DNA of 64,000 nucleotides from Edaphobacter sp. 4G125. GTDB taxonomy: Bacteria > Acidobacteriota > Terriglobia > Terriglobales > Acidobacteriaceae. The stretch lies in assembly GCF_014274685.1 (NCBI RefSeq), contig NZ_CP060393.1, forward strand, positions 1,671,501-1,735,500, read 5' to 3'. Under the pieces are notes generated by a model that was not told the DNA's origin, made no database searches, and worked only from the letters and a program-made list of their open reading frames with translations. Position 1 is the first letter of the stretch. Every line of letters begins with the position of its first letter. Made by a program: the position numbers and the translations under genes. Shown in pieces: positions 1-64,000 of this stretch.

Positions 1-230
1 ATGATCTCCTTAAGATGTTCTCGGAAGTTCGCGATCTCACTCCTTGTGTTGAGGGGGCTGGCAACTTCGTTGCGTGTTTCTGTTTCAGGAGTCGGTTGCA
101 TTACGGACCATCTTTAATTTGACCACGCTTTTCTACATTGCAACGAAGGCCTGTCAATTGTCGCATGTGATGACACTATTGGGGACGGTGTATGCGTTTC
201 CACTAGATTCCTCCTCGGACCGTTGCACAT

Positions 231-923
231 TCAGGAGCCTTTTAAGGCATGGCCACTGGAGGTTGAATAAGCACGTAGAAACATTTCAACGGCGGCATCG
301 ATGCGTTGTCGTTTTTCTTTCATGCTGAAGTTGTCCGGAACCCCAAGCATTGTCCAGCGAACGTATCCGCCGGTAATGAGACTCATCAAGTGTTCTGCCA
401 TGATTTGAGGATCACTCTTAACGAGTCGTTGTCGCTTGATCTGCTCCTCCATGTATTTGGCAAGAACAGTGACGCCACGTCCAGGGCCCAGCTCGTAGAA
501 GCGCTTTCCCAGATCTGGGAATCTCGATGATTCCATGCCTATTACTCTGACCATCCCACGTTGATTTTCCGAAAGAACTAATTGCAAAAGACGAAAACTA
601 TATTCTTTGAGCGTGTGTTCCATCGGCAGATCAGGCTGCAATGTCGTTGCAAAGTCGTTCAGTATTAACTCCATGCGCCGCTCTAGAACCGCAAGGAATA
701 GCTTCTCTTTATTCGGATATCGGGCGTAAAGAGTTGTCTTTGAGCAATTTCCGCGGCGCGCGATCTCGTTTGTGCTGGCACCTTCGAAGCCATGCTCGAT
801 AAACACTGCTGCGGCCACATCCAGAAGCTCGGCAACGCGGTTATCATCGAGCCTTGTTTGAATAGACGCACTCATCCCTTTCTTTTTCGCGCGTTCTCCT
901 TTTGCTGATAAGAGATCCTTCAT
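231..923 (-). CDS. TetR/AcrR family transcriptional repressor
   Basis: A 230-residue one-domain regulator. Residues about 30-75 form the TetR helix-turn-helix (AVFIEHGFEGASTNEIARR, then a recognition helix followed by TLYARYPNKEKLF), and the rest is an all-helical ligand and dimer domain. A second Met at about residue 17 (complement of 875) could be the true start, because the first 16 residues are Lys-rich and lie outside the usual domain; neither start has a convincing ribosome site. The gene is divergent from an EmrB-type exporter with 136 bp between them, and that gap holds a 21-bp dyad that fits a TetR operator. By family logic it represses the exporter, and probably itself, until a drug-like ligand binds. 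The ligand cannot be read from the sequence. Confidence 0.93.
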   Translation of the reverse strand: MKDLLSAKGERAKKKGMSASIQTRLDDNRVAELLDVAAAVFIEHGFEGASTNEIARRGNCSKTTLYARYPNKEKLFLAVLERRMELILNDFATTLQPDLPMEHTLKEYSFRLLQLVLSENQRGMVRVIGMESSRFPDLGKRFYELGPGRGVTVLAKYMEEQIKRQRLVKSDPQIMAEHLMSLITGGYVRWTMLGVPDNFSMKEKRQRIDAAVEMFLRAYSTSSGHALKGS

Positions 924-976
924 CGAAATTTATCTTACTGATCTTTTTCTGCATCCAGTCATCGTGGGATACATCA

Positions 977-997
977 GATACAGTACCATACGGTATC
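977..997. promoter_or_regulatory. Candidate TetR operator between tetR-like gene and MFS exporter
   Basis: Interrupted dyad with outer arms GATAC and GTATC and inner arms GTA and TAC; 8 of 10 position pairs around the centre at 987 are complementary. Its size (21 bp) and its place in the divergent spacer fit a TetR-dimer site controlling both genes. Binding is inferred. Confidence 0.55.
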
Positions 998-1059
998 GTT
1001 ACGCGAAGGCTAGTTTTTACTCCATGTAATCGATGCCCGGTCGCGAGGGGCTTCAGTAA

Positions 1060-2673
1060 ATGGCGACAGAGACACTTGCAGTGGAACAATCTGCTCCGGT
1101 CACACAGCGATGGAAGCCAGCAGTCAATCCCTGGCTGATCGCTGCTACCGTAGCCCTCGGTGCATTTATGGAGGTATTAGACACCTCCATCGCGAACGTT
1201 GCACTTCCTCATATTGCCGGAAGCCTTGGTGCCAGTCAGGACGAGAGTACTTGGGTTTTGACGGCGTATCTTGTTTCTAATGCTGTTGTGCTGCCAATGG
1301 GTGGTTGGGCGGCAAGCATTATTGGGCGGAAGCGCTTTTTTCAGCTATGTCTGCTCATCTTTACGGTCAGTTCTTTTTTATGCGGTATTGCGCCTACGTT
1401 GCCCATACTTTTGTTGTGTCGTGTCATTCAGGGGGCTGGTGGCGGTGGTCTCCAACCGATGGCTCAGGCCATTATGGCCGATTCTTTTGAGCCACAACAA
1501 AGGGGGCTGGCTTTTTCTCTCTATGGCCTCGTTGCTGTGCTTGCCCCATCCATCGGGCCAACACTCGGTGGGTGGATCACCGACAACTACAGCTGGAACT
1601 GGATTTTCTATATCAATATCCCTGTGGGAATCTGCTCGATTATTCTTACACAGCGTCTCGTCGAAGACCCACCGTGGATGAAGGCTGACAAGAAGAATCT
1701 CTCGAAGATCGATTCACTAGGGTTGACCTTGCTCGTTCTGTCGATGGCATCGTTGCAGATCATGCTGGACAAGGGAGAGGAAAAGGACTGGTTCCAGTCC
1801 ACCTTCATTCAGGCCTTTGGTATTACTTTTGCCATTACATTCATCGCGTTGATTGTCTGGGAGTGGCGCGCTAAAGAGCCGATCATGGACTTGAAGCTTC
1901 TCAAATCGAGGAACTTCTCTGTGTGTTGTTTTCTGATGCTGATCACTGGAGGTCTGCTCAATGCGTCCACGGTCCTGCAACCGCAATTTGAGCAGGCAAG
2001 CCTTGGATATACGGCAACAATCGCGGGTCTTTCCCTCTCTGCAGGAGGTATTCTCCTGGTGATCTTAATGCCCATGGCTGGACAAGCTCTTGCTAGAGTT
2101 CCGGCGCGCAATCTCGTTCTATTCGGTTTTGCAGTTTATGCAATTTCGTATTACTACACAGCGACACATCTCAATCTGGGATTGAGTTTTGGGGCCAACT
2201 CTTGGCTGAGGGTGATACAGGTCGTGGCTATTCCGTTTGTATTTATTTCCGTGACCACAGCCGGTTATTTTGGAATGCCTTCTGAAAAGAGCAACCAGAT
2301 CTCTGGTTTGATTAACTTTGTCCGGAACATTGGCGGAAGCATCCTGATTTCCTTAACCGGTGCTGCGGTTACCGAGAGGGGACAATTTCACGCTAATCAG
2401 CTGCTTCAGTATGTAACGCCCAGCAGTCCGATATTTCAGAGTGAGCTTAGGTCATTACAAAGTTCCCTCAGAGGAGCTTTCGGACCGGCAAATGCAAGTT
2501 ATCTTGCACAAGCGCAAATCTACCATCGATTGCAAGAGCAGGCGAACCTTCTTGCATACGTTGATGTCTATTTCTATCTGTGCGCGCTTTCGCTCTTGAT
2601 GATCCCATTGACCCTACTGCTTCGCAAGAACAACCCGAAGGAAAGCGCGAAAAGTCAAATCGCTGTTCATTAG
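1060..2673 (+). CDS. DHA2-family MFS drug exporter (EmrB/QacA type)
   Basis: A 537-residue inner-membrane proton antiporter of the 14-helix DHA2 class. The first helix carries the EmrB-like signature FMEVLDTSIANVALPHIAG, followed by WVLTAYLVSNAVVLPMGGW, a motif-A-like loop (ASIIGRKRFF), IQGAGGGGLQPMAQAIM and a motif-C-like GPTLGGWITD in helix 5. The length matches EmrB (about 510-540). EmrB proteins usually work with an EmrA adaptor and a TolC channel; no adaptor gene is adjacent, so it may act alone or borrow a partner. It is divergent from the TetR gene and probably repressed by it. The substrate is unknown; hydrophobic drugs or acids are typical for the family. No clear Shine-Dalgarno precedes the ATG. 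Confidence 0.93.
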   Translation: MATETLAVEQSAPVTQRWKPAVNPWLIAATVALGAFMEVLDTSIANVALPHIAGSLGASQDESTWVLTAYLVSNAVVLPMGGWAASIIGRKRFFQLCLLIFTVSSFLCGIAPTLPILLLCRVIQGAGGGGLQPMAQAIMADSFEPQQRGLAFSLYGLVAVLAPSIGPTLGGWITDNYSWNWIFYINIPVGICSIILTQRLVEDPPWMKADKKNLSKIDSLGLTLLVLSMASLQIMLDKGEEKDWFQSTFIQAFGITFAITFIALIVWEWRAKEPIMDLKLLKSRNFSVCCFLMLITGGLLNASTVLQPQFEQASLGYTATIAGLSLSAGGILLVILMPMAGQALARVPARNLVLFGFAVYAISYYYTATHLNLGLSFGANSWLRVIQVVAIPFVFISVTTAGYFGMPSEKSNQISGLINFVRNIGGSILISLTGAAVTERGQFHANQLLQYVTPSSPIFQSELRSLQSSLRGAFGPANASYLAQAQIYHRLQEQANLLAYVDVYFYLCALSLLMIPLTLLLRKNNPKESAKSQIAVH

Positions 2674-2911
2674 AATTCGCCATAATAGGTTTCGTGGAAT
2701 AGGCCCGAACTGGCGATAAGGAATTAGTCTTTCGCCGCATCGCTAAACGCTGGCGAAAATGCTCGATAAGTTTTATCCGGCAGGCTTTGCTGAGATGTTA
2801 ATCCGAGAGGTTGTAGTAGGACTGACCCGTGGAACTGCGGATTCTGCACGTCGTCCTTACAAACCCGAAGCCCCTCAGAAGCTGAGGATATGGTCGAGCG
2901 GACGTCCTACA

Positions 2912-3577
2912 TTAGAGTGCACCAACAACCTCGAAATTGGGACTGACAAAGATGTGATGCGGCCAGTTAACGCCAATATTGTGAACTTCGTATTCCCCGC
3001 CACTCAGCATCACAACGCGATCGACAATGCCCGCAGCGTAACTAGCTAATGCTGCCTTGGTCGCCTTTTCGGCCATGATGCCACTGACAATCATCCCGGC
3101 CCCTTCACTGTAATTGGCAGAAATCTGACCGACCTGTTTTGGCGCGGATGGCGCGCCGCGTTGGAACGGGATCACTCCATAGGCGGAGAAACTCGTAGGG
3201 TGGTTCTTGTCGGCATCTCGCACAATAACTTGGCTGGCTGCGATGGATCGACCGTTGACCATCCCGAGTACGAGCACGTCGTCACCTTTTGCGAGGACAC
3301 TCGTTGTGGTCGGAGTTGTTCCCTTCAGATACTCCGTAGAGAGCGACTCGTTGACGAGCACCTTCTGATCGGTCCATGTTGAAACCATGAAACTCGACGA
3401 CGACATGCTCTCAATCGTTCCAACGACTCCTCCCGTGGCTGGCCCGGAGCGGGCATTAGATCCTCTGCTGTCACGCGCGCTTTGCGCCGAGATGGGTTCG
3501 GGAAGTTCGAACATTGCCATCAGCGCGATGGTTGAAACGGAGATAGCAAAGACCTTCGTGAATTGCCGAAAGAACAT
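2912..3577 (-). CDS. Secreted protein with a DUF5666-like domain
   Basis: A 221-residue protein with a signal peptide (hydrophobic FAISVSTIALMAMF, likely cleaved near ISAQSA). Residues about 45-120 follow the small beta-barrel pattern of DUF5666: GVVGTIESMSSSSFMVST, then VLAKGDDVLVLG and SIAASQVIVRD. The C-terminal half (about 120-221) is Gly/Ala rich and ends in a short beta-like stretch, and I do not recognise it. DUF5666 proteins are common secreted proteins in acidobacteria with no assigned biochemical role. It stands alone, convergent with the MFS gene across 238 bp, with no obvious operon partner. Export to the periplasm is well supported; function is not assigned. Confidence 0.7.
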   Translation of the reverse strand: MFFRQFTKVFAISVSTIALMAMFELPEPISAQSARDSRGSNARSGPATGGVVGTIESMSSSSFMVSTWTDQKVLVNESLSTEYLKGTTPTTTSVLAKGDDVLVLGMVNGRSIAASQVIVRDADKNHPTSFSAYGVIPFQRGAPSAPKQVGQISANYSEGAGMIVSGIMAEKATKAALASYAAGIVDRVVMLSGGEYEVHNIGVNWPHHIFVSPNFEVVGAL

Positions 3578-4052
3578 GGAGTAATGCCTTTCGCAATCCG
3601 CCGACCTTGCACGATCACGGACTGCATCTGCGTGCCTTTTGTCACTTACTGTAAACGTGTTCGAGGCTCCAGGCCGCTTTTGTTATTGACGATCACAGTG
3701 GAGTAATAGTTTACGAGAAACTTTATAGATGTATAGGCTTGCGACTTGATGGTGGATGCTTTTCGAAGGTGAATCCAAATCGTTAATTACACAGCAAATT
3801 GCCTAATTGCTGCACGATCAATGACCATATGGTACTGACATCTACTACACTCTCCTCGGAACTAGCCTTATCGGAGCTGTTACTCCTGTAATGGCCGGTA
3901 ATACGGGCGATGTGACGATCACGAGCTGGAGTCGGCTTTCAGAATGGTGCGTCCTGTCTGTCGGCAATGAGCGGTAGTACTTTGACGGCGTCGCAGAACT
4001 CAGTTTCACACACTGGTACCAGCACTGCATGCACCTTTGGCAATAAAGCAAT
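3578..4052. other. Intergenic stretch of 475 bp with no convincing gene
   Basis: It holds only short open frames on both strands. Near 3836-3980 a plus-strand frame reads like a Gly/Thr-rich secreted-protein piece (LIGAVTPVMAGNTGDVTITS) and a second frame downstream ends in TSTACTFGNKAI, which may be the tail of a frameshifted relic. The stretch presumably also contains the promoter of the fucosidase gene, but I see no strong -35/-10 pair. Confidence 0.4.
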
Positions 4053-5732
4053 ATGATCGGATGGATGAAGCTCTTTCTCGTTGGCCTGCTTGCACTCTGT
4101 TCGACATCTCTTGCGCAAGAACATGTCCAGGATAAGCCCTTTCCGCGCTCGGAACCTCGTCCGTCCGCTTCTACGGTGCAGCAGTGGCAGGACCGCAAGT
4201 TTGGCATGTTTATTCATTTCGGTTTGTATTCCCAGCTTGGCGGAATGTGGAAAGACAAGAAGATCGACAATGGCTACAGCGAGCAGATTATGGCGAACGC
4301 TCCCGTTCCACTCGATGAGTATGCTGCGACAGCGAGGAGCTTCAATCCCGGCAAATGGAATCCCGATGCAATCGTTGCTCTGGCGAAGGCTGCCGGTATG
4401 CGTTATATCGTCATCACATCCAAACACCACGATGGCTTCAATATGTTCCATACAGCTCAAACGAAGTACAACGTTGTGGATGCCACGGCATATCACCGCG
4501 ACATCGTGAAGGAGCTTGCCGATGCCTGCAAGCGCGGCGGGATTGGCTTCGGGGTGTACTACTCTTCCATCGATTGGCACCAGCCCGGAATGGATCACTA
4601 CATTGAGGGCAACAGCAACCCGCTGAGCGAAGTACATGCGCAGTTTAACGTAGCTCAGCTGCGTGAGTTGTTATCGAACTACGGCCCCATTACCGAAATC
4701 TGGTTCGATATGGGCAAGCCGACTCCTGAGCAGAGCAAGCTCTTTGCAACCACGGTGCACAACCTGCAGCCACAGACGATGGTGAGCGGCCGCGTGTGGA
4801 ATTATCAGGGGGACTTTACTGTCATGGGCGACAATGAGGTTCCAGCGTATGGCATTGATGAGCCTTGGCAGACGCCCGCCTCCATCTTTCCTGAGACCTG
4901 GGGCTATCGTTCATGGCAGAAACGTGACAATCTGCAGGGCAAGATCCACGAGAACATCACGCGACTCGTCCAGGTCGTAAGCCGTGGTGGCAACTACATC
5001 CTCAATATCGGACCAGAAGGCGACGGCTCGGTGGTGCCTTACGAAGCTGACGTACTGCACGGCATCGGCGCGTGGCTCAAACCCAATGCGGAAGCAATCT
5101 ATGGTACGGCGGCGTCCCCATTTGCTAACCTCGAATTTGGTTATGCGACCGTAAAGGGCAATGCCGTGTACCTGTTCGCGAAATCATTACCAGCTGACGG
5201 TATGCTGCGTCTTCCGCACGCGAGCCATACCCAATGGCAGTCCGCAAAGATGCTCGTTTCAGGCAAGCCGCTAGTGATGCACACCGGTAGCGATGAGCTC
5301 TTCGTGAAGGTTCCAGCTGATGTCGCAACCGGTTATATGCCCGTCATCAAGCTGCAATTCCGAGGCCCCCTTCATATCGATGAAGTTCTGCCCCCTGTGG
5401 GACCGCTGACGCTTGATCCGAGTACTGCAGAGAAGTTTTACAACTACAACGGCGAGGGATACGAAGCGCCCAAAACGCTCTACAAATATCGTTGGGGCGT
5501 TTCTGCGGGATGTGCCGCTCTTATCTTTCACGTTGACGGGGAAGGTAGCATCACCTTGATCAGTAATGGCCACGCACGGCTGATTCCCGTGCAAGAAGGC
5601 ACTCGGGTGGAAACAACTATCGGTGCAGACCATACGCTGGAACTTACTCCACCCGAGCCTTTTGAGAAGGGCACGTCGTTGCCTGTGAAGATCCGATCGA
5701 TCGAGTTTACGCCAGAGGCTTGTAAGCGCTGA
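4053..5732 (+). CDS. Secreted alpha-L-fucosidase, GH29
   Basis: A 559-residue exported glycosidase that removes terminal alpha-L-fucose from plant or animal glycans by a retaining mechanism. A signal peptide (LFLVGLLALCSTSLAQ) comes first. The GH29 barrel starts with QQWQDRKFGMFIHFGLYS, followed by YIVITSKHHDGFNMF, which is diagnostic for the family. Asp219 in the EIWFDMG strand is the expected catalytic nucleophile. RLVQVVSRGGNYILNIGPEGDG closes the barrel near residue 330, and the rest is a beta-rich accessory region typical of the longer GH29 enzymes. The neighbouring genes are unrelated to sugar use, so it seems to be a stand-alone gene; the mannose-glycan locus lies 27 kb away. No clear ribosome site precedes the ATG, which opens the leader directly. 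Confidence 0.95.
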   Translation: MIGWMKLFLVGLLALCSTSLAQEHVQDKPFPRSEPRPSASTVQQWQDRKFGMFIHFGLYSQLGGMWKDKKIDNGYSEQIMANAPVPLDEYAATARSFNPGKWNPDAIVALAKAAGMRYIVITSKHHDGFNMFHTAQTKYNVVDATAYHRDIVKELADACKRGGIGFGVYYSSIDWHQPGMDHYIEGNSNPLSEVHAQFNVAQLRELLSNYGPITEIWFDMGKPTPEQSKLFATTVHNLQPQTMVSGRVWNYQGDFTVMGDNEVPAYGIDEPWQTPASIFPETWGYRSWQKRDNLQGKIHENITRLVQVVSRGGNYILNIGPEGDGSVVPYEADVLHGIGAWLKPNAEAIYGTAASPFANLEFGYATVKGNAVYLFAKSLPADGMLRLPHASHTQWQSAKMLVSGKPLVMHTGSDELFVKVPADVATGYMPVIKLQFRGPLHIDEVLPPVGPLTLDPSTAEKFYNYNGEGYEAPKTLYKYRWGVSAGCAALIFHVDGEGSITLISNGHARLIPVQEGTRVETTIGADHTLELTPPEPFEKGTSLPVKIRSIEFTPEACKR

Positions 5733-6292
5733 AAAGACGGGGGAACTTGTCGGTGCCCGGTACCGAACAATCTCGGAATCCTTGGCAACTTCATGTACAC
5801 CGCTACCCGTCTCGATCGAGTCGATCGGGGCGAACGACATCAGAAATACCGTGTTGAACGCCTTGACGACACAATTAGGATGGATAGGTTTGTCCTATTC
5901 ATTCATTAAAAAGAGTGCTGTTTGAGAAATCTCAAAACAATTCGATTGAACTCGCGAGGGTTGCTCCAGCACTGGGAAATGACCAGCAAGCGACGTTGAC
6001 CTATATTTGGTTGAACCTTCTATCATCGCCAGTGCGCCTCTAGGGTTGGAAGATAGTTCCGGGTGTTGTTGACTGCAACGACATAAATACGTTCTTTTCG
6101 GACATCGGATCTATCGCCGAAGCGATTCAAGTGTGCTTCGGAGAGCTCATCTATAGTGATTCAATACATGCTGCAACGGCCCTATAGATGCGCACGTTGA
6201 AAATGTCCGAAATTGCTGTATCCGTGTCATGGAGATTCGCTCAAGGCGAAGCTACCGTAATTCCTGTGAGAAGGCTCACAGGAGAAATGCAA
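5733..6292. other. Intergenic stretch of 560 bp; possible gene relic and promoter of the HD-oxidase-GlxA run
   Basis: No intact gene is seen. On the minus strand at 5841-5873 a short frame reads CVVKAFNTVFL, which resembles the VKAFNT strand of NADP-dependent F420-reductase-like Rossmann proteins, so this may be a tiny relic. A perfect 6-bp hairpin (TTTGAG/CTCAAA) lies at 5931-5946. Two copies of TTTCGGACAT in opposite orientation lie at 6096-6105 and 6203-6212, upstream of the HD gene. Upstream in-frame codons (from 6188) are probably untranslated because the ribosome site sits just before 6293. Confidence 0.4.
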
Positions 6293-6961
6293 ATGACTAC
6301 TTCGAATTCTGACCTTGCTTCGGTGAAGTCGATCACCGGCATCAATATCCCTGACACAAAGCTGGCGCGAGAGATTACCGAATTCATTCGGGACACAGAG
6401 ACGGAGCTGCTCTTCAACCATTCCAGCCGTGTCTACTACTTTGGCGCGATCGCCGGCAAGCAGCGTGGACTGAACTTCGACCCTGAACTACTCTATGCAG
6501 GCGCGATGTTTCACGACATCGGTCTGATGCCGAGCCATAGCAGCCCCATAGACCGCTTCGAAGTGGATGGAGCAAATGCGGCTCGCGCCTTCCTGAAGTC
6601 CCGCGGTATTCCGCAGCAGGATCTTGATACGGTCTGGACTGCGATTGCTCTGCATACAACCCCAGGCGTTCCTGAGTACATGCATCCAGTCATTGCACTT
6701 GTAACAGCAGGGGTCGAGATGGATGTGCTTGGATTGACCTACTCTCAGTATTCCGACCAGATACGGAATGCGGTCGTCTCTGAGTATCCTCGCACTCCGA
6801 ACTTCAAGGAAGACATCATTCAAGCGTTCTATGACGGCATCCATAAGAAGCCAGATACTACCTTCGGCAACGTCAAGACAGATGTACTCGCAGATAAAGA
6901 TCCGAAGTTTGTGCGTGGCAACTTCTGCAGCGTAATCCGCGCCTCAGGCTGGATTGCGTAG
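6293..6961 (+). CDS. HD-domain protein, cyanamide hydratase-like
   Basis: A 222-residue cytosolic metal-dependent HD protein. The start at 6293 is preferred because GGAG lies 8 nt upstream; an earlier in-frame ATG at 6188 lacks one. HD metal ligands are visible as His43 (NHSSRVYYFG), His74-Asp75 (MFHDIG), His121 (ALHTTPG) and Asp144 (AGVEMDVLG). The order and the surrounding words (LFNHS, RFEVDGANAARAFL, AIALHTTPG) match the small HD family that includes fungal cyanamide hydratase rather than nucleotide phosphohydrolases. Most bacterial members have no tested substrate, so a hydratase role is inference. It leads a co-directional run with a multicopper oxidase 107 bp downstream and a GlxA-type regulator after that. 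A role in dealing with a small reactive nitrogen or carbonyl compound is possible. Confidence 0.85.
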   Translation: MTTSNSDLASVKSITGINIPDTKLAREITEFIRDTETELLFNHSSRVYYFGAIAGKQRGLNFDPELLYAGAMFHDIGLMPSHSSPIDRFEVDGANAARAFLKSRGIPQQDLDTVWTAIALHTTPGVPEYMHPVIALVTAGVEMDVLGLTYSQYSDQIRNAVVSEYPRTPNFKEDIIQAFYDGIHKKPDTTFGNVKTDVLADKDPKFVRGNFCSVIRASGWIA

Positions 6962-7068
6962 CTTAACTTACAAGCCGCATTGCTCAAAGGCCCTCATTCG
7001 AAAGAGTGGGGCCTGCTTGAACAGTCAATGATTCCAGAGAGAGAAGCCGGGGAGGGAAAGGAGGCATC

Positions 7069-8733
7069 GTGCGATCCGAGCTAGTCATGTGCGCATCGAA
7101 ATGCATTCCCAGCCGATATCTGTTGACTCATGCAGTTGCCAAAGCCACTCGGGCATTTCATCGTCCGAATACACGAGTTGCGGAAACCACGAACGATGTC
7201 TTGCGACAGTTAAGCACTAAGAATGATCCGAACGTTCTGTCCGTCCGGTTCCCGATCGTCTTGCTGGCCGCATGTGTCACGGCGGTTGCCGCGTGCATAC
7301 CGTGTGCTTCACAAAGTCGTTCTCCAGAAGTGTCCCGAGTGATTCTTACTACGCCTCCCGAGGTGTATTCTCCCGTCGTTCTCGCGGCCGTCAACGATCC
7401 CGTCACTGGCAAGGGAGCATTTCAATTTCAGGGTCGAGATATTCCTCCCGTGATTCACGCCCGTCCTGGAACGACATTGCATGTCACGTACGTCAATTCC
7501 ATGACGCGCCACTCCCATGAGCAATGCGTCGATGGATCCTGCATGAATATGACGAATCTCCATTTTCACGGCCTTCATGTCTCGCCCGATGCTCCGCAGG
7601 ACGATGTCATTTCGATGATGGCAAACCCAGGAGAGACATTGCATTATTCGGTTGTGATTCCTGAAGACCAGCCCCCAGGGCTCTACTGGTATCACACACA
7701 TCCTCATGGCGAGAGCTATCAACAGGATCTGGATGGAATGTCTGGGGCTATCGTGGTCGATGGTATCGAGCGATATGACCCCGAAATTCGGAACATGACG
7801 CAGCGCATCCTCGTTCTTCGCGACCGGGTTACGTCGAAACACGATCCAACAGCGCAAGTGTGGCGGAATGCCGTTGAGGTCTCCCAAAACTGTTCTACAG
7901 CGACTGAGGTGCCAGAACGCATCTTTACAGTGAACGGGGTGGTGCGCCCCCGGATTCCAATTGCTCCGAAGGAACGGCAGTTTTGGAGAATTGTGAACGC
8001 ATCGCCGGATCTATATGCCGATCTCAAAATCGACGGAGAACAACTGGAAATCGTTGCCCTCGATGGCATGCCGATTGGATTTCACGATCCGGGCCGAAAG
8101 ACAGAATTCGCGAATCATATTCTCTTACCGCCAGCAGGGCGTGTGGAGGCAATCGTTACCGGTCCGAGGGACGGACGAGTAGCGTCACTTCGAACACAAT
8201 GCTTCGACACGGGGCCCGATGGAGACCCGAACCCCACAATGGTGATCGCGGATCTCGTTCCCGGTCAATCGCATGCCAACCATCCTGAGATAAAGGGAAC
8301 TGTTTCCGGTCGAGCATTCTACAAACCGGTTCCGTATAAGACTCTTGAAAATGTCGAATCACGAGCGCCGGACTACACAGTCAGGTTCACAGAGGACAAG
8401 CACGGCTTCTACATCAATGATCGCAAGTATGGGCCAAACGACCCGCCAATGACGACGGCCAGCATCGGTTCGTACTATCACTGGCGCGTTGTAAATTCCA
8501 CTCGTGAGGTGCATCCGTTTCATATCCACCAGGTCCATTTTCTGGTGTATAGCAGAAATGATCAGTCAATGAAGCAGCCGGTATGGCTGGATACAGTCAA
8601 TGTCCCGGTCGGAGAGAGTTTGGATATAGTGATGGATTTCACTGATCCGATCATTCGCGGCGTATCGCTCTTTCATTGTCATCTGCTGAGTCACGAGGAC
8701 AAGGGTATGATGGCAAAGGTCCTATTTAAGTAA
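7069..8733 (+). CDS. Periplasmic multicopper oxidase (laccase/CueO-like)
   Basis: A 554-residue three-cupredoxin oxidase that couples one-electron oxidation of a substrate (phenols or Cu(I) in relatives) to reduction of O2 to water. All four copper-ligand blocks are present: HFHGLH at 165-170, HTHPH at 209-213, HPFHIH at 482-487, and HCHLLSH followed by Met547 at 536-547. These supply the type 1 Cys-His-His-Met site and the trinuclear cluster. A GTG at 7069 follows AGGAGG closely, but this leaves about 55 hydrophilic residues before the hydrophobic leader RFPIVLLAACVTAVAACIP, so the true start may lie further in; either way export is expected. It lies between an HD protein and a GlxA-like regulator on the same strand. 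There is no Met-rich insert like that of CueO, so a copper-only role is not favoured. Confidence 0.93.
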   Translation: MRSELVMCASKCIPSRYLLTHAVAKATRAFHRPNTRVAETTNDVLRQLSTKNDPNVLSVRFPIVLLAACVTAVAACIPCASQSRSPEVSRVILTTPPEVYSPVVLAAVNDPVTGKGAFQFQGRDIPPVIHARPGTTLHVTYVNSMTRHSHEQCVDGSCMNMTNLHFHGLHVSPDAPQDDVISMMANPGETLHYSVVIPEDQPPGLYWYHTHPHGESYQQDLDGMSGAIVVDGIERYDPEIRNMTQRILVLRDRVTSKHDPTAQVWRNAVEVSQNCSTATEVPERIFTVNGVVRPRIPIAPKERQFWRIVNASPDLYADLKIDGEQLEIVALDGMPIGFHDPGRKTEFANHILLPPAGRVEAIVTGPRDGRVASLRTQCFDTGPDGDPNPTMVIADLVPGQSHANHPEIKGTVSGRAFYKPVPYKTLENVESRAPDYTVRFTEDKHGFYINDRKYGPNDPPMTTASIGSYYHWRVVNSTREVHPFHIHQVHFLVYSRNDQSMKQPVWLDTVNVPVGESLDIVMDFTDPIIRGVSLFHCHLLSHEDKGMMAKVLFK

Positions 8734-8774
8734 CGTCGTGCGAGGTGGTACGACCACTCTCCTAAAATAAAGGC

Positions 8775-9722
8775 ATGAGAAGGATTGTCATTACCGGTCC
8801 CCCGCCAGTTCAGGTCTTGGATGTGACCGGTCCACTTGAGGTTTTCTCAAATGTTCAGGATTATCAAGTCGAGATCGTAGCCACGGATGGCTCGACTCAC
8901 CTCCAGACCAATCGAGGAATTAGTCTGGGAGGCGCAGTACCTCGTGACAGTATTTCCGGTTCTATTGATACGCTTGTTGTTGCTGGTGGCCTCGGCGCAG
9001 AGAGTGGCCAGTACGATGATGGGTATCTTCGCTGGATTTCGGACACGGCAGGCAGATCTCGACGTATAGCTTCGATCTGCACCGGTGCTTTCATCCTTGC
9101 GGCAGCAGGCCTCCTCGATGGCAAGCGGGCCGTGACACATTGGAATTTCTGCGATCGACTTGCGCGAGAGTTTCCTCAAGTGAACGTTCTGTCGAATCCC
9201 ATTTTTCTTCGCGATGGCCCGACCTATACCTCAGCCGGTATCACGGCCGGAATTGATCTTTCGCTCGCTTTAGTGGAGGAAGACCACGGACATCAAACCG
9301 CTCTCGCCGTAGCGAGGCAATTGGTCATGTTCCTTGTTCGCCCTGGAGGACAGGCCCAGTATAGCCACATGCTCTCTCGGCAGGCAACAATACACGAACC
9401 CCTTCGAGAGTTGCAAGTCTTCATGCTTGAGAATTTGCGTGCAGACCTCTCTGTCGAGGCTCTTGCCGACAGGATAGGAATGAGTCCACGGCACTTCTCA
9501 CGCGTTTGCCTGCGTGAGATGAAGATGAATCCAGGGCAGTTTGTTGATCGTCTGCGCGTGGAGGCTGCACAGCAGATGATTGATAGCTCTTCTATGGGGC
9601 TGAAGGAGATCGCTGATGCATGTGGCTTCGGCTCTGCGGATTCGATGCGCCGCACATTCCAGCGCGTGATAGGGATTACGGCTGGCGAGTATATGCAACG
9701 ATTTAAGCGGGTGGACTCCTAG
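8775..9722 (+). CDS. GlxA-family transcriptional regulator (DJ-1/PfpI plus AraC HTH)
   Basis: A 315-residue two-domain regulator. Residues 1-175 form a DJ-1/PfpI-like amidotransferase fold, with the nucleophile-elbow segment ICTGAFILAAAGLLDGKRA and THWNFCDRLA. Residues about 215-312 carry two AraC helix-turn-helix units (LSVEALADRIGMSPRHFSRV and LKEIADACGFGSADSMRRTF). In this family the first domain senses a small molecule and the second binds DNA, usually activating neighbouring genes. It starts 41 bp after the multicopper oxidase on the same strand, so it probably belongs to the HD-oxidase transcription unit and controls it. The effector is not known. Confidence 0.93.
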   Translation: MRRIVITGPPPVQVLDVTGPLEVFSNVQDYQVEIVATDGSTHLQTNRGISLGGAVPRDSISGSIDTLVVAGGLGAESGQYDDGYLRWISDTAGRSRRIASICTGAFILAAAGLLDGKRAVTHWNFCDRLAREFPQVNVLSNPIFLRDGPTYTSAGITAGIDLSLALVEEDHGHQTALAVARQLVMFLVRPGGQAQYSHMLSRQATIHEPLRELQVFMLENLRADLSVEALADRIGMSPRHFSRVCLREMKMNPGQFVDRLRVEAAQQMIDSSSMGLKEIADACGFGSADSMRRTFQRVIGITAGEYMQRFKRVDS

Positions 9723-10241
9723 TTTTTTCCCGATTTCCGAAAGTGTCGGAAAGACGTCGTTGATGCATTGACCTATTGAAACCTAAGGTGGTCTTGAAGC
9801 GAAAAGGCTTGCTCAGGAGATAGACGATGAATCGACGTTCGTTCTTGAAAATGACTTCTGTTGCCGCATGAGCAATCACAACCAGCAGAGAAACTGAATG
9901 AAGAGTTGTGCGCCGACCGATCGCTCGAGCCTGCGAATCTGAAGAGAAAGTGAAGGCTGCGTGATGCGTTCCTGAGCGGCAGCTTTGGTGAAGCTGCCAT
10001 ATTCGGTGACTGAGCAAAAATACTTGAGCTGTTGAAGGGTCATTTTTTCGTGAAAACCATCTGCATTTGTATGAGCGGGGCAAACGCTCTTTTTGAGAGA
10101 TCACTACAAATTTTGGGTAATCGCACTGCTTAACCGGTACAGGTGATCTCGCACAGTTCGAACTTCTTGCAAGAAGAACTCCGCAACAGTCTCAAATGTC
10201 GCGGAGTCAGTAGGTTTCAAGGCTTACAGGGAACGTTCGGG
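9723..10241. other. Intergenic stretch of 519 bp with a Tat-leader stub
   Basis: A perfect 7-bp hairpin (TTTCCGA/TCGGAAA, loop of 5) lies at 9734-9752 just after the GlxA stop codon, but it has no T-run on either strand, so I do not call it an intrinsic terminator. The Tat-leader stub at 9827-9871 is listed separately. The remaining frames on both strands look random. Confidence 0.4.
9827..9871 (+). pseudogene. Truncated Tat-signal leader, remnant of a lost exported protein
   Basis: A well-placed AGGAG (9815-9819) precedes an ATG that opens MNRRSFLKMTSVAA and then meets TGA. The twin-arginine pattern RRSFLK followed by a short Ala/Val stretch is the classic start of a Tat-exported oxidoreductase or sugar-related enzyme. 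Nothing recognisable follows in any frame before katA, so the body of the gene seems to be deleted or scrambled. A 14-residue functional product is unlikely. Confidence 0.5.
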
Positions 10242-11690
10242 TTACAGCTCACCGGCGTCAAATGCTTCAAGTGCTTTGACAACACCTTCTCCATAGGCTG
10301 GGTCAGCCTTGGCGCAGTTGCCAACATGACGCTCACGAACAACCTGCGATGCCGGCCCGAGAGCACGTGCAGTGTTTTCAAACAAACGTTGCTTTTCTTC
10401 GGGACTGAACATGCGAAACAAATTGCCCGGCTGCGAATAGTAGTCATCGTCGTCTTTGCGGAAATCGAACTTCTCCGCATCTCCATCGATAGCCAGCGGC
10501 GGTTCGGCAAATTCCGGTTGTTCCTGCCACACACCGTGACGATTGGGCTCGTAGCTGGGAATGCCGCCATAGTTGCCATCGACACGCATCGCACCATCGC
10601 GATGATAGGAGTGGAACGGGCACTTCGGAGCATTCACCGGAATCTGGTAGTAGTTCACACCGAGGCGATAACGCTGTGCGTCCGCGTAGGAGAAGAGACG
10701 CCCCTGCAGCATCTTGTCGGGTGAGAAGCCGATGCCTGGCACGGTATTGCTCGGTGCAAATCCAGCCTGCTCCACGTCCGAAAAATAATTTTCAGGATTG
10801 CGGTTCAGCTCCATCACGCCAACCTCAATCAGAGGATAGTCGGCATGAGGCCAGACCTTTGTCAGATCAAACGGATGAATATGGTAAGTGTTTGCATCCT
10901 CTTCATTCATGATCTGGATATACAGAGTCCAGCGAGGGAACTCCTTCCGTTCGATCGCCTCATAGAGATCGCGCAGGTTTGACTCACGATCTTTGCCAAC
11001 TAACGCTTCCGCTTCTTTGTCTGTAAGGCATTGGATACCTTGTTGCGTCTTGAAGGTGAATTTCACCCAGAAGCGCTTGTTCTCGGAATTGATGAAGCTG
11101 TACGTATGGCTGCCGAAGCCATGCATATGGCGGAAGGAGCGAGGAATGCCGCGATCACTCATGGTGATGGTGACCTGATGCAACGATTCAGGCAGGCTCG
11201 ACCACCAGTCCCAGTTGTTATCCGCGCTGCGCAAGCCGGTTCGTGGGTCACGCTTGACGGCGTGGTTGAGGTCGGGAAATTTCAGTGGATCGCGGATAAA
11301 GAAGACGGGGGTGTTGTTTCCAACCAGGTCCCAGTTTCCTTGTTCCGTATAGAACTTCATCGCGAAACCGCGGATATCACGTTCAGCATCCGCCGCTCCA
11401 CGCTCGCCCGCGACCGTGGAGAACCGCGCAAACATCGGAGTGACCTTGCCGATCTCAGAGAAGATCTTCGCCTTGGTGTACTTCGTGATGTCATGAGTAA
11501 CCGTGAAGCTTCCGAAAGCGCCAGCGCCCTTAGCGTGCATACGCCGTTCTGGAATCACTTCGCGGTCGAAGTGAGCCATCTTTTCGAGAAACCATAGGTT
11601 CTCAAGCAGAGCTGGACCACGTTTGCCTGCGGTCTTTATGTTCTGGTTGTCATCAACGGGAGCGCCGAACGCTGTTGTCAGTTTGCCCAT
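10242..11690 (-). CDS. katA: Heme catalase, small-subunit (clade 3-like)
   Basis: A 482-residue monofunctional catalase that converts hydrogen peroxide to water and oxygen. The distal His is in [12 protein letters not shown], the distal Asn in [13 protein letters not shown], and the proximal heme-ligand Tyr in [14 protein letters not shown]. The length and the absence of a C-terminal flavodoxin-like domain place it with the small-subunit enzymes, and it ends with the helical segment [18 protein letters not shown]. There is no signal peptide, so it is cytoplasmic. A purine-rich ribosome site (GAGAGGAAA) precedes the ATG. The 585 bp upstream contain no adjacent oxidative-stress regulator, but do include a strong hairpin and one TTTTCGGACATC copy. 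Confidence 0.96.
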
Positions 11691-12275
11691 AATTTTCCTC
11701 TCTTTCGTAGTTGGTTAGTGGTGGTTGTCGGGCTGTGCGCTCACTTCAGGCACGCTCGGAAAGCCCCGAAACAATGAGCCCATTGAAGCGAAGTCGTTAT
11801 GCGAACGGCGTTCTTTGCCATCTCCATCTGAATCGTGCTGCCCATATCAGCAACTTAAGTCCAGGCCGACGAAACTGCCATGACACATATCCGTCGTTTT
11901 CGGACATCTTCGAGACATATCGCGTAGGTTCCAAGCGAGGCGAATCCTGCAAATGGGGAGCAGCACGTCTATCAGAGGTAGTGCAGGTGGGACTGCACTA
12001 CCTCCATCAGTTCACGTTCCTCCCATTAGATGGGGCCACGACAGATGTCCCAAATTGCCTGAATCTCGTCATGGTGCTGGGACTTCGAGTGCACTAGCGT
12101 AAGACCCGAAGGGAGTATCTACTGGACGACTGTAGATCGACAGGATCGGTGAAAGAGACTCAGAAGTCATCGAAGCCGTGCCAGCCTGGGCGTTAGTGAT
12201 CCAGGGCGGATTGAGAGGGCTTCGATCGGCCCAATCCATTCGACCTTCGACTATTGCTATCAGGGGGAGCTTAAC
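11691..12275. other. Intergenic stretch of 585 bp upstream of katA
   Basis: No gene is supported on either strand. It includes the katA promoter side (no clear boxes seen), a TTTTCGGACATC sequence at 11897-11908 identical to one upstream of the HD gene, and a 12-bp perfect hairpin at 11975-12004 listed separately. Confidence 0.4.
11975..12004. repeat. Perfect 12-bp inverted repeat (hairpin) in the katA upstream region
   Basis: The arms GAGGTAGTGCAG and CTGCACTACCTC are perfectly complementary and flank a 6-nt loop (GTGGGA). No T-run follows on either strand, so it is not a standard terminator. It could be an operator dyad, part of a small RNA, or the end of a lost mobile element. Confidence 0.6.
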
Positions 12276-12605
12276 TTGCTGACGAATCTGCTTATCATTC
12301 CAACTATTAAAGCCGCCGTGGAAGCTTTTCAATCTGCTGATAGGGGCGCATGGAAGCGTCTATTTACGTCGAAGGCTGATCTTTATGAAGACGGATCCCC
12401 GAGTGATCTTGAACGCTTCACGCGGGAAGCACTTGGGCATGACTACTTCTTATCGATTGACCGTGTTGCAAACAACGGTCTCTATATCGAGGGCGATTTC
12501 AATTCCGCCAAAAATGGTATTTCCCGGATCTACTTCAACTTTGAACTGAACGATTCAGGAAAGATTAAGCGCCTCGACATCGGTCGGGTTGAAAATACAG
12601 ATTAG
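12276..12605 (+). CDS. SnoaL-like / NTF2-fold protein
   Basis: A 109-residue single-domain protein with the cone-shaped alpha+beta NTF2 pattern: an N-terminal helix (IPTIKAAVEAFQSADRGAWKRLFTS), a short acidic loop with DLYEDGSPSDLERFTREALG, then three strands ending SGKIKRLDIGRVENTD. Relatives include small hydrolases, isomerases and ligand-binding proteins, and no active-site set can be read here. The start is a TTG about 6 nt after GGGAG. It is followed 56 bp later by a second small unknown gene on the same strand. Function is not assigned. Confidence 0.65.
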   Translation: MLTNLLIIPTIKAAVEAFQSADRGAWKRLFTSKADLYEDGSPSDLERFTREALGHDYFLSIDRVANNGLYIEGDFNSAKNGISRIYFNFELNDSGKIKRLDIGRVENTD

Positions 12606-12661
12606 ATACGCAATTTCACTTCGTCCCAGATTGTCTCTTCGACACTTTCAAACCGAATTAA

Positions 12662-12985
12662 ATGAATAACTCTCAGAAGGAGATTTATTTGCCAGATTCA
12701 CAAGTGTTCCGATTACTCTCGAGCGCCCTTCGCCAGATATTCCGTTTTGACTGGGCGGCATGGAAGAACCTAACGGGCGAAGAGCAACGCAAGGTAGAAG
12801 AAGAGTCAATCGATCTCTTTGAACGATGGGAGAAGGGAACTGGAGAGCTGCTGCCGCGTATTCAATCCGCTCTGCTTTCAATTATCGGACACGAGAGCAA
12901 TGTTCTGCTTCTTTACTTTCGAGAGACGTTTGACGAACTGAATCGTCTTGAACTTGAGCTAGCACACTCAGTTTCAAGTTTCTGA
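12662..12985 (+). CDS. Small protein of unknown function, helical and acidic
   Basis: A 107-residue protein I do not recognise. It looks wholly alpha-helical, with two Trp-containing segments (RFDWAAWKNLTGEEQRKVEE and FERWEKGTGELLPRIQSALL) and an amphipathic C-terminus (FDELNRLELELAHSVSSF). There is no signal peptide or membrane segment. The ATG at 12662 has no ribosome site, whereas a TTG at 12689 follows AAGGAG by 6 nt, so translation may start there and give 98 residues. It is co-directional with the SnoaL-like gene just upstream and may be co-transcribed. Codon use looks like that of the neighbours, which favours a real gene. Confidence 0.5.
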   Translation: MNNSQKEIYLPDSQVFRLLSSALRQIFRFDWAAWKNLTGEEQRKVEEESIDLFERWEKGTGELLPRIQSALLSIIGHESNVLLLYFRETFDELNRLELELAHSVSSF

Positions 12986-13228
12986 TTCTTCAGCACTCCT
13001 ACCTCTCCGTCACCGCAATGGGTCTCTATGAGACCTCGCGTCATTAGGGTAAAGCATTGTTCGACCTCGTTCTAAGCAAGCCCTTTTTATGAAGAAGCCT
13101 GAGTTCCTCAAGAGCATTTTCAGAAACCGTCAGCAAAAGGGCTATACGCTCTACAGAATGAGCGGTTCCTTATTGCTGATCAATTATTGCAGTCTATTAG
13201 AGGCGCACCGGAAATAGCGCAACCAAAA

Positions 13229-14119
13229 TCATTTAGAAGTAATCATGGTGCTTTCGAACCACTTTACGAAGGCTCGGGCTTTTGTGCTTGTCAGTTTTCC
13301 CGAAGGATAGATTACCCAGAGTTCCATCGGTGGAAGACTCCATTCTTTGAGAATGGGAATCACTGCACCAGACATAAGTTCAGGAGCAAACATCCAGTGC
13401 GACGTGATGGCAAACCCCTGTCCGGATAGAACGGCTTCACGTATACCTTCAGCCGCGCTCAAGGTAAGGCGGGCACGAAGCTGTACTGAAGTCTCCGAGG
13501 TTCCACGCCGAAAGATCCATTCCTGACCTCCCGAGCTTTGACCATAGATAATACCGTCATGTTCAAGTAAGTCTACTGGATTGGTAGGAACACCTTTTCT
13601 TGCCAGATACGCCGGGTTTGCGACGACATATCGTTTCGCTTGAGTAAGTTTTCTAGCTCGCAATGAAGAATCGGTAAGTGTGCCAAGCCGTATAGCTACG
13701 TCAATATTCTCAGCGACAAGATCAATAGTGCGGTCATCCATCACGAGTTCAAGTCGAAGCTTAGGATGTGCATCAAGAAACGCTCCAAGTTTTGGAACAA
13801 GATGCAGTCGTGCGAAGGTGACTGGCGAGCATATGCGGAGACGACCTTCGAGCCCTGAAGCCACCCCTTGCGCTGCCACATCAGCTTCGTTCGCCTCCGC
13901 AATGGTGCGTACGGCACGTTCATAAAAAGCGATCCCCGCTTCTGTAGGCGATAGCCGTCGGGTGGAGCGGATAAGCAAACGCACGCCGAGCCTATCTTCC
14001 AATGCTGCAATGGTTTTCGAAATTGTCGGCTGACCGATCCTGAGATAACGTGCCGCTGTGGAAAACGACCCCGTCTCCACGACCCTTACAAACGTCTCCA
14101 TCTCACGTAATCGATCCAT
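13229..14119 (-). CDS. LysR-type transcriptional regulator
   Basis: A 296-residue regulator. The N-terminal winged helix-turn-helix begins MDRLREMETFVRVVETGSFS and continues AARYLRIGQPTISKTIAALE, the usual LysR layout at residues 1-60. The rest is a periplasmic-binding-like effector domain (from about residue 90, GRLRICSPVTFARLHLVPKL), in the subgroup that commonly acts on small oxidoreductase genes. It is divergent from an SDR gene with 103 bp between the starts, and that spacer carries a T-N11-A dyad next to its start. It likely represses itself and activates or represses the SDR gene; the inducer is unknown. Confidence 0.94.
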   Translation of the reverse strand: MDRLREMETFVRVVETGSFSTAARYLRIGQPTISKTIAALEDRLGVRLLIRSTRRLSPTEAGIAFYERAVRTIAEANEADVAAQGVASGLEGRLRICSPVTFARLHLVPKLGAFLDAHPKLRLELVMDDRTIDLVAENIDVAIRLGTLTDSSLRARKLTQAKRYVVANPAYLARKGVPTNPVDLLEHDGIIYGQSSGGQEWIFRRGTSETSVQLRARLTLSAAEGIREAVLSGQGFAITSHWMFAPELMSGAVIPILKEWSLPPMELWVIYPSGKLTSTKARAFVKWFESTMITSK

Positions 14120-14122
14120 ACT

Positions 14123-14139
14123 TATTCCGAATGAGAATA
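14123..14139. promoter_or_regulatory. Candidate LysR box in the LysR/SDR divergent spacer
   Basis: The inverted repeat TATTC-N7-GAATA (17 bp) matches the LysR consensus T-N11-A with a short dyad. It sits 4 bp upstream of the LysR start, as expected for an autoregulatory recognition site shared with the divergent SDR gene. Confidence 0.5.
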
Positions 14140-14222
14140 GATGTTATCACCAATTATCGCCTACTCCATCCGAATCGAAATCGATACGCTCATATCCATT
14201 AAGACAGACAGGAGATGGAGCG

Positions 14223-14975
14223 ATGGAAAACAAATTTGCAGGTAAGGTCGCGGTTGTTACGGGTGGGTCAACGGGTATGGGATTAGCAACGGCCAAACGT
14301 TTTGTCGAAGAAGGTATAGATCACGTATTTATTACTGGCCGCCGCAGAGAGGCATTGGACGCAGCGGTAGCCGAAATTGGTAAGAACGTAACTGCGGTAG
14401 AAGGTGATGTTGCGAATCTAGCAGATCTCGACCGGCTCTATGATGTTGTCCGGAAACAGAACCGTAAGATCGATGTGCTCTTTGCGAATGCCGGAGTTTC
14501 GCAGCCGAAGCCGATTGCAGAGGTCGATGAGAAGTTCTTCGATCTTCACTTTGATGCTAATGTGAAGGGACTTTACTTCACCGTGCAGAAGGCATTGCCT
14601 CTGCTGAATGATGGTGCTTCAGTCCTCCTCAATGGTTCAATCGCTACCACTAAGGGATTTCCCGGTATCAGTATCTACAGCGCAACCAAAGCTGCGGTGC
14701 GCTCTTTCGCTCGCACGCTGGCGAACGAATTGGGCAATCGTCGCATCCGCGTGAATACGCTTAGTCCTGGTCATATCGACACTCCATTACTAGAGCAGTG
14801 GCAGCAAGGGAATGCTCTGACGAAGCTGAAGGAAGAATTTGCGAAGAATGTTCCGTTGGGACGTATGGGCACCCCTGATGAGATTGCCAAGGCTGCTTCT
14901 TTCCTGGCATCCGATGAGTCCAGCTACATCAATGGTGTAGAGCTCTTTGTAGACGGCGGCGTCGCGCAGATCTGA
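14223..14975 (+). CDS. Short-chain dehydrogenase/reductase (classical SDR)
   Basis: A 250-residue NAD(P)-dependent oxidoreductase. The start at 14223 has GGAG 8 nt upstream; longer in-frame extensions overlap the LysR promoter and are rejected. The Rossmann glycine motif is VTGGSTGMGLATA, the NAG motif is LFANAGVS, the catalytic Ser is in LLNGSIATT, and the YxxxK pair is in ISIYSATKAA. The C-terminus ends with the usual INGVELFVDGGVAQI. The cofactor loop has GRRREALD after the second strand, which favours NADP(H). The substrate is unknown. It is divergent from the LysR gene and is followed by a decayed peroxiredoxin-like gene, which may once have been part of the same operon. Confidence 0.94.
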   Translation: MENKFAGKVAVVTGGSTGMGLATAKRFVEEGIDHVFITGRRREALDAAVAEIGKNVTAVEGDVANLADLDRLYDVVRKQNRKIDVLFANAGVSQPKPIAEVDEKFFDLHFDANVKGLYFTVQKALPLLNDGASVLLNGSIATTKGFPGISIYSATKAAVRSFARTLANELGNRRIRVNTLSPGHIDTPLLEQWQQGNALTKLKEEFAKNVPLGRMGTPDEIAKAASFLASDESSYINGVELFVDGGVAQI

Positions 14976-15001
14976 CACAAACATCGAATGGAGAATCAGC
15001 G

Positions 15002-15119
15002 ATGATACTCAGCCCAATTTGATGTCTTCCGTTCTGAGTTCATGGCCAAGGTTCCACCAGAGATTCGTGAAGCTATGGCCAGCGCCGACATGAATGGTCC
15101 TCGCCAAATACATATGTGA
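15002..15119 (+). pseudogene. N-terminal remnant of a peroxiredoxin-like (AhpC/TSA-type) protein
   Basis: The ATG at 15002 has GGAG 6 nt upstream, but a two-base loss after four codons moves the reading frame. From 15018 the restored frame gives FDVFRSEFMAKVPPEIREAM and then ASADMNGPRQ before TGA at 15117. The phrase AKVPPEIREAM is typical of the N-terminal helix of AhpC/TSA-like thioredoxin-fold proteins that begin 'FxAFRxEFxAKVPPEI'. The catalytic Cys region and everything after it are missing. Family assignment is from memory of the helix pattern, so moderate. Confidence 0.5.
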
Positions 15120-15359
15120 ATCTTCGAAAAGGGATGGTGCAGGAAGGGGAAACTTGACTCCTACCACATTTTTGCGAGCATGAAATGAGATGCGGCGAAC
15201 TGTCCTCCTCTGTGAATGGTTAGCTAGGCTAACTTTTCGCCGCTTTTGATTGCTGGCAGTTGTATCTTTGTTATTTCCTTGGTGTTGAACCCTCCCGCTC
15301 CTTGTTGGCAATAGCCTGTTCTTTACGCTGCTTTTCTGTTCAGTCTTCCACTTTTCATT

Positions 15360-16790
15360 CTAGGGAGTTGTGGTTCCGTTCCATCCACCGCCAAGCGTCT
15401 TTATCAAAACAACGGATGCGACCATTCGTTCGCCCGCGATCTGTGCGGCTGTTCGTTCATTAGCGAGTACAGTCTGCTCTGCAAATACCACATCAAGGTA
15501 ACTCACGAGCCCGCCTTTATAGCGTGAAATTGCGATATCCTGCGCTTCTTTTGCTTCGAGCACAGCCCTGCCTTGAGACTGTGATTGTTGTTCAAGAAAA
15601 TGCAAAGCAGAGAGTTGATCTTCTGTCTCCTGATATGAGACAAGAACCGCCTTCTCATACTGAGCTAGGGATTGCCTGTATGCAGCCCGCGCCTGCTCCA
15701 CACCAGCCTTCAGGCGGCCTCCTGTGAAGATAGGTGCAGCGGCGGACACACCCAGGGAGGCGATCGTGTTCTGCAAGTTCACCAGGCTGGTAGCATTGCT
15801 ACTTTCGTAACCCGTCAGGGCAGAAAGAGAGAGTTGGGGGAAGTATGCGGCCTTTGCCACCCCAATTTGAGCAGTTGCGGCGGCAACGTTTCGGTCAGCT
15901 TCAACAATATCTGGACGGCGTTCCAACAAATCCCCGGGCAATCCAATCGGAATTTGGGGTGGCACAGCATTATTCGGAGATCTGGGAACAGAAAAACCCT
16001 CCACCGTGCGTCCGAGCAATACGGCCAATCCATGTTCGAGCTGTGCGCGTTGAATCTCAAGAGCTTGCTCCTGTGAGATAGTCTGGTCGAGAAGTGTCTG
16101 TGCCTGCTTTACCTCAAGCTCGCTGCCTAGGCCATGTTGAAACAGGTTCGTTGTCAGCCCAACGCTCTGCTTCAGCGTGTCAATCGTGCTGTCAAGAATT
16201 GAGAGCTCCTTGTCGGTCTCGCGCAGGTTGTAGTAGCTCACGGCGACATTCGCCTCGACCGAGAGGGTAACGAATCGGAGATCGGCTTCAGTGGCTTCTT
16301 GTGTTGAACGGGAGGATTCGATCGATCGTCGTACGCGTCCCCATGCATCGATCTCGTAACTTGCGAAGAGAGGCAGCTGAATATCGTTGTACGTCGCAGC
16401 CCGGCCGGCGGTGTTCCCATTATTCGGACGATTTCTTGCCTCACGCGTTCTAGCAGCAGATATATCTGCTCCGACTATAGGAAGAAGTTGGGAGCGCGTT
16501 GCTTTGGTAATAGCCGCTGCTTGATCAACATGGGCTACGGCGATTTTGATATCCCGGTTTGCGGCATCTGCTTGTGATTCCAGATCATTCAAGACAGGAT
16601 CGTGGAAGACCTTCCACCAGTCTTCGTTTGCGATTGGGTTCTGGCCACTGCTATTCGGGCCGATTGGAGGCGCGCCCGTAAACGCTGGTGGAATCGGAAC
16701 GGATGGCTTCTTATAGTTGGGTCCCACCATGCATCCAGTCAGGAGAACGCAAAGAAGGAAAACAGCAAAATTGCGATGAATGGCGTTCAT
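15360..16790 (-). CDS. RND efflux outer-membrane lipoprotein (NodT/OprM type)
   Basis: A 476-residue outer-membrane channel subunit. The lipobox LLTGC at residues 16-20 and the following MVGPNYKKPSVPIP are typical of NodT-type factors. Two TolC-type helical repeats follow, each with Ala/Gln-rich coiled-coil segments (FVTLSVEANVAVSYYNLRET and AQYEKAVLVSYQETEDQLSAL) and the beta-barrel entry VGADISAARTRE. It trimerises to form the exit duct for the RND pump encoded upstream. It is the last gene of the operon, 10 bp after the adaptor stop. No hairpin is visible downstream of it. Confidence 0.95.
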   Translation of the reverse strand: MNAIHRNFAVFLLCVLLTGCMVGPNYKKPSVPIPPAFTGAPPIGPNSSGQNPIANEDWWKVFHDPVLNDLESQADAANRDIKIAVAHVDQAAAITKATRSQLLPIVGADISAARTREARNRPNNGNTAGRAATYNDIQLPLFASYEIDAWGRVRRSIESSRSTQEATEADLRFVTLSVEANVAVSYYNLRETDKELSILDSTIDTLKQSVGLTTNLFQHGLGSELEVKQAQTLLDQTISQEQALEIQRAQLEHGLAVLLGRTVEGFSVPRSPNNAVPPQIPIGLPGDLLERRPDIVEADRNVAAATAQIGVAKAAYFPQLSLSALTGYESSNATSLVNLQNTIASLGVSAAAPIFTGGRLKAGVEQARAAYRQSLAQYEKAVLVSYQETEDQLSALHFLEQQSQSQGRAVLEAKEAQDIAISRYKGGLVSYLDVVFAEQTVLANERTAAQIAGERMVASVVLIKTLGGGWNGTTTP

Positions 16791-16800
16791 CGTGGCATCC

Positions 16801-18000
16801 TCAATTCTGTGTTCCGGTGTTCTTGGTCTGTACTTCTACGCGCATTCCATCGACCAAGTAGTCCGGTGGGCTTGCGACGACTGCGTCACTCTTCGAAATT
16901 CCACTCGTAATCTCAATGGTGTCACCGAAATCGCGTCCGAGCGCTATCTCCTTTAGTCGAATCTCGCTTTTGTCCGTTACTATGGCGACCTGGGGGCCCG
17001 CAGCCTGATAGAGGACCGCTCCAGACGGAATGATCAACGAAGGTACCGGCACTGAAGGACGGAGATGTACTTCGGCATAGGCTCCCGGCATCAACTGTCC
17101 GGATGGATTTGGCACGTCGATTTCAGTAAGCAGAGTGTGAGACGCGGCGTCGATCGCGTGGCTGCTACGAACAACGCTTCCTTGAAACTGTTTTCCGGGA
17201 AGAGCCGTAAGTTCGAGTGTTGCGCTAAGGCCATTGGCAATCTGTTCGCTATAGTTCTCAGGTACAGAAACAAATACCCTGACTGTATCGATCTTCGAGA
17301 TCCGGAAGAGTTCAAATGTGGCTCCTCCGTTCCCCGCGTTCACGAGATCTCCGATATCGGTCCTGCGCTGCGTGATAATTCCATCAAATGGAGCAACGAC
17401 GCGCTCGAATCCCTGCATCTGTTGAAGGCGGTTTACGTTTGCATTCGCTGCTTGCAGGTTTGCCTTTTGTGCTTCTAGATTTTGGTTGTTTTGATCGACA
17501 TCCTGCTGCGAGACGGCATTGGTGACAATAAGTCCCTGATATCGTTTTGCCGTAATGCTGGCAAGAGTGAGATTGGCCTGCACCTGGCTGAGACTGGCGC
17601 GCGCCTGGCTTAGCTCTTGATCGACCTCGGGTGATTCGATGACGGCGAGCAACTGGCCTTGACGGACATGCGTTCCGATATCCGCATACCAGTGAGCGAC
17701 ATAGCCGTTCGTTCGCGCATAGATAGGCGAGTCTGAAAATGCCTGGATCGTACTCGGCAATGCCAAGTCACTACTGGGTGCTCCGCTCTGCGGATGAATC
17801 ACAGAGACAGGCTCTACCTGTAGTGCATACGTTGTCACGGCAAGTTTGTTGCTCGCCTGCGCGCGGAGAACCAGTGCAACTGCGCCGACTAGGCAAAGTA
17901 CCACCGGAGCCAGAAGAAAAAGCCGCACGCCGCTTCTCTTGCTCGAGGGTGAATGAGGAACGAGCAGCGTGTTCTCTGTTACAGGAGTTTCGCTAGGCAT
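16801..18000 (-). CDS. RND efflux periplasmic adaptor (membrane fusion protein)
   Basis: A 399-residue adaptor that links the inner-membrane pump to the outer-membrane channel. An N-terminal anchor (VRLFLLAPVVLCLVGAVALVL) is followed by a lipoyl half-motif (GYVAHWYADIGTHVRQGQLLA), a long coiled-coil hairpin (SQARASLSQVQANLTLASIT to NLQAANANVNRLQQM), the second lipoyl half (ERVVAPFDGIITQRRTDIGD), the beta-barrel and the membrane-proximal domain. It belongs to the HlyD_D23/HAE group rather than the metal group. Its start overlaps the end of the pump gene by 8 bp, consistent with coupled translation. Confidence 0.95.
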   Translation of the reverse strand: MPSETPVTENTLLVPHSPSSKRSGVRLFLLAPVVLCLVGAVALVLRAQASNKLAVTTYALQVEPVSVIHPQSGAPSSDLALPSTIQAFSDSPIYARTNGYVAHWYADIGTHVRQGQLLAVIESPEVDQELSQARASLSQVQANLTLASITAKRYQGLIVTNAVSQQDVDQNNQNLEAQKANLQAANANVNRLQQMQGFERVVAPFDGIITQRRTDIGDLVNAGNGGATFELFRISKIDTVRVFVSVPENYSEQIANGLSATLELTALPGKQFQGSVVRSSHAIDAASHTLLTEIDVPNPSGQLMPGAYAEVHLRPSVPVPSLIIPSGAVLYQAAGPQVAIVTDKSEIRLKEIALGRDFGDTIEITSGISKSDAVVASPPDYLVDGMRVEVQTKNTGTQN

Positions 18001-21000
18001 TGGCTGCCTCCAAATCTGTTTTGGGAGATTTTGAATTCTGTCGGATCATGGCAAAGATTATTGGAACAAAGAAGAGCGTTGAGATGGTAGCAAATAACAG
18101 ACCACCGATTACGGCGCGACCAAGAGGAGCGTTTTGCTCTCCGCCATCACCTAACCCAAGCACCATTGGGATCATGCCAATGATCATTGCCATCGCAGTC
18201 ATGATGACGGGGCGAAGACGCGTGGCTCCTGCCTCCAGCGCCGCCTTGAATGCGTCCTTGTTCTCTGCGAAATGTTCGTTCGCAAAGGTGATGACGAGAA
18301 CACTGTTAGAAGTGGCGACACCGATGCTCATGATTGTTCCCATCAGCGCAGGCACACTTAATGTTGTGTGTGTAAGAAAGAGAAACCAACAGATGCCAGC
18401 CAACGCTGCGGGCAGCGCCGTGATAATGATGAAAGCCTCTGTCCAGGATTGGAAGTTGACGACAAGGAGTAGATAGACCAGAGCTACAGCGAACGCAAGC
18501 CCATAGAAGAGGCCGGTAAAGGACGATTGCATGGTAGCAACTTGACCACGAGTTACGATCCGGCTGCCTCTTGGAAGTTTCTTCGAAACATCCGCCACGA
18601 CTCGCTGGACGTCATTTGCAACTCCGCCGAGGTCGCGTCCCTGCACACTGCCATAGATATCCACGACGCGCTGAACATCATAGTGGCTGACCACGGCCGG
18701 CTCGGACATCCTCGTCATAGTGGAGAGGTTCTCGAACAGCTGTGGAGCCGGAACACTAGGAGAGTTCACTGGTATATTGCCAACCGCATCAATCGAATCG
18801 AGCTTGTATTGCGGAGTCTGTACCGCAATGTTGTAGGAGACGCCGTTCTTTGGATTGAGCCAGAAATTAGGGGTTGTCTGAAAACTCGAACTGAGCGATA
18901 CCAGTACGTTGTCCGCAACATCACGTTCCGTCAGACCGACCTGCTGAATTCGTGTTCGGTCGATGTCATATTGCAGTCGAGGTTGATCGACGAGCTGCTG
19001 AATATGGACATCAACGGCTCCTGGTACGGCCCGTATCTTCTCGGCAATCTGAGCGGCGATCGCGAAGTTGCCTTCAAAATCATTGCCGACAATCTGAATA
19101 TCCAACGGAGCGGGAACGCCAAAGTTTAGTGTCTGACTAACGATGTCAGCGGGCTCAAAAGAGAATGAAGTCCCAGGGAACTGCTTGGGTAGATTCTCTC
19201 GCAAGCGAGAGACATAGTCCGCAGTGGGATGGTGTTTTGCACTTAACGAGACGAGAACCTCAGCATCGGCATTTCCGACTGTGCCACTGTTGCTGTAGGA
19301 GAGATTGATACCACTAGTGGGCAACCCGATGTTGTCGAGTATGCCATCCGTTTCGCCGGCGGGAATCTGAGTTCTGATATAACGATCAACCTGATCGACG
19401 AGACGTGCTGTCTCCTCTATACGGGTGCCCGTCTTCGCTCGCACATGCAGGCGAAACTGGCCTGCATCCACATAGGGAAAGAAATCTCTTCCAAGGAGTG
19501 GGATCAACAGCAGGCTTAACAAACAGAAGGCCAGGAAACAACTCGCAAAAATCTTTCTTTGCTCCAGGCATTGCGTTAAGAGGTGAAGATATCTATCGCG
19601 AAGCGCCTCAAAGCCGCTTTCGAAGCGCTGGTGGAGGCGGCCGAAGCGGCTGAGGGGACGGTTCCCTGCTATGAGGCGGTGTTGCTCAACCTCCTTCGGG
19701 AGCAGGAACATCACCAGCGTTGGAACGATTGTGCGAGAAAAGAAATAGGAAGCTAGTAAAGCAAATACTACTGCTTCAGCAAGAGGTACGAAAAGGTATC
19801 TAGCTACTCCAGACAAGAAGAACATCGGGACAAAGACGATGCTGATACATATCGTGGAAACGAATGCCGGAACCGCGATCTCCTGGGCTCCGTCGAGAAT
19901 TGCTTGATACAACTCCTTCCCCATGGCTACATTGCGCTGCATATTTTCGATCTCGACGGTCGCATCATCAACCAGAACGCCTACCGCAAGAGCCAGACCA
20001 CCCAGGGTCATGATGTTGATGCTCTCTCCCAAAGCGCTGAGGGTGAGCAGGGAGGTAAGAATCGAGAGAGGGATCGACACGCAGATGATCAACGTGCTTC
20101 GCCAGCTTCCGATAAAGACGAGGATCATGATGGAAGTAAGGCAGGCCGCAATCAACCCCTCTCGAACGACTCCGTTCAGAGAGGCTTTTACGAAGATCGA
20201 TTGATCTGCGAGTGGATGCATCACAAGCTCATTGGGGAGGGTGGCTGCAATACGCGGAAGAACGGCGCGGATTCCGGCAACGATGGCGAGTGTTGAGGCA
20301 CTGCCCGCCTTTTCGATCGTCAATAACGCGCCCCGCTGCCCGTCCTGTCGCACAATATTCTGCTGAACTGCGAAACCATCCCGGACATTTGCTACATCGC
20401 GGATGAAGATGGATCCACCGTTTACCGTTTTTATTGGCAGAGCATTGAGCTGGTCAACTGTAACTGGGGTCCCGTTCAATCCAATGTTGTATTCCGTTTT
20501 GCCAATCTTGGCGGTGCCCGAAGGCACAATGACATTCTGCGCGTTCACGGCATTGACGACATCGACGGGCGAAAGCCCTTTCGATTTCAGCTGAGAAGAA
20601 TCGATATCCACCATGATTTGGCGGACCTTTCCTCCATAGGGCAGTGGTACAGCGGCTCCGGGAACTGTGGCCAACTGGGGTCGAATAAAGTTCGATCCAA
20701 AGTCGTTAAGTTGTTGTTCAGAAAGGCCCTTGCCGCTGAGTCCAAGTTGCAGGATTGGAACGGTCGACGCACTATACTGAATAATTAATGGGGGCGTAAT
20801 GCCAGAAGGTAATTGCTTGAGAGTCGCTTGAGCCTCTGCCGTAACCTGGGCGATTGCTCCATCTACGTTCGCCTGCGGCTGCAGGTAAACCTTAATGACG
20901 GAGACACCGTTCAGCGACTGAGATTCAATGTGTTCAATGTTTCCGACGGTCGTCGTCAGAGCCCGTTCGTAGATGGACGTGATGCGCCTTTCCATCTCGG

Positions 21001-21166
21001 TAGGAGACAAGCCATTGAACGTCCAGATGATACTCACCACGGGGATATTGATGGACGGAAAGATGTCCACGGGCGTTCGCATCATCACCGGACTGACCAG
21101 AAAGAGGAGAAGTGCCAGAACGACAAACGTGTACGGTCGTGAGAGCGCGAGCCTAACGATCCACAT
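17993..21166 (-). CDS. RND multidrug efflux permease (HAE family)
   Basis: A 1057-residue inner-membrane proton/drug antiporter of the AcrB/MexF type. The ATG follows AGGAGG by 8 nt. The N-terminus MWIVRLALSRPYTFVVLALL is the first membrane helix, and the fourth helix contains LAVGVLVDDATVEIENM with the paired Asp residues of the proton relay. The duplicated second half has the matching IMSIGVATSNSVLVITFANE. Large periplasmic loops at about 40-330 and 560-860 form the porter and docking domains. In the second-half relay helix the acidic pair is replaced by neutral residues, as in HAE pumps. It is preceded 27 bp upstream by a receiver-only response regulator, suggesting two-component control of the operon. 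Confidence 0.95.
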   Translation of the reverse strand: MWIVRLALSRPYTFVVLALLLFLVSPVMMRTPVDIFPSINIPVVSIIWTFNGLSPTEMERRITSIYERALTTTVGNIEHIESQSLNGVSVIKVYLQPQANVDGAIAQVTAEAQATLKQLPSGITPPLIIQYSASTVPILQLGLSGKGLSEQQLNDFGSNFIRPQLATVPGAAVPLPYGGKVRQIMVDIDSSQLKSKGLSPVDVVNAVNAQNVIVPSGTAKIGKTEYNIGLNGTPVTVDQLNALPIKTVNGGSIFIRDVANVRDGFAVQQNIVRQDGQRGALLTIEKAGSASTLAIVAGIRAVLPRIAATLPNELVMHPLADQSIFVKASLNGVVREGLIAACLTSIMILVFIGSWRSTLIICVSIPLSILTSLLTLSALGESINIMTLGGLALAVGVLVDDATVEIENMQRNVAMGKELYQAILDGAQEIAVPAFVSTICISIVFVPMFFLSGVARYLFVPLAEAVVFALLASYFFSRTIVPTLVMFLLPKEVEQHRLIAGNRPLSRFGRLHQRFESGFEALRDRYLHLLTQCLEQRKIFASCFLAFCLLSLLLIPLLGRDFFPYVDAGQFRLHVRAKTGTRIEETARLVDQVDRYIRTQIPAGETDGILDNIGLPTSGINLSYSNSGTVGNADAEVLVSLSAKHHPTADYVSRLRENLPKQFPGTSFSFEPADIVSQTLNFGVPAPLDIQIVGNDFEGNFAIAAQIAEKIRAVPGAVDVHIQQLVDQPRLQYDIDRTRIQQVGLTERDVADNVLVSLSSSFQTTPNFWLNPKNGVSYNIAVQTPQYKLDSIDAVGNIPVNSPSVPAPQLFENLSTMTRMSEPAVVSHYDVQRVVDIYGSVQGRDLGGVANDVQRVVADVSKKLPRGSRIVTRGQVATMQSSFTGLFYGLAFAVALVYLLLVVNFQSWTEAFIIITALPAALAGICWFLFLTHTTLSVPALMGTIMSIGVATSNSVLVITFANEHFAENKDAFKAALEAGATRLRPVIMTAMAMIIGMIPMVLGLGDGGEQNAPLGRAVIGGLLFATISTLFFVPIIFAMIRQNSKSPKTDLEAANA

Positions 21167-21193
21167 CTCTTGAACCTCCTGAGGGTGTTTTGA

Positions 21194-21586
21194 CTAACAA
21201 CTTGCCGCGGCTCCATTTCGCGACGGCCTTACCGTGCGAAGGAACTCTTCTCCATCAATTGGCTTGTACAAAAATGCAAATGCACCTTGAGCAAGAGCGC
21301 GGCTGCTAACCTTATCATCCGGATGAGCCGTAACGAAGATGGCAGGCCGCGTAGGAAGGGTAGCCACCAGTCGTCGCTGTAACTCGCAGCCATTCATCCC
21401 AAGCATTCGGACATCAGTAACTAGGCAATTTACAGAGTCGAGTTTTCCTGGTTGAAGCGCTTCTTCGGCTGAACTGAATGGTCTGTCCTCTATCTCAACC
21501 GCATAAAGCAGATGTTCCAGCGACTCTCGCACGCATGCATCGTCATCTACCAGGGCGACGATGCAATGTTGCTGATGGTCTTCCAC
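21194..21586 (-). CDS. Receiver-only response regulator (FixJ-type receiver)
   Basis: About 130 residues from a GTG preceded by AAGGAG with 8 nt spacing; a longer TTG frame opens at 21643 but lacks a ribosome site. The receiver is complete: acidic pair in CIVALVDDDACVRESLEHLL, phosphorylated Asp in CLVTDVRMLGMNG, the switch Thr in AIFVTAHPDD and the Lys in FAFLYKPIDGEEF. No DNA-binding domain follows, so it must act through a partner or as a phosphate sink. It leads the RND operon and lies directly downstream of a broken FixJ-type regulator on the same strand. Confidence 0.8.
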   Translation of the reverse strand: MEDHQQHCIVALVDDDACVRESLEHLLYAVEIEDRPFSSAEEALQPGKLDSVNCLVTDVRMLGMNGCELQRRLVATLPTRPAIFVTAHPDDKVSSRALAQGAFAFLYKPIDGEEFLRTVRPSRNGAAASC

Positions 21587-21643
21587 CGATGGCTCTCCTT
21601 CGACTAACAATGTGATCGTAGGAGATTGATTAGCAGCTGCCAA

Positions 21644-22109
21644 TTATCGTTTTGTATTAGACCCTAGCTCTTTGGAATGCCAAGCTTTCCCGCAATTCGC
21701 ACGATATCCGCGAGAGATTGCGGCCATTTTCTTCATGATTTGGCCTCTGTGGATACGAATGGTGATATCACTGGTACCTAATTCCCATGCCGTCTCCTTG
21801 TTCAACAGACCCGAGACAACATACGGAAGGACCTCGCGCTCTCTGGGAGTGAGCAGCAAGTATCGTTTCTCTATCGCATTGAGTTCCGCGCGTTTTTTAA
21901 CCGTAGCTCGCCGTCGAGACGAACAGCGCTGTCGATGTCGTGAAGCAATTCTTCTGGCTCGAAAGGCTTTGAAAGGAATTCCATCGCACCGGCTTTCATG
22001 GCCTTGACAGCTGAGAGGATGTCCCGTGACCAGCAAGGAAAATGATGGGAGGATTTTCACGCCGAACTTTAGCCGACATTCCGACTGTGCGCGGGATGGA
22101 AGTTATAGG
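21644..22109 (-). pseudogene. Frameshifted FixJ-type response regulator with LuxR HTH
   Basis: Three minus-strand frames join into one FixJ-like protein. The first (22109-22030) reads PITSIPRTVG and then PPIIFLAGHG; after a one-base loss the second reads ILSAVKAMKAGAMEFLSKPF and EPEELLHDIDSAVRLDGEL. After a further one-base loss in a run of six A at about 21894-21899, the third gives KKRAELNAIEKRYLLLTPRE and the LuxR helix-turn-helix LLNKETAWELGTSDITIRIH to the stop. The first part of the receiver is also missing. Each join matches the expected FixJ family sequence, so this is a decayed gene. Confidence 0.75.
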
Positions 22110-22586
22110 TGCCTTACCTCGGTGTTGAAATAGCCCCCTACCTATCTATCACCGCGAGTTTCGAGGTGAGCGAGATAAGTCGGTCTATGAAAGTATGTGA
22201 ACCCCATCTCGAACATGCTTGAGGCAATACTTGAAATTTCCTGTAACGAGCCAAGCCCAGCTTTATTGGCAAGAGAGAGGAACGGAATATCCTTCGGGTC
22301 TGGACCGCGATGAATCGAGGTATCGGGGTCCGGAAGATGCAAACTCTCTTCGATCAAAAATACAGTCATAGAGGAGAGAGGCCAGAGCATCTAAATTTTC
22401 ACGTCGTACGATCTCCCGATATCCATCGACAATCCACGGACTGGTTACAGCCTGGATCTGGCCATCGAACAACTAATCTATAACGAGCTTGCCCTGTTAG
22501 CAAAACAGTTTTCTCCGCTAGACAAAATTTTCAATACCTTGGAGCCACGGTTCGAAATTCTCGAAGGAATACTTGGCACATGCGAA

Positions 22587-22614
22587 CGAGAAACATCAGG
22601 CAGTTTGTCATTCC
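22587..22614. repeat. 28-bp direct repeat, copy 1
   Basis: Starts CGAGAAACATCAGG and ends GTTTGTCATTCC; 27 of 28 bases match the copy at 22912-22939, same orientation, 325 bp apart. In one frame both encode RNIR(Q/R)FVIP. Confidence 0.8.
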
Positions 22615-22911
22615 TCACCTCTTTCATGTAGCCAAAACGGCTACGGAGAACAACGGCTCATGCACTCTTGGAGGGCCGATTGTATGTATTGCCGGTTATG
22701 CTGGGTTATTGTTGTCCCAATTCGGGCCAATAAAGAATTGGCTATAGGTCATTTTTCATGTAAAGACGCTATTGTTTTTAATAACCATGGATTAAGAATT
22801 AGCTTGTTAGCGTTTTTCGCAATGAAGAGTTAGTGGTCGATCCCTCTCAACTACACCAAAAATCTAGCAGTCGATTTGATTTGAGGAGCGACAAAAACAA
22901 AATCGAACTAT

Positions 22912-22939
22912 CGAGAAACATCAGGCGGTTTGTCATTCC
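22912..22939. repeat. 28-bp direct repeat, copy 2
   Basis: Differs from copy 1 (22587-22614) by one A-to-G change at its position 16. It could be a short duplication, or mark the edges of a 325-bp inserted segment. Confidence 0.8.
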
Positions 22940-23203
22940 AGGCACAAGCAATTTTCTGGCGCATTTTCGCCTTTTTAATCCTTCTTCTCAATGGAGAACT
23001 TTTCGTCGGTTTTTGGATCGATGATTACCTTCTAAAGACTGCGGAGAGTGCCTCAAGTAGGACCATTACTACACACCAAAGGAATGCGACCGTTACTAGA
23101 ATGGCTCCTGTGCGATGAAGCCAAGTCAGTGTTTGCTTGGACGCACTCTTTTTGCTTCTATGGTGCAGATCAACTCTTAGTTTGGAACTAACCGGTCGCA
23201 TTG

Positions 23204-26200
23204 TTAGTTCTCAAACTCATCGGATCGTGAAGGCAAAACATCCTTATCTCGCGCGACCCAGACGTACAGAGTGGGTAAAAGGAAGATGCTGATGAGGAGG
23301 GCTGTAATTAATCCGCCGACGATAACAATGGCGAAAGGGCGCTGAGAGTCAGACCCGATGCCGTGAGACATGGCAGCAGGCAGTAGTCCGAAGGTGGCCA
23401 CGAGCATGGTCATCATGATGGGCCGCAGGCGTAGCACGGCGCCTTCGACCGCCGACTCTTTGATAGTCATTCCGTTGGCCCGCAGTTGATTGATGTACTC
23501 AAGCATGATGACTCCGGTTTGCACGCAAACGCCAAAGAGAGCAAGAAATCCAACGCCGGAAGAAACGCTGAAGTGCGTGCCTGTAATAAGCAAGGCCAGC
23601 AGGCCGCCTACCGGCGCCATGGCAACGCTGGCAAGAATCAGCATGGCCCACTTGAAGGACTTATACATCGAATACAGGATGATGAAGATCAGTAATACGG
23701 TAAGCGGCACGATGATCATCATTCGCTTCTGAGCGCGCTGTTTACTCTGGTACTCGCCTTCCCATGCGATGCGATAACCACGAGGAAGCTTGACCTGCTT
23801 ATTGACTTTATCAATTGCTTCTTCAACCGTACTACCGAGGTCGCGGCCTCGGACACCAAATTTGATGGCAACGTAACGCTGGTTATTTTCGCGAAAGATC
23901 TCTGAACCTTCGTCACTCTCCTGCACGGTACAGAGTTGATCGAGCGAGACGCGCTCGCCGGAAGGAGATAGAAGACGAATATTGCGGATCGCTTCCTTGG
24001 TATCGCGATATTGCGGAAGATAACGCATTACCAGGTCATAGCGCGCTTCTCCGCGCAGGACCTGTGAAAGAGCGGTACCACCGACGGCGGTTTGAATGGC
24101 ATCCTGCACATCGGCGATGTTGATCTGAAAGCGCGCTGCCTGTTTGCGGTCGACCGTAAAATTAAGATCCGGCTGGCCGGTCACCTGCAGGATGCCGAGG
24201 TCGGTGATTCCCTTGATTCGGCTCATAACTGCCGCAGCCTGCTCGGCCTCATTTTCAAGCACGTGGAGATCATCGCCGTAGATTTTGGTTGCGAGCTGAC
24301 CTTTGACTCCGCTGACGGCTTCTTCCATGTTGTCTTCGATTGGCTGTGAAAAGCCCCAGATGGCACCAGGAAGTTTTTGGGTCAGCTGTTCATTCATGGC
24401 GGCAATCAGAGAGTCCTTATTGCCATGAAAGACAGGTCTCCACTGCTCCTTTGGCTTCAGATCGACGAAGTACTCTGTGTTGAAGAAGCTAGTGTGGTCC
24501 GTACCATCATCGGGCCTTCCTGTCTGACTGGTGCACTGTGTCACTTCGGGGAAGGAACAGAGAAGGATGCGTGCTTCATTAGTGATACGAATGCCTTCGC
24601 TTGGCCCCGCGCTTTGCGGGAGGATGCCGCGCACCCAGAGTGCGCCTTCATCGAGGTGAGGCAGGAACTCGGAACCAATCACACCACTAAAAGCCAGAAT
24701 AACGGCAATTAGCAATGCGAAGAGTGCGCTGCTTACGGTCACCCAACGATGCTCGATTGCCCATGTAACACTCCTGCGATAGTGCGCAGTCAGGAAGATC
24801 ATCACTGGGTTGTGCCACTCTTTGGCTCCTTTACGAAAGAGGAAGCTGGCAAGCACCGGTGCAATGATGATGGAAAACAGTAGTGCCCCCAATAACGCGA
24901 AAGCGACTGTCCACGCCATCGGTTTGAAGAGCCTTCCCTCGACCGCTTGCAGCGTAAAGATGGGCAGATATGCAGAAATGATGATGCCAATGGCATAGAA
25001 GACAGGCCGCTGTACTTCGTGCGCCGCCTCTGCGATGCGGACGATTGGCGGTCGGCTGTCCTCCTGTCTGTGGCCGAGATGACGGACGATGTTCTCCACC
25101 ATCACGACAGCGCCATCAACGACCATACCGAAATCCAACGCTCCGAGCGAAAGCAGATTGGCCGGAATATGTTTTAAGTCAAGGCAGATAGCTGCAAACA
25201 GAAGGGAGAACGGTATTGTGATGGCAACAATGAAAGCGCCACGCACATTGCCGAGGAAGAGAAAGAGAATGATGACAACGAGAATGATACCCTCGGTCAA
25301 GTTATGCAACACGGTATGTGTCGTGAAGTGCATCAGGTCGCTGCGGTCGATAAAAGGGACCAGCTTCACGCCCTGTGGAAGGATGTGGTCGTTCAGCTCC
25401 TGCACTTTCTGATGAATGCCTTCAAGCACCGGCTCGGCGTCGGCGCCCTTTTGCAGTAGAGCGATTCCCTCAGTTACATCCGGGTTATCAAGGATCTTGC
25501 CGTCCTGACGATGGATGACATGTGCTACCTGACCGAGGCGGATCTTTGCTCCTTGCGAGACGGTAGCGATGTCCTTAATACGAAGGGCTGTACCGTTCTT
25601 TGTAGTGACTACAGTGTTCTCGATGTCCTGAATATTGCGGACGAGGCCAACTTCACGAATGTTGATCTGCTGAAGGCCGGCCTCGATGAAACTACCGCCG
25701 GCATTGGCATTATTGTTGGCGATCTGCTGCTCTACTTGCGAGATACTGAGCCCATAAGAAATCAGTTTCTCTGGGTCGATGCGAACCTGGTATTCACGCG
25801 TGGGGCCACCGAAGGAGTTGACGTCGACGACTCCTGGGACTGATTTAAGATTCTTCTCGACAACCCAGTCTTCAAGCGATTTGAGCTCCATCGCGTCGTA
25901 TTGCGGATTCGAGCTCTGCAGAGTAAAGAAATAGATCTGGCCGACCGGGCTCCAGTCAGTTCCCATCTGCGGAACGACTCCTGTAGGGAGTGTGACCTGC
26001 GAGATTCTTTCGAGCACACGCTCGCGGTTTTCAAAATTTGTTGTCTCTTCACCGAATACCATTTCGACGGTCGAGAGGCCAAAGAGCGACCAGGAGCGGA
26101 CATGAGTTACCCCGGGGATGCCGTTGACCGCGACCTCGATGGGGATAGTGACCTGTTGCTCCATTTGTTCGGCCGAGATTCCGGGCCACTGTGTAATTAC

Positions 26201-26344
26201 GTCAACATAGTTATTGGCGACGTCGGGATATGCCTCCACCGGTAAGTTGTGGAAAGAGATCATGCCCCAGCCGAACAGCAAAATCGCAACCGCAAGTACA
26301 AGGAAGCGATTTTGTAGCGAGAAGTCGACGATCTTGCGAATCAT
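23204..26344 (-). CDS. czcA: Heavy-metal RND efflux pump, CzcA type
   Basis: A 1046-residue inner-membrane proton/metal antiporter. It begins MIRKIVDFSLQNRFLVLAVA, the normal CzcA/CusA opening. The fourth-helix signature reads LGALDFGMVVDGAVVMVENI; this DFG..VDG form is typical of divalent Co/Zn/Cd pumps, whereas the Cu/Ag form has a different motif (GAMVDAAIVMIEN). The second-half counterpart is LALFGVCVQTGVIMLEYINQ, and two periplasmic porter halves are present. It is the last gene of a three-gene operon read leftward; its start overlaps the adaptor stop by 4 bp. A divergent two-component system upstream is the likely regulator. The exact metal is an inference. Confidence 0.94.
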   Translation of the reverse strand: MIRKIVDFSLQNRFLVLAVAILLFGWGMISFHNLPVEAYPDVANNYVDVITQWPGISAEQMEQQVTIPIEVAVNGIPGVTHVRSWSLFGLSTVEMVFGEETTNFENRERVLERISQVTLPTGVVPQMGTDWSPVGQIYFFTLQSSNPQYDAMELKSLEDWVVEKNLKSVPGVVDVNSFGGPTREYQVRIDPEKLISYGLSISQVEQQIANNNANAGGSFIEAGLQQINIREVGLVRNIQDIENTVVTTKNGTALRIKDIATVSQGAKIRLGQVAHVIHRQDGKILDNPDVTEGIALLQKGADAEPVLEGIHQKVQELNDHILPQGVKLVPFIDRSDLMHFTTHTVLHNLTEGIILVVIILFLFLGNVRGAFIVAITIPFSLLFAAICLDLKHIPANLLSLGALDFGMVVDGAVVMVENIVRHLGHRQEDSRPPIVRIAEAAHEVQRPVFYAIGIIISAYLPIFTLQAVEGRLFKPMAWTVAFALLGALLFSIIIAPVLASFLFRKGAKEWHNPVMIFLTAHYRRSVTWAIEHRWVTVSSALFALLIAVILAFSGVIGSEFLPHLDEGALWVRGILPQSAGPSEGIRITNEARILLCSFPEVTQCTSQTGRPDDGTDHTSFFNTEYFVDLKPKEQWRPVFHGNKDSLIAAMNEQLTQKLPGAIWGFSQPIEDNMEEAVSGVKGQLATKIYGDDLHVLENEAEQAAAVMSRIKGITDLGILQVTGQPDLNFTVDRKQAARFQINIADVQDAIQTAVGGTALSQVLRGEARYDLVMRYLPQYRDTKEAIRNIRLLSPSGERVSLDQLCTVQESDEGSEIFRENNQRYVAIKFGVRGRDLGSTVEEAIDKVNKQVKLPRGYRIAWEGEYQSKQRAQKRMMIIVPLTVLLIFIILYSMYKSFKWAMLILASVAMAPVGGLLALLITGTHFSVSSGVGFLALFGVCVQTGVIMLEYINQLRANGMTIKESAVEGAVLRLRPIMMTMLVATFGLLPAAMSHGIGSDSQRPFAIVIVGGLITALLISIFLLPTLYVWVARDKDVLPSRSDEFEN

Positions 26345-27480
26345 CGCGCCTCCAGCATCGCTTCCATCTGCAGCGCACGGGCGACGACCTGTTGGCCTGG
26401 GTTCAAGCCTGAGATGATCTCTTGCCGATCACCTTCGAGCATCGAGCCGGTATTTACCTCCACTCGACGGAACTGCGTACCACCCGACGGTATGAAGACC
26501 CATTGACGATCGTGCAGATGCAAAATCGCAGTGGTGGGTACAACAGCACGCACTTCCTTCGTGTTGCTTTCAAGCGTTGCTGTAACGAACATACCGATCT
26601 TCAGGATTCCCGGATTAGCCACCTCAATGCGGACTTTGGCTGTGCGAATGCTGGGGTCAAGTACGGGGCCTATGTCGCTGATGCGACCCATCAACACTCT
26701 GTCCGGATACGCGTTGAGTCGGATCTGCGCTGATTGTCCTCGTTGTATTTTGGGAAGGTCGTTCTCATAGACATCGCAGAGAATCCAGACTACGGACAGA
26801 TCGGCAATGGTGAAGGCGTTTGATGAGCCGGAGAACGTCACGCCCGCAGCTGCACCATTGGTCACATTCTGCGCGACGATGACCCCCGAAATCGGCGCAT
26901 ACACATTAACAAGGCTCGATGGATGATCCTTGCGGGCGCCGAGTGTTTCGAGTTGCTGTTCGGCTGCATGTAGGTCGGCTTGCGCATCTTTCTCTATATC
27001 TTCGGCTTGCTCCAGCTGGGCTTGCGAGATTGCACCGTGAGTGTAGAGGTCCTTAGCACGGATGTAGGCCCGGTTCGCAAGCTGCTCGTCGTTAACAGCT
27101 TTCAGATAGGTGTCATACGCGTTGGTGATGTCCGGGCTTTGGACGCGCAATAGAAGGTCGCCCTTCTTTACATTGTCGTCAAGCCTTGCTTTGATATCTA
27201 CGACACGTCCGCTGGCTAGAGAGATGACCGGAACCTCGCGTGAGATGTCAGGGGCCACTGTGCCAGTAACGTTGAGTTTGTTTGCCGTTTCGAATCTCTC
27301 GGCGACAACTAGAGGGAACTGCCCCAATTTGTCGACGCTCACCACGTCGTTGTTGCCGTTCTCAATTACCTGCGTTGTTGGAGGCGCACCATCGACAGGA
27401 TTGAATTTCTTCTCGCACGCTGTCAGCAGAAAACATATGCTTAGACTGCAACTAAATTTCAAAATAGACTGGCTTGTCAC
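26341..27480 (-). CDS. czcB: Heavy-metal RND periplasmic adaptor, CzcB type
   Basis: A 379-residue membrane fusion protein. The leader LSICFLLTACEKKF carries a lipobox, so it is anchored by lipid. Core parts are a lipoyl half (PVISLASGRVVDIKARLDDN), a helical hairpin (YTHGAISQAQLEQAEDIEKD), the second lipoyl half (VYAPISGVIVAQNVTNGAAA) and a barrel containing VWILCDVYENDLPKIQRGQS, which is a well-kept CzcB/CusB phrase. There is no His-rich N-terminal extension, so metal binding before transfer is not obvious. It overlaps both neighbours by 4 bp, consistent with translational coupling within czcCBA. Confidence 0.93.
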   Translation of the reverse strand: MTSQSILKFSCSLSICFLLTACEKKFNPVDGAPPTTQVIENGNNDVVSVDKLGQFPLVVAERFETANKLNVTGTVAPDISREVPVISLASGRVVDIKARLDDNVKKGDLLLRVQSPDITNAYDTYLKAVNDEQLANRAYIRAKDLYTHGAISQAQLEQAEDIEKDAQADLHAAEQQLETLGARKDHPSSLVNVYAPISGVIVAQNVTNGAAAGVTFSGSSNAFTIADLSVVWILCDVYENDLPKIQRGQSAQIRLNAYPDRVLMGRISDIGPVLDPSIRTAKVRIEVANPGILKIGMFVTATLESNTKEVRAVVPTTAILHLHDRQWVFIPSGGTQFRRVEVNTGSMLEGDRQEIISGLNPGQQVVARALQMEAMLEAR

Positions 27481-28772
27481 GGGATCACCTCACGCCCGAC
27501 GGCAAGATTCAGTTGACCGGTCGCCGTCAGATACGAGCCAATCAGCTGCGCGTACGCCAGTTGCACGCCGCGGTAGTCACTTTGCGCATTGAGAAAATCC
27601 ATCAGCGATGCACCGCCGTGCTGCCACGAATAAGTGACCGTGTCACGCACGCGCAGTGCTTGCGATAGGTATTTATCTTTGTACGGCCGTAACAGAATGA
27701 CATTGCTGTTCACAATTGCATAAGCAGAATCCACATCGCTGAATACCTGAGCGCGTGTCGCTTCCGAAAGTTGCTGATTGCGTCCAATGTCAAGCTGTGT
27801 GCGTTGCTTTTCGCCCTGGTTGCGATCGAAGATGCGCAGCGGGATGCTCACGCTGGCTCCTATTGTCTGATGTGCGTATTGATTGTTAAACGACGGATTG
27901 TAGGTGTACCAGCCGCCGAAGGTTGGATCTGTGGAACCGTTCGCGGCAGCCAGCTTGTGATTCGTCGTCGCCTGCTGAATCGACTCAAGCGCAGCTTTCA
28001 GGTCCGGACGGGTGTCGAGCGCGGTCTGGCGATAGGTGTCGAGCGACTCCAGCTTGTCAGAAAAGTCGAAGGCACCTTGCACGTCGAACTGTTCCACGGG
28101 GGTACGGTCGTTCAACAGCTGCAACAGCTGAATCTTTGCAGTGCGCAGATTGACTTCGGCGGTCTGCAGGTCGGACTCATACTGCACACGTAGGAGTTCG
28201 ATCCTGTCCAGATCAATCTGCGCCAAATCACCACTCTTGAAGCGTGCACGGCTCATTTCAATGATCTTGTCGTAGTACTCCAGTTGTTGGTGTGAGATGT
28301 CCACGATCGTTTTGGCTTCAAGAGTCTGTACAAATTGTGTTCGTAGAGTAAAGAGCAGGTTGCGTTCGAGGTCCTCATGCAAAGAGGTTGCAATTTGAGT
28401 ACCTTCCTTGGCGCTCTCGAGCCGCAATTCTCGTTTGTGCTGACGTTCATGCAGGTAAGTAACAGCTGGTGACACCTGCGTGCCCGCGGTTGGTTTCCAT
28501 ATTCCTTGATACCGCGCAATCTGTGTGCCGTCGCTTGATAATGTGAGGCTCGGATTTGGCCGCAGGAAAGCAGTGATCTCTTGCGCCTTCATCTCATCTA
28601 CATTGATGGCGTCAGCACGCAATGTAGGATTGGCTGCTTCAAATCTGCTTCGGACCTGATCCCACGTATAACTCGTCTGAGCATACGAATACTGACCCCA
28701 CAGAACAAAGGCACAGACGACAATATTTGATAAGAGGTAGGAGAACGTATTGTCACGATGGATTGGCTTCAT
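27477..28772 (-). CDS. czcC: TolC-family outer-membrane metal efflux protein, CzcC type
   Basis: A 431-residue outer-membrane channel with a signal peptide (FSYLLSNIVVCAFVLWGQYSYA). Two OEP repeats are visible: QEITAFLRPNPSLTLSSDGT and the helical part LQTAEVNLRTAKIQLLQLL in the first; ISIPLRIFD-like SVSIPLRIFDRNQGEKQRTQ and AQLIGSYLTATGQLNLAVGR in the second. The latter two phrases are typical of CzcC. It has no lipobox, unlike the NodT-type channel at 15.4-16.8 kb. It is the first gene of the operon, 152 bp from the divergent histidine kinase, so the shared spacer should hold the metal-responsive promoter. Confidence 0.92.
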   Translation of the reverse strand: MKPIHRDNTFSYLLSNIVVCAFVLWGQYSYAQTSYTWDQVRSRFEAANPTLRADAINVDEMKAQEITAFLRPNPSLTLSSDGTQIARYQGIWKPTAGTQVSPAVTYLHERQHKRELRLESAKEGTQIATSLHEDLERNLLFTLRTQFVQTLEAKTIVDISHQQLEYYDKIIEMSRARFKSGDLAQIDLDRIELLRVQYESDLQTAEVNLRTAKIQLLQLLNDRTPVEQFDVQGAFDFSDKLESLDTYRQTALDTRPDLKAALESIQQATTNHKLAAANGSTDPTFGGWYTYNPSFNNQYAHQTIGASVSIPLRIFDRNQGEKQRTQLDIGRNQQLSEATRAQVFSDVDSAYAIVNSNVILLRPYKDKYLSQALRVRDTVTYSWQHGGASLMDFLNAQSDYRGVQLAYAQLIGSYLTATGQLNLAVGREVIP

Positions 28773-28924
28773 TGCACGGTCGCAGGCTTTGTTGCAAAAA
28801 TGTCTGCAATTCGTAGCATGATGGCTCTGGCTCGTCGCGACTATCCTATCTTCCAGGTGGCAAGGCTATCTTTCAGCCGAGAGGGTATTCCGGGACAGGT
28901 TTCGCAGATAATGAAAGAACGATC

Positions 28925-30319
28925 ATGCTTTCACTTTTGTTTCAAGGAAGCAGAACTTCGGTATCGGTCCGCGCGGGGCTTCTTATTGCCGCAATTGCGG
29001 TTCTTGATCTGTGTCTGGCCAAAGAGCTGCCGATGGGCTTTTTGTACCTGTTACCCATGCTGATGGTGGGCAGGGTCTTCGGTCCATGGTCTATTGGTGT
29101 GGTTGCCTTACTGTGCACAGCGCTTACAGAGATCTTCGATGCCTTTGCCTGGAACCTGCGGACGGGGTTGCCGCGCGATGCGCTCTATTTCGTAGCATTT
29201 TTCTGCGTCGGGCTTTTTGTTTACGAAGCGAATCGCAATCGTCAGATTGTCCTTGGCCACTTACATGAAATTGAACTGCAGCGCGATGCTCGGCTCGCAG
29301 CAGAAGAGCAACTTCGTGTACTAATCGAGAGTAGTCCAGCCGCGATTATTACCGCGGACGCGGACGGATGCGTGCTGATGGCGAATCAGGCAGCGCACCG
29401 CATGCTGTCACTTGCGCCGCTGTCGCTTCCTGGCCGATCTATCCACTATTATTTCCCGTCGTTGGCTAACATCTCCCGTCGAGACTCTAGTCATCAGTTA
29501 CTGCGCGCTGTTATGCAAGCGCGTGGACAGCGCGACGACGGCGAAGTATTTCTGGCAGATATCTGTTTTTCCACTTATCAGACCGGCAATGGTTCTCGTA
29601 TGGCAGCAATGATTCTCGATACATCCGAAGACCTGCGCTCTCGCGAAGAGTCGAGTCTGCATCAGATTCTCGCCGGGTCTCGAATCGTTGCCAGCGCACT
29701 ATCGCATGAGATTCGCAACATCTGCGGCGCTATCGCAGTGGTGTATGAGAATTTTTCGCGCAGCGGTCTACTTGTGCAGAACAAAGACTTCGAGGCATTG
29801 GGTAATCTAGTCCTCGCACTTGAGAAGATTGCCGATGTCGACTTGCGCCAATCGACCGATCAGGTCACAGCTGTTGACCTTACCTCCGTGCTCGAAGATT
29901 TACGCATCGTAATTGCGCCATCGCTTCGAGAGGAGGGGATTGCCAGTACATGGAACTTGCGGCCAGACCTGCCGCCAGTCTGGGCCGATCGCTCCAGCCT
30001 GCTCCAGGTTTTTCTGAATCTCGCCACCAATAGCATTCGGGCACTCTCAAACAGTAGCGATAAACATCTGACAATTGCCACGGTTGCTGAAGGGCACCGT
30101 ATACTTGTCGAGTTTACCGATAGCGGTGGCGGTGTTGAATACCCTGAGCGACTGTTCCATCCATTTCAGCAAGGAGCTCAAGCCACTGGTTTAGGGCTCT
30201 ATGTGTCACGTGCCTTCATGCGTTCGTTTGGTGGTGAACTGCGTTACAGACCGTTACCTGACAGCGCTTGCTTCGTTATTGAGCTAACGCCTACTGTTAA
30301 CGGGAGACCGCATGAGTGA
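28925..30319 (+). CDS. Membrane sensor histidine kinase with PAS domain
   Basis: A 464-residue kinase. Residues 1-105 contain about four short membrane helices (GLLIAAIAVLDLCLA, MGFLYLLPMLMVGRVFG, SIGVVALLCTALTEIF, LYFVAFFCVGLFVYEAN) with no large periplasmic loop, so the signal is probably sensed in the membrane or cytoplasm. A PAS domain spans about 130-240 (LIESSPAAIITADADGCVL). The kinase core has the phospho-acceptor His in SALSHEIRNICGAI, the N-box in VFLNLATNSIRALS, and G-boxes DSGGGV and GLGLYVSRAF. It overlaps the next gene, a NarL-type regulator, by 8 bp, and is divergent from czcCBA. A role in metal response is inferred from position only. Confidence 0.92.
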   Translation: MLSLLFQGSRTSVSVRAGLLIAAIAVLDLCLAKELPMGFLYLLPMLMVGRVFGPWSIGVVALLCTALTEIFDAFAWNLRTGLPRDALYFVAFFCVGLFVYEANRNRQIVLGHLHEIELQRDARLAAEEQLRVLIESSPAAIITADADGCVLMANQAAHRMLSLAPLSLPGRSIHYYFPSLANISRRDSSHQLLRAVMQARGQRDDGEVFLADICFSTYQTGNGSRMAAMILDTSEDLRSREESSLHQILAGSRIVASALSHEIRNICGAIAVVYENFSRSGLLVQNKDFEALGNLVLALEKIADVDLRQSTDQVTAVDLTSVLEDLRIVIAPSLREEGIASTWNLRPDLPPVWADRSSLLQVFLNLATNSIRALSNSSDKHLTIATVAEGHRILVEFTDSGGGVEYPERLFHPFQQGAQATGLGLYVSRAFMRSFGGELRYRPLPDSACFVIELTPTVNGRPHE

Positions 30320-30968
30320 ACTCCTTCGCATCTTGCTGATCGATGATCATACACTTTTCCGTGAGAGCCTTGTACGACTGCTTGAAGCTGAGCCCGGTTT
30401 TCAGGTAGTAGCCCATTGTGCCACGGCTACAGAAGCTGCAGAGCTAATTAAGGGCACTGTAGTTGATATTGTGTTGCTCGATTACGATCTTGGAGAAGAG
30501 GTCGGCACGACTCTACTTGAAAAGATCCGCATGCATAAGGATAAGCCGAAGATTCTGATGGTTACTGCCGGCATGCGTGACAGTTTGATACGCAATGCGT
30601 TGAGCGCAGGCGTTTCCGGCATTATCTTCAAACATAGCGGCCCCGGCCAGCTCATCGAAGGGATCCATAAAATTGCGCGTGGAGAGATGTGGCTCGATAC
30701 AGGTGCTATTCGCTCACTGATCGCCGTAGATGAAGTGCCAGCCTCTTCGCATACGCCATCTCTAACTGCACGGCAGTATCAGGTGCTGCGCGGCATACTT
30801 GACGGTTTAACTAATAAGGAAATAGCGTCAATCCTTGGAGTTTCGGAGACTTCAGTCAAAGCCGTTATCCAGGAGCTTTTCCATAAAGCTGGCGCAAGGA
30901 CGCGCAGTCAATTAGTTCGGATTGCAATCGAAGAGCATTCAACAACTTGGCTAGCGGAAGATCATTAA
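30312..30968 (+). CDS. NarL/FixJ-family response regulator (LuxR HTH)
   Basis: A 218-residue regulator. The receiver has Asp11-Asp12 in ILLIDDHTLF, the phosphorylated Asp57 in VLLDYDLG, Thr in ILMVTAGMRD and Lys in GIIFKHSGP. The LuxR-type helix-turn-helix occupies about 150-205 (LTARQYQVLRGILDGLTNKE, then IASILGVSETSVKAVIQELF). It overlaps the kinase gene by 8 bp and is the clear partner of that kinase. Most metal RND pumps are controlled by OmpR-type regulators, so a NarL-type partner is uncommon. Target promoters are not visible; the czc promoter and its own are the likely ones. Confidence 0.94.
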   Translation: MSELLRILLIDDHTLFRESLVRLLEAEPGFQVVAHCATATEAAELIKGTVVDIVLLDYDLGEEVGTTLLEKIRMHKDKPKILMVTAGMRDSLIRNALSAGVSGIIFKHSGPGQLIEGIHKIARGEMWLDTGAIRSLIAVDEVPASSHTPSLTARQYQVLRGILDGLTNKEIASILGVSETSVKAVIQELFHKAGARTRSQLVRIAIEEHSTTWLAEDH

Positions 30969-31252
30969 CAATAAATAGGCCAGCAGTCTGACACAAAAAG
31001 TAAATGCCCTGCATGTCCACAATGCTGGCACCGTCGATATGCCAAACCGCTGAGGCGGATGAGATGGTGGAAGCGTATGTGTAACGGATGCTGCAGAGTT
31101 CCATTTTGCTTCGAGATGGTGACATACACGGAGATACAGGGGGAACACCCCGTTGCGGGTCGGGCCGGTCGCGATTCATACATTTAGGGGCAAGTCCCGG
31201 AAAATTCCGCTCAAAACGTGTCAGAACTCATTTCCAATGGCAATATTCTGTC

Positions 31253-32878
31253 ATGCTCAAAAAATACAGGCTTCTGTTCTGGTTCGTTTTTCCCTTTTTG
31301 ATATTTTCGACTTCCTCTCCTATTACGTTTGCTGCTCCGATCACGGCAGATTTGGTAGTGTATGGCGGCACGGCCTCTGGAGTGGTTACAGCCTATGCCG
31401 CGGCGAAGGAAGGGCTTCATGTAATTTTGCTTGAGCCCGGTTCTCACCTAGGTGGCATGGTTACCGGCGGATTGTCGGCTACCGATGTTGCTTACTTCCC
31501 GATTATTGGAGGTTATGCCCGCGATTTTTACCGTGAGGCTGCGGCACACTATGGAGTTCATACGCTGAACAAACATAGTGATTGGTTGTCTGAACCCAAA
31601 GTGGGTGAAGCCATATTTACGGAGTGGCTTCAGAAGACTGGAGTTGAGGTCCATTTTCATGAACGGTTGAAAGAGAAGCATGGCGTAACCATGTCGGGCT
31701 TCCATGTCCGCTCCATCAAGACCGAAGACGGCCAGATATGGCAGGCGAAGGTATTTGCCGATTGCAGTTATGAAGGTGACCTGATGGCGCAGGCTGGGGT
31801 GAAGTACACCGTAGGCCGCGAGAGCAGGGAAGTGTACAACGAAGATCTTGCCGGCGTTCGTGTGGATACCCCGAAGCACCAGTTCCTCTGGAAGATCTCT
31901 GCCTATGACGACAAGGGAAAACTGATGCCCGAGGTCATGCCGGGACCGATGGGAGCGGATGGAGCAGGCGATAAAAAGGTCCAGACTTATAATTTCCGAC
32001 TAATTCTGACAAACAATCCTGCCAACAAGCTGCCCTGGACAAAACCTGAGGGATATAACGTCGCCCAGTTTGAGCTACTGGCGAAATATCTGAGCCAGTG
32101 GAAGGAGAACATGCACCGGGAACCGAGGATGGGCGATGTAATGAATCCAGTGGCGATCCCGGACAAGAAGGCTGATTTCAACAATAACGGAGCCTTCTCC
32201 ACGGACTATATCGGACACAGCTGGGATTATCCGGACGGAAGCTACGCAAAACGGAAGAGGATCTGGGACGCCCATCTTCTATATACGAAGTCGTTCTATT
32301 GGTTTCTCGCCTCCGATCCTCGTGTCCCTAAACCTCTGCAGGATGAGGTCAATAGCTGGGGCAGGACAAAGGACGAGTTTCAGGATACAGATGGCTGGCC
32401 CAACCAGCTTTATATCCGCGAAGGCCGGCGCATGATCGGCATGTATGTGATGAAGCAGTCAGACCTGCAGACCAACCGGACTAAGCCCGACTCGATTGCG
32501 ATGGGCTCTTATAACAGTGATTCGCATAACATCCAACGAGTAGCCATGCCGGATGGAAGCGTCCGGAATGAAGGGGACGTTCAGGTTCCGGTGAAACCTT
32601 ATGAGATCGCCTTTGGCACCATCCTGCCGAAAAAATCAGAGACGAATAATCTGCTGGTCCCGGTCTGCCTCTCGGCATCGCACGTGGCGTATTCCTCGGT
32701 CCGGATGGAGCCGCAGTACATGATGCTTGGACAAGCGGCTGGAGTGACGGCGGTGCTTGCTATTCAAGGTAAAAGTGCTGTCCAGGATGTCAGCATTGCG
32801 GCTCTCCAGGAGAAACTGCGAAGCCAGAAAGTAATCCTCCATCTTGATCAACAGGTACTCGGAATCGGCGTGGAATAG
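31253..32878 (+). CDS. Exported FAD-dependent oxidoreductase (FAD_oxidored family)
   Basis: A 541-residue flavoprotein. The ATG at 31253 opens a signal peptide (LLFWFVFPFLIFSTSSPITF, cleaved near AAPITA), so an in-frame upstream extension from 31088 is rejected. The dinucleotide fold is TADLVVYGGTASGVVTAYAA followed by VILLEPGSHLGGMVTGGLS, the usual signature of the FAD_oxidored family. A second conserved block is FADCSYEGDLMAQAGVKYTV, and the C-terminal FAD block reads YMMLGQAAGVTAVLA. Such proteins are often found in polysaccharide-use loci of acidobacteria and planctomycetes, sometimes annotated as xanthan lyase-associated, with unknown substrate. Here it lies upstream of the GH125/GH92 locus. 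A role in sugar or lignin oxidation is inference. Confidence 0.88.
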   Translation: MLKKYRLLFWFVFPFLIFSTSSPITFAAPITADLVVYGGTASGVVTAYAAAKEGLHVILLEPGSHLGGMVTGGLSATDVAYFPIIGGYARDFYREAAAHYGVHTLNKHSDWLSEPKVGEAIFTEWLQKTGVEVHFHERLKEKHGVTMSGFHVRSIKTEDGQIWQAKVFADCSYEGDLMAQAGVKYTVGRESREVYNEDLAGVRVDTPKHQFLWKISAYDDKGKLMPEVMPGPMGADGAGDKKVQTYNFRLILTNNPANKLPWTKPEGYNVAQFELLAKYLSQWKENMHREPRMGDVMNPVAIPDKKADFNNNGAFSTDYIGHSWDYPDGSYAKRKRIWDAHLLYTKSFYWFLASDPRVPKPLQDEVNSWGRTKDEFQDTDGWPNQLYIREGRRMIGMYVMKQSDLQTNRTKPDSIAMGSYNSDSHNIQRVAMPDGSVRNEGDVQVPVKPYEIAFGTILPKKSETNNLLVPVCLSASHVAYSSVRMEPQYMMLGQAAGVTAVLAIQGKSAVQDVSIAALQEKLRSQKVILHLDQQVLGIGVE

Positions 32879-33430
32879 GCATAAATCTTTGAAAACAGAG
32901 GAAGTATTGCGTGACGTAACAGCTTGGAACCTCCTAAACTCTATCGAGCAAACGATAGTGCGGCGGTAACGGAATAGAGCAAATCTGATTCGGATCGAAG
33001 GTGTCCATCCGAATTCGTAAGAGTTTTCGGGTGAGGCCATTCATGGAGAAGTTTTGAAAATAGCTGCTCAGCTATTCGTTATAGGTCTGTTCTATGTGTT
33101 TCTTGGTTTTGTGCAAGGGCAGATTGCGAATGGTGTTATTACCGGTCGCCTGACTGGTACTCCAGGAGCCATCGTGTGGGGTGGAGATCTTTCAGAAGAG
33201 ACTTGGTCATCCGCGCGGTTCCTTCAGAGTTGTGCGCACAATCGCATCTCAAAAAAGCAATTCTTATCCTTATTAATCAGCTGGTAGGGAGGGAACACCA
33301 AACTTCTTTTCTGCCGCAGAAACCAGCAAGTTCGTTGCAGTGATTCCTGTTTCTGTTATTTCTCATTTAATATGAAACGTCTGCTTCGTTCTGGCGGGGC
33401 GGGCTTGAGATCAAGTACGAGGACAATTGG
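32879..33430. other. 552-bp stretch upstream of the sugar kinase, holding a TonB-receptor leader remnant
   Basis: The only coding signal is the truncated leader at 33054-33287, listed separately. The parts before and after it show no gene on either strand. The sugar-kinase promoter should lie in the last 140 bp, but no clear boxes are seen. Confidence 0.4.
33054..33287 (+). pseudogene. N-terminal remnant of an Oar-like/TonB-dependent receptor
   Basis: A TTG, 7 nt after GGAG, opens a signal peptide (AAQLFVIGLFYVFLGFVQGQ) followed by IANGVITGRLTGTPGAIV, which matches the first strand of the carboxypeptidase-regulatory domain found at the start of acidobacterial Oar-like outer-membrane receptors (pattern GxITGxVTDxxGAxVxGA). 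After about 45 residues the sequence loses all similarity and ends at residue 77. Intact members have about 1000-1200 residues, so this is a truncated stub. A receptor would suit the neighbouring glycan genes, suggesting the import part of this locus was lost here. Confidence 0.6.
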
Positions 33431-34342
33431 TTGGCGCTTTATCTTGCCGTAGATCTTGGTGGAACCAAAACAGAGTATGTTCTTGCCGACGAGACGCGCG
33501 AGCTTGCGCGCGTTCGTGGGGGCACAATCAAACGCATGCGTACGGATGAGGGGACGGCAGACCAGAACTTCATTCAAGCATTAGCAGAGCTGGAGAAAAA
33601 GAGCGGGTTGTCGATCAGGGATGTCGCACGAAGCTGTGTTGGAGCAGCAGGAATTACGGTGGCACTGGTGACAGATTGGGTCCGCAAGGTCTTTGCAGAA
33701 CACGTGGGCGGCGAGCTGATTCTTGTTGGGGATGTCGAGATTGCGCTGGATGGCGCATTTTTTGGTGGCCCTGGCGTTCTGGTCATGGCGGGCACAGGCT
33801 CAAATGTCGCAGGGCGTTCGAGCACAGGAAGATTGACCACTGCAGGCGGATATGGTCCGGCACTGGGTGATCAGGGCTCTGGAGCCAGGATTGGCCAGCA
33901 GGCGTTGCGGGATATCTTTATTGCCATCGATGAAGAGCGAGAGACGACACTTTTGCCTGCCATCCTGAAGCTGTGGGATCTACCGGGAATCGATGAGCTG
34001 GTAGGGTATGCGAACCGGATACCTTCTCCGGATCTGACGAAGCTGGCTCCTGTCGTGCTCGCCTGCGCTGAGGCAGGCGATGCCGTAGCACAGCAGGTGC
34101 TTCACCGTGAAGCGGAGGAACTGGCCCACCTTGTACGGATCGTGATCAACCGTCTTCGCAAAGATGACCCACGGCCAGACTGGATTCCAGACCTGGCTTT
34201 TACCGGGAGCATTCTGGAGCACGTAGCTCCGGTGCGCGAGGGTATCGTGGAGGAGCTTCGACGCGATACCCCCGCACTCAAGGTTATTCCAGGAATGGTC
34301 GATCCTCTGCTGGGAGCCCTTTGGAGGGCCCGCCACGGATAA
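33431..34342 (+). CDS. BadF/BadG-type sugar kinase (N-acetylglucosamine kinase-like)
   Basis: A 303-residue ASKHA-fold ATPase. The phosphate-1 loop is LYLAVDLGGTKTEYVLADET. Further blocks are SCVGAAGITVAL, LVGDVEIALDGAFFGGPGVL and VMAGTGSNVAGR, which together are typical of BadF/BadG family N-acetylglucosamine or amino-sugar kinases. It likely phosphorylates an imported sugar in the cytoplasm. The start is a TTG near GAGG. It is convergent with the GH125 gene, the two stop codons being only 1 bp apart, and is part of the mannose-glycan locus. The actual sugar could be GlcNAc from N-glycan cores. Confidence 0.88.
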   Translation: MALYLAVDLGGTKTEYVLADETRELARVRGGTIKRMRTDEGTADQNFIQALAELEKKSGLSIRDVARSCVGAAGITVALVTDWVRKVFAEHVGGELILVGDVEIALDGAFFGGPGVLVMAGTGSNVAGRSSTGRLTTAGGYGPALGDQGSGARIGQQALRDIFIAIDEERETTLLPAILKLWDLPGIDELVGYANRIPSPDLTKLAPVVLACAEAGDAVAQQVLHREAEELAHLVRIVINRLRKDDPRPDWIPDLAFTGSILEHVAPVREGIVEELRRDTPALKVIPGMVDPLLGALWRARHG

Positions 34343-34343
34343 A

Positions 34344-35840
34344 TCATGCTCGCAGAAGCTCAGGATGCGTTTCGGCAAGTGTGCCGAGCAGTTCGCCGAA
34401 GAGCGTGTTGGCCCAGGCGAACCATGCACGGGTGAAGCGCTGAGGATCGTCTTTGAAGTAGCTTTCGTGCATAAATCCAAACCCGACGGCCGATTGTTTC
34501 AACATCTGTAATGAGTGGCGAATCTCATCGTTGCGTGTGCTGGTGAAAGCATAGATAACCTGCGACATAGGCCAGATCATGTCGCGGCCAACATGCGGAC
34601 CTCCGATGCCTTCCCCTGCGCTTCCACGGAAGAACCAGGGATTGCGTTCGCTCCAGCAGAAGGCACGAGTGCGGGCATAAAGAGCAGGATCGGGTGAACT
34701 GGCGAGGTAGGGAAGCGCTAGCAGGCTCGGTACATTTGTATCGTCCATCAGGAGCTGGCTTCCGAAGCCATCGATCTCAAAGGCCCAGATTGTTCCTTCG
34801 GGGGTTGAAGCGATTGCGTGCTGCTGTAGTGCTTGCTCCACTTCGGTAGCGAGAGCGGCTGCCTCGTTTGCGAGTGCATCGTCGTGGAGGATGGTCTTTG
34901 CCATCTCTGCGAGCTGGCGAAGAGAGGTGACGGCGAAGAGATTCGAGGGAACGAGAAAAGGGAAGATGCAGGCATCGTCTGAGGGGCGGAATCCCGAGGC
35001 GATGAGCCCTACGGGTTTAACGGGATTGCCAAGGCCAGAAGCGGGAAGTGTCTCGGTAGATATATCGGAGATGCGCTGAAAACGATAGGGTCCATCGCCA
35101 TTCTTGCGTTGCTGGACGCGGAAGGTGCTGACGATGAGCTTCATGGCTTCACGCCACCGTTGATCGAATGGACCGGCATCGCCTGTCTCTTTCCAATAAC
35201 CATGCGAAAGGCGAATGGGGTAGCAGAGAGAGTCGATCTCCCACTTGCGTTCTCCCACGCCGCGTTTCAGATCGGTCTTGTCCTTGAGGCTCCAGGACAG
35301 AGGAGGAGCGTTGAGGTCGGCCATGAAGGCGTTTGCGTAGGGATCGATGAGGATACAGCGAGCTTGTCGCCGGATGACACCTTCGAGCAGATTGCGCAGC
35401 CGTCGATCGTTTTTGGCAAGCGGAAGATACGGCCAGACCTGAGCAGAGGAATCGCGCAGCCACATGGCGGGGATATCGCCTGTGATTACGGCGGTATCGG
35501 GTTTGCCCTCGAAGGTGCCGGGTTCGACCGTGGTATCCAGTGTGTTGGGAAAGCAGTTATTAAAGAGGGTATTGAGCGTTGGATCAGCAATGTGCGTGGA
35601 ACGTTCTTTCAGAAAGGCCTCAACGGCATCGCTGACGAAGCGACGTTCTGAAGGCGCGGGGCGCCCCTTCGACATATCCCAGGGAGCTTTGGTGGCGGGA
35701 AAGTCTGGCGATGTCTGCGGAGAGGCATCACTCGACTGCTGGCTCGCATGAAGAGATCCAGGAAGAAGCGTGACGGCGGTGGCGGAACGAAGAAATTGGC
35801 GTCGGGACGGTGTGGCTCGCAAAATATCCATCGACTGCAT
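34344..35840 (-). CDS. Tat-exported GH125 exo-alpha-1,6-mannosidase
   Basis: A 498-residue glycosidase with a twin-arginine leader (SRRQFLRSATAVTLLPGS). The GH125 (formerly DUF1237) fold is recognised by VEAFLKERSTHIADPTLNTL, then TFEGKPDTAVITGDIPAMWL, RDSSAQVWPYL and KWEIDSLCYPIRLSHGYWKE. GH125 enzymes are metal-independent inverting exo-mannosidases that cut alpha-1,6 linkages; the catalytic acid and base are an Asp and a Glu I cannot place without alignment. It acts in the periplasm or outside. It is divergent from GH92 across a 124-bp spacer that holds a LacI-like operator, so both mannosidases are probably co-regulated. Confidence 0.93.
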   Translation of the reverse strand: MQSMDILRATPSRRQFLRSATAVTLLPGSLHASQQSSDASPQTSPDFPATKAPWDMSKGRPAPSERRFVSDAVEAFLKERSTHIADPTLNTLFNNCFPNTLDTTVEPGTFEGKPDTAVITGDIPAMWLRDSSAQVWPYLPLAKNDRRLRNLLEGVIRRQARCILIDPYANAFMADLNAPPLSWSLKDKTDLKRGVGERKWEIDSLCYPIRLSHGYWKETGDAGPFDQRWREAMKLIVSTFRVQQRKNGDGPYRFQRISDISTETLPASGLGNPVKPVGLIASGFRPSDDACIFPFLVPSNLFAVTSLRQLAEMAKTILHDDALANEAAALATEVEQALQQHAIASTPEGTIWAFEIDGFGSQLLMDDTNVPSLLALPYLASSPDPALYARTRAFCWSERNPWFFRGSAGEGIGGPHVGRDMIWPMSQVIYAFTSTRNDEIRHSLQMLKQSAVGFGFMHESYFKDDPQRFTRAWFAWANTLFGELLGTLAETHPELLRA

Positions 35841-35859
35841 TCTGTCACAGTTGCCGGTG

Positions 35860-35873
35860 TGATAGCGCTTACG
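35860..35873. promoter_or_regulatory. LacI-family-like operator between GH125 and GH92
   Basis: The sequence TGATAGCGCTTACG is centred on the palindrome AGCGCT with a G/C pair at positions -6/+6, similar to LacI/GalR operators (TGxxAxCGxTxxCA). It lies in the divergent spacer of two mannosidase genes, 20 bp from the GH125 start. No LacI-type gene is in the window. Confidence 0.4.
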
Positions 35874-35964
35874 CGAGAATAGAGGCCATGCCGGTACGTT
35901 TCTTCGGAGCGGCGAAGTACGCTGCGACAGCCATCCTCGAACTTAGCATCAAATCGGAGAATCC

Positions 35965-38283
35965 ATGATCAGCCGTAGAAGATTTCTTGGGCGTAGCGCT
36001 GCCGTGTGCGCTGCCAGCGCTCTTCCTTTGGACAATATTGCCCTTGCTGCCGTGAGTCCTTCAGAAGATCCGCTTCGTTGGGTGGATGCTCGGATCGGTA
36101 CCGGAGGACATGGGCATTGCTTTCCTGGAGCTGCGCTGCCGTTCGGAATGGTGCAACTGAGCCCGGATACCTTCAACGATGGATGGGACTGGTGCTCGGG
36201 CTATCACGTCTCCGATAACTCCATTATGGGATTTAGCCATACGCATCTGAGCGGGACCGGTTGCGGCGACCTGCTTGATTTTCTGGTCATGGCAGGAACA
36301 GGTACAGCACATCTTGTTCCGGGAGATCGCAGCAATCCGGACACAGGGTATCGCTCGCGTTTTGACCATGCAGACGAACGGATGGAGCCTGGCTACTACT
36401 CTGTCCTGTTGAAGGACTACAAAGTACGCGCGGAGTTGACTGCGACCGAACGCACAGGGCTGCATCGTTACACATTTCCTGCAAGCGATCAGGCTTACCT
36501 GATCCTCGATTTGCAGCACGGATATGGCCCAGGAGCCGGGCCATGCGATTCTGCTGAGCTGCGTCAGGTTGCTCCCGATACTCTCGCGGGTGGAAGAAGG
36601 ACTTCGGCATGGGGAAAGAATCGTCATGCTTATTTCACTCTGAAGGTTTCCAAGCGTCCGGATCGCATCGTCTTCTACTCGGACGACAAGGAAGTTCCTG
36701 CCCCTACCGGATCGGAAGAGCTGAAGGGGAAGAATCTGAAGTGCGTTCTCTACTTCAAGACGAAGGCGAATGAGCGCATTCTGGTGAAGACCGGCATCTC
36801 AGGTGTCGATAGCGATGGTGCGGCAAAGAATCTTGTTGCAGAGGCCCCGGAATGGGAGTTTGATAAAGCTCGTACCAAGGCGCGTGAAACCTGGCGACGG
36901 CAACTCTCGAAGATCAGCGTGGCCGGCGCGAATGAGACGCATAAGCACATCTTCTATACGGCTCTCTATCACTTGTCGTTAGGGCCAACTCTTTATGACG
37001 ATGTGGATGGACGCTATCGCGGCATGGACAATCAGATCCATACGCTGGCTACCGGTGAGCATAATTTCTCCACGTTTTCGTTGTGGGACACTTTTAGGGC
37101 CGCACATCCGACGTATACGCTTATCGAACAGGAGCGCGTGCCGCTATTCGTAAATACGTTGATCCGTATGGCCGAACAGAGCCCCGAAGGAATGCCGATA
37201 TGGCCGTTGATGTCGACTGAGACAGGAACGATGACCGGGTATCACTCGGCAGCGGTGATCTCTGAGGCCTGCAATAAAGGGTTCACCGGCATCGACTACG
37301 AGAAAGCTTATGGCTTGATGATGAAGCGTGCGATGGTCGATGACTGGCGAGGTCTTGGCTACTATCGCAAGCTCGGCTACATCCCTGCGGATCGAGAAGG
37401 CGAATCCGTCTCGAAGACCTTCGAGTATTGTTACGACGACTGGTCGATCGCTCATGTCGCACGCAAGTTAGGGAAGAGCGACGATGCTGCAATGTTAGCG
37501 AAGCGCTCTACGAACTACCGCAACTACTTTGATAAGTCGGTTGGATTTATGCGGCCTAAGCTCGAAGATGGGAGTTGGACTTCGCCTTTCCGTCCGATTG
37601 ACATGGGCCATTCGAAGAAGTGGCGCGACTATACCGAGTCCAATGCGTGGCAAACGACCTTTGGAGTTCAACACGATGCGGCAGGCCTGATTGAGTTGTT
37701 TGGTGGAAACGAGCCCTTTGTCACGAAACTCGATGGGCTTTTTACCGCTCCGAGCGATCTCCCAGAGGATGCACCGCCGGATATTGCGGGCCTGGTAGGC
37801 CAGTATGCGCACGGCAATGAGCCATCGCACCATATTGCGTATCTGTATGTCTATGCGGGAGCACCGCACAAGACCCAGGCACGCGTTCGCAGCCTTTTGG
37901 AGACGATGTATGCCGCCAAACCCGATGGAATGCAGGGTAACGAAGATGTCGGGCAGATGTCGGCGTGGTACATTCTCAGCGCTTTGGGGTTCTATCCCGT
38001 CGATCCGGTGAGCGGAAACTATATCTTGGGCTCGCCTTTGTTTGAGAATGCAACGGTGGATCTTGGCAAAGGTAAGAAACTTGAGATTGTCGTTGAACGG
38101 AAAGACCCAGCTCACCAATACATTCAGTCATTCTCGTTGAATGGAAAGGCACAGCAGCGTACCTGGTTCCATCACTCAGAGATTGCGCAGGGAGGAAAGC
38201 TGCTCTTTACCATGGGGCCTGAACCGAATCCTTCCTTGGGTTCAGCGGAAAGCTCGTTACCTCCATCACTGCATCTTGGATAG
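35965..38283 (+). CDS. Tat-exported GH92 alpha-mannosidase
   Basis: A 772-residue calcium-dependent inverting exo-alpha-mannosidase of the kind that trims alpha-1,2/1,3 mannose from high-mannose glycans. A twin-arginine leader (ISRRRFLGRSAAVCAASALP) is present. The N-terminal beta domain starts RWVDARIGTGGHGHCFPGAA and LPFGMVQLSPDT; the (alpha/alpha)6 domain follows, with FSLWDTFRAAHPTY and the catalytic-acid block GNEDVGQMSAWYILSALGFY. All these are GH92 hallmarks and the length fits the family. It is divergent from GH125 and followed by a strong terminator. Together with GH125 and the BadF kinase it forms a mannose-glycan locus. Confidence 0.95.
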   Translation: MISRRRFLGRSAAVCAASALPLDNIALAAVSPSEDPLRWVDARIGTGGHGHCFPGAALPFGMVQLSPDTFNDGWDWCSGYHVSDNSIMGFSHTHLSGTGCGDLLDFLVMAGTGTAHLVPGDRSNPDTGYRSRFDHADERMEPGYYSVLLKDYKVRAELTATERTGLHRYTFPASDQAYLILDLQHGYGPGAGPCDSAELRQVAPDTLAGGRRTSAWGKNRHAYFTLKVSKRPDRIVFYSDDKEVPAPTGSEELKGKNLKCVLYFKTKANERILVKTGISGVDSDGAAKNLVAEAPEWEFDKARTKARETWRRQLSKISVAGANETHKHIFYTALYHLSLGPTLYDDVDGRYRGMDNQIHTLATGEHNFSTFSLWDTFRAAHPTYTLIEQERVPLFVNTLIRMAEQSPEGMPIWPLMSTETGTMTGYHSAAVISEACNKGFTGIDYEKAYGLMMKRAMVDDWRGLGYYRKLGYIPADREGESVSKTFEYCYDDWSIAHVARKLGKSDDAAMLAKRSTNYRNYFDKSVGFMRPKLEDGSWTSPFRPIDMGHSKKWRDYTESNAWQTTFGVQHDAAGLIELFGGNEPFVTKLDGLFTAPSDLPEDAPPDIAGLVGQYAHGNEPSHHIAYLYVYAGAPHKTQARVRSLLETMYAAKPDGMQGNEDVGQMSAWYILSALGFYPVDPVSGNYILGSPLFENATVDLGKGKKLEIVVERKDPAHQYIQSFSLNGKAQQRTWFHHSEIAQGGKLLFTMGPEPNPSLGSAESSLPPSLHLG

Positions 38284-38311
38284 TTCAAGACAAAAATAGC
38301 TATCATTCAAC

Positions 38312-38345
38312 GACGGCGTTGTGGATTCGTCCACAGCGCCGTTTT
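38312..38345 (+). terminator. Intrinsic terminator after GH92
   Basis: A 13-bp stem (ACGGCGTTGTGGA / TCCACAGCGCCGT with one G-T wobble) capped by a TTCG tetraloop and followed by TTTTG. It lies 28 bp after the GH92 stop codon. Confidence 0.85.
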
Positions 38346-38355
38346 GCATTTCTGA

Positions 38356-40440
38356 TTAAGCTATTTGAATCTCGCGCAATATTGCATAGAGAGAGGTTGT
38401 GAGGCGTTTTGTTGTTACGTCGTTTCCCTGCGTCTCTGATGCGGGTCTATCGAGGCGAAGCGTTGGGTTCAGTGGAGAGAATGCTTCTCCCCCCTCTATT
38501 TTTTGTGCCAGCTGATACAGGGTTTGCCTGGACAGCGCCATCGCATGGATGGCAAGAGCATCAGGCGCATTCTCTTCCGATGCAATGGCGTGATGGATGA
38601 GACCTGTCTTAATGAGTAGGAGCGCGCGGAGTCGAGGCAGATATCTTCTAGCCTGTTGCAGTACGATCTCTTCCGACGGTGCCTTGGGATATGGCTCAAA
38701 CAGGGAGGCATCGAGCATCGACCATATCTTGTCGAAATTACGGATCACGTCTCGTGTGTTGCTTTCCAGAATCTTGTCTTGAATTGAAGGATCGGCAAGT
38801 TGCGATTTGGAGAGATCAGCGATCTGCCGAATCGTTGCCGTCAACGTATCACGAATCGATTCGGTGGCCGATTTATCCCAGAAGTGATCAAAGATGAGCC
38901 ACATAGCGCCAATGCCCAGCATGATGCCAAGAACCGTATCGCGTGCAGGAATCAGAGACGAAGTGAGGGAAAATCTTCCTAGATTGACGAGTTCATAGGC
39001 AAATACAATCTGCACTCCAGCATATGCAATCCGTGGCCCGGAGGTTGCGACCCAGGCGCCGATAGAGATCATTGCAGCGAAAAGGAACGTATAGCTTAGG
39101 ATGGAATCAATCTGTGGAAGAATCGTGACCTGTGCGGCAAAGCCAATCACGCAGGCGCCAATTACGATACCGCCGAAGCGCATTAATTGTTTGTGTCTGG
39201 CTGCGCCGGTTACGGGAAGTGCAGTCAGGATACAAGTCGCAATCGATGCATTTAATCCAGTCCATCCCACGCTCATATAAAGCATGTAACAGGCGATTGC
39301 ACTCAATGTTCCACGGACGGCGAACTTAAAATGTTTTCTTCCTGAAAAGGCATCAGATACAAAAAAATGAAAGTTTTGCCTTCGTGGCGAAGCAATTGGA
39401 CGATTCTCACCGCGGTCCCACATGGTCTGGGAAAAGCTCTCGGAAAGCAGTTCTACGGTACGCTCGATCTCCACAAGGAGGGGGTTATGAACCAGGTGTT
39501 CTTCTTGGAGATCGATCCACTCGGCAGCCTGATCGTTCGCAAGGCTCTCCTTCAATGTTCTGAGTTTTTGAATCAGGACATGGCACAGGTTTTCATCGGC
39601 GGGAGAGGAGGCATACTTGTTGTCGACAAGTGGCAGGCAAAGATCGACAAGCCTGCCCATCAGAATAACAGCGGTCAAAAGGCGTTGCTCGGTTTCGAAT
39701 GAGTATTCGGCATGATTGATATAAGCTCGTAGCGTCTCGATGCCGCGCGTTGAATAGCGGCGAAGATCGCGAGCCAGGTTGCCGCTGTCAGCCCACCCGG
39801 AGATATAGTTTTGAAGAGTTTTCTCCACAATCGCGATTCTCTCCTCAATCCCTTCAATGACTGCTCCAGAGCGATGTGCACGTGAAAACACAAACTCGAT
39901 CAGCACGGTCACAAGGCATCCGAGAAGGATCGCGAGAAGCATGAACAGCGTTTGCCGCAGCCGTAGGTCAGCCGTTACGGCCTGATCCCAGATGCCGATT
40001 GTGTTTGTAATAAAAAGTCCCAGAGAAAGCGCTGCTTCATACACTCGCATAATGCTCACCAGGTAGAAGACAGCAAACAGACTTACCCAAACCCACATCA
40101 GATGAAGGAAAGGTGAACCGGTCGACAGCATCGCTCCGAGAACGACTTCGATCGTTCCTAGCGTGCAGGCTCCCGCGATCCACGCTGCCGATCGCTTGGT
40201 CGAGCGGAAACTATCGCGGGAGATGAGAAGAGGCGAATAGGCTCCTAAAACGCCTCCCGGAATGCGGAAGACGATAATGCAGAACATGACGAAAGTGCAC
40301 GCCAGCACCATTCGTAAAACCAGGATCGGGCGCCCTGGATACCAATTCAACTCGCTCCGTAGAAGTCGATAGAAGGAGGCAGCCCGAGATTCTCCAGTGG
40401 CTTTGGGGTGGAGTTCCATCGAGGCGGCTTCCCCATTCAT
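38356..40440 (-). CDS. FUSC-family inner-membrane exporter subunit (MdtO-like)
   Basis: A 694-residue protein with two sets of about six membrane helices, each followed by a cytoplasmic helical domain, the layout of FUSC/aromatic acid exporter proteins such as AaeB and MdtO. The first set begins RPILVLRMVLACTFVMFCII and the second FKFAVRGTLSAIACYMLYMS followed by WTGLNASIATCILTALPVTG. The length fits MdtO (about 680). It works with the HlyD-type adaptor whose gene overlaps its start by 4 bp, and probably with the TolC-type factor in the same operon. The substrate is probably an aromatic acid or drug; the sequence does not tell which. Confidence 0.88.
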   Translation of the reverse strand: MNGEAASMELHPKATGESRAASFYRLLRSELNWYPGRPILVLRMVLACTFVMFCIIVFRIPGGVLGAYSPLLISRDSFRSTKRSAAWIAGACTLGTIEVVLGAMLSTGSPFLHLMWVWVSLFAVFYLVSIMRVYEAALSLGLFITNTIGIWDQAVTADLRLRQTLFMLLAILLGCLVTVLIEFVFSRAHRSGAVIEGIEERIAIVEKTLQNYISGWADSGNLARDLRRYSTRGIETLRAYINHAEYSFETEQRLLTAVILMGRLVDLCLPLVDNKYASSPADENLCHVLIQKLRTLKESLANDQAAEWIDLQEEHLVHNPLLVEIERTVELLSESFSQTMWDRGENRPIASPRRQNFHFFVSDAFSGRKHFKFAVRGTLSAIACYMLYMSVGWTGLNASIATCILTALPVTGAARHKQLMRFGGIVIGACVIGFAAQVTILPQIDSILSYTFLFAAMISIGAWVATSGPRIAYAGVQIVFAYELVNLGRFSLTSSLIPARDTVLGIMLGIGAMWLIFDHFWDKSATESIRDTLTATIRQIADLSKSQLADPSIQDKILESNTRDVIRNFDKIWSMLDASLFEPYPKAPSEEIVLQQARRYLPRLRALLLIKTGLIHHAIASEENAPDALAIHAMALSRQTLYQLAQKIEGGEAFSPLNPTLRLDRPASETQGNDVTTKRLTTSLYAILREIQIA

Positions 40441-41654
40441 GACTTCGGTCCCATCCCTACAATGGCAACTTCTCCAACTCTCAGGATCTCCTGAGGAGGA
40501 TTCGTGATTCGGATGCGAACGGGGTAGCGTGAGGCAAGTCGTACCCAGTTGAGGGTCCGTTGGACATCCGGTAATCCTTGCGACAGTTTGCCAACGACAT
40601 CGGGATCAGGAGTGACGCCATAACCCACGCTCTCGACATAACCCTTCAGTCTTGTATGAAGATTGGCCATAAGGTAGATATCCGCAGGTGTTCCAGCTTG
40701 CAGGTGCTGAATCTGGGTCTCGCGGAAGTTGGCAAGCACCCACCATGTTCGTGTGTCGATCAGGGTGAACATCTGCTGACCAACCTTGGCGTATTCCCCT
40801 TCGGAAATCGTTAGATTCGTAACTCGCGCGTCGAACGGGGCTACAACACTGCATTGCTCATAGTTGTATCGGGCGAGACGAACTGCAGCGGCTCTGCTCT
40901 CACGCTGCGCAATCAATGGCGCAAGAACAAGAACTGACTGGGAGGACGCCTTAACCTGGGCATTTGCTTGTGTCAGTTGGGCGATGGCCTGTTGTTTCTG
41001 GGCAGTCGCCGAAAGCAACTTCCCTTTTGCAAGTGCTAGTGCGGAGCGCGCTTGTTCGACCGCGGCGGTCTTGGCATCCGCCAATGACCGAGCGCGTTGT
41101 ACGTCATCGGGCGTTACAAACTCTTTTACGAGTAGCGGTTCGATACGATGAAGATTGCTGACCGCGTAGTCTGCGTCGGCCTGGGCTTGCTTCAAAGAAG
41201 CCTGAGCCTGTGCAATGGCAGCTTCGCTGACCTTGATCTCGTCGTCGGAACGCGTTTCGTTCGCAACAGCATTCTGCCGGCCGGCATTGGCCACATCGAC
41301 AGTGCTTACCTGTGCGGAGATTCGGCGACTCTCATTTTCAATATCACCTTCCAGACGCTGCTGTGCAGCCAGCGCGTCCTGCAGAGCGTAGAGATATGGG
41401 CGGTCGTCGATCTTATAAAGGAGGCTACCCTTTTTCACGAACTCGTTATCGTGGACGGGCAACTCGACGACTGGGCCGGCGACGAGAGGAGCCATGCCGA
41501 TAATGTTGGCTACGACCTCGGCATCGTCGGTGCGTGGATAGCTCGTGACGGTATAGATGGTTAGGAGCGATGTTAGTACGGCTCCCGTTACGATAAAAGC
41601 GCTAATTAGAGTTCCACGAGTGATGGGTGTCGTTGGTGATGTGTTGCCGTTCAA
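40437..41654 (-). CDS. HlyD-family periplasmic adaptor (MdtN/EmrA-like)
   Basis: A 405-residue inner-membrane-anchored adaptor. An N-terminal helix (ISAFIVTGAVLTSLLTIYTV) is followed by SYPRTDDAEVVANIIGMAPL, the typical EmrA/MdtN start of the lipoyl domain. A long coiled coil follows (AIAQAQASLKQAQADADYAV; AVEQARSALALAKGKLLSAT), then the second lipoyl half (YEQCSVVAPFDARVTNLTIS) and the barrel (RTWWVLANFRETQIQHLQAG). It links the FUSC-type exporter to an outer-membrane channel. It lies 12 bp after a small YtcA-type gene and overlaps the FUSC gene by 4 bp. Confidence 0.93.
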   Translation of the reverse strand: MNGNTSPTTPITRGTLISAFIVTGAVLTSLLTIYTVTSYPRTDDAEVVANIIGMAPLVAGPVVELPVHDNEFVKKGSLLYKIDDRPYLYALQDALAAQQRLEGDIENESRRISAQVSTVDVANAGRQNAVANETRSDDEIKVSEAAIAQAQASLKQAQADADYAVSNLHRIEPLLVKEFVTPDDVQRARSLADAKTAAVEQARSALALAKGKLLSATAQKQQAIAQLTQANAQVKASSQSVLVLAPLIAQRESRAAAVRLARYNYEQCSVVAPFDARVTNLTISEGEYAKVGQQMFTLIDTRTWWVLANFRETQIQHLQAGTPADIYLMANLHTRLKGYVESVGYGVTPDPDVVGKLSQGLPDVQRTLNWVRLASRYPVRIRITNPPQEILRVGEVAIVGMGPKS

Positions 41655-41666
41655 AACAAGACCTCG

Positions 41667-41969
41667 CTATCGAAAGAGAACAAGCCACAGGCTGCAACTG
41701 ACGAAGATGATCAGGCACGGATACAGTAATGCAAGCGGCCAAAGCTGCTCGATGATCTTCCAGCGCGCAAAAAGGTAATGAGCAAATGCAGTGACGCCGA
41801 TACCGACGGCGCAACAAATGATCCAGGCGGGAAAGTATGAACCCAGCACGTTGATCGATGGAGAGAAGGAACAACCGTTTAAGGCGAGCATCATGACCGC
41901 GAGAGCGCTCACGGTCAGGCCTTTCAGGATTGATTGGGACACAGCTGGAGTGAAAGTGTTCTTGCTCAC
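41667..41969 (-). CDS. ytcA: YtcA-family small membrane lipoprotein
   Basis: About 100 residues from a GTG that overlaps the upstream stop codon as GTGA; the longer open frame upstream is antisense shadow and is rejected. The leader ends in the lipobox MLALNGC, then the diagnostic SFSPSINVLGSYFPAWIICC, and a second hydrophobic helix near the C-terminus (LWPLALLYPCLIIFVSCSL). This matches YtcA-type proteins, encoded next to mdtN in enterobacteria. Its function is unknown; it probably helps assemble the exporter. It sits between the TolC-type and HlyD-type genes. Confidence 0.8.
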   Translation of the reverse strand: MSKNTFTPAVSQSILKGLTVSALAVMMLALNGCSFSPSINVLGSYFPAWIICCAVGIGVTAFAHYLFARWKIIEQLWPLALLYPCLIIFVSCSLWLVLFR

Positions 41970-43405
41970 GGTTGGTTGCCTTTGGGATGTTGTGTCAGCA
42001 GAGAGCCGGTTCTGAAAGCCAGATTCATAAAGGACTGAAGCACCTGTGTGCGCGCCGTGACATCGACAGCTCTGGCGTGGGCGAGGTCGCGCTCTGCGGA
42101 GAGCACGTCCAAGATGTTGCGGACTCCGTCTTTGTACGATTCGACCGCGGCCGAATAAGACTCGTCCGAGGCGGCCAGCAACGAGATTGCTGCCTTCCTC
42201 TGGTTCAGGGCTGTCTGTGCGTCTGCGTAATCGCTCCATACGTGATCAGCGACTTTGTCTTCCTTCTCGCGTACTTCCTGGACTGCGGTTTCGCGCTCGG
42301 CCTTTGCTTTTGCCAGACGGTTCTCTCGTTTGAAGCCGTCGAAGACAGTCCACGTAAGGCTAAGCTTTGCATCGTACGTGTAGGTCTTGCCATAGGTCCC
42401 TTCATATTTTTCCTGCTGTCCCCAGGCGCGAAGCCAGCCTTTTGAGCCGTCGAACGTCAGCTTGGGAAAGTATGCAGACCGTGCCAGTTTGATCTCCGCG
42501 TCAGCTGCCTTTACTTGCTCGATATTAGCTAGCAGGTCGGGACGCGTCTGGTAGGCGCCTTCGATCGCATCTTCCACTGTCTGGTCCATTGTCTCTGGGA
42601 TGGCAAGGTTATCCAGCTCCTGGACCTTGAATGTTTTGGTGGGAGAAGCAGTCAGCACGGTTGCTAGATTCCCAAAAGCAGACTTTTCATCCCCGAAGGT
42701 GCTCTGCAGTTCGTAGTCTGCCTTAGCTGTTGCGGCTCGCGCTTCCAACAAATCGGGGAGAGTCGCCAACCCATTTGCCTTGCGTTCACGAACGGCATCC
42801 TCCACGGCTTGCGCGTCACGAAGATTGACCTCTGCCGCTTTCCGCAGACCAATCGCGTTGAGCAGCTGATAATACGCCGCCGACACCTGCTGGATCAGCA
42901 CCAAGTGCTCATTGTTGAAGCTGAGATTTGCTGCCAGCAGTCGCGCCTTCGCTGCATTGATCTCATCTCTTCGTGCTCCGAAGTCAACAAGGGTGTAGTC
43001 GAGGTTGAGCGCTGTTTCGAACGCTCCAATATCTTGAAGGTAGAAAGATTGATAAAGCAGTGGTGGATTCAAAAAGGTTCTGCCTGCTGCAGAAGCGAGC
43101 ACCGTCGGATACAGCTCACTCTTTGCGATGCCTAACGAGGCTGCTGCCGAACGTGCTTTTGTCCACGCCGCATGTGTTGAGGGATTATTGTCTTCAGCGA
43201 TATCGATCAACTGTCCGAGCGTATAGGACGTGTTGTTATCAAGAGACGCTTCATGCCGGTACAGAGGGATGGAGGACGATCCGAAGAGACTTCGAGGGGG
43301 TTCCCATGGTGAAGTCGGAAGGGGAGGGGCTTTCTGAGCCTGTAGCGTTGATATCGTTGTAAATGCAAGAAACAAAAGGAGCAAGGCTCCGCAAGGGGTT
43401 GGCAC
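41966..43405 (-). CDS. TolC-family outer-membrane efflux protein
   Basis: A 479-residue channel protein with a signal peptide (CGALLLLFLAFTTISTLQAQ). OEP repeats begin LGQLIDIAEDNNPSTHAAWT, with helical segments FNNEHLVLIQQVSAAYYQLL and ERETAVQEVREKEDKVADHV, and DGVRNILDVLSAERDLAHAR near the end, as in MdtP and CzcC relatives. It has no lipobox. It is the first gene of the operon with ytcA, the adaptor and FUSC genes, joined to ytcA by a GTGA overlap. In enterobacteria the outer-membrane gene comes last, so the order here differs. Confidence 0.92.
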   Translation of the reverse strand: MPTPCGALLLLFLAFTTISTLQAQKAPPLPTSPWEPPRSLFGSSSIPLYRHEASLDNNTSYTLGQLIDIAEDNNPSTHAAWTKARSAAASLGIAKSELYPTVLASAAGRTFLNPPLLYQSFYLQDIGAFETALNLDYTLVDFGARRDEINAAKARLLAANLSFNNEHLVLIQQVSAAYYQLLNAIGLRKAAEVNLRDAQAVEDAVRERKANGLATLPDLLEARAATAKADYELQSTFGDEKSAFGNLATVLTASPTKTFKVQELDNLAIPETMDQTVEDAIEGAYQTRPDLLANIEQVKAADAEIKLARSAYFPKLTFDGSKGWLRAWGQQEKYEGTYGKTYTYDAKLSLTWTVFDGFKRENRLAKAKAERETAVQEVREKEDKVADHVWSDYADAQTALNQRKAAISLLAASDESYSAAVESYKDGVRNILDVLSAERDLAHARAVDVTARTQVLQSFMNLAFRTGSLLTQHPKGNQP

Positions 43406-43428
43406 GACACCATTGTTTCAATCAGGGT

Positions 43429-43455
43429 AAGCGATAGTCTTGTACAAAATCGCTT
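43429..43455. promoter_or_regulatory. Candidate operator in the AraC/efflux divergent spacer
   Basis: The inverted repeat AAGCGAT-N13-ATCGCTT lies within the 88-bp spacer between the efflux operon and the AraC gene. Such a spaced dyad could bind an AraC dimer and control both. A TATTAT-like -10 lies near 43480 ahead of the AraC gene. Confidence 0.4.
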
Positions 43456-43493
43456 TTTGAAGCTTCGGCACACAGGCTGGTATTATTTTTTAT

Positions 43494-44417
43494 ATGGATT
43501 CTGAGGGGAATCATTGGGGTAAGCCCTTTGTTGACATCACTTCCGACCACCTCCTGGTAGGAACCGACTCTGAAATACAGTCTGATCATGGTGACGAACC
43601 GCTCCATCGTGGAGAGAGTGCGCGCCTCTGGAGGCATGTAAACCTTTATGAGGTTGAACTCTTTCATGGTTCCTATCAGAAATACCAATTTGCAAAACAC
43701 TTTCATCGTGTTCCCGCGATTGGCGTAGTTGATCGCGGAGCCATGAGCACTTACTGCCGACGCGAAAATCATGTTGTCGGAACGGGAACCGTACTGCTCT
43801 TGAATCCCGGCGACGTGCATGCTCCCGCACCTGCAGGGACATCGGGCTGGAGCTTCCGGATGTTTTATCTAGATCCGTCTTTTCTGGCGACGATATCGCC
43901 AGACGGTCAGCGGGAGATTCCACGCTTCGTGGCCCCGTTTGTTCACGATCGTGAGCTTGCGAACAAACTATTCCGACTTCATGTGGCAATGGAATCGAAG
44001 GGTCAGCGGCTCGAATTCGAAGACACCTTTGTCTCCATTCTACTTGATCTGACACAGCGATATGCCGAATCGCCATCTTCCTCCGCGTCGGTCAAGCAGG
44101 ATCGTTCCGTAATTGGGATGGCGTTGCAATACTTGGAAACGAACTATCATCGCAATCTGAGTCTCGCAGATCTGGCCAATCTCTCCGCGTATGGTTCATC
44201 ACATTTTCTGAGGCTCTTCCGGGAGACGGTTGGCCTCACGCCTCATGCGTACTTGACCCAGCTTCGTGTGGAGCGTGGGATGTCTCTTCTTCAGTCCGGC
44301 CTGTCGATCGTTGAGATCGCCAACTGCTTGGGGTTTGTGGATCAAAGTCACTTTACGAAGAGCTTCAAAAAGATTCTTGGCGTGACGCCTGGCAGATATG
44401 CGAGTTGCTTTGCCTGA
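43494..44417 (+). CDS. AraC-family transcriptional regulator with cupin sensor
   Basis: A 307-residue regulator. Residues about 35-140 form an AraC-binding cupin (QFAKHFHRVPAIGVVDRG, then TVLLLNPGDVHAPAPAG), and about 205-305 hold the two helix-turn-helix units (LSLADLANLSAYGSSHFLRL and LSIVEIANCLGFVDQSHFTK), followed by FKKILGVTPGRYA. It is divergent from the TolC-ytcA-adaptor-FUSC operon with only 88 bp between, so it is the likely regulator of the exporter, sensing its substrate. The start ATG follows an A/T-rich stretch without a visible ribosome site; a leaderless message is possible. Confidence 0.93.
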   Translation: MDSEGNHWGKPFVDITSDHLLVGTDSEIQSDHGDEPLHRGESARLWRHVNLYEVELFHGSYQKYQFAKHFHRVPAIGVVDRGAMSTYCRRENHVVGTGTVLLLNPGDVHAPAPAGTSGWSFRMFYLDPSFLATISPDGQREIPRFVAPFVHDRELANKLFRLHVAMESKGQRLEFEDTFVSILLDLTQRYAESPSSSASVKQDRSVIGMALQYLETNYHRNLSLADLANLSAYGSSHFLRLFRETVGLTPHAYLTQLRVERGMSLLQSGLSIVEIANCLGFVDQSHFTKSFKKILGVTPGRYASCFA

Positions 44418-44473
44418 ATCAAGTGAGGAAGATCGCGTCCTGTCGAAGCATGTTCAGAATATCGCCAAGACGC

Positions 44474-44479
44474 TATAAT
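44474..44479 (+). promoter_or_regulatory. -10 box of the tRNA-Gly promoter
   Basis: A perfect TATAAT, 11 bp before the first tRNA base. A weak -35 (TGTTCA at 44451-44456) sits 17 bp upstream. Confidence 0.65.
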
Positions 44480-44490
44480 CATGTCACCGA

Positions 44491-44565
44491 GCGGGAGTAG
44501 TTCAGTGGCAGAACGTCAGCTTCCCAAGCTGAATGTCGCCGGTTCGATCCCGGTCTCCCGCTCCA
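44491..44565 (+). tRNA. tRNA-Gly (anticodon CCC)
   Basis: A cloverleaf can be drawn by eye: acceptor GCGGGAG with CTCCCGC, D-arm GTTC-GAAC, anticodon stem TCAGC/GCTGA with loop TTCCCAA giving anticodon CCC, T-arm GCCGG-TTCGATC-CCGGT, and an encoded CCA end. It reads GGG glycine codons. It has its own TATAAT box just upstream and is convergent with the next gene. Confidence 0.97.
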
Positions 44566-44584
44566 ATCTTTCATCTTCGTCCTC

Positions 44585-45379
44585 TTATTTGGATTTAGGG
44601 TCTTCAGTTACAAAGCGGGCCAGCGGTTTGCCATCCTCATCATCCAGCTGTAGCTGTCGATCTACGATCTTCCAGCCGCGTACGTGCTCCAGTACCGCAA
44701 GGAATTTGCTTTCGGTCTCCATGCCGCGCATACAAGCCATTCGCGTACTGGCGACTCCCTGGATTCGCAGCGAATGGCCATCCAGTGTGTAGGCTCCTGT
44801 CAGTCGGTTACAGCCACCTGATCCTGTAACGCGGCTACCTTCCGAACGGAAGGTAAGATTGGCCTCCTGTTGCTGATCGGCTGGAGTAATCGCGCGATCT
44901 CCTATCCGTACGAGCTTCCAGTAGGTGTCGCGAAAAGAGGGAGCTCCCTCAGCGGGATTTTCCGCTGCCCGGGAGACGCGACGCATCATCATCATTCCAA
45001 TCTCGCTCCCATGGCCCTGCGTTAACACTTGGTAACGCAGGGCTGTGGTGAAAAGCAGATGGCCGCCGACCATAATGCGAGCTCGCACCGCATACACGTG
45101 GTTTGGCAGAATCTGTGTCGGGTCATAGTGGATCGTAAAGTGAAAGGGAGGGCTTCCCGGTTGTTCGATTCGAGCTTGTCCAAGAGCAGAAGCAGGGGCA
45201 TCAACTTGGGAGACATCCTCAAGCGTTGCCTCGAAGATGGCATCGGGCGGAAGCGCAATGCGTTCGCGATAGGTGGCTGCTCCGTCAAGTTCCAGGGACT
45301 GTTGCGCGAAAACTGCTCCACCTGGCAGGAAAAGAAAAACGACTATGGCGATCCTGCATCCCTTAGCGATTCCTTTCAT
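44585..45379 (-). CDS. Exported YbaY-domain plus META-domain protein
   Basis: A 264-residue protein with a signal peptide (AIVVFLFLPGGAVFA, cleaved before QQS). Residues about 30-125 match the YbaY/pilotin-like beta barrel (TYRERIALPPDAIFEATLED, PFHFTIHYDPTQI, YAVRARIMVGGHLLFTT). Residues about 150-258 form a META/HslJ domain (YWKLVRIGDRAI, SGGCNRLTGAYTLDGHSLRI, ASTRMACMRGMETESKFLAVL). META proteins are secreted or envelope proteins with loosely defined roles, and HslJ is linked to novobiocin resistance in E. coli. The fusion of two envelope domains is a domain architecture seen in other Gram-negatives. It is monocistronic, convergent with the tRNA. Its role is probably envelope integrity, unproven. 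Confidence 0.88.
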   Translation of the reverse strand: MKGIAKGCRIAIVVFLFLPGGAVFAQQSLELDGAATYRERIALPPDAIFEATLEDVSQVDAPASALGQARIEQPGSPPFHFTIHYDPTQILPNHVYAVRARIMVGGHLLFTTALRYQVLTQGHGSEIGMMMMRRVSRAAENPAEGAPSFRDTYWKLVRIGDRAITPADQQQEANLTFRSEGSRVTGSGGCNRLTGAYTLDGHSLRIQGVASTRMACMRGMETESKFLAVLEHVRGWKIVDRQLQLDDEDGKPLARFVTEDPKSK

Positions 45380-45410
45380 TAATCACCTCCAACAGCTATC
45401 ACTATAGATG

Positions 45411-45452
45411 TGTAGAAAAAGAACGGCCCGCGTGATTACACGCGGGCCGTTC
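45411..45452 (-). terminator. Intrinsic terminator of the ctp gene
   Basis: A perfect 14-bp stem (GAACGGCCCGCGTG / CACGCGGGCCGTTC) with a 4-nt loop at 45421-45452, followed on the minus strand by TTTTTC. It lies 14 bp after the protease stop codon. Confidence 0.93.
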
Positions 45453-45466
45453 TGCGAGAAGAATGT

Positions 45467-47134
45467 TTAGCGGTTTGCGGCAGTGTTTCGTTGCGCTAAG
45501 GCAAGCTTCAGATGCTCCTGCAGAGACTGTGCCTCCGGGATATAGGTGATGGCTTTGGCGATCTGAGGATCCCATTCTGCCCGGACCTTCAGGCCTTCGA
45601 GTTGTCCGAACTGCGAGGTAAATAGGTCGCTCTTGATGTTCGTCTTCAGCCAATCTTGAACCCCGGCAATGTCCTGGTCGGTATATTCGATCGGCGGATC
45701 CTGTGACTTCAAAAATGCTTTGAATTCCTGGAGAACTCCATCATCTGCGACAAAGTCTTTGCTAACCGAGCCGTGGACTGCCAGGTAGTGCTTGCTGAAG
45801 TTGAAGAAGGCATAGTGCTGGACGAGAGAGTCCTGGAAGCGGTTCGTCTTCGGATTGTCGATGGCCTCGTCGGGCGTGATGCCGCCGCCGCCATAGACAG
45901 TGCGTCCAGAATCCGTCAGCTTTACCTCAAGATTGCTCTTGTCCTTCGGCTTGATGGAGGGATCGCGCACGTAATAGTAGTCATACAGTGAAACATTGCT
46001 GTAGTTCCGCTGAATCAGCCGACCAGACGGCGTGTAATAGTGATAGGTCGTCAACGCCAGACCCGTGTTGTCCGAGGTCTGAAAGACGGTCTGGACGAGT
46101 CCTTTTCCGAAGGTCGTTTCGCCCACGATCAACGCGCGATCATGATCCTGCAATGCGCCGGAGACGATCTCAGCAGCGGAGGCTGTGTTCCGGTTTACAA
46201 GCACCACAATGGGATACTTCGTATCGGACCCGTGAGCTGCGCGATATACCTGGTCCGGAAATGCGCGGCCACGTTGCGAGACAACGATCTGGCCCTTCTG
46301 TAGGAACTTGTCGCTCATGTTGACTGCTTCATTCAACAGGCCGCCAGGATTTCCACGCAGGTCAATTACTAGGCCATTGATATTGCCGAACTTGTCCAGA
46401 GCATCACCTACTTCGCGGCTGGTCGTCTCCATAAAGTTCGTCACGTGCATGTAGCCGATGCCTGGCTTGATTAGAAAGGCAAGATCGACCGATGGGCGAG
46501 AAACTTCATCGCGCACCAGATCAAACTCCAGAGGTTTAGGTGCTCCTTCACGCTTCATCGTGACCAGGACATGCGTATTACGAGGTCCCTTCAGCATCGA
46601 AGCCACGGCAGCGGAGTCCATTCCATCGGTACTCTTTCCATCTACCGCCAGAATGACGTCGCCGGGCCGAATTCCCGCCTTATAGGAAGGGGTACCCTCA
46701 AATGGATACAGCACAACAATCTTCATGCCATTTTTTGCAGCAGAGTCCGGCTGCGGCTGGATCGTCATGCCCACACCGTAATACCGGCCGTGCTGATCTT
46801 CGCGCATCTGCGCATAGGCTTTGGGGTCGTAGAAATTTGAGTGAGGATCCAGCACATGCAACATGCCGGGAATAGCTCCGTCATAAATTGCCTTATCAGC
46901 CTTGTCGGGAGTCATCTTGTCGGCGTAGTTCTGCTCGACCAGCGAATACACGTTGGTAAAGTTGTGCAGACTATCGCGCAGAGTCGATTCGTCCGTAGCC
47001 GATTGAGCGGCGACCCTCTGATTGATGAAGGAACCGGCCACTGCGCAGGTGGCCAGAAAGACGGTGAGAGAGAATAGTGCGCGGCGTGTGCGGGGTGCCA
47101 TCGATTCGGTGACCTCGGAAAAGGCAAACTGCAC
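45467..47134 (-). CDS. C-terminal processing protease, S41 family (Ctp)
   Basis: A 555-residue periplasmic Ser/Lys protease that degrades or trims envelope proteins from their C-termini. A membrane or signal segment (ALFSLTVFLATCAVAGSFIN) is followed by an N-terminal helical region (VYSLVEQNYADKMTPDKADK), a PDZ domain (VLYPFEGTPSYKAGIRPGDV), and the S41 core: GLVIDLRGNPGGLLNEAV, the catalytic Ser in NRNTASAAEIVSGAL and the Lys in GETTFGKGLVQTVF. The GTG at 47134 and an ATG at 47101 are both possible starts; the second gives a better leader. It is divergent from surA, another envelope-quality gene, and ends in a strong terminator. Confidence 0.94.
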   Translation of the reverse strand: MQFAFSEVTESMAPRTRRALFSLTVFLATCAVAGSFINQRVAAQSATDESTLRDSLHNFTNVYSLVEQNYADKMTPDKADKAIYDGAIPGMLHVLDPHSNFYDPKAYAQMREDQHGRYYGVGMTIQPQPDSAAKNGMKIVVLYPFEGTPSYKAGIRPGDVILAVDGKSTDGMDSAAVASMLKGPRNTHVLVTMKREGAPKPLEFDLVRDEVSRPSVDLAFLIKPGIGYMHVTNFMETTSREVGDALDKFGNINGLVIDLRGNPGGLLNEAVNMSDKFLQKGQIVVSQRGRAFPDQVYRAAHGSDTKYPIVVLVNRNTASAAEIVSGALQDHDRALIVGETTFGKGLVQTVFQTSDNTGLALTTYHYYTPSGRLIQRNYSNVSLYDYYYVRDPSIKPKDKSNLEVKLTDSGRTVYGGGGITPDEAIDNPKTNRFQDSLVQHYAFFNFSKHYLAVHGSVSKDFVADDGVLQEFKAFLKSQDPPIEYTDQDIAGVQDWLKTNIKSDLFTSQFGQLEGLKVRAEWDPQIAKAITYIPEAQSLQEHLKLALAQRNTAANR

Positions 47135-47373
47135 AGAAAGACCTGTGCAGAAGCGGTCTACAAATAGTGTAAACGCGCGTCTTCCATTGGACGGAGTATA
47201 GCATCGGCGGGTAAGCCGAATGATCTCTGGAAGGGGAATTCGCCGTTTGTGCTGTCGGCGTTTAGAATGATGGGACGGATATCGTCCGCTGTATTGAGTT
47301 GGTCTAAATGAATACAGCGGCGTTGGGACGTAAGTGATCCCTACCGTGGATGTTGGCAGAGATACGAGTGACG

Positions 47374-49314
47374 ATGACCTTTCGAATTTCGCAGTTTAGG
47401 GCAGTATGCGGGGTAAGCCTGCTGGTACTGCCGATTGCGGCCCTGGCTCAGGCGCCGCGGTATCAGAGCCCGATGGCCGTTCCCAATGCGCCGCAGCAAC
47501 AGATCACGCTGCCCACGCCCCCCGCCATCACTCCGAATGGCGTCGTTGTGGAAGACGTGATCGCCAGGATTAATGACCAGATCATTAATCGCAGCGATAT
47601 GGAGCGTTCCGAGCAACAGCTTGCGCAGGAAAACCAGCAGAATCAGGTGAGTCCGGAAGATGCTGCGGAGCGCCAGAAGAACCTGCTACGCGACATGATC
47701 GACCAGCAGTTACTGCTTTCGCGGGCGAAAGAACTCGGCCTCAATGCCGATGCCGAGGTTATCCGGCGACTCGACGAGATCCGTAAGCAAAACCATCTGG
47801 ATTCTATGGAAGACCTGGAACGTGCTGCACGGCAACAGGGCGTCTCGTTTGAGGACTTCAAGGCTAATATCAGGAACAATATTCTGACCCAACAGGTTGT
47901 TCGGGACGAGGTAGGACGCCATATCCAGATGACTCAGGGGCTGGAGCAGGCGTACTACGACGCTCATAAGAACGAATTTGCTCAGCCGGAACAGGTTCGC
48001 TTGAGCGAGATTCTGGTTCCAACGCCGGCCGACGCCTCGGAAGCGGTTGCTGCTCAAGCGCAGGCGAAGGCTGACGATATTGCTGCCAAAATTAAGGCGG
48101 GCGGAAACTTTGAAGAACTGGCCAAGGCGAACTCCGGTGGCCCAACCGCTTCTCAGGGAGGAGATCTCGGCCTCTTCAAGCGTGGGGCCCTGGCGAAGGT
48201 TCTGGAAGATAAAACTTTCGCTCTCCCGGCTGGCGGCGTAACGGATCCCATTCGCACCCGTCAGGGTTTTGTCATTCTTAAAGTCACTGAGCACCAGCAG
48301 GCTGGCGTTCCAGCGCTCAAGGACATCGAGCCTCAGATTCAGGAAGCGATGTACATGCAGCAGATGCAGCCCGCTCTGCGTGCCTATCTGACGAAGCTGC
48401 GCGAGGATGCCTACATCGACATCAAGCCGGGATTCGTGGACTCTGGAGCTAGCCCTCGCCAGACCAAACCCGTCTTTAGTGCCTATGCTCCTCCGACTCC
48501 CAAGAAGAAGCATGAAAAGCAGCGGTTTGACCGTGGCGGCCGTTTCTCTACGGTAAGTAAGACGACCTCGGCCCCAGCGGCAACGCCAGCAGTGGCTGCG
48601 GCTCCGGCGGCAGAATCCACTCCTGCCGCAGCCACAGCAAATGCAACAGCAGCTGCGACGACGAAGGCCAGCAGCAAACCCTCTGTTCCGGGCAAGCCGA
48701 AGAAGATCAAGCGCGAAAAGGTTCGCTTCGGGCAGGCTCCGCGCAATGCGCTTCCTCCGGGGCCGCAAGAGACCGCGGAAGGAGCAGGCGCTGGAGAGGC
48801 ATCCTCGACCCAGGCAGCCGATGCAGGTGCAGCGATTGCTCCGGGAGCGGCGATGGCGCCGACTGAAAGCACGACCCAGGTCCTCTCTGGTGCGGATGCG
48901 GACCCGTTGGCTCCGAAGCCCACAGTTACCGGGAAGACCCGCTACAGCGCTCGCGCGAAGACCGAGGCCGCCGAAAAGGCTGCCAAGAAGCAAACTGCGG
49001 TCAAAGAGAAGGCAGCATTTACCCCGAAGGCCGCAACCACCCCGGAAGTCGAGGATCGTAAGCAGCAATCGAATCCGCTGGGCCTGAACGGCGATACGGC
49101 AACGAAGAAGAAAAAGAAGCGGGAAAAGGGGCAGCCCAAGGAGCGTCTGCAGGATAAGCCGACCGCGGCTCCTGCACCCGCTCCTCCACCCGAGCCGACT
49201 GTGAACCCATCCCTTGGAGGCACTCCACAAGGATTGACTCCGACGCCGGTTCCTTCGCAGGCAACAAATCCGCCAGCTCAGCCGCAGCAAACTCCCGTTC
49301 CGGCACCCCAATAG
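47374..49314 (+). CDS. surA: SurA-like periplasmic peptidyl-prolyl isomerase with long low-complexity tail
   Basis: About 646 residues from an ATG at 47374 that opens a compact signal peptide (FRAVCGVSLLVLPIAALAQ); an in-frame ATG at 47350 is also possible. A SurA N-domain follows (VEDVIARINDQIINRSDMER through LLRDMIDQQLLLSRAKELGL), then one parvulin domain (VRLSEILVPTPADASEAVAA, GGDLGLFKRGALAKVLEDKT). From about residue 370 the tail is Ala/Pro/Lys-rich (TPKKKHEKQRFDRGGRFSTV; TSAPAATPAVAAAPAAE), ending in Pro/Gln repeats. SurA normally has two parvulin domains and about 430 residues, so the tail is unusual. It chaperones outer-membrane proteins; the tail role is unknown. It is followed by a terminator. 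Confidence 0.9.
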   Translation: MTFRISQFRAVCGVSLLVLPIAALAQAPRYQSPMAVPNAPQQQITLPTPPAITPNGVVVEDVIARINDQIINRSDMERSEQQLAQENQQNQVSPEDAAERQKNLLRDMIDQQLLLSRAKELGLNADAEVIRRLDEIRKQNHLDSMEDLERAARQQGVSFEDFKANIRNNILTQQVVRDEVGRHIQMTQGLEQAYYDAHKNEFAQPEQVRLSEILVPTPADASEAVAAQAQAKADDIAAKIKAGGNFEELAKANSGGPTASQGGDLGLFKRGALAKVLEDKTFALPAGGVTDPIRTRQGFVILKVTEHQQAGVPALKDIEPQIQEAMYMQQMQPALRAYLTKLREDAYIDIKPGFVDSGASPRQTKPVFSAYAPPTPKKKHEKQRFDRGGRFSTVSKTTSAPAATPAVAAAPAAESTPAAATANATAAATTKASSKPSVPGKPKKIKREKVRFGQAPRNALPPGPQETAEGAGAGEASSTQAADAGAAIAPGAAMAPTESTTQVLSGADADPLAPKPTVTGKTRYSARAKTEAAEKAAKKQTAVKEKAAFTPKAATTPEVEDRKQQSNPLGLNGDTATKKKKKREKGQPKERLQDKPTAAPAPAPPPEPTVNPSLGGTPQGLTPTPVPSQATNPPAQPQQTPVPAPQ

Positions 49315-49344
49315 AGCTAACCATCAAAACTGTTTTTAGTGGTT

Positions 49345-49376
49345 ACAAAACGCGAGGCTTTGGCCTCGCGTTTTGT
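49345..49376 (+). terminator. Intrinsic terminator after surA
   Basis: A perfect 14-bp stem (ACAAAACGCGAGGC / GCCTCGCGTTTTGT) with a 4-nt loop; the stem itself ends in TTTT. It lies 31 bp after the surA stop codon. Confidence 0.9.
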
Positions 49377-49405
49377 ATTGAGTGTCACAGCGTATTCTGG
49401 TGTTA

Positions 49406-50395
49406 ATGAAAGACTTTTTTATCGCGGATGCCCCCGAGTTCGAAAACGCAGTTGTGACTTCTTACTTCGTCCTTTCTTCTTTGCAGATTCGGGAGCGGCG
49501 CCAGGGCGGCGGTCAGTTTCTTTCTGTCACGCTGATCGATAAGACCGGGTCCATGCCAGCGGTGATGTGGGATGATTTTTCAGATTCGATCGCAGCATGT
49601 TCTGAGGGCTGCTACGTCAAGGTGCAAGGGCAGATCAACCGTTATCAAAACAAGTTCCAGATGTCCCTCCAGCGCCTGCGTTTTGCTGCGGAGAGCGAGA
49701 TCGATCCTGCAGATTATCTTCCTGTTACCCAGTTCAATGTTGACGAAATGTGGGAGGAGCTGCGGGGGTATGTCTCACGTTTCGCGAATACAGACTTGCA
49801 GAGGCTTGTCTTCGCTTTTTTGGATGATCCCGAGATTGCGGCAGCATATCGAAATGCTCCAGCTGCAAAGCTTCTTCATCATGCTTGGATCGGCGGTCTT
49901 CTGGAACACGTGGTCACGCTGGTGCGTGTTTGCGTGACGATTGCACCGTTTTACCCCGAAGTCGATCCTGATTTACTCGTTACGGGCGCCATTCTTCATG
50001 ACGTTGGAAAAATCCGCGAGTTGTATTGGAAGTCGAGCTTTGGTTACACCCTGGAAGGCCAGTTGATCGGTCATATCAACATTGCCCAGGGGATGCTGGT
50101 CGAAAAGGTTCGTGAGCTTCAACCGTTTCCAGAAGAGTTGCGAATCCTTGTGCAGCACATGATCCTTTCGCATCATGGCAAGTATGAGTTCGGTTCTCCG
50201 AAATTGCCCATGACTCCTGAGGCACTCCTGCTCAACGTACTTGATGACCTTGAGGCCAAGATGCAAACCCTGCGGAATGCATTTGCGAACGCCAAAATTC
50301 AGGGTAAAGGCTCTGATGAAGTTACGGATTGGGTTCGTTCGATGGAGCGGCCTCTCTTCAACTCTCAGAATTATTTGAAAAAAGAGCAGGAATAG
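49406..50395 (+). CDS. YhaM-type 3'-5' exoribonuclease (OB fold plus HD domain)
   Basis: About 329 residues from an ATG at 49406; an upstream in-frame GTG at 49382 has no ribosome site. Residues 1-95 form an OB fold (FLSVTLIDKTGSMPAVMWDD; CYVKVQGQINRYQNKFQM). The HD domain follows, with its first His in KLLHHAWIGGLLEHVVTL, HD pair in GAILHDVGKI and later His in LVQHMILSHHGKYEFG. This layout is that of YhaM/Cbf1 exoribonucleases in Gram-positives, and is also found in acidobacteria and deltaproteobacteria. It probably degrades short RNA in the cytoplasm. It sits between surA and a GH172 gene with no obvious partner. Confidence 0.9.
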   Translation: MKDFFIADAPEFENAVVTSYFVLSSLQIRERRQGGGQFLSVTLIDKTGSMPAVMWDDFSDSIAACSEGCYVKVQGQINRYQNKFQMSLQRLRFAAESEIDPADYLPVTQFNVDEMWEELRGYVSRFANTDLQRLVFAFLDDPEIAAAYRNAPAAKLLHHAWIGGLLEHVVTLVRVCVTIAPFYPEVDPDLLVTGAILHDVGKIRELYWKSSFGYTLEGQLIGHINIAQGMLVEKVRELQPFPEELRILVQHMILSHHGKYEFGSPKLPMTPEALLLNVLDDLEAKMQTLRNAFANAKIQGKGSDEVTDWVRSMERPLFNSQNYLKKEQE

Positions 50396-50719
50396 AATAC
50401 GAGGTTTTTGACTAAGAAAGAATTACCGACATTCGCACCACATCCATTCCCGGAGTGCTATTAGCCAACGATGCGCCAGGCCTGCAAGACCCAAAATGGC
50501 ACAGGCTTCGAGCATTCTGCTTGGAGCAAAGCAGGATGTCCAATTGGATAGCGCCACACATATGACAGTCGGGGTTTCTACAGTAAGTGCGGGATGTAGT
50601 GATCGATTTCTCCACTTTCCAAGTGGATATGTGATTCGAACAACCTTCCATCGTCTGTAGCCCTGACATCTGTTGCTATACTCCTCCCTGCACGTAGTCC
50701 AGTAGAGGAGCAGGGATTG
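50396..50719. other. 324-bp spacer before the GH172 gene
   Basis: No supported gene on either strand. A Cys-rich minus-strand frame at 50412-50669 looks random. The promoter of the GH172 gene should be near 50660-50700; TGTTGCTATACTCC may contain its -10 (TATACT). Confidence 0.4.
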
Positions 50720-51871
50720 ATGCGTACTCGAATGATTCTGGCAATCGCCGTTTTAGAGCTTAGCGTGGTATCCGCAGGGGCACAGATTCCATCCTGGATG
50801 CCGGACCCGACCCAGCAGCAGACCTACACGATGCACCGTTCTTCCAGCAGAGAATCAACGGGTGCTAATGCCGACTACCGGACCCTTACTCCGGGGCAGA
50901 CACTCACGATTCTCGATGTGGATGGTCCGGGTCTGATCTCCCATATGTGGTTCACGATTAATGCTCCTGAGCCATATCACCTCAAGCGCATCGTGATGCG
51001 TATGTATTGGGATGGAGAGCAGTCGCCCAGCGTCGAGGCGCCAATTGGCGATTTCTTTGGACTTGGCAATGGTATGTACTATGGGTGGCAATCAGCCGTG
51101 CTCAGCGCCGGTTCAGATCGTTCGCTCAACTGCTGGTTTCCGATGCCGTATGCCAAACATGCGCGTGTCACGATTACGAATGAAGGCAAGATGTCGGTTA
51201 ACAGTTTGTACTGGAATATCGACTACAGACAGGACTCGAAACCTCTTCCTTCCGGGACGCTTTATTTTCATGCCGATTATCGTCAGGCTTACCCGAACCA
51301 TGGGTGGGCGAAGGATTGGTACTCCAATGGTGACCCGCAGGTGAACTATCGCCGTAATCTGGACGGCAAGGACAACTACACATGGTTTGAGGCGCAGGGG
51401 CACGGCCAATTTGTGGGAGTGACGATGTCGGTCTTTCAGAACCAGGATGGCTGGTGGGGAGAGGGGAACGATATGTTCTTTATTGACGGCGATACTTCTC
51501 CTACGATGGTCGGCACTGGATCGGAGGACTATTTCCTTGGGGCATGGGACTTCGGAGGTCCAGCTCAGTTTGCGCTGCATGGTTCACCCGTTGTCGGGCC
51601 GGAACTTGCAGGCTCGCGCTCCAGCGTCTACCGGTTCCATTTGGATTCGCCCATCCCCTTCAAAAAATCGATGCGAGCGACGATTGAACATGGCCATGCA
51701 AATGGCCGCTCTGACAACTTTTCTTCCGTGGCGTACTGGTACCAGGCAGAGCCTCACGAGCCTTTTCCTGCGCTTCCGGAGATGAGCGAGCGTATTCCAA
51801 CGCTGCAGTTTGTTGGGGGGCCGGGGAATTCCAAGGAGCCGTATGTTCCCGGAGCACCTCAGCCGCGCTGA
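50720..51871 (+). CDS. Exported GH172 (DUF2961) glycosidase
   Basis: A 383-residue exported protein. The ATG at 50720 follows GAGGAGCAGGGA; its leader is MILAIAVLELSVVSAGAQ. The DUF2961 fold is a double jelly roll with the phrases TLTPGQTLTILDVDGPGLIS, HMWFTINAPEPYHLKRIVMR, YWDGEQSPSVEAPIGDFFGL and a later GTGSEDYFLGAWDFG, all typical of the family. Characterised GH172 enzymes act on D-fructofuranosides or D-arabinofuranosides (for example of mycobacterial arabinan). The catalytic Glu pair cannot be placed without alignment. It is not next to other sugar genes in this window, so its substrate is unknown. It is followed 46 bp later by aroC. Confidence 0.9.
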   Translation: MRTRMILAIAVLELSVVSAGAQIPSWMPDPTQQQTYTMHRSSSRESTGANADYRTLTPGQTLTILDVDGPGLISHMWFTINAPEPYHLKRIVMRMYWDGEQSPSVEAPIGDFFGLGNGMYYGWQSAVLSAGSDRSLNCWFPMPYAKHARVTITNEGKMSVNSLYWNIDYRQDSKPLPSGTLYFHADYRQAYPNHGWAKDWYSNGDPQVNYRRNLDGKDNYTWFEAQGHGQFVGVTMSVFQNQDGWWGEGNDMFFIDGDTSPTMVGTGSEDYFLGAWDFGGPAQFALHGSPVVGPELAGSRSSVYRFHLDSPIPFKKSMRATIEHGHANGRSDNFSSVAYWYQAEPHEPFPALPEMSERIPTLQFVGGPGNSKEPYVPGAPQPR

Positions 51872-51917
51872 CCATCGGCTGATTGAGGAAAGAGGCATTA
51901 GAATGGAATGATTGACT

Positions 51918-53093
51918 ATGCTTCGATTTTCAACAGCAGGTGAGAGCCACGGCGAGAGCCTTGTTGCCTTAGTAAGTGGTCTTCCGGCCGGAGTTCCGGT
52001 CGATCAGGAGTTCATCAGCCACGAGCTATGGCGGCGCCAAAAAGGCTATGGGCGTGGCGGCCGTATGCGCATCGAACGGGATACAGCCCATATCCTCACC
52101 GGGGTTCGCCATGGAAAAACCATTGGCTCGCCTGTCGCGATGACGATCGCGAACAACGATTGGAAGAACTGGACTGAGATTCTTCCGGTGGAAGAAGGCG
52201 ATCCCGCTAAGCACAAGGCGGTCGCTTCGCCTCGTCCGGGCCATGCCGATCTTGCCGGAGCGCTGAAGTACAACTTTCCGGATGCGCGCTACGTGCTGGA
52301 GCGTGCCAGCGCTCGTGAATCCACAGCGCGAGTCGCTTCTGGTGCGCTTGCAAAACTGCTCCTGCGCGAGTTGGGGATCGAAGTGCTCTCGCATGTGATT
52401 CGCGTGGGCAAAGCAGAGCTCTCGCGCCCGGCACAGTGGAACGAAATTGTTGCCTTATCGCAGAAGGAAGAGGTTCTGCTCAACTGCGTCGATCCTGAAG
52501 ACGAGGCAAAGATGAAAGCCGAGGTCGATGCCGTCCTTCGCACTGGCGATACCGTTGGTGGAGTCTTCGAAGTGGTAGTTCATGGTCTGCCTCCTGGGAT
52601 CGGTACGCATGTCAATTGGGATGAGCGCCTCGATGGCTTGCTAGCCCAGGCAGTGATGAGCCTTCAGGCTGTGAAGGCAGTCGAGATCGGCCGAGGAGTG
52701 ACAGCAGCGGAGTCTCTGGGATCTACAGTCCACGACGCGATCGGATATGAAGCCCCGAACGAAGCTTTCACAAAATTTTCGCGCGAGCACAATAATGCCG
52801 GAGGCATCGAAGGTGGCATCTCGAACGGAGAAGACGTGGTCGTGCGCGGATATCTTAAGCCGATCTCGACTCTTCGCCGTCCTTTGGGAAGCGTCAGCTT
52901 CGAAACTCGTGAACCGGTGAAGGCGGCGTACGAACGCTCCGATGTTTGTGTGGTGCCTGCTGCCGGAGTTGCATCAGAGGCCATGGTGGCTCTCGCTGTT
53001 GGGCGCCTGGTTTTGGAGAAGTTCGGGGGCGACTCGCTTCTGGAACTTAAGCGCAATTACAACGGCTATCTCGAACAGATAAGAGCATACTGA
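51918..53093 (+). CDS. aroC: Chorismate synthase
   Basis: A 391-residue FMN-dependent enzyme that makes chorismate from 5-enolpyruvylshikimate-3-phosphate, the last common step of aromatic synthesis. The ATG at 51918 (MLRFSTAGESHGESLVALVS) matches the conserved start. Signatures include the first motif GESHGE, the block RPGHADLAGALKY, the Arg-rich region LERASARESTARVA, and the C-terminal GGIEGGISNGEDVVVRGYLK. It is followed by def after only 1 bp, so both are probably in one unit. A second shikimate gene, aroB, is 8 kb downstream. Confidence 0.97.
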   Translation: MLRFSTAGESHGESLVALVSGLPAGVPVDQEFISHELWRRQKGYGRGGRMRIERDTAHILTGVRHGKTIGSPVAMTIANNDWKNWTEILPVEEGDPAKHKAVASPRPGHADLAGALKYNFPDARYVLERASARESTARVASGALAKLLLRELGIEVLSHVIRVGKAELSRPAQWNEIVALSQKEEVLLNCVDPEDEAKMKAEVDAVLRTGDTVGGVFEVVVHGLPPGIGTHVNWDERLDGLLAQAVMSLQAVKAVEIGRGVTAAESLGSTVHDAIGYEAPNEAFTKFSREHNNAGGIEGGISNGEDVVVRGYLKPISTLRRPLGSVSFETREPVKAAYERSDVCVVPAAGVASEAMVALAVGRLVLEKFGGDSLLELKRNYNGYLEQIRAY

Positions 53094-53094
53094 C

Positions 53095-53619
53095 GTGGCA
53101 AAAACGACCAAAATCCATGAGATCGTAAAGTACCCCGAGCCTGTTCTTTCAATACCGGCTCGACCCGTGACGGCCTTCGACGAAGATCTGAAGACTTTGG
53201 TGGAGGAGATGTTCGAATCCATGTATGCGGCCCACGGCATCGGCCTGGCGGCGCCGCAGATTGGGCTCTCAAAACGTCTTACGGTGATCGACGTTAACTT
53301 CAAGAAAGACCCTGCAGACCAGTTGGTGTTGGTCAATCCGCAGATCATTGAGCGGGAAGGGAAGCAGTTTGAGGAAGAGGGCTGTCTTTCGCTGCCTGAG
53401 ATACGCGAAAAAGTTAATCGGGCGGCAAAAGTTAAAGTCCGTGCGCAGAATGTGAAGGGGGAATGGTTTGAGATGGAAGGCGAAGAGCTTCTGGCTCGGG
53501 CCTTTCAACATGAGATCGATCACCTTGATGGCGTTCTTTTCATCGATCGGCTCAGCCGGCTCAAGCGAGATCTTCTGATTCGTAAGATCAAGAAAATGCA
53601 GAAGAACGGAGAATGGTAA
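53095..53619 (+). CDS. def: Peptide deformylase
   Basis: A 174-residue iron or zinc enzyme that removes the formyl group from new proteins. A GTG start at 53095 follows the aroC stop by one base. All three active-site motifs are present: GIGLAAPQIG, EEGCLSLPE (metal-binding Cys) and QHEIDHLDG (two His and the catalytic Glu). It ends in a Lys-rich tail. Fmt, which acts at the opposite end of the formylation cycle, lies 550 bp downstream with a small PEP-CTERM-like gene between. Confidence 0.97.
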   Translation: MAKTTKIHEIVKYPEPVLSIPARPVTAFDEDLKTLVEEMFESMYAAHGIGLAAPQIGLSKRLTVIDVNFKKDPADQLVLVNPQIIEREGKQFEEEGCLSLPEIREKVNRAAKVKVRAQNVKGEWFEMEGEELLARAFQHEIDHLDGVLFIDRLSRLKRDLLIRKIKKMQKNGEW

Positions 53620-53733
53620 ACACTCCTGTAATCACGCATTCTCTTGCATCGTTGACGACCCTCTTTGACACGTCGCACACTTATAGAAGTGAGCGCTTGA
53701 ACGTCGGCAACTCCAATCCCCAGGAGACCCCGT

Positions 53734-54129
53734 ATGCGTACTTTTCTTTCTTTGTTAGTTTTTCTGTTTTTTAGTTTTCCACTCCGGGCCAGCACGATTC
53801 ACAATCCTCTGGTTTTTCCTGGAAACCATATGAGCCTTTGGGCCCCTGCTTTTTCTGCAAACATCAGGCCCTATCTTTCAGGCACGGCTGAGTCTTTTGA
53901 CTCTGACTCTCCTGTCCCTGCGACTTCACTTACGATCAGTGATCTTTTCTCTCCGGTTCAAAGGGCAGATTACGTTGCCGATGAGGAGTCGAGCCGCGAC
54001 TCGGTAACGGAGTTTGCCAGGGCGATTCCGGAACCCGCCTGCTGGATTCTTGTTGCCACCGGCATATTGGGTGTATCTCTCTTGTTTTCCGATCGTGACC
54101 CTGCGAAGGGGGAATACCTTTCCCACTGA
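53734..54129 (+). CDS. Small exported protein with PEP-CTERM-like tail
   Basis: A 131-residue protein with a signal peptide (TFLSLLVFLFFSFPLRAS) and a C-terminal PEP motif at residues 99-101 (IPEPACWILVATGILGVSLL), followed by a hydrophobic helix and a short charged end (SDRDPAKGEYLSH). This is the layout of PEP-CTERM exosortase substrates, although the tail has only a few basic residues and is longer than normal. The middle (21-95) is Ser/Asp-rich without a fold I know. It lies between def and fmt on the same strand, an odd place for an envelope protein. No exosortase gene is in the window. A sorting role is inference. Confidence 0.65.
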   Translation: MRTFLSLLVFLFFSFPLRASTIHNPLVFPGNHMSLWAPAFSANIRPYLSGTAESFDSDSPVPATSLTISDLFSPVQRADYVADEESSRDSVTEFARAIPEPACWILVATGILGVSLLFSDRDPAKGEYLSH

Positions 54130-54167
54130 GATCAAAATCAATACGCTTCCGTTAGCATGGAGACAGG

Positions 54168-55103
54168 ATGAAACTTGTCTTCTGCGGAACTCCGCAATTC
54201 GCTGTACCTACGCTTGAGGCGGCGCTCGCTGCCGGGCACGAGATCGCTCTCGTTCTCACGCAGCCTGACAGGCCGGTCGGGCGCGACCAGAAGCTACAAG
54301 TCCCTCCGGTGAAACAGACTGCGTTGGCGCACGGCATTCCAGTCCTTCAGCCCGATAAGATCAAGAACAACACTGAACTTCGCGAGAGGCTTGAGGCGAT
54401 CGCGCCAGATGCCATTCTTGTGGTCGCTTATGGCCGCATCATTCCGCAGTGGATGCTTGATCTTCCACGCTACGGCAACATCAACCTGCATGGTTCGCTT
54501 CTGCCGAAGTATCGAGGAGCCGCGCCAATCCAATGGACAGTTGCCAACGGCGAGACGGTTACAGGCGTGACTACAATGCGGCTTGATGCTGGACTCGACA
54601 CAGGGCCTATGCTACTTGCGCAGGCCGTACCCGTCCGTGAGGATGAGACGGCCGTAGATGTGTATGAGAACCTTGCTGCGGTTGGGGCTCCGCTGATGGT
54701 GGAGACATTGCGGCGGCTGAAGGCAGGCGATCTGTTTCCTACATCGCAAGAACATGCGGTTGCATCACACGCGCCGATTCTTACCCGTGAGGATGGGAAA
54801 ATCGACTTCTCTCGCACGGCAAAGCAGATCTATGATCGTTGGCGTGGTTTTCAGCCTTGGCCTGGTGCTTTTACAACATTGAATGGGAAGAAGCTGATCA
54901 TCCATCGTATGCACCCGGTGGAGGAACACTCTCTGGCTGATCCTGGCGTGGTCAGGATAGAGGCATCGACTCTCTTTGTCGCTTGTGGGAGCTATACCAC
55001 GCTTGTGCTCGATGAAGTGCAGCTTGAAGGAAAACGTCGTATGCTTGCTGCGGAGTTGCTGCGCGGTTATTCGATCAATTCAGGCGAGCGACTGGGGGAA
55101 TAG
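54168..55103 (+). CDS. fmt: Methionyl-tRNA formyltransferase
   Basis: A 311-residue enzyme that formylates initiator Met-tRNA using 10-formyl-THF. The N-terminal Rossmann domain starts KLVFCGTPQFAVPTLEAALA; the catalytic block has INLHGSLLPKYRGAAPIQWT, with the Asn-His pair; and YDRWRGFQPWPGAFTTLNGK links to the C-terminal OB-like domain. The length fits the family. It pairs functionally with def upstream and is followed by a small antisense-oriented membrane ORF just after its stop. Confidence 0.97.
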   Translation: MKLVFCGTPQFAVPTLEAALAAGHEIALVLTQPDRPVGRDQKLQVPPVKQTALAHGIPVLQPDKIKNNTELRERLEAIAPDAILVVAYGRIIPQWMLDLPRYGNINLHGSLLPKYRGAAPIQWTVANGETVTGVTTMRLDAGLDTGPMLLAQAVPVREDETAVDVYENLAAVGAPLMVETLRRLKAGDLFPTSQEHAVASHAPILTREDGKIDFSRTAKQIYDRWRGFQPWPGAFTTLNGKKLIIHRMHPVEEHSLADPGVVRIEASTLFVACGSYTTLVLDEVQLEGKRRMLAAELLRGYSINSGERLGE

Positions 55104-55104
55104 C

Positions 55105-55272
55105 CTATAGGCGTTGCAAAAGCAGCAGAAACATCGCAACTGCGAGCAACACGGAGGCGGCTAGTGTTGCAGTGATATAGAGGGCTGCCACCCGTTCCTT
55201 GCCGGGCTTCGGACGGGTAATTCCCACACTCCAGATAAAGCTTTCACTTATGAGATTGGTCAATCTTCTCAT
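55105..55272 (-). CDS. Possible 55-residue membrane protein
   Basis: A short frame too small for routine gene callers: 55 residues beginning MRRLTNLISESFIWSVGITR, then PKPGKERVAALYITATLAAS and a hydrophobic helix VLLAVAMFLLLLQRL. GGAGG lies 4 nt upstream of the ATG, a good if slightly close ribosome site. One transmembrane helix near the C-terminus and a positively charged N-terminus would put it in the inner membrane, N-in. It ends 1 bp after the convergent fmt stop. I do not recognise a family. Confidence 0.5.
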   Translation of the reverse strand: MRRLTNLISESFIWSVGITRPKPGKERVAALYITATLAASVLLAVAMFLLLLQRL

Positions 55273-55351
55273 TTTGCCTCCATCGATTCACTTAACAAGA
55301 TGAACCAGGCCTTTCCATTGGATATGCAATTCTTGCGGTGAAAAGCCTGCG

Positions 55352-56278
55352 TTGCTTCTTTCCCTTCAGAGGGGCATCCTTAAAGGAGTGAAGGATGCCG
55401 GTCAAAACAGGATCTCTGTGGTTCGGGGCAATCAGCTTGTCCCCTTGCTACCCTGCTGTTCGCACGAGGGCAGGGAGCAGCCATGGCGAGGGGTGCTGCT
55501 AGAACGCCATACTATTGATCCCCTGGAACTTCCTGAGCACGAACATCATGAGCTTTGCTTGCATCTCCAGATAAGCGGCGATGATCGAATGCAATGGTGG
55601 TCCGGCGGACGTCATGGAACAGAGAATACTTTTCCTGGTTCCATCATGCTGGTCCCCGCCGGAACCCAGGATCGCGAGTTATGGCATGGTTCTTCGGAGC
55701 GGTTGATTCTTTCGCTTTCTCCTGAATTTCTGGAACAGGTGGCTGCCAACGCAGGGGCCAAGACACCTGAGTTCATCCCTCGATGGTCTCTTCAGAATGC
55801 ATCTCTGCAATATCTTCTTTTCGAAATGGGACGTGAGGCGGCGGAGGGATGGCCGCTGGGTCGTCTTTACGCCGATCTAACCGCAACAAGTCTCGTCAGC
55901 TTACTCTTGCGTCACCACGCAGCCGACCCTATGGACTTCAGGACCTTGCGTGGCGGTTTACCCATGCCTCAACTTCGTCGCGCGATGGAGTACATCTCCA
56001 CAAATCTCGATCGGGATTTAAACCTTGAGGAGATTGCACATGAGGTTAGCCTCAGTTCCTTTCACTTCGCTCGCGAGTTCCGTGCTTTAGCCGGGAAAAC
56101 ACCCTATCAATATCTTCTGGATCAACGGATGGAACGGGCCAAAGATTTGTTGAAGAATCATGTTTGGAGCATGCAAGAGATCGCCGCAATGGTGGGATTT
56201 CGTTCTCCGGTCAACTTCATCCGTACCTTCCGCCAGCGCATAGGGACGACTCCCGGCGAATGGCGGAAACATTCTTAA
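55352..56278 (+). CDS. AraC-family transcriptional regulator
   Basis: About 300 residues. The N-terminal part is a cupin-like sensor (DPLELPEHEHHELCLHLQIS, with FPGSIMLVPAGTQDRELWHG). The C-terminal part, about 210-308, has two helix-turn-helix units (LNLEEIAHEVSLSSFHFARE and WSMQEIAAMVGFRSPVNFIR), ending FRQRIGTTPGEWRKHS. The start is unclear: a TTG at 55352 opens the frame, and a GTG at 55388 is an alternative; neither has a good ribosome site. Its last codons overlap the start of rsmB by 19 bp in another frame. Its target is not apparent. Confidence 0.9.
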   Translation: MLLSLQRGILKGVKDAGQNRISVVRGNQLVPLLPCCSHEGREQPWRGVLLERHTIDPLELPEHEHHELCLHLQISGDDRMQWWSGGRHGTENTFPGSIMLVPAGTQDRELWHGSSERLILSLSPEFLEQVAANAGAKTPEFIPRWSLQNASLQYLLFEMGREAAEGWPLGRLYADLTATSLVSLLLRHHAADPMDFRTLRGGLPMPQLRRAMEYISTNLDRDLNLEEIAHEVSLSSFHFAREFRALAGKTPYQYLLDQRMERAKDLLKNHVWSMQEIAAMVGFRSPVNFIRTFRQRIGTTPGEWRKHS

Positions 56279-57573
56279 TAACAGGAACTATCTCTGCCTT
56301 GCCCAAATCTCCCATCAAATCGAAACCAATTGCGCCTGCACGTATAGCAGCCTTTGACATTCTCTCGCAGGTTGCTGCAGGAAACGGAAACAGCGACGAT
56401 CTTCTGTACTCTGCGGCAACCGCGAAGCTCTCGTCGGAGGATCGTAATCTTGCCACAGCGCTTGTTCTGGGAACGCTGCGCTGGCAGATTGCGCTTGACG
56501 CGCGCATTCAGTCGCAGCTTCAGCGACCGGATCAGCGGCTGGCTGAGCCTGTTGCTATCGCGCTTCGCCTAGGAGCATTTCAGCTTCTTCATCTCGATCG
56601 CATTCCGCCTCATGCTGCCATTAATGAGAGCGTCGAACTTACACGCTTCGGCGGCCATCCGCACGCCGCTGGAATGGTGAACGCCATTCTGCGCAAGCTC
56701 ATTGGAGCGAAGCTGCCGGGCCAGTCGATCCATGAGAACGCAGCGGCGATTGCGAGGAGACTTGCCCATCCGCAGTGGATGGTCGAGCGCTGGATCAGTC
56801 AATATGGTCGCGCGGATGCGATCAAAATCTGCGAAGCCGATCAGGTTGAACCAGCGGAGCCTGTTCTCTTCAATGACAGTTCAGACACAAATCTCCCACG
56901 TATCGATGATGGCTCGAGGCTTGTTGCTGAGCTTGCTGCTGCCGCTGCTCCGCAGGTACGGCTGGTCTGGGATGCTTGCGCTGCTCCCGGAGGAAAGACG
57001 CTAATCCTTGCGCATCGACTTCCACAAGCAGAGATTCTCGCCACCGACGTAAGTTCCCGGCGACTGGCTGCAATGCGAACACGCCTTGCCAGCTACTCCT
57101 ACACTGCGAAGATTCAGATGGAAGTTGTAGACGCGAGTGCGCCGGCAGACTCCAAACAGCATTTCGATTTAATTCTTGCGGATGTTCCTTGCAGCGGTAC
57201 GGGAACACTGGCTAGGAACCCTGAGATTCGGCTGCGGCTTGAGCCGGATGGTCTCATCCGCCATGTTGGTCGCCAGCGCAAAATTCTTCGTTCCGCACTC
57301 TCTCGATTGGCTCTGGGCGGCCGTCTGATCTACTCTACGTGCTCGTTGGAGTCGGAGGAGTGCGAGCAGGTTGTCGAGGCTGTTCTTGCGGAGCCAGAGT
57401 TTGCTTCCTGCGTCCGTCTCCTTCCGTTGGCTCCATGGATCGATTCTCTTTCCGCTGGCGGGCTGCTGAAGAAGCCACTGAATGGGGTGGTTCGTGGTAA
57501 CGCTCTCCGCACTCTACCTGGAGTTCATTCGGGAGATGGCTTTTTCGCCGCACTCATGGAACGGATTTGCTAA
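56260..57573 (+). CDS. rsmB: 16S rRNA cytosine-967 C5 methyltransferase (RsmB)
   Basis: About 437 residues from an ATG at 56260 (MAETFLITGTISA); a TTG further in is also possible. A NusB-like RNA-binding domain spans about 20-150 (ARIAAFDILSQVAAGNGNSD; LRLGAFQLLHLDRIPPHAAI). The Rossmann methyltransferase follows, with the SAM loop VWDACAAPGGKTLILA, motif IV Cys in DVPCSGTGTLARNPEIR and the nucleophile Cys in IYSTCSLESEECEQV. It makes m5C967 in 16S rRNA. Its start overlaps the 3' end of an AraC regulator, and it is convergent with the PASTA gene (5 bp apart). Confidence 0.93.
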   Translation: MAETFLITGTISALPKSPIKSKPIAPARIAAFDILSQVAAGNGNSDDLLYSAATAKLSSEDRNLATALVLGTLRWQIALDARIQSQLQRPDQRLAEPVAIALRLGAFQLLHLDRIPPHAAINESVELTRFGGHPHAAGMVNAILRKLIGAKLPGQSIHENAAAIARRLAHPQWMVERWISQYGRADAIKICEADQVEPAEPVLFNDSSDTNLPRIDDGSRLVAELAAAAAPQVRLVWDACAAPGGKTLILAHRLPQAEILATDVSSRRLAAMRTRLASYSYTAKIQMEVVDASAPADSKQHFDLILADVPCSGTGTLARNPEIRLRLEPDGLIRHVGRQRKILRSALSRLALGGRLIYSTCSLESEECEQVVEAVLAEPEFASCVRLLPLAPWIDSLSAGGLLKKPLNGVVRGNALRTLPGVHSGDGFFAALMERIC

Positions 57574-57578
57574 ATCAA

Positions 57579-58373
57579 TCAGTGTGTGAGCGAGATCTGC
57601 ACCGTATCGCCACGCGTTACACGATGGCCTGCGAGCGGGATCTGCGCTACGACGATCCCGGGAGTCATAGGCATCATGGGGGCCGACGCACCCCCCGTTG
57701 GAGCTGACTGGGGCGTTGTAGGAGTTACGTCTTCTGCGCTTACAATCCGCAGCCCTGCGGCTCCTGCCCGTGCATATGCTCCTGAAATGGTAAGGCCGAC
57801 GAGCGAAGGCATCACGTACGCGGCGGTTGTGTCTTCTGTCGAATCATTCAGCAAAATACTGACGCGCGGACGGTCGACGCCTTCAGCTCCAGGAGCAGGA
57901 CTCTGCGCCAAGACCACGCCTGCCGAGCCTGGCATCGCAACATGGCCAACGGTTCCTAACTCAAGGCCCAGTCTCCGCAGATTAATGGACGCGGCACGTT
58001 CGCCTTCGCCTTGCAGATTGGGGATTGAAACCTGTTGTGTACCCAGGCTTTCGGTGACTCGTACAGGCCACTGTCGCCGAACCGTCGCACCCACAACTGG
58101 ATACTGTGCCAGCACTTGTCCTGCGGGGATATCGGGGGAATAGAAGCGATTCTCAAGCTGTAAGCGCAAACCCATCGAGCTGGTCTTTCGGCTGGCCTCT
58201 GCAATCGTCATATGGGTAAGTTGCGGGACCTTCACCTCGTGCCCATGAATTGCCAGACGCATTGCCAAAAAGGCAGAGATCATCGCGACCGCGACCATCG
58301 CCATGGCTCCCAGCACGATATTGAAGAAGCGCCGTACTGCGCTCCAGCCTATAAAACGAACCCGCACCTTCAT
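57579..58373 (-). CDS. Membrane-anchored PASTA-domain protein
   Basis: A 264-residue protein with an N-terminal membrane helix (FNIVLGAMAMVAVAMISAFL) and about three PASTA repeats (VKVPQLTHMTIAEASRKTSS; VSIPNLQGEGERAASINLRR; VMPSLVGLTISGAYARAGAA). PASTA domains bind peptidoglycan fragments and normally sit on Ser/Thr kinases or penicillin-binding proteins. This one has neither kinase nor transpeptidase, so it may be a cell-wall sensor or structural adaptor. A Pro/Thr/Ser-rich insertion lies in the third repeat. It is the last gene of aroB-ubiE-CDF-PASTA, overlapping the CDF gene by 4 bp. Confidence 0.88.
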   Translation of the reverse strand: MKVRVRFIGWSAVRRFFNIVLGAMAMVAVAMISAFLAMRLAIHGHEVKVPQLTHMTIAEASRKTSSMGLRLQLENRFYSPDIPAGQVLAQYPVVGATVRRQWPVRVTESLGTQQVSIPNLQGEGERAASINLRRLGLELGTVGHVAMPGSAGVVLAQSPAPGAEGVDRPRVSILLNDSTEDTTAAYVMPSLVGLTISGAYARAGAAGLRIVSAEDVTPTTPQSAPTGGASAPMMPMTPGIVVAQIPLAGHRVTRGDTVQISLTH

Positions 58374-59815
58374 CGCTTATTGTCCGTCGCCGGTTCCGGG
58401 TGAATCAGCAGGCGATCCACCTCGGGTGCATCCAGTTTAAATGCTCCCTCCAGGGCCGTGATAATCGCATGGACCTTCGCCATCGGAAGATCATCCGGCA
58501 ATGTGCAGTGACAATTCACCTGCAGGTGTGCTCCCATCCGAGTCACGATAACGTCATGGATGTCGAGAATCTCAGGAAAGGTTGCTGCTGCCCGGCGGAG
58601 CCTTACCTCGAGCTGCCGATCGCGTTCCTGCGACTCCGGTTGTTCAATCGTTGCAGGCTCACTCTCGATGTGAGTCAGGATAGAGGTCACATCCGGAATC
58701 TCGCGCCGAATCTCCGCTTCCAGTTGGGTAGCCAGTTCATGCGCCTGTTGCAGATACATATTCTCATCGACTTCGAGATGCTGTTCGACCTGAAGATGTC
58801 CGCCTACACGCTGCACAGTTACGTCATGGATGGTCAGGTTCATGCGCGCCGCAACGGCACGAATGCGGTCGTGAATACTCTCCGTACCTGGGGCCATCGG
58901 AACGGTATGGACAACAACATCGGCTCGTGGGAGATGCCGCTTAACGACGGCGGTAGCCTCCCGTGTGATTTGTTCTGTTCGTTGAAAGGTCAGGTTCCTT
59001 GCTAGTCCAAGCGTCAGATCCGCGAAGGTGTCCGAACCGGATTGCCGCGTCCGCAGGCGGTTGACGGCTAGTACTCCATTGATCGCCTTCAGGTCGTTCT
59101 CAAACTCCTTTCTCATCGCCTCGCGGCTCTCTTTCGGAGTTGCGTCCAGAAGAGCATCAATCGTTCGCCGCACCAGCTTCCAGGTCACGTAGAGGATGAT
59201 TCCTGAGACGATCAACGCTGCGATCGGATCGGCCAGTTCAAGAGTGCGAATGTTCCAGTGCGTGCCAGTGAAGGCCGCAGCCAGACCAATCAGCACGGCC
59301 AGCGAAGACCAGATATCCGTACCGAAGTGAATTGCATCGGCCTCGAGCGCCTGACTTGCCGATTCGTTGGCGATCTTATGAAGTTTGCGCGAGCGGGTGT
59401 AGTCCACTAGGATGGCCAGAATCAGCACCGCAAATGGCCAGATTGAGGGTGTGAGAGAAAGTCGTTCCCTAAATGTAATTCGGCGGATAGCTTCGGTCAC
59501 AATCCAGATGCACGAACCCAGCATCAACACGCATTCGATAAATGCTGAAAGGCTTTCTACCTTGCCATGGCCGTAGTTATGAGTGTCGTCGGCAGGACGG
59601 TCGGCCATTTGGACGGAGAAAAGAGTAATTCCTGCTGCAACCAGATCCACTGTCGAGTGGGCGGCCTCCGAAAGCATACCCAGCGATCCGGTGAGGAGTC
59701 CGGTAACGAACTTCAGCACCGTAATCCCTAGCGCTGCCAGCACAGAAAACAATGCGGCTGAGCGCTTCTCTCTAGAAGTCGGACGCGGTTTTTCGGACAT
59801 GGCCGTATAGCTCAT
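58370..59815 (-). CDS. Cation diffusion facilitator with three C-terminal domains
   Basis: A 481-residue inner-membrane metal/proton antiporter. The six-helix CDF domain carries the site-A motifs SEAAHSTVD in helix 2 and AIHFGTD in helix 5, the H-D/H-D set usual in zinc or cobalt exporters. The C-terminal cytoplasmic ferredoxin-like domain appears three times: about 230-295 (FADLTLGLARN), about 315-380 (IHDVTVQRVGGHLQVEQHLE) and about 400-470 (IHDVIVTRMGAHLQVNCHCT), the last two being clear repeats. Common CDFs have about 300 residues with one such domain. It follows ubiE by 38 bp and precedes the PASTA gene by a 4-bp overlap. Confidence 0.92.
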   Translation of the reverse strand: MSYTAMSEKPRPTSREKRSAALFSVLAALGITVLKFVTGLLTGSLGMLSEAAHSTVDLVAAGITLFSVQMADRPADDTHNYGHGKVESLSAFIECVLMLGSCIWIVTEAIRRITFRERLSLTPSIWPFAVLILAILVDYTRSRKLHKIANESASQALEADAIHFGTDIWSSLAVLIGLAAAFTGTHWNIRTLELADPIAALIVSGIILYVTWKLVRRTIDALLDATPKESREAMRKEFENDLKAINGVLAVNRLRTRQSGSDTFADLTLGLARNLTFQRTEQITREATAVVKRHLPRADVVVHTVPMAPGTESIHDRIRAVAARMNLTIHDVTVQRVGGHLQVEQHLEVDENMYLQQAHELATQLEAEIRREIPDVTSILTHIESEPATIEQPESQERDRQLEVRLRRAAATFPEILDIHDVIVTRMGAHLQVNCHCTLPDDLPMAKVHAIITALEGAFKLDAPEVDRLLIHPEPATDNKR

Positions 59816-59853
59816 GGAGACTCAATCCTACCGTGCCTGTCGCCTGCTGTGCA

Positions 59854-60630
59854 CTATGGTTTTGTCGCGCGATATAAGCCTGCTGTGCCGAAGGTATAAC
59901 CCGCCCAAGTCGCATCCTGAAATCCCGTGGAGCGGATCATCTCCAACATCCTCGCCGGTCGTGGAAAACGACCTACCGAGTCGGGAAGATAGCGGTATGC
60001 TTCGGCATCGCCTGAGATCATGCCACCCACACGGGGAAGCACATGCTTGAAGTAGAGGTTGTAGAGAGAACCTGCAAGGCCCTCGGGTTGGTTGAAGTCC
60101 AGAATCCCGATCTGACCACCCGGCGCCAGTACACGGTAAAGCTCTGCCAGCCCCTCTTCGTAGTTGGAGAGATTCCGGAAACCAAAGGCCGATACGACCA
60201 ACGTGAGTGAGCTATCGCTTATTGGCAGATGAAGCGCATCAGCCTGAATTGCGCGGATATTCTGCCCGGAAAATTTTTCCTGACCGCGTACCAGCATCTC
60301 GTGGGAAAAATCGACAGCCAGCACTGGAGCTTCGCCTGCACCGGCAGGACGGTACTTCATCAGCGCCAGCGTCATGTCCCCGGTGCCGCAGCATAGATCC
60401 AGCACAACGGCCTCAGGACGACGCAGCACATCACGGAAGCTCTTCGCTGCCCGTGTCCACCACCAGCGGTCGACCCCCATGGAGAGTAGATGATTCAGCA
60501 GGTCATACTTCGGAGCAATCGAATCGAACATCTGCTGCACGTTGGCTGCGGCAGATTCCTGTGTCGTCGCGCCAGTAGGGCGCGCTCCCAGGGAAACCTC
60601 GTGCTCCAGCCGCGCCTGTTGTTCTGCCAT
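59854..60630 (-). CDS. ubiE: Demethylmenaquinone C-methyltransferase (UbiE/MenG)
   Basis: A 258-residue SAM-dependent methyltransferase. The SAM loop is VVLDLCCGTGDMTLALMKYR; the UbiE signatures are VQQMFDSIAPKYDLLNHLLS near the N-terminus, LTLVVSAFGFRNLSNYEEGL and GGQIGILDFNQPEG. It performs the last methylation of menaquinone and, where present, ubiquinone synthesis; acidobacteria use menaquinone. A short extension of about 25 residues precedes the family start. Its ATG overlaps the aroB stop by one base. Confidence 0.95.
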   Translation of the reverse strand: MAEQQARLEHEVSLGARPTGATTQESAAANVQQMFDSIAPKYDLLNHLLSMGVDRWWWTRAAKSFRDVLRRPEAVVLDLCCGTGDMTLALMKYRPAGAGEAPVLAVDFSHEMLVRGQEKFSGQNIRAIQADALHLPISDSSLTLVVSAFGFRNLSNYEEGLAELYRVLAPGGQIGILDFNQPEGLAGSLYNLYFKHVLPRVGGMISGDAEAYRYLPDSVGRFPRPARMLEMIRSTGFQDATWAGYTFGTAGLYRATKP

Positions 60631-61760
60631 TACGTGCGCTTCCTTCTGGAAAGATCTTTACTCTGTCCGCGCATCAGCGCCAGCATCCACTCTGCGGCAG
60701 CCAGCATCTCGTCGCGAGTTACATCGCGCACGATCGTGACTTCGCCGATCTTGAGCGGCAGGATAAAACTCAAGGTGCCGCTGCGATTTTTCTTGTCGTT
60801 GGTGGTTAGCGCTACTAGTTTTGCCGCTGTTGCTTTGAAGCCACTCATAGGGCCATAGCGCAAGATGAGCCGGATGATGCGATCGGCCTCGGCTTCAGAG
60901 ATCATTCCGCGTATCAGTCCAAGCCTTGTCGCTGCAATGCTTCCCCAACCGACAGCTTCACCGTGCAATAGCTGCTTGTACCCTGTTGCGGCTTCGATCG
61001 CATGACCCAGTGTATGGCCATAGTTTAGGATCATCCGCAGCCCTGATTCGCGCTCGTCATTGGCAACAACGTCGGCTTTTACTCGCACGCTCGCCGCGAC
61101 AACGTTCGTCAGAGCCTTCACCTCTCCGCGCAGGACCTCGTTGGCATGAGCTTCCAGATACCGGAACAATCGTGCATCCCGGATAATCCCTGCCTTGACG
61201 GACTCCTGCAATCCGGCTCGCAACTCTGTCGCAGGGAGCGTCTTCAGCAGATCGGTATCGGCAAAGACTGCCAGAGGGTGATGAAAGCTTCCCACCAGAT
61301 TCTTTCCCGCGGCAAGATTGACCCCGGTTTTGCCGCCGATGGAGGAGTCTACCTGTGCGAGCAGCGTCGTCGGTACCTGCACATAGGACACGCCGCGCAT
61401 GTAGATCGCCGCCAGGAATCCCGTTACGTCTCCCACAACGCCGCCACCGAAGGCCATCAGAAGGGAATCGCGGTCAGCTCCTGCGGCGGCAAGCTGTTCC
61501 AGCAGAGATTCCAGCGTGCGCAGACGTTTATGTCTCTCGCCTGCGGGAAGAAACAGCACTGTTGGCTGTTCCTGTTTGCCAAAGGCGGCTAATACCTTTC
61601 GCCCCCAAAGTCCCCAGATCTCAGGTGAGGTGACGATAAACGTACGGAAGGGCTTGCCCTTCTTTAATTTCTTCAACCGTGCCGGGAGCGTCTTCAGCAA
61701 TCCCGAGGCGATCACGATCTCATAGCTTGCGCTGGGTGTCTTGAGTTGAATCGAAGGCAC
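60630..61760 (-). CDS. aroB: 3-dehydroquinate synthase
   Basis: A 376-residue NAD- and metal-dependent enzyme, the second step of the shikimate pathway. Signatures: [20 protein letters not shown], then [40 protein letters not shown], and the metal-site His region [20 protein letters not shown] and [10 protein letters not shown]. The length fits the family. It is the first gene of a leftward unit with ubiE, the CDF transporter and the PASTA protein, and is divergent from nadB by 72 bp. Confidence 0.97.
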
Positions 61761-61832
61761 AATACCTTCATCCTATCGTAAGAATTTCCATCCAGCCTGC
61801 CAGAACGGGTAGCATCAAGAGGAGGAGAGGCC

Positions 61833-63455
61833 GTGCCATCTGTAGCATCATCTGTCGGTTCCAACCCTTCTGACCCACGCGGACATCATGTCGATTTTCT
61901 TGTTATAGGAGCTGGAATCGCCGGTCTCAGCGCAGCAATTCGTCTGGCTGGCGTCGGCTCTGTTCTGGTCGTAACTAAAGAGGAATTGGCCGAATCCAAC
62001 ACTTCCTACGCCCAAGGAGGCATCGCCGTCGCGATGGGCGGCGATGAAGATGTAGCTCTTCATCTAGACGATACGCTTGCTGCAGGCGACGGTCTTGTCG
62101 AGAAAGAATCGGCGCGCCTCCTGGTAGAGCAAGGACCTGTCCGCGTACAGGAACTCCTGGAATGGGGAACCAGCTTCGACCGTGAGAATGGCCAGCTGAT
62201 GTTGACTCGCGAAGGCGCGCATAGCCGTTCGCGCATCCTTCACGCCAACGGAGATGCAACAGGAAGGGAGATTGCGGTCTCTCTTCTGCGTCACGTTCGT
62301 GCAATCCCCAATGTTCGTCTTCTGGAATGGACGACCGGCATCGACCTGATCGTCGAACAACACAACCGAGTCGCGGGAGCCATTCTGCTGGACGGGGAAG
62401 GTGGCATCCTTAAGATCTACGCTCGCGCCACCCTGCTTGCCAGCGGAGGCGCAGGGCAGGTCTACAGCGACACCACTAATCCTGCTGTGGCTACAGGCGA
62501 CGGCATTGCGATGGCATGGCGCGCAGGAGCCGCTGTCGTCGATATGGAGTTTTATCAGTTTCACCCCACTGCATTCAGTGCTCCCGGAGCGCCAAGATTT
62601 TTATTGAGCGAGGCCCTTCGCGGTGAGGGCGCAATCCTTGTCAACGCCAGCGGAGAACGTTTCATGCTCAAGGAGCATCCGCTGGCCGAACTCGCCCCCC
62701 GTGACGTAGTCGCTCGTGCAATTACACGCGAAGGCATGGATGGCCCTGTCCATCTCGACATGCGACATGTCGCGAAGGACCTTCACGAACGCTTTCCCGG
62801 TATCTCGGCGTTTCTCGCGAAGTATCATCTCGATCTCAATCGGGATCTGGTTCCTGTCCGTCCGGCCGCACATTATTTGATGGGAGGCATCCTCACCGAT
62901 GTCCACGGCCGCACGACGCTTCCGGGGCTCTATGCTGCGGGAGAAGCAGCCTGCACCGGGGTTCATGGCGCGAATCGCCTGGCATCCAATTCTCTGCTTG
63001 AAGGGCTCGTTTTTGGCGCTCTTGCTGCCGAGGCCATGATGGCCGATCGCATATCCAATCTGTTTCGGCCGGAGTCATTCCCTTCCATTTCGGTCCCGGC
63101 CGAGCGCACGCCGGACGAACAGGTGGAACGATGGATCGAAGATCTTCGCAACAATATGTGGAAGTTTGCCGGGCTGCTGCGCGATGCTCAGGGACTTCAG
63201 CTGATGCAGCATAAACTTCAGGCTCTAGCAGGGACGATACCGCAAGGACTCTCACGACGTGCCATTGAAGCTCGCAATCTCTATACGGTCGCTTCGCTTA
63301 TCGTTACTGCTGCGCTGGCCCGATGCGAGAGTCGTGGAGCACACTTCCGCATGGATTATCCGCAGCACAATGCAGAGGCTCTTCACTCTGTCCTGTATCG
63401 CAACGACATCTCCTTCTGCCGCTCTCTACTGGAAGCATTTGTAACGCAGCAATAA
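61833..63455 (+). CDS. nadB: L-aspartate oxidase
   Basis: A 540-residue flavoprotein that oxidises L-aspartate to iminoaspartate for quinolinate and NAD synthesis. The start is GTG at 61833. The FAD-binding fold is DFLVIGAGIAGLSAAIRLAG; family motifs are NTSYAQGGIAVAMGGDEDVA, EFYQFHPTAFSAPGAPRF, HYLMGGILTDVHGRTTLPGL and GLYAAGEAACTGVHGANRLA. The helical C-terminal domain (about 440-540) is complete. No nadA or nadC is adjacent. It is followed by a terminator. Confidence 0.97.
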   Translation: MPSVASSVGSNPSDPRGHHVDFLVIGAGIAGLSAAIRLAGVGSVLVVTKEELAESNTSYAQGGIAVAMGGDEDVALHLDDTLAAGDGLVEKESARLLVEQGPVRVQELLEWGTSFDRENGQLMLTREGAHSRSRILHANGDATGREIAVSLLRHVRAIPNVRLLEWTTGIDLIVEQHNRVAGAILLDGEGGILKIYARATLLASGGAGQVYSDTTNPAVATGDGIAMAWRAGAAVVDMEFYQFHPTAFSAPGAPRFLLSEALRGEGAILVNASGERFMLKEHPLAELAPRDVVARAITREGMDGPVHLDMRHVAKDLHERFPGISAFLAKYHLDLNRDLVPVRPAAHYLMGGILTDVHGRTTLPGLYAAGEAACTGVHGANRLASNSLLEGLVFGALAAEAMMADRISNLFRPESFPSISVPAERTPDEQVERWIEDLRNNMWKFAGLLRDAQGLQLMQHKLQALAGTIPQGLSRRAIEARNLYTVASLIVTAALARCESRGAHFRMDYPQHNAEALHSVLYRNDISFCRSLLEAFVTQQ

Positions 63456-63490
63456 AAAGCGATGTCTGTATAACAGTTACGGAAAGAATG

Positions 63491-63520
63491 ACGGCGCAGG
63501 TTCTTCGCGCCGTTTTCTTT
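63491..63520 (+). terminator. Intrinsic terminator after nadB
   Basis: A 7-bp GC-rich stem (ACGGCGC / GCGCCGT) with a 9-nt loop, followed by a T-rich run (TTTTCTTT). It lies 35 bp after the nadB stop. Confidence 0.8.
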
Positions 63521-63526
63521 AATCTG

Positions 63527-64000
63527 CTATGCGTTTCCCGCTTCTGTTGGCTTCCGGATCAGCGAGAGGCCAATGGTAATTGCGAGCATCGCCGCGACCA
63601 CTCCCAGGGAAACCAGGGGGCCGATCTCGATAAAGTGAGAGGACAACATCTTGAGGGCGGCGAATGCGAGAACCGCAGCCAAGCCATAGTGCAGATAGCG
63701 AAGTTTCGTCAGCAGGTGGGCCAGGAGGAAGTACAACGACCGCAGCCCCATGACCGCCATGATGTTCGATGTGTACGCCAGGAAGGGGTGGCGTGTGATC
63801 GAAAGGACCGCTGGGATGGAGTCGATCGCAAACACCAGGTCGGTGACCTCGATCGCAATCAAGGCCAGCATCAGGACTGTCGCCATTCGTTGGCCGTTCT
63901 CTCGTACAAGGAAGCGGTCCTGGCGAAGGCTTACAGGGCGGAGCTGGGAGATCCACCTAAGCCAAGGCGGTGTCTCTTCTTTCTGCTTCTCATCTTCAGG
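63527..64000 (-). CDS. TerC-family integral membrane protein (partial, 5' end outside window)
   Basis: The C-terminal 157 residues of a TerC/Alx-type membrane protein; the start lies beyond the window edge. The first visible part is a charged cytoplasmic loop (PEDEKQKEETPP then DRFLVRENGQR), followed by the core motif ALIAIEVTDLVFAIDSIPAV, whose Asp residues are typical of the family, SNIMAVMGLRSLYFLLAHLL and two more membrane helices. TerC/Alx proteins are linked to tellurite resistance or manganese export and to riboswitch-controlled Mn homeostasis in some bacteria. The ATG at 63886 is internal, as the open frame continues upstream to the edge. It is convergent with nadB. Confidence 0.93.
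   Translation of the reverse strand, partial: PEDEKQKEETPPWLRWISQLRPVSLRQDRFLVRENGQRMATVLMLALIAIEVTDLVFAIDSIPAVLSITRHPFLAYTSNIMAVMGLRSLYFLLAHLLTKLRYLHYGLAAVLAFAALKMLSSHFIEIGPLVSLGVVAAMLAITIGLSLIRKPTEAGNA

Follow-up and report, generated by a model that had tools for sequence, protein, structure and literature searches.

The CDF transporter encoded in the 64,000-nucleotide stretch of Edaphobacter sp. 4G125 DNA analysed here (the window) carries three tandem tail domains, each with a predicted ferredoxin-like fold. The protein is no oddity: it belongs, as an ordinary member, to an established subfamily, and the triple-domain architecture is old and conserved. Judged by its ligand residues, the metal site known from the tail of YiiP appears to be absent from the first domain in the protein's close group and present in the added ones, and the first domain of more distant triple-domain proteins seems to keep part of it. 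It is considered moderately probable that the protein is an HD-HD zinc-type proton antiporter in which a metal-blind domain 1 acts as a dimer and coupling adaptor and metal is bound on the two distal domains.

The open reading frame lies exactly where the first-pass annotation had placed it, with the length of 481 residues given there, and is read from the minus strand; the plus-strand frame over the same bases contains several stops. Pfam recognises Cation_efflux (E 4.3e-45) followed by ZT_dimer in three stretches (E 1.1e-35), which agrees with the earlier description of a CDF with three tandem C-terminal domains. In a profile search of the whole genome the three stretches score 53.3, 50.4 and 36.1 bits (cut-off 26.7), and the one other place with a ZT_dimer is a 318-residue open frame with a single such domain. 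Both repeat peptides quoted in the annotation occur in the protein (residues 329-343; residues 419-433). Aligned with each other, domains 2 and 3 share 38% identity across 74 residues, with an E-value of 4e-15 for this one comparison. The diverged upstream repeat that had been proposed corresponds to domain 1, which has no meaningful BLASTP similarity to domain 2 or 3 and is identified via profile and fold. The three-domain layout is far beyond chance, because it is kept across the phylum. Architecture, predicted fold, conservation, ligand pattern and transport-site residues are all computed.

Table 1. Features of the CDF gene and its neighbour in window coordinates (69/69, present in all triple-domain proteins compared).
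Feature	Position	Strand	Basis
PASTA-domain protein, neighbour outside the system	57579..58373	-	Pfam (three PASTA stretches)
Whole CDF gene, 481 residues, ATG to TGA	58370..59815	-	ORF list, translation
Transporter domain (Cation_efflux), residues 22-223, six predicted helices	59147..59752	-	Pfam and AlphaFold2 model
Tail domain 1, residues 228-307	58895..59134	-	Pfam, YiiP alignment, predicted fold
Tail domain 2, residues 314-385	58661..58876	-	Ligand motifs, predicted fold
Tail domain 3, residues 393-475	58391..58639	-	Ligand motifs, predicted fold
Site A, first half: H53-x3-D57 (H where YiiP has D45)	59645..59659	-	YiiP alignment; 69/69
Site A, second half: H163-x3-D167	59315..59329	-	YiiP alignment; 69/69
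Site B equivalent: D76, H79, H83	59567..59590	-	YiiP alignment; 69/69

Membership of the CDF family is borne out by the profiles PF01545 (154.4 bits against 26.6) and TIGR01297 (255.7 against 82.35), by the site A quartet on helices 2 and 5 (H53, D57, H163 and D167), which reads HD-HD in 69 of 69 triple-domain proteins, and by the ferredoxin-like cytoplasmic tail domain, here present in three copies. The scores for more closely defined proteins fall short of their cut-offs: 189.9 bits against 420 for the FieF/YiiP equivalog (NF050169), 175.4 against 500 for MntE (NF052621), and 151.3 and 150.9 against 350 for MamM and MamB. The protein also differs from the FieF/YiiP equivalog in the membrane-proximal tail domain, where the complete binuclear site C is absent (N, T, E, H and V at the five positions), and in site A, where the equivalog has DD-HD. 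The site B equivalent aligns with what we take to be the site B ligands of YiiP, D68, H71 and H75. An HD-HD site A is found in CDF clades shown to move mainly zinc; the same source reports that site A correlates poorly with the metal moved, and HD-HD occurs there also in a clade of mostly iron transporters (excerpts of PMC5703985). HD-HD, usual for zinc clades, is an indication and not proof; Zn2+/H+ antiport is the most likely activity of the protein.

The fold of the tail was taken from an AlphaFold2 model of the monomer built on 13 aligned sequences (mean pLDDT 77.5, pTM 0.48). All three tail domains have the order helix-strand-strand-helix-strand within the limits given in Table 1. When compared by VIA-align, with 1000 PDB chains aligned, domain 1 (230-311) matches the MamB tail 6qfj_B (Z 12.5, rmsd 2.0, 82 aligned), domain 2 (312-388) the MamM tail 3w5y_A (Z 12.5, rmsd 1.7, 77 aligned) and domain 3 (395-481) the Thermotoga tail 6vda (Z 13.7, rmsd 1.5, 86 aligned). 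Whole YiiP and ZnT chains are matched by the transporter domain together with domain 1. Each domain therefore has the right element order and resembles solved CDF tails, and the ferredoxin-like fold on which the first-pass annotation depended holds in the model. The linker between domains 2 and 3 is short, the strand ending at residue 385 and the next helix starting from 393. In 23 proteins cut into domains the order of the tail domains is fixed and their lengths are near-constant (76-85 residues).

The distribution of the protein was followed through matches spanning its whole length, defined as those starting by residue 20 and ending at 475 or later. Among the matches listed, such a match is present in 58 of 297 Acidobacteriota genomes, comprising all 31 genomes of the window's family and 27 of the 266 elsewhere, in 12 other families; in the other family of the same class, neither of two genomes has a spanning match among those listed. 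Two of the 58 (G113 and G231) have one stop inside the match. In one further genome (G081) the match is reported only to residue 384, yet the open reading frame has three domains by a custom HMM. In a genome collection, 11 of 13 matches span the protein and all 11 are named Acidobacteriota, as Edaphobacter, Granulicella, Acidobacteriaceae, Acidobacteriales or Acidobacteria; the other two, from Malaciobacter and Arcobacter, are CDFs with one tail domain. Of 863 matching plasmid records, two cover 80% or more of the query, both from Azospirillum (Alphaproteobacteria); none of 32 matching phage records does so, and none of 17 loci on IMG/VR contigs matched past residue 369. Domains of the ZT_dimer type were counted in 124 distinct open reading frames, a sample enriched by choice, with an HMM built from these same domains; 70 frames have three, two have two, 51 have one and one has none. 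Pfam independently counts three in both P0001 and L118.

Partial matches were also observed in phage, IMG/VR and plasmid records. LR756501.1 and LR756503.1, both 735 kb long and recorded as uncultured phages, match CDF residues 14-306 at 40.6% identity (654787-655647), an extent that would be expected of a single-domain CDF, and the putatively viral IMG/VR contigs L120-L131 carry similar proteins. On plasmid NZ_CP063363.1 of Xanthobacter dioxanivorans, positions 38935-39270 match the domain 2-3 region at 34.8% identity over 64% of a 172-residue query. The protein encoded there, annotated only as a cation transporter dimerization domain-containing protein, is perhaps a tail without a transporter.

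The tail site of YiiP is binuclear, with two Zn per protomer; Asp285 is bridging, and of the four histidines one protomer supplies three (His232, His248 and His283) and its partner His261 (parts of PMC6465983). In Shewanella YiiP, mutation of H263 or H234 isolated the two ions of the site (excerpt of PMC10617992); we infer that these residues equal E. coli H261 and H232. Glutamate at the Asp285 position is a known ligand, as E352 of ZnT8 (excerpt of PMC8000985). For domain 1 the five ligand positions follow from direct alignment with YiiP (PDB 2qfi match, E 1.8e-27, residues 19-307), which has no gaps from H232 to D285, and for domains 2 and 3 they were assigned via the same motifs as in YiiP. 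Domain 1 has N252, T268, E281, H303 and V305 at these positions and is left with one ligand. All five are kept in domain 2 (H330, H346, H359, H382 and E384) and in domain 3 (H420, H436, H449, H472 and E474).

This pattern is uniform in the 40 close relatives, which consist of P0001, L001-L011 and sampled family members, with L011 just outside the family in the tree. Domains 2 and 3 both read HHHHE in all 40, and domain 1 has one of the five ligands in 32 and none in eight. The remaining 29 triple-domain proteins are more distant (27 from the same phylum and two from Azospirillum), and 16 of them keep three of the five ligands in domain 1, the equivalents of H261, H283 and D/E285; for this reason domain 1 may safely be called metal-blind only in the window's close group. 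Of all 69 triple-domain proteins, 68 have at least four ligands in domain 2, 63 have them in domain 3 and none has them in domain 1, and the H232 and H248 equivalents of domain 1 are never His. One protein (L079) has only two of five ligands in domain 2. In the f4 subclade domain 3 is degenerate and domain 2 is complete in most; the two-domain member L110 of the same subclade has kept domain 1 and has a degenerate second domain. Single-domain CDFs, counted after leaving out two fragments of L134 and the two-domain proteins L108 and L110, have at least four ligands in 43 of 50 cases and exactly HHHH plus D/E in 29. Seven of the 50 score below four, so ligand loss is not strictly tied to the extra domains. 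Domain 1 is still under constraint, with R255 in 69/69 triple-domain proteins and D266 in 40/40 close relatives.

These counts bear on the proposal of the first-pass annotation that three metal-sensing domains may change the stoichiometry or threshold of transport. Three tandem domains with the right predicted fold are present, and that part of the proposal stands. The part that lacks support as worded is that all three sense metal: domain 1 has no equivalents of H232 and H248 and fewer than four ligands in all 69 triple-domain proteins, and at most one of the five in every close relative. The partial sets in domain 1 of the 16 distant proteins speak for the proposal, and three equivalent sensors are considered highly improbable. 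Given the ligand loss in domain 1, the likely change would be in where metal is bound and in the number of ions, not simply three sensors for one.

For the metal, the dimer, the occupancy of the sites and gating, we infer the following arrangement. The protein would be a dimeric CDF exporter of the cytoplasmic membrane with an ordinary transporter domain, most likely a Zn2+/H+ antiporter, whose tail would form a stack of three ferredoxin-like domains. Next to the membrane, domain 1 would have given up metal binding and would serve in dimerisation and as a coupling adaptor. Domains 2 and 3 each retain in full the set of five residues with which YiiP binds two zinc ions per protomer at its dimer interface; if both sites were filled as in YiiP, the tail of the dimer could hold up to eight ions against four, by arithmetic from YiiP. 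Once filled with metal, the distal domains would be clamped to each other, and domain 1 would relay this signal to the transporter. Several CDFs are listed in a review as activated when their tail binds metal (parts of PMC10710835). Shewanella YiiP without site C forms domain-swapped dimers of dimers (excerpt of PMC10617992), so the site helps to hold the YiiP dimer.

The distal sites could also be arranged differently, with domains 2 and 3 of one chain forming an intramolecular pseudo-dimer and a binuclear-type site in cis that does not bridge protomers. They are the only pair of tail domains with clear pairwise similarity, they keep all five ligands, including the equivalent of the partner-supplied H261 of YiiP, and they are separated by the short linker described above. 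A cis pair would not easily tolerate the state of the f4 subclade, where domain 3 is degenerate and most members have a complete domain 2, and such an arrangement is considered unlikely. The distal domains might instead serve as a buffer that increases metal locally, or as a loading arm that delivers it to the transporter, with no gating. The fold is metallochaperone-like (excerpt of PMC7170241) and the ligands are conserved; in the close group, domain 3 adds C435 and C437, which flank the ligand H436 and are each present in 39 of the 40 close relatives. The fixed order and near-constant lengths of the domains suggest a fixed assembly instead, and a buffering role is regarded as rather improbable.

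The origin of the extra domains was approached with two trees. A tree of 85 single domains, for which 23 triple-domain proteins were cut into domains, is weak, with 79 columns. The copies of domain 1 form one group in it (95/95), and those of domain 2 stay together in 94% of the 200 bootstrap replicates. The copies of domain 3 need two changes; forks that the tree leaves open lie among them, as does the second CDF of the genome on its long branch. Domains 2 and 3 split from domain 1 and the single tails with a support of only 75/77 over these 79 columns. The second tree (55 rows) was made from the transporter domain plus domain 1. One of its clades (98/93) takes in the 26 selected triples, both doubles and also four single-domain proteins; six more singles, each with four of five ligands, lie just outside. 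Three of the nested singles have degenerate sites (L107, PVHHA; L109, RTHHE; L128, SVHHE) and the fourth, L127, has a complete site (HHHHE) and a weak placement (82/64). For the bacterial nested singles L107 and L109, no remnant of domains 2-3 is present in the 1701 bases fetched for each, and the double L108 ends at a contig end.

The simplest reading of these trees would be one gain followed by a few later losses, and several separate gains of tail domains may be the alternative. It is tentatively proposed, at somewhat less than even confidence, that the protein belongs to an ancient CDF subfamily with a displaced sensor: two domains would have been added once, and the original tail domain would then have lost half its zinc site everywhere and nearly all of it in the close group, which would leave it as a mechanical link that connects the transport core with a zinc clamp of two layers. 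The apparent losses, four single-domain and two double-domain proteins inside the triple clade (one of the doubles being L108), would also suit neutral accretion, in which the extra domains are tolerated and have no regulatory role. Set against this are the ligands of domains 2 and 3, invariant in 40/40 close relatives, and the conservation of these domains there, with a mean identity to the window's protein of 0.667 and 0.70 as against 0.577 for domain 1; accretion of this kind is given very little probability.

On the minus strand of the window the genes presumably run aroB, ubiE, CDF and PASTA protein, with nadB and rsmB flanking; the names ubiE, aroB, nadB, rsmB, fmt and araC are our own recognition by sequence. 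Ten of the 11 loci from close relatives (L001-L010) have ubiE and aroB ahead of the CDF gene and the PASTA gene behind it; in L011 no neighbour matched. The ATG of the PASTA gene overlaps the CDF stop by 4 bases, which suggests translational coupling, and in five of the ten loci (L002-L006) the tblastn match to the PASTA protein likewise starts at the last base of the CDF gene. The wider context was taken from 20 further regions and the Azospirillum locus, excluding open reading frames that lie over the CDF gene; of the 20, 18 are from outside the window's family (including the two-domain L153 and the single-domain L154) and two, L155 and L156, are from within it. No neighbour family recurs in more than three of these 21 loci. 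The Azospirillum MgtC gene is matched in none of the 20 regions, and the Azospirillum ABC ATPase has 30-34% matches to genes in two of them. Gene context was dropped as a functional clue, the neighbours in the close group not being metal genes and no family recurring elsewhere beyond three of 21 loci.

The Azospirillum locus has a context of its own. On plasmid pAB510c of Azospirillum sp. B510 (L118, 2892-8140) the triple-domain CDF gene overlaps an MgtC/SapB gene and comes after genes for two ABC components, a permease and an ATPase that has an AAA_assoc_C domain, and the gene order is the same in Azospirillum sp. TSA2s (L119). It is possible that this locus is a metal-handling operon.

The tail of CDF proteins may be a metal-driven switch or mainly a holder of the dimer, and in YiiP both roles lie in one domain and are hard to separate. 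In the window's protein evolution seems to have split them, with a site-less domain at the membrane and two site-bearing domains further out, which makes the choice between switch and scaffold testable through domains 2-3 with domain 1 untouched. The protein would thus offer a natural separation of dimer scaffold and metal site.

These proteins are already known in that they are routinely annotated as CDF transporters, and architectures of this type are probably listed in public domain databases. In the literature searched on the architecture, the group and the tail metal site, a collection with few subscription papers, no account of CDFs with tandem tail domains was found. Among characterised systems, YiiP/FieF of E. 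coli and Shewanella shares with the window's protein the six-helix transporter domain, sites A and B and the fold of the tail domain. YiiP has a single tail domain with the binuclear site C, whereas here the site is lost in domain 1 and found on two further domains, and site A is DD-HD in YiiP and HD-HD here. When the domain 2-3 stretch is compared by sequence with the PDB, the tail of the Thermotoga maritima CDF (6vda, 2zzt) scores best, by virtue of domain 2 (E 1.1e-5), and 6vda is also the best fold match of domain 3 among the aligned chains; this tail was solved as one domain only. The tails of MamM and MamB match domains 1 and 2 in fold; these are magnetosome proteins, and the window's protein lies under both of their cut-offs. 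The plasmid CDFs of Azospirillum B510 and TSA2s (WP_012977263.1 and WP_109153197.1) are matched over 97% of the length of the window's protein at 35-37% identity. They adjoin MgtC/SapB and ABC-transporter genes, and the B510 protein has three ZT_dimer stretches by Pfam.
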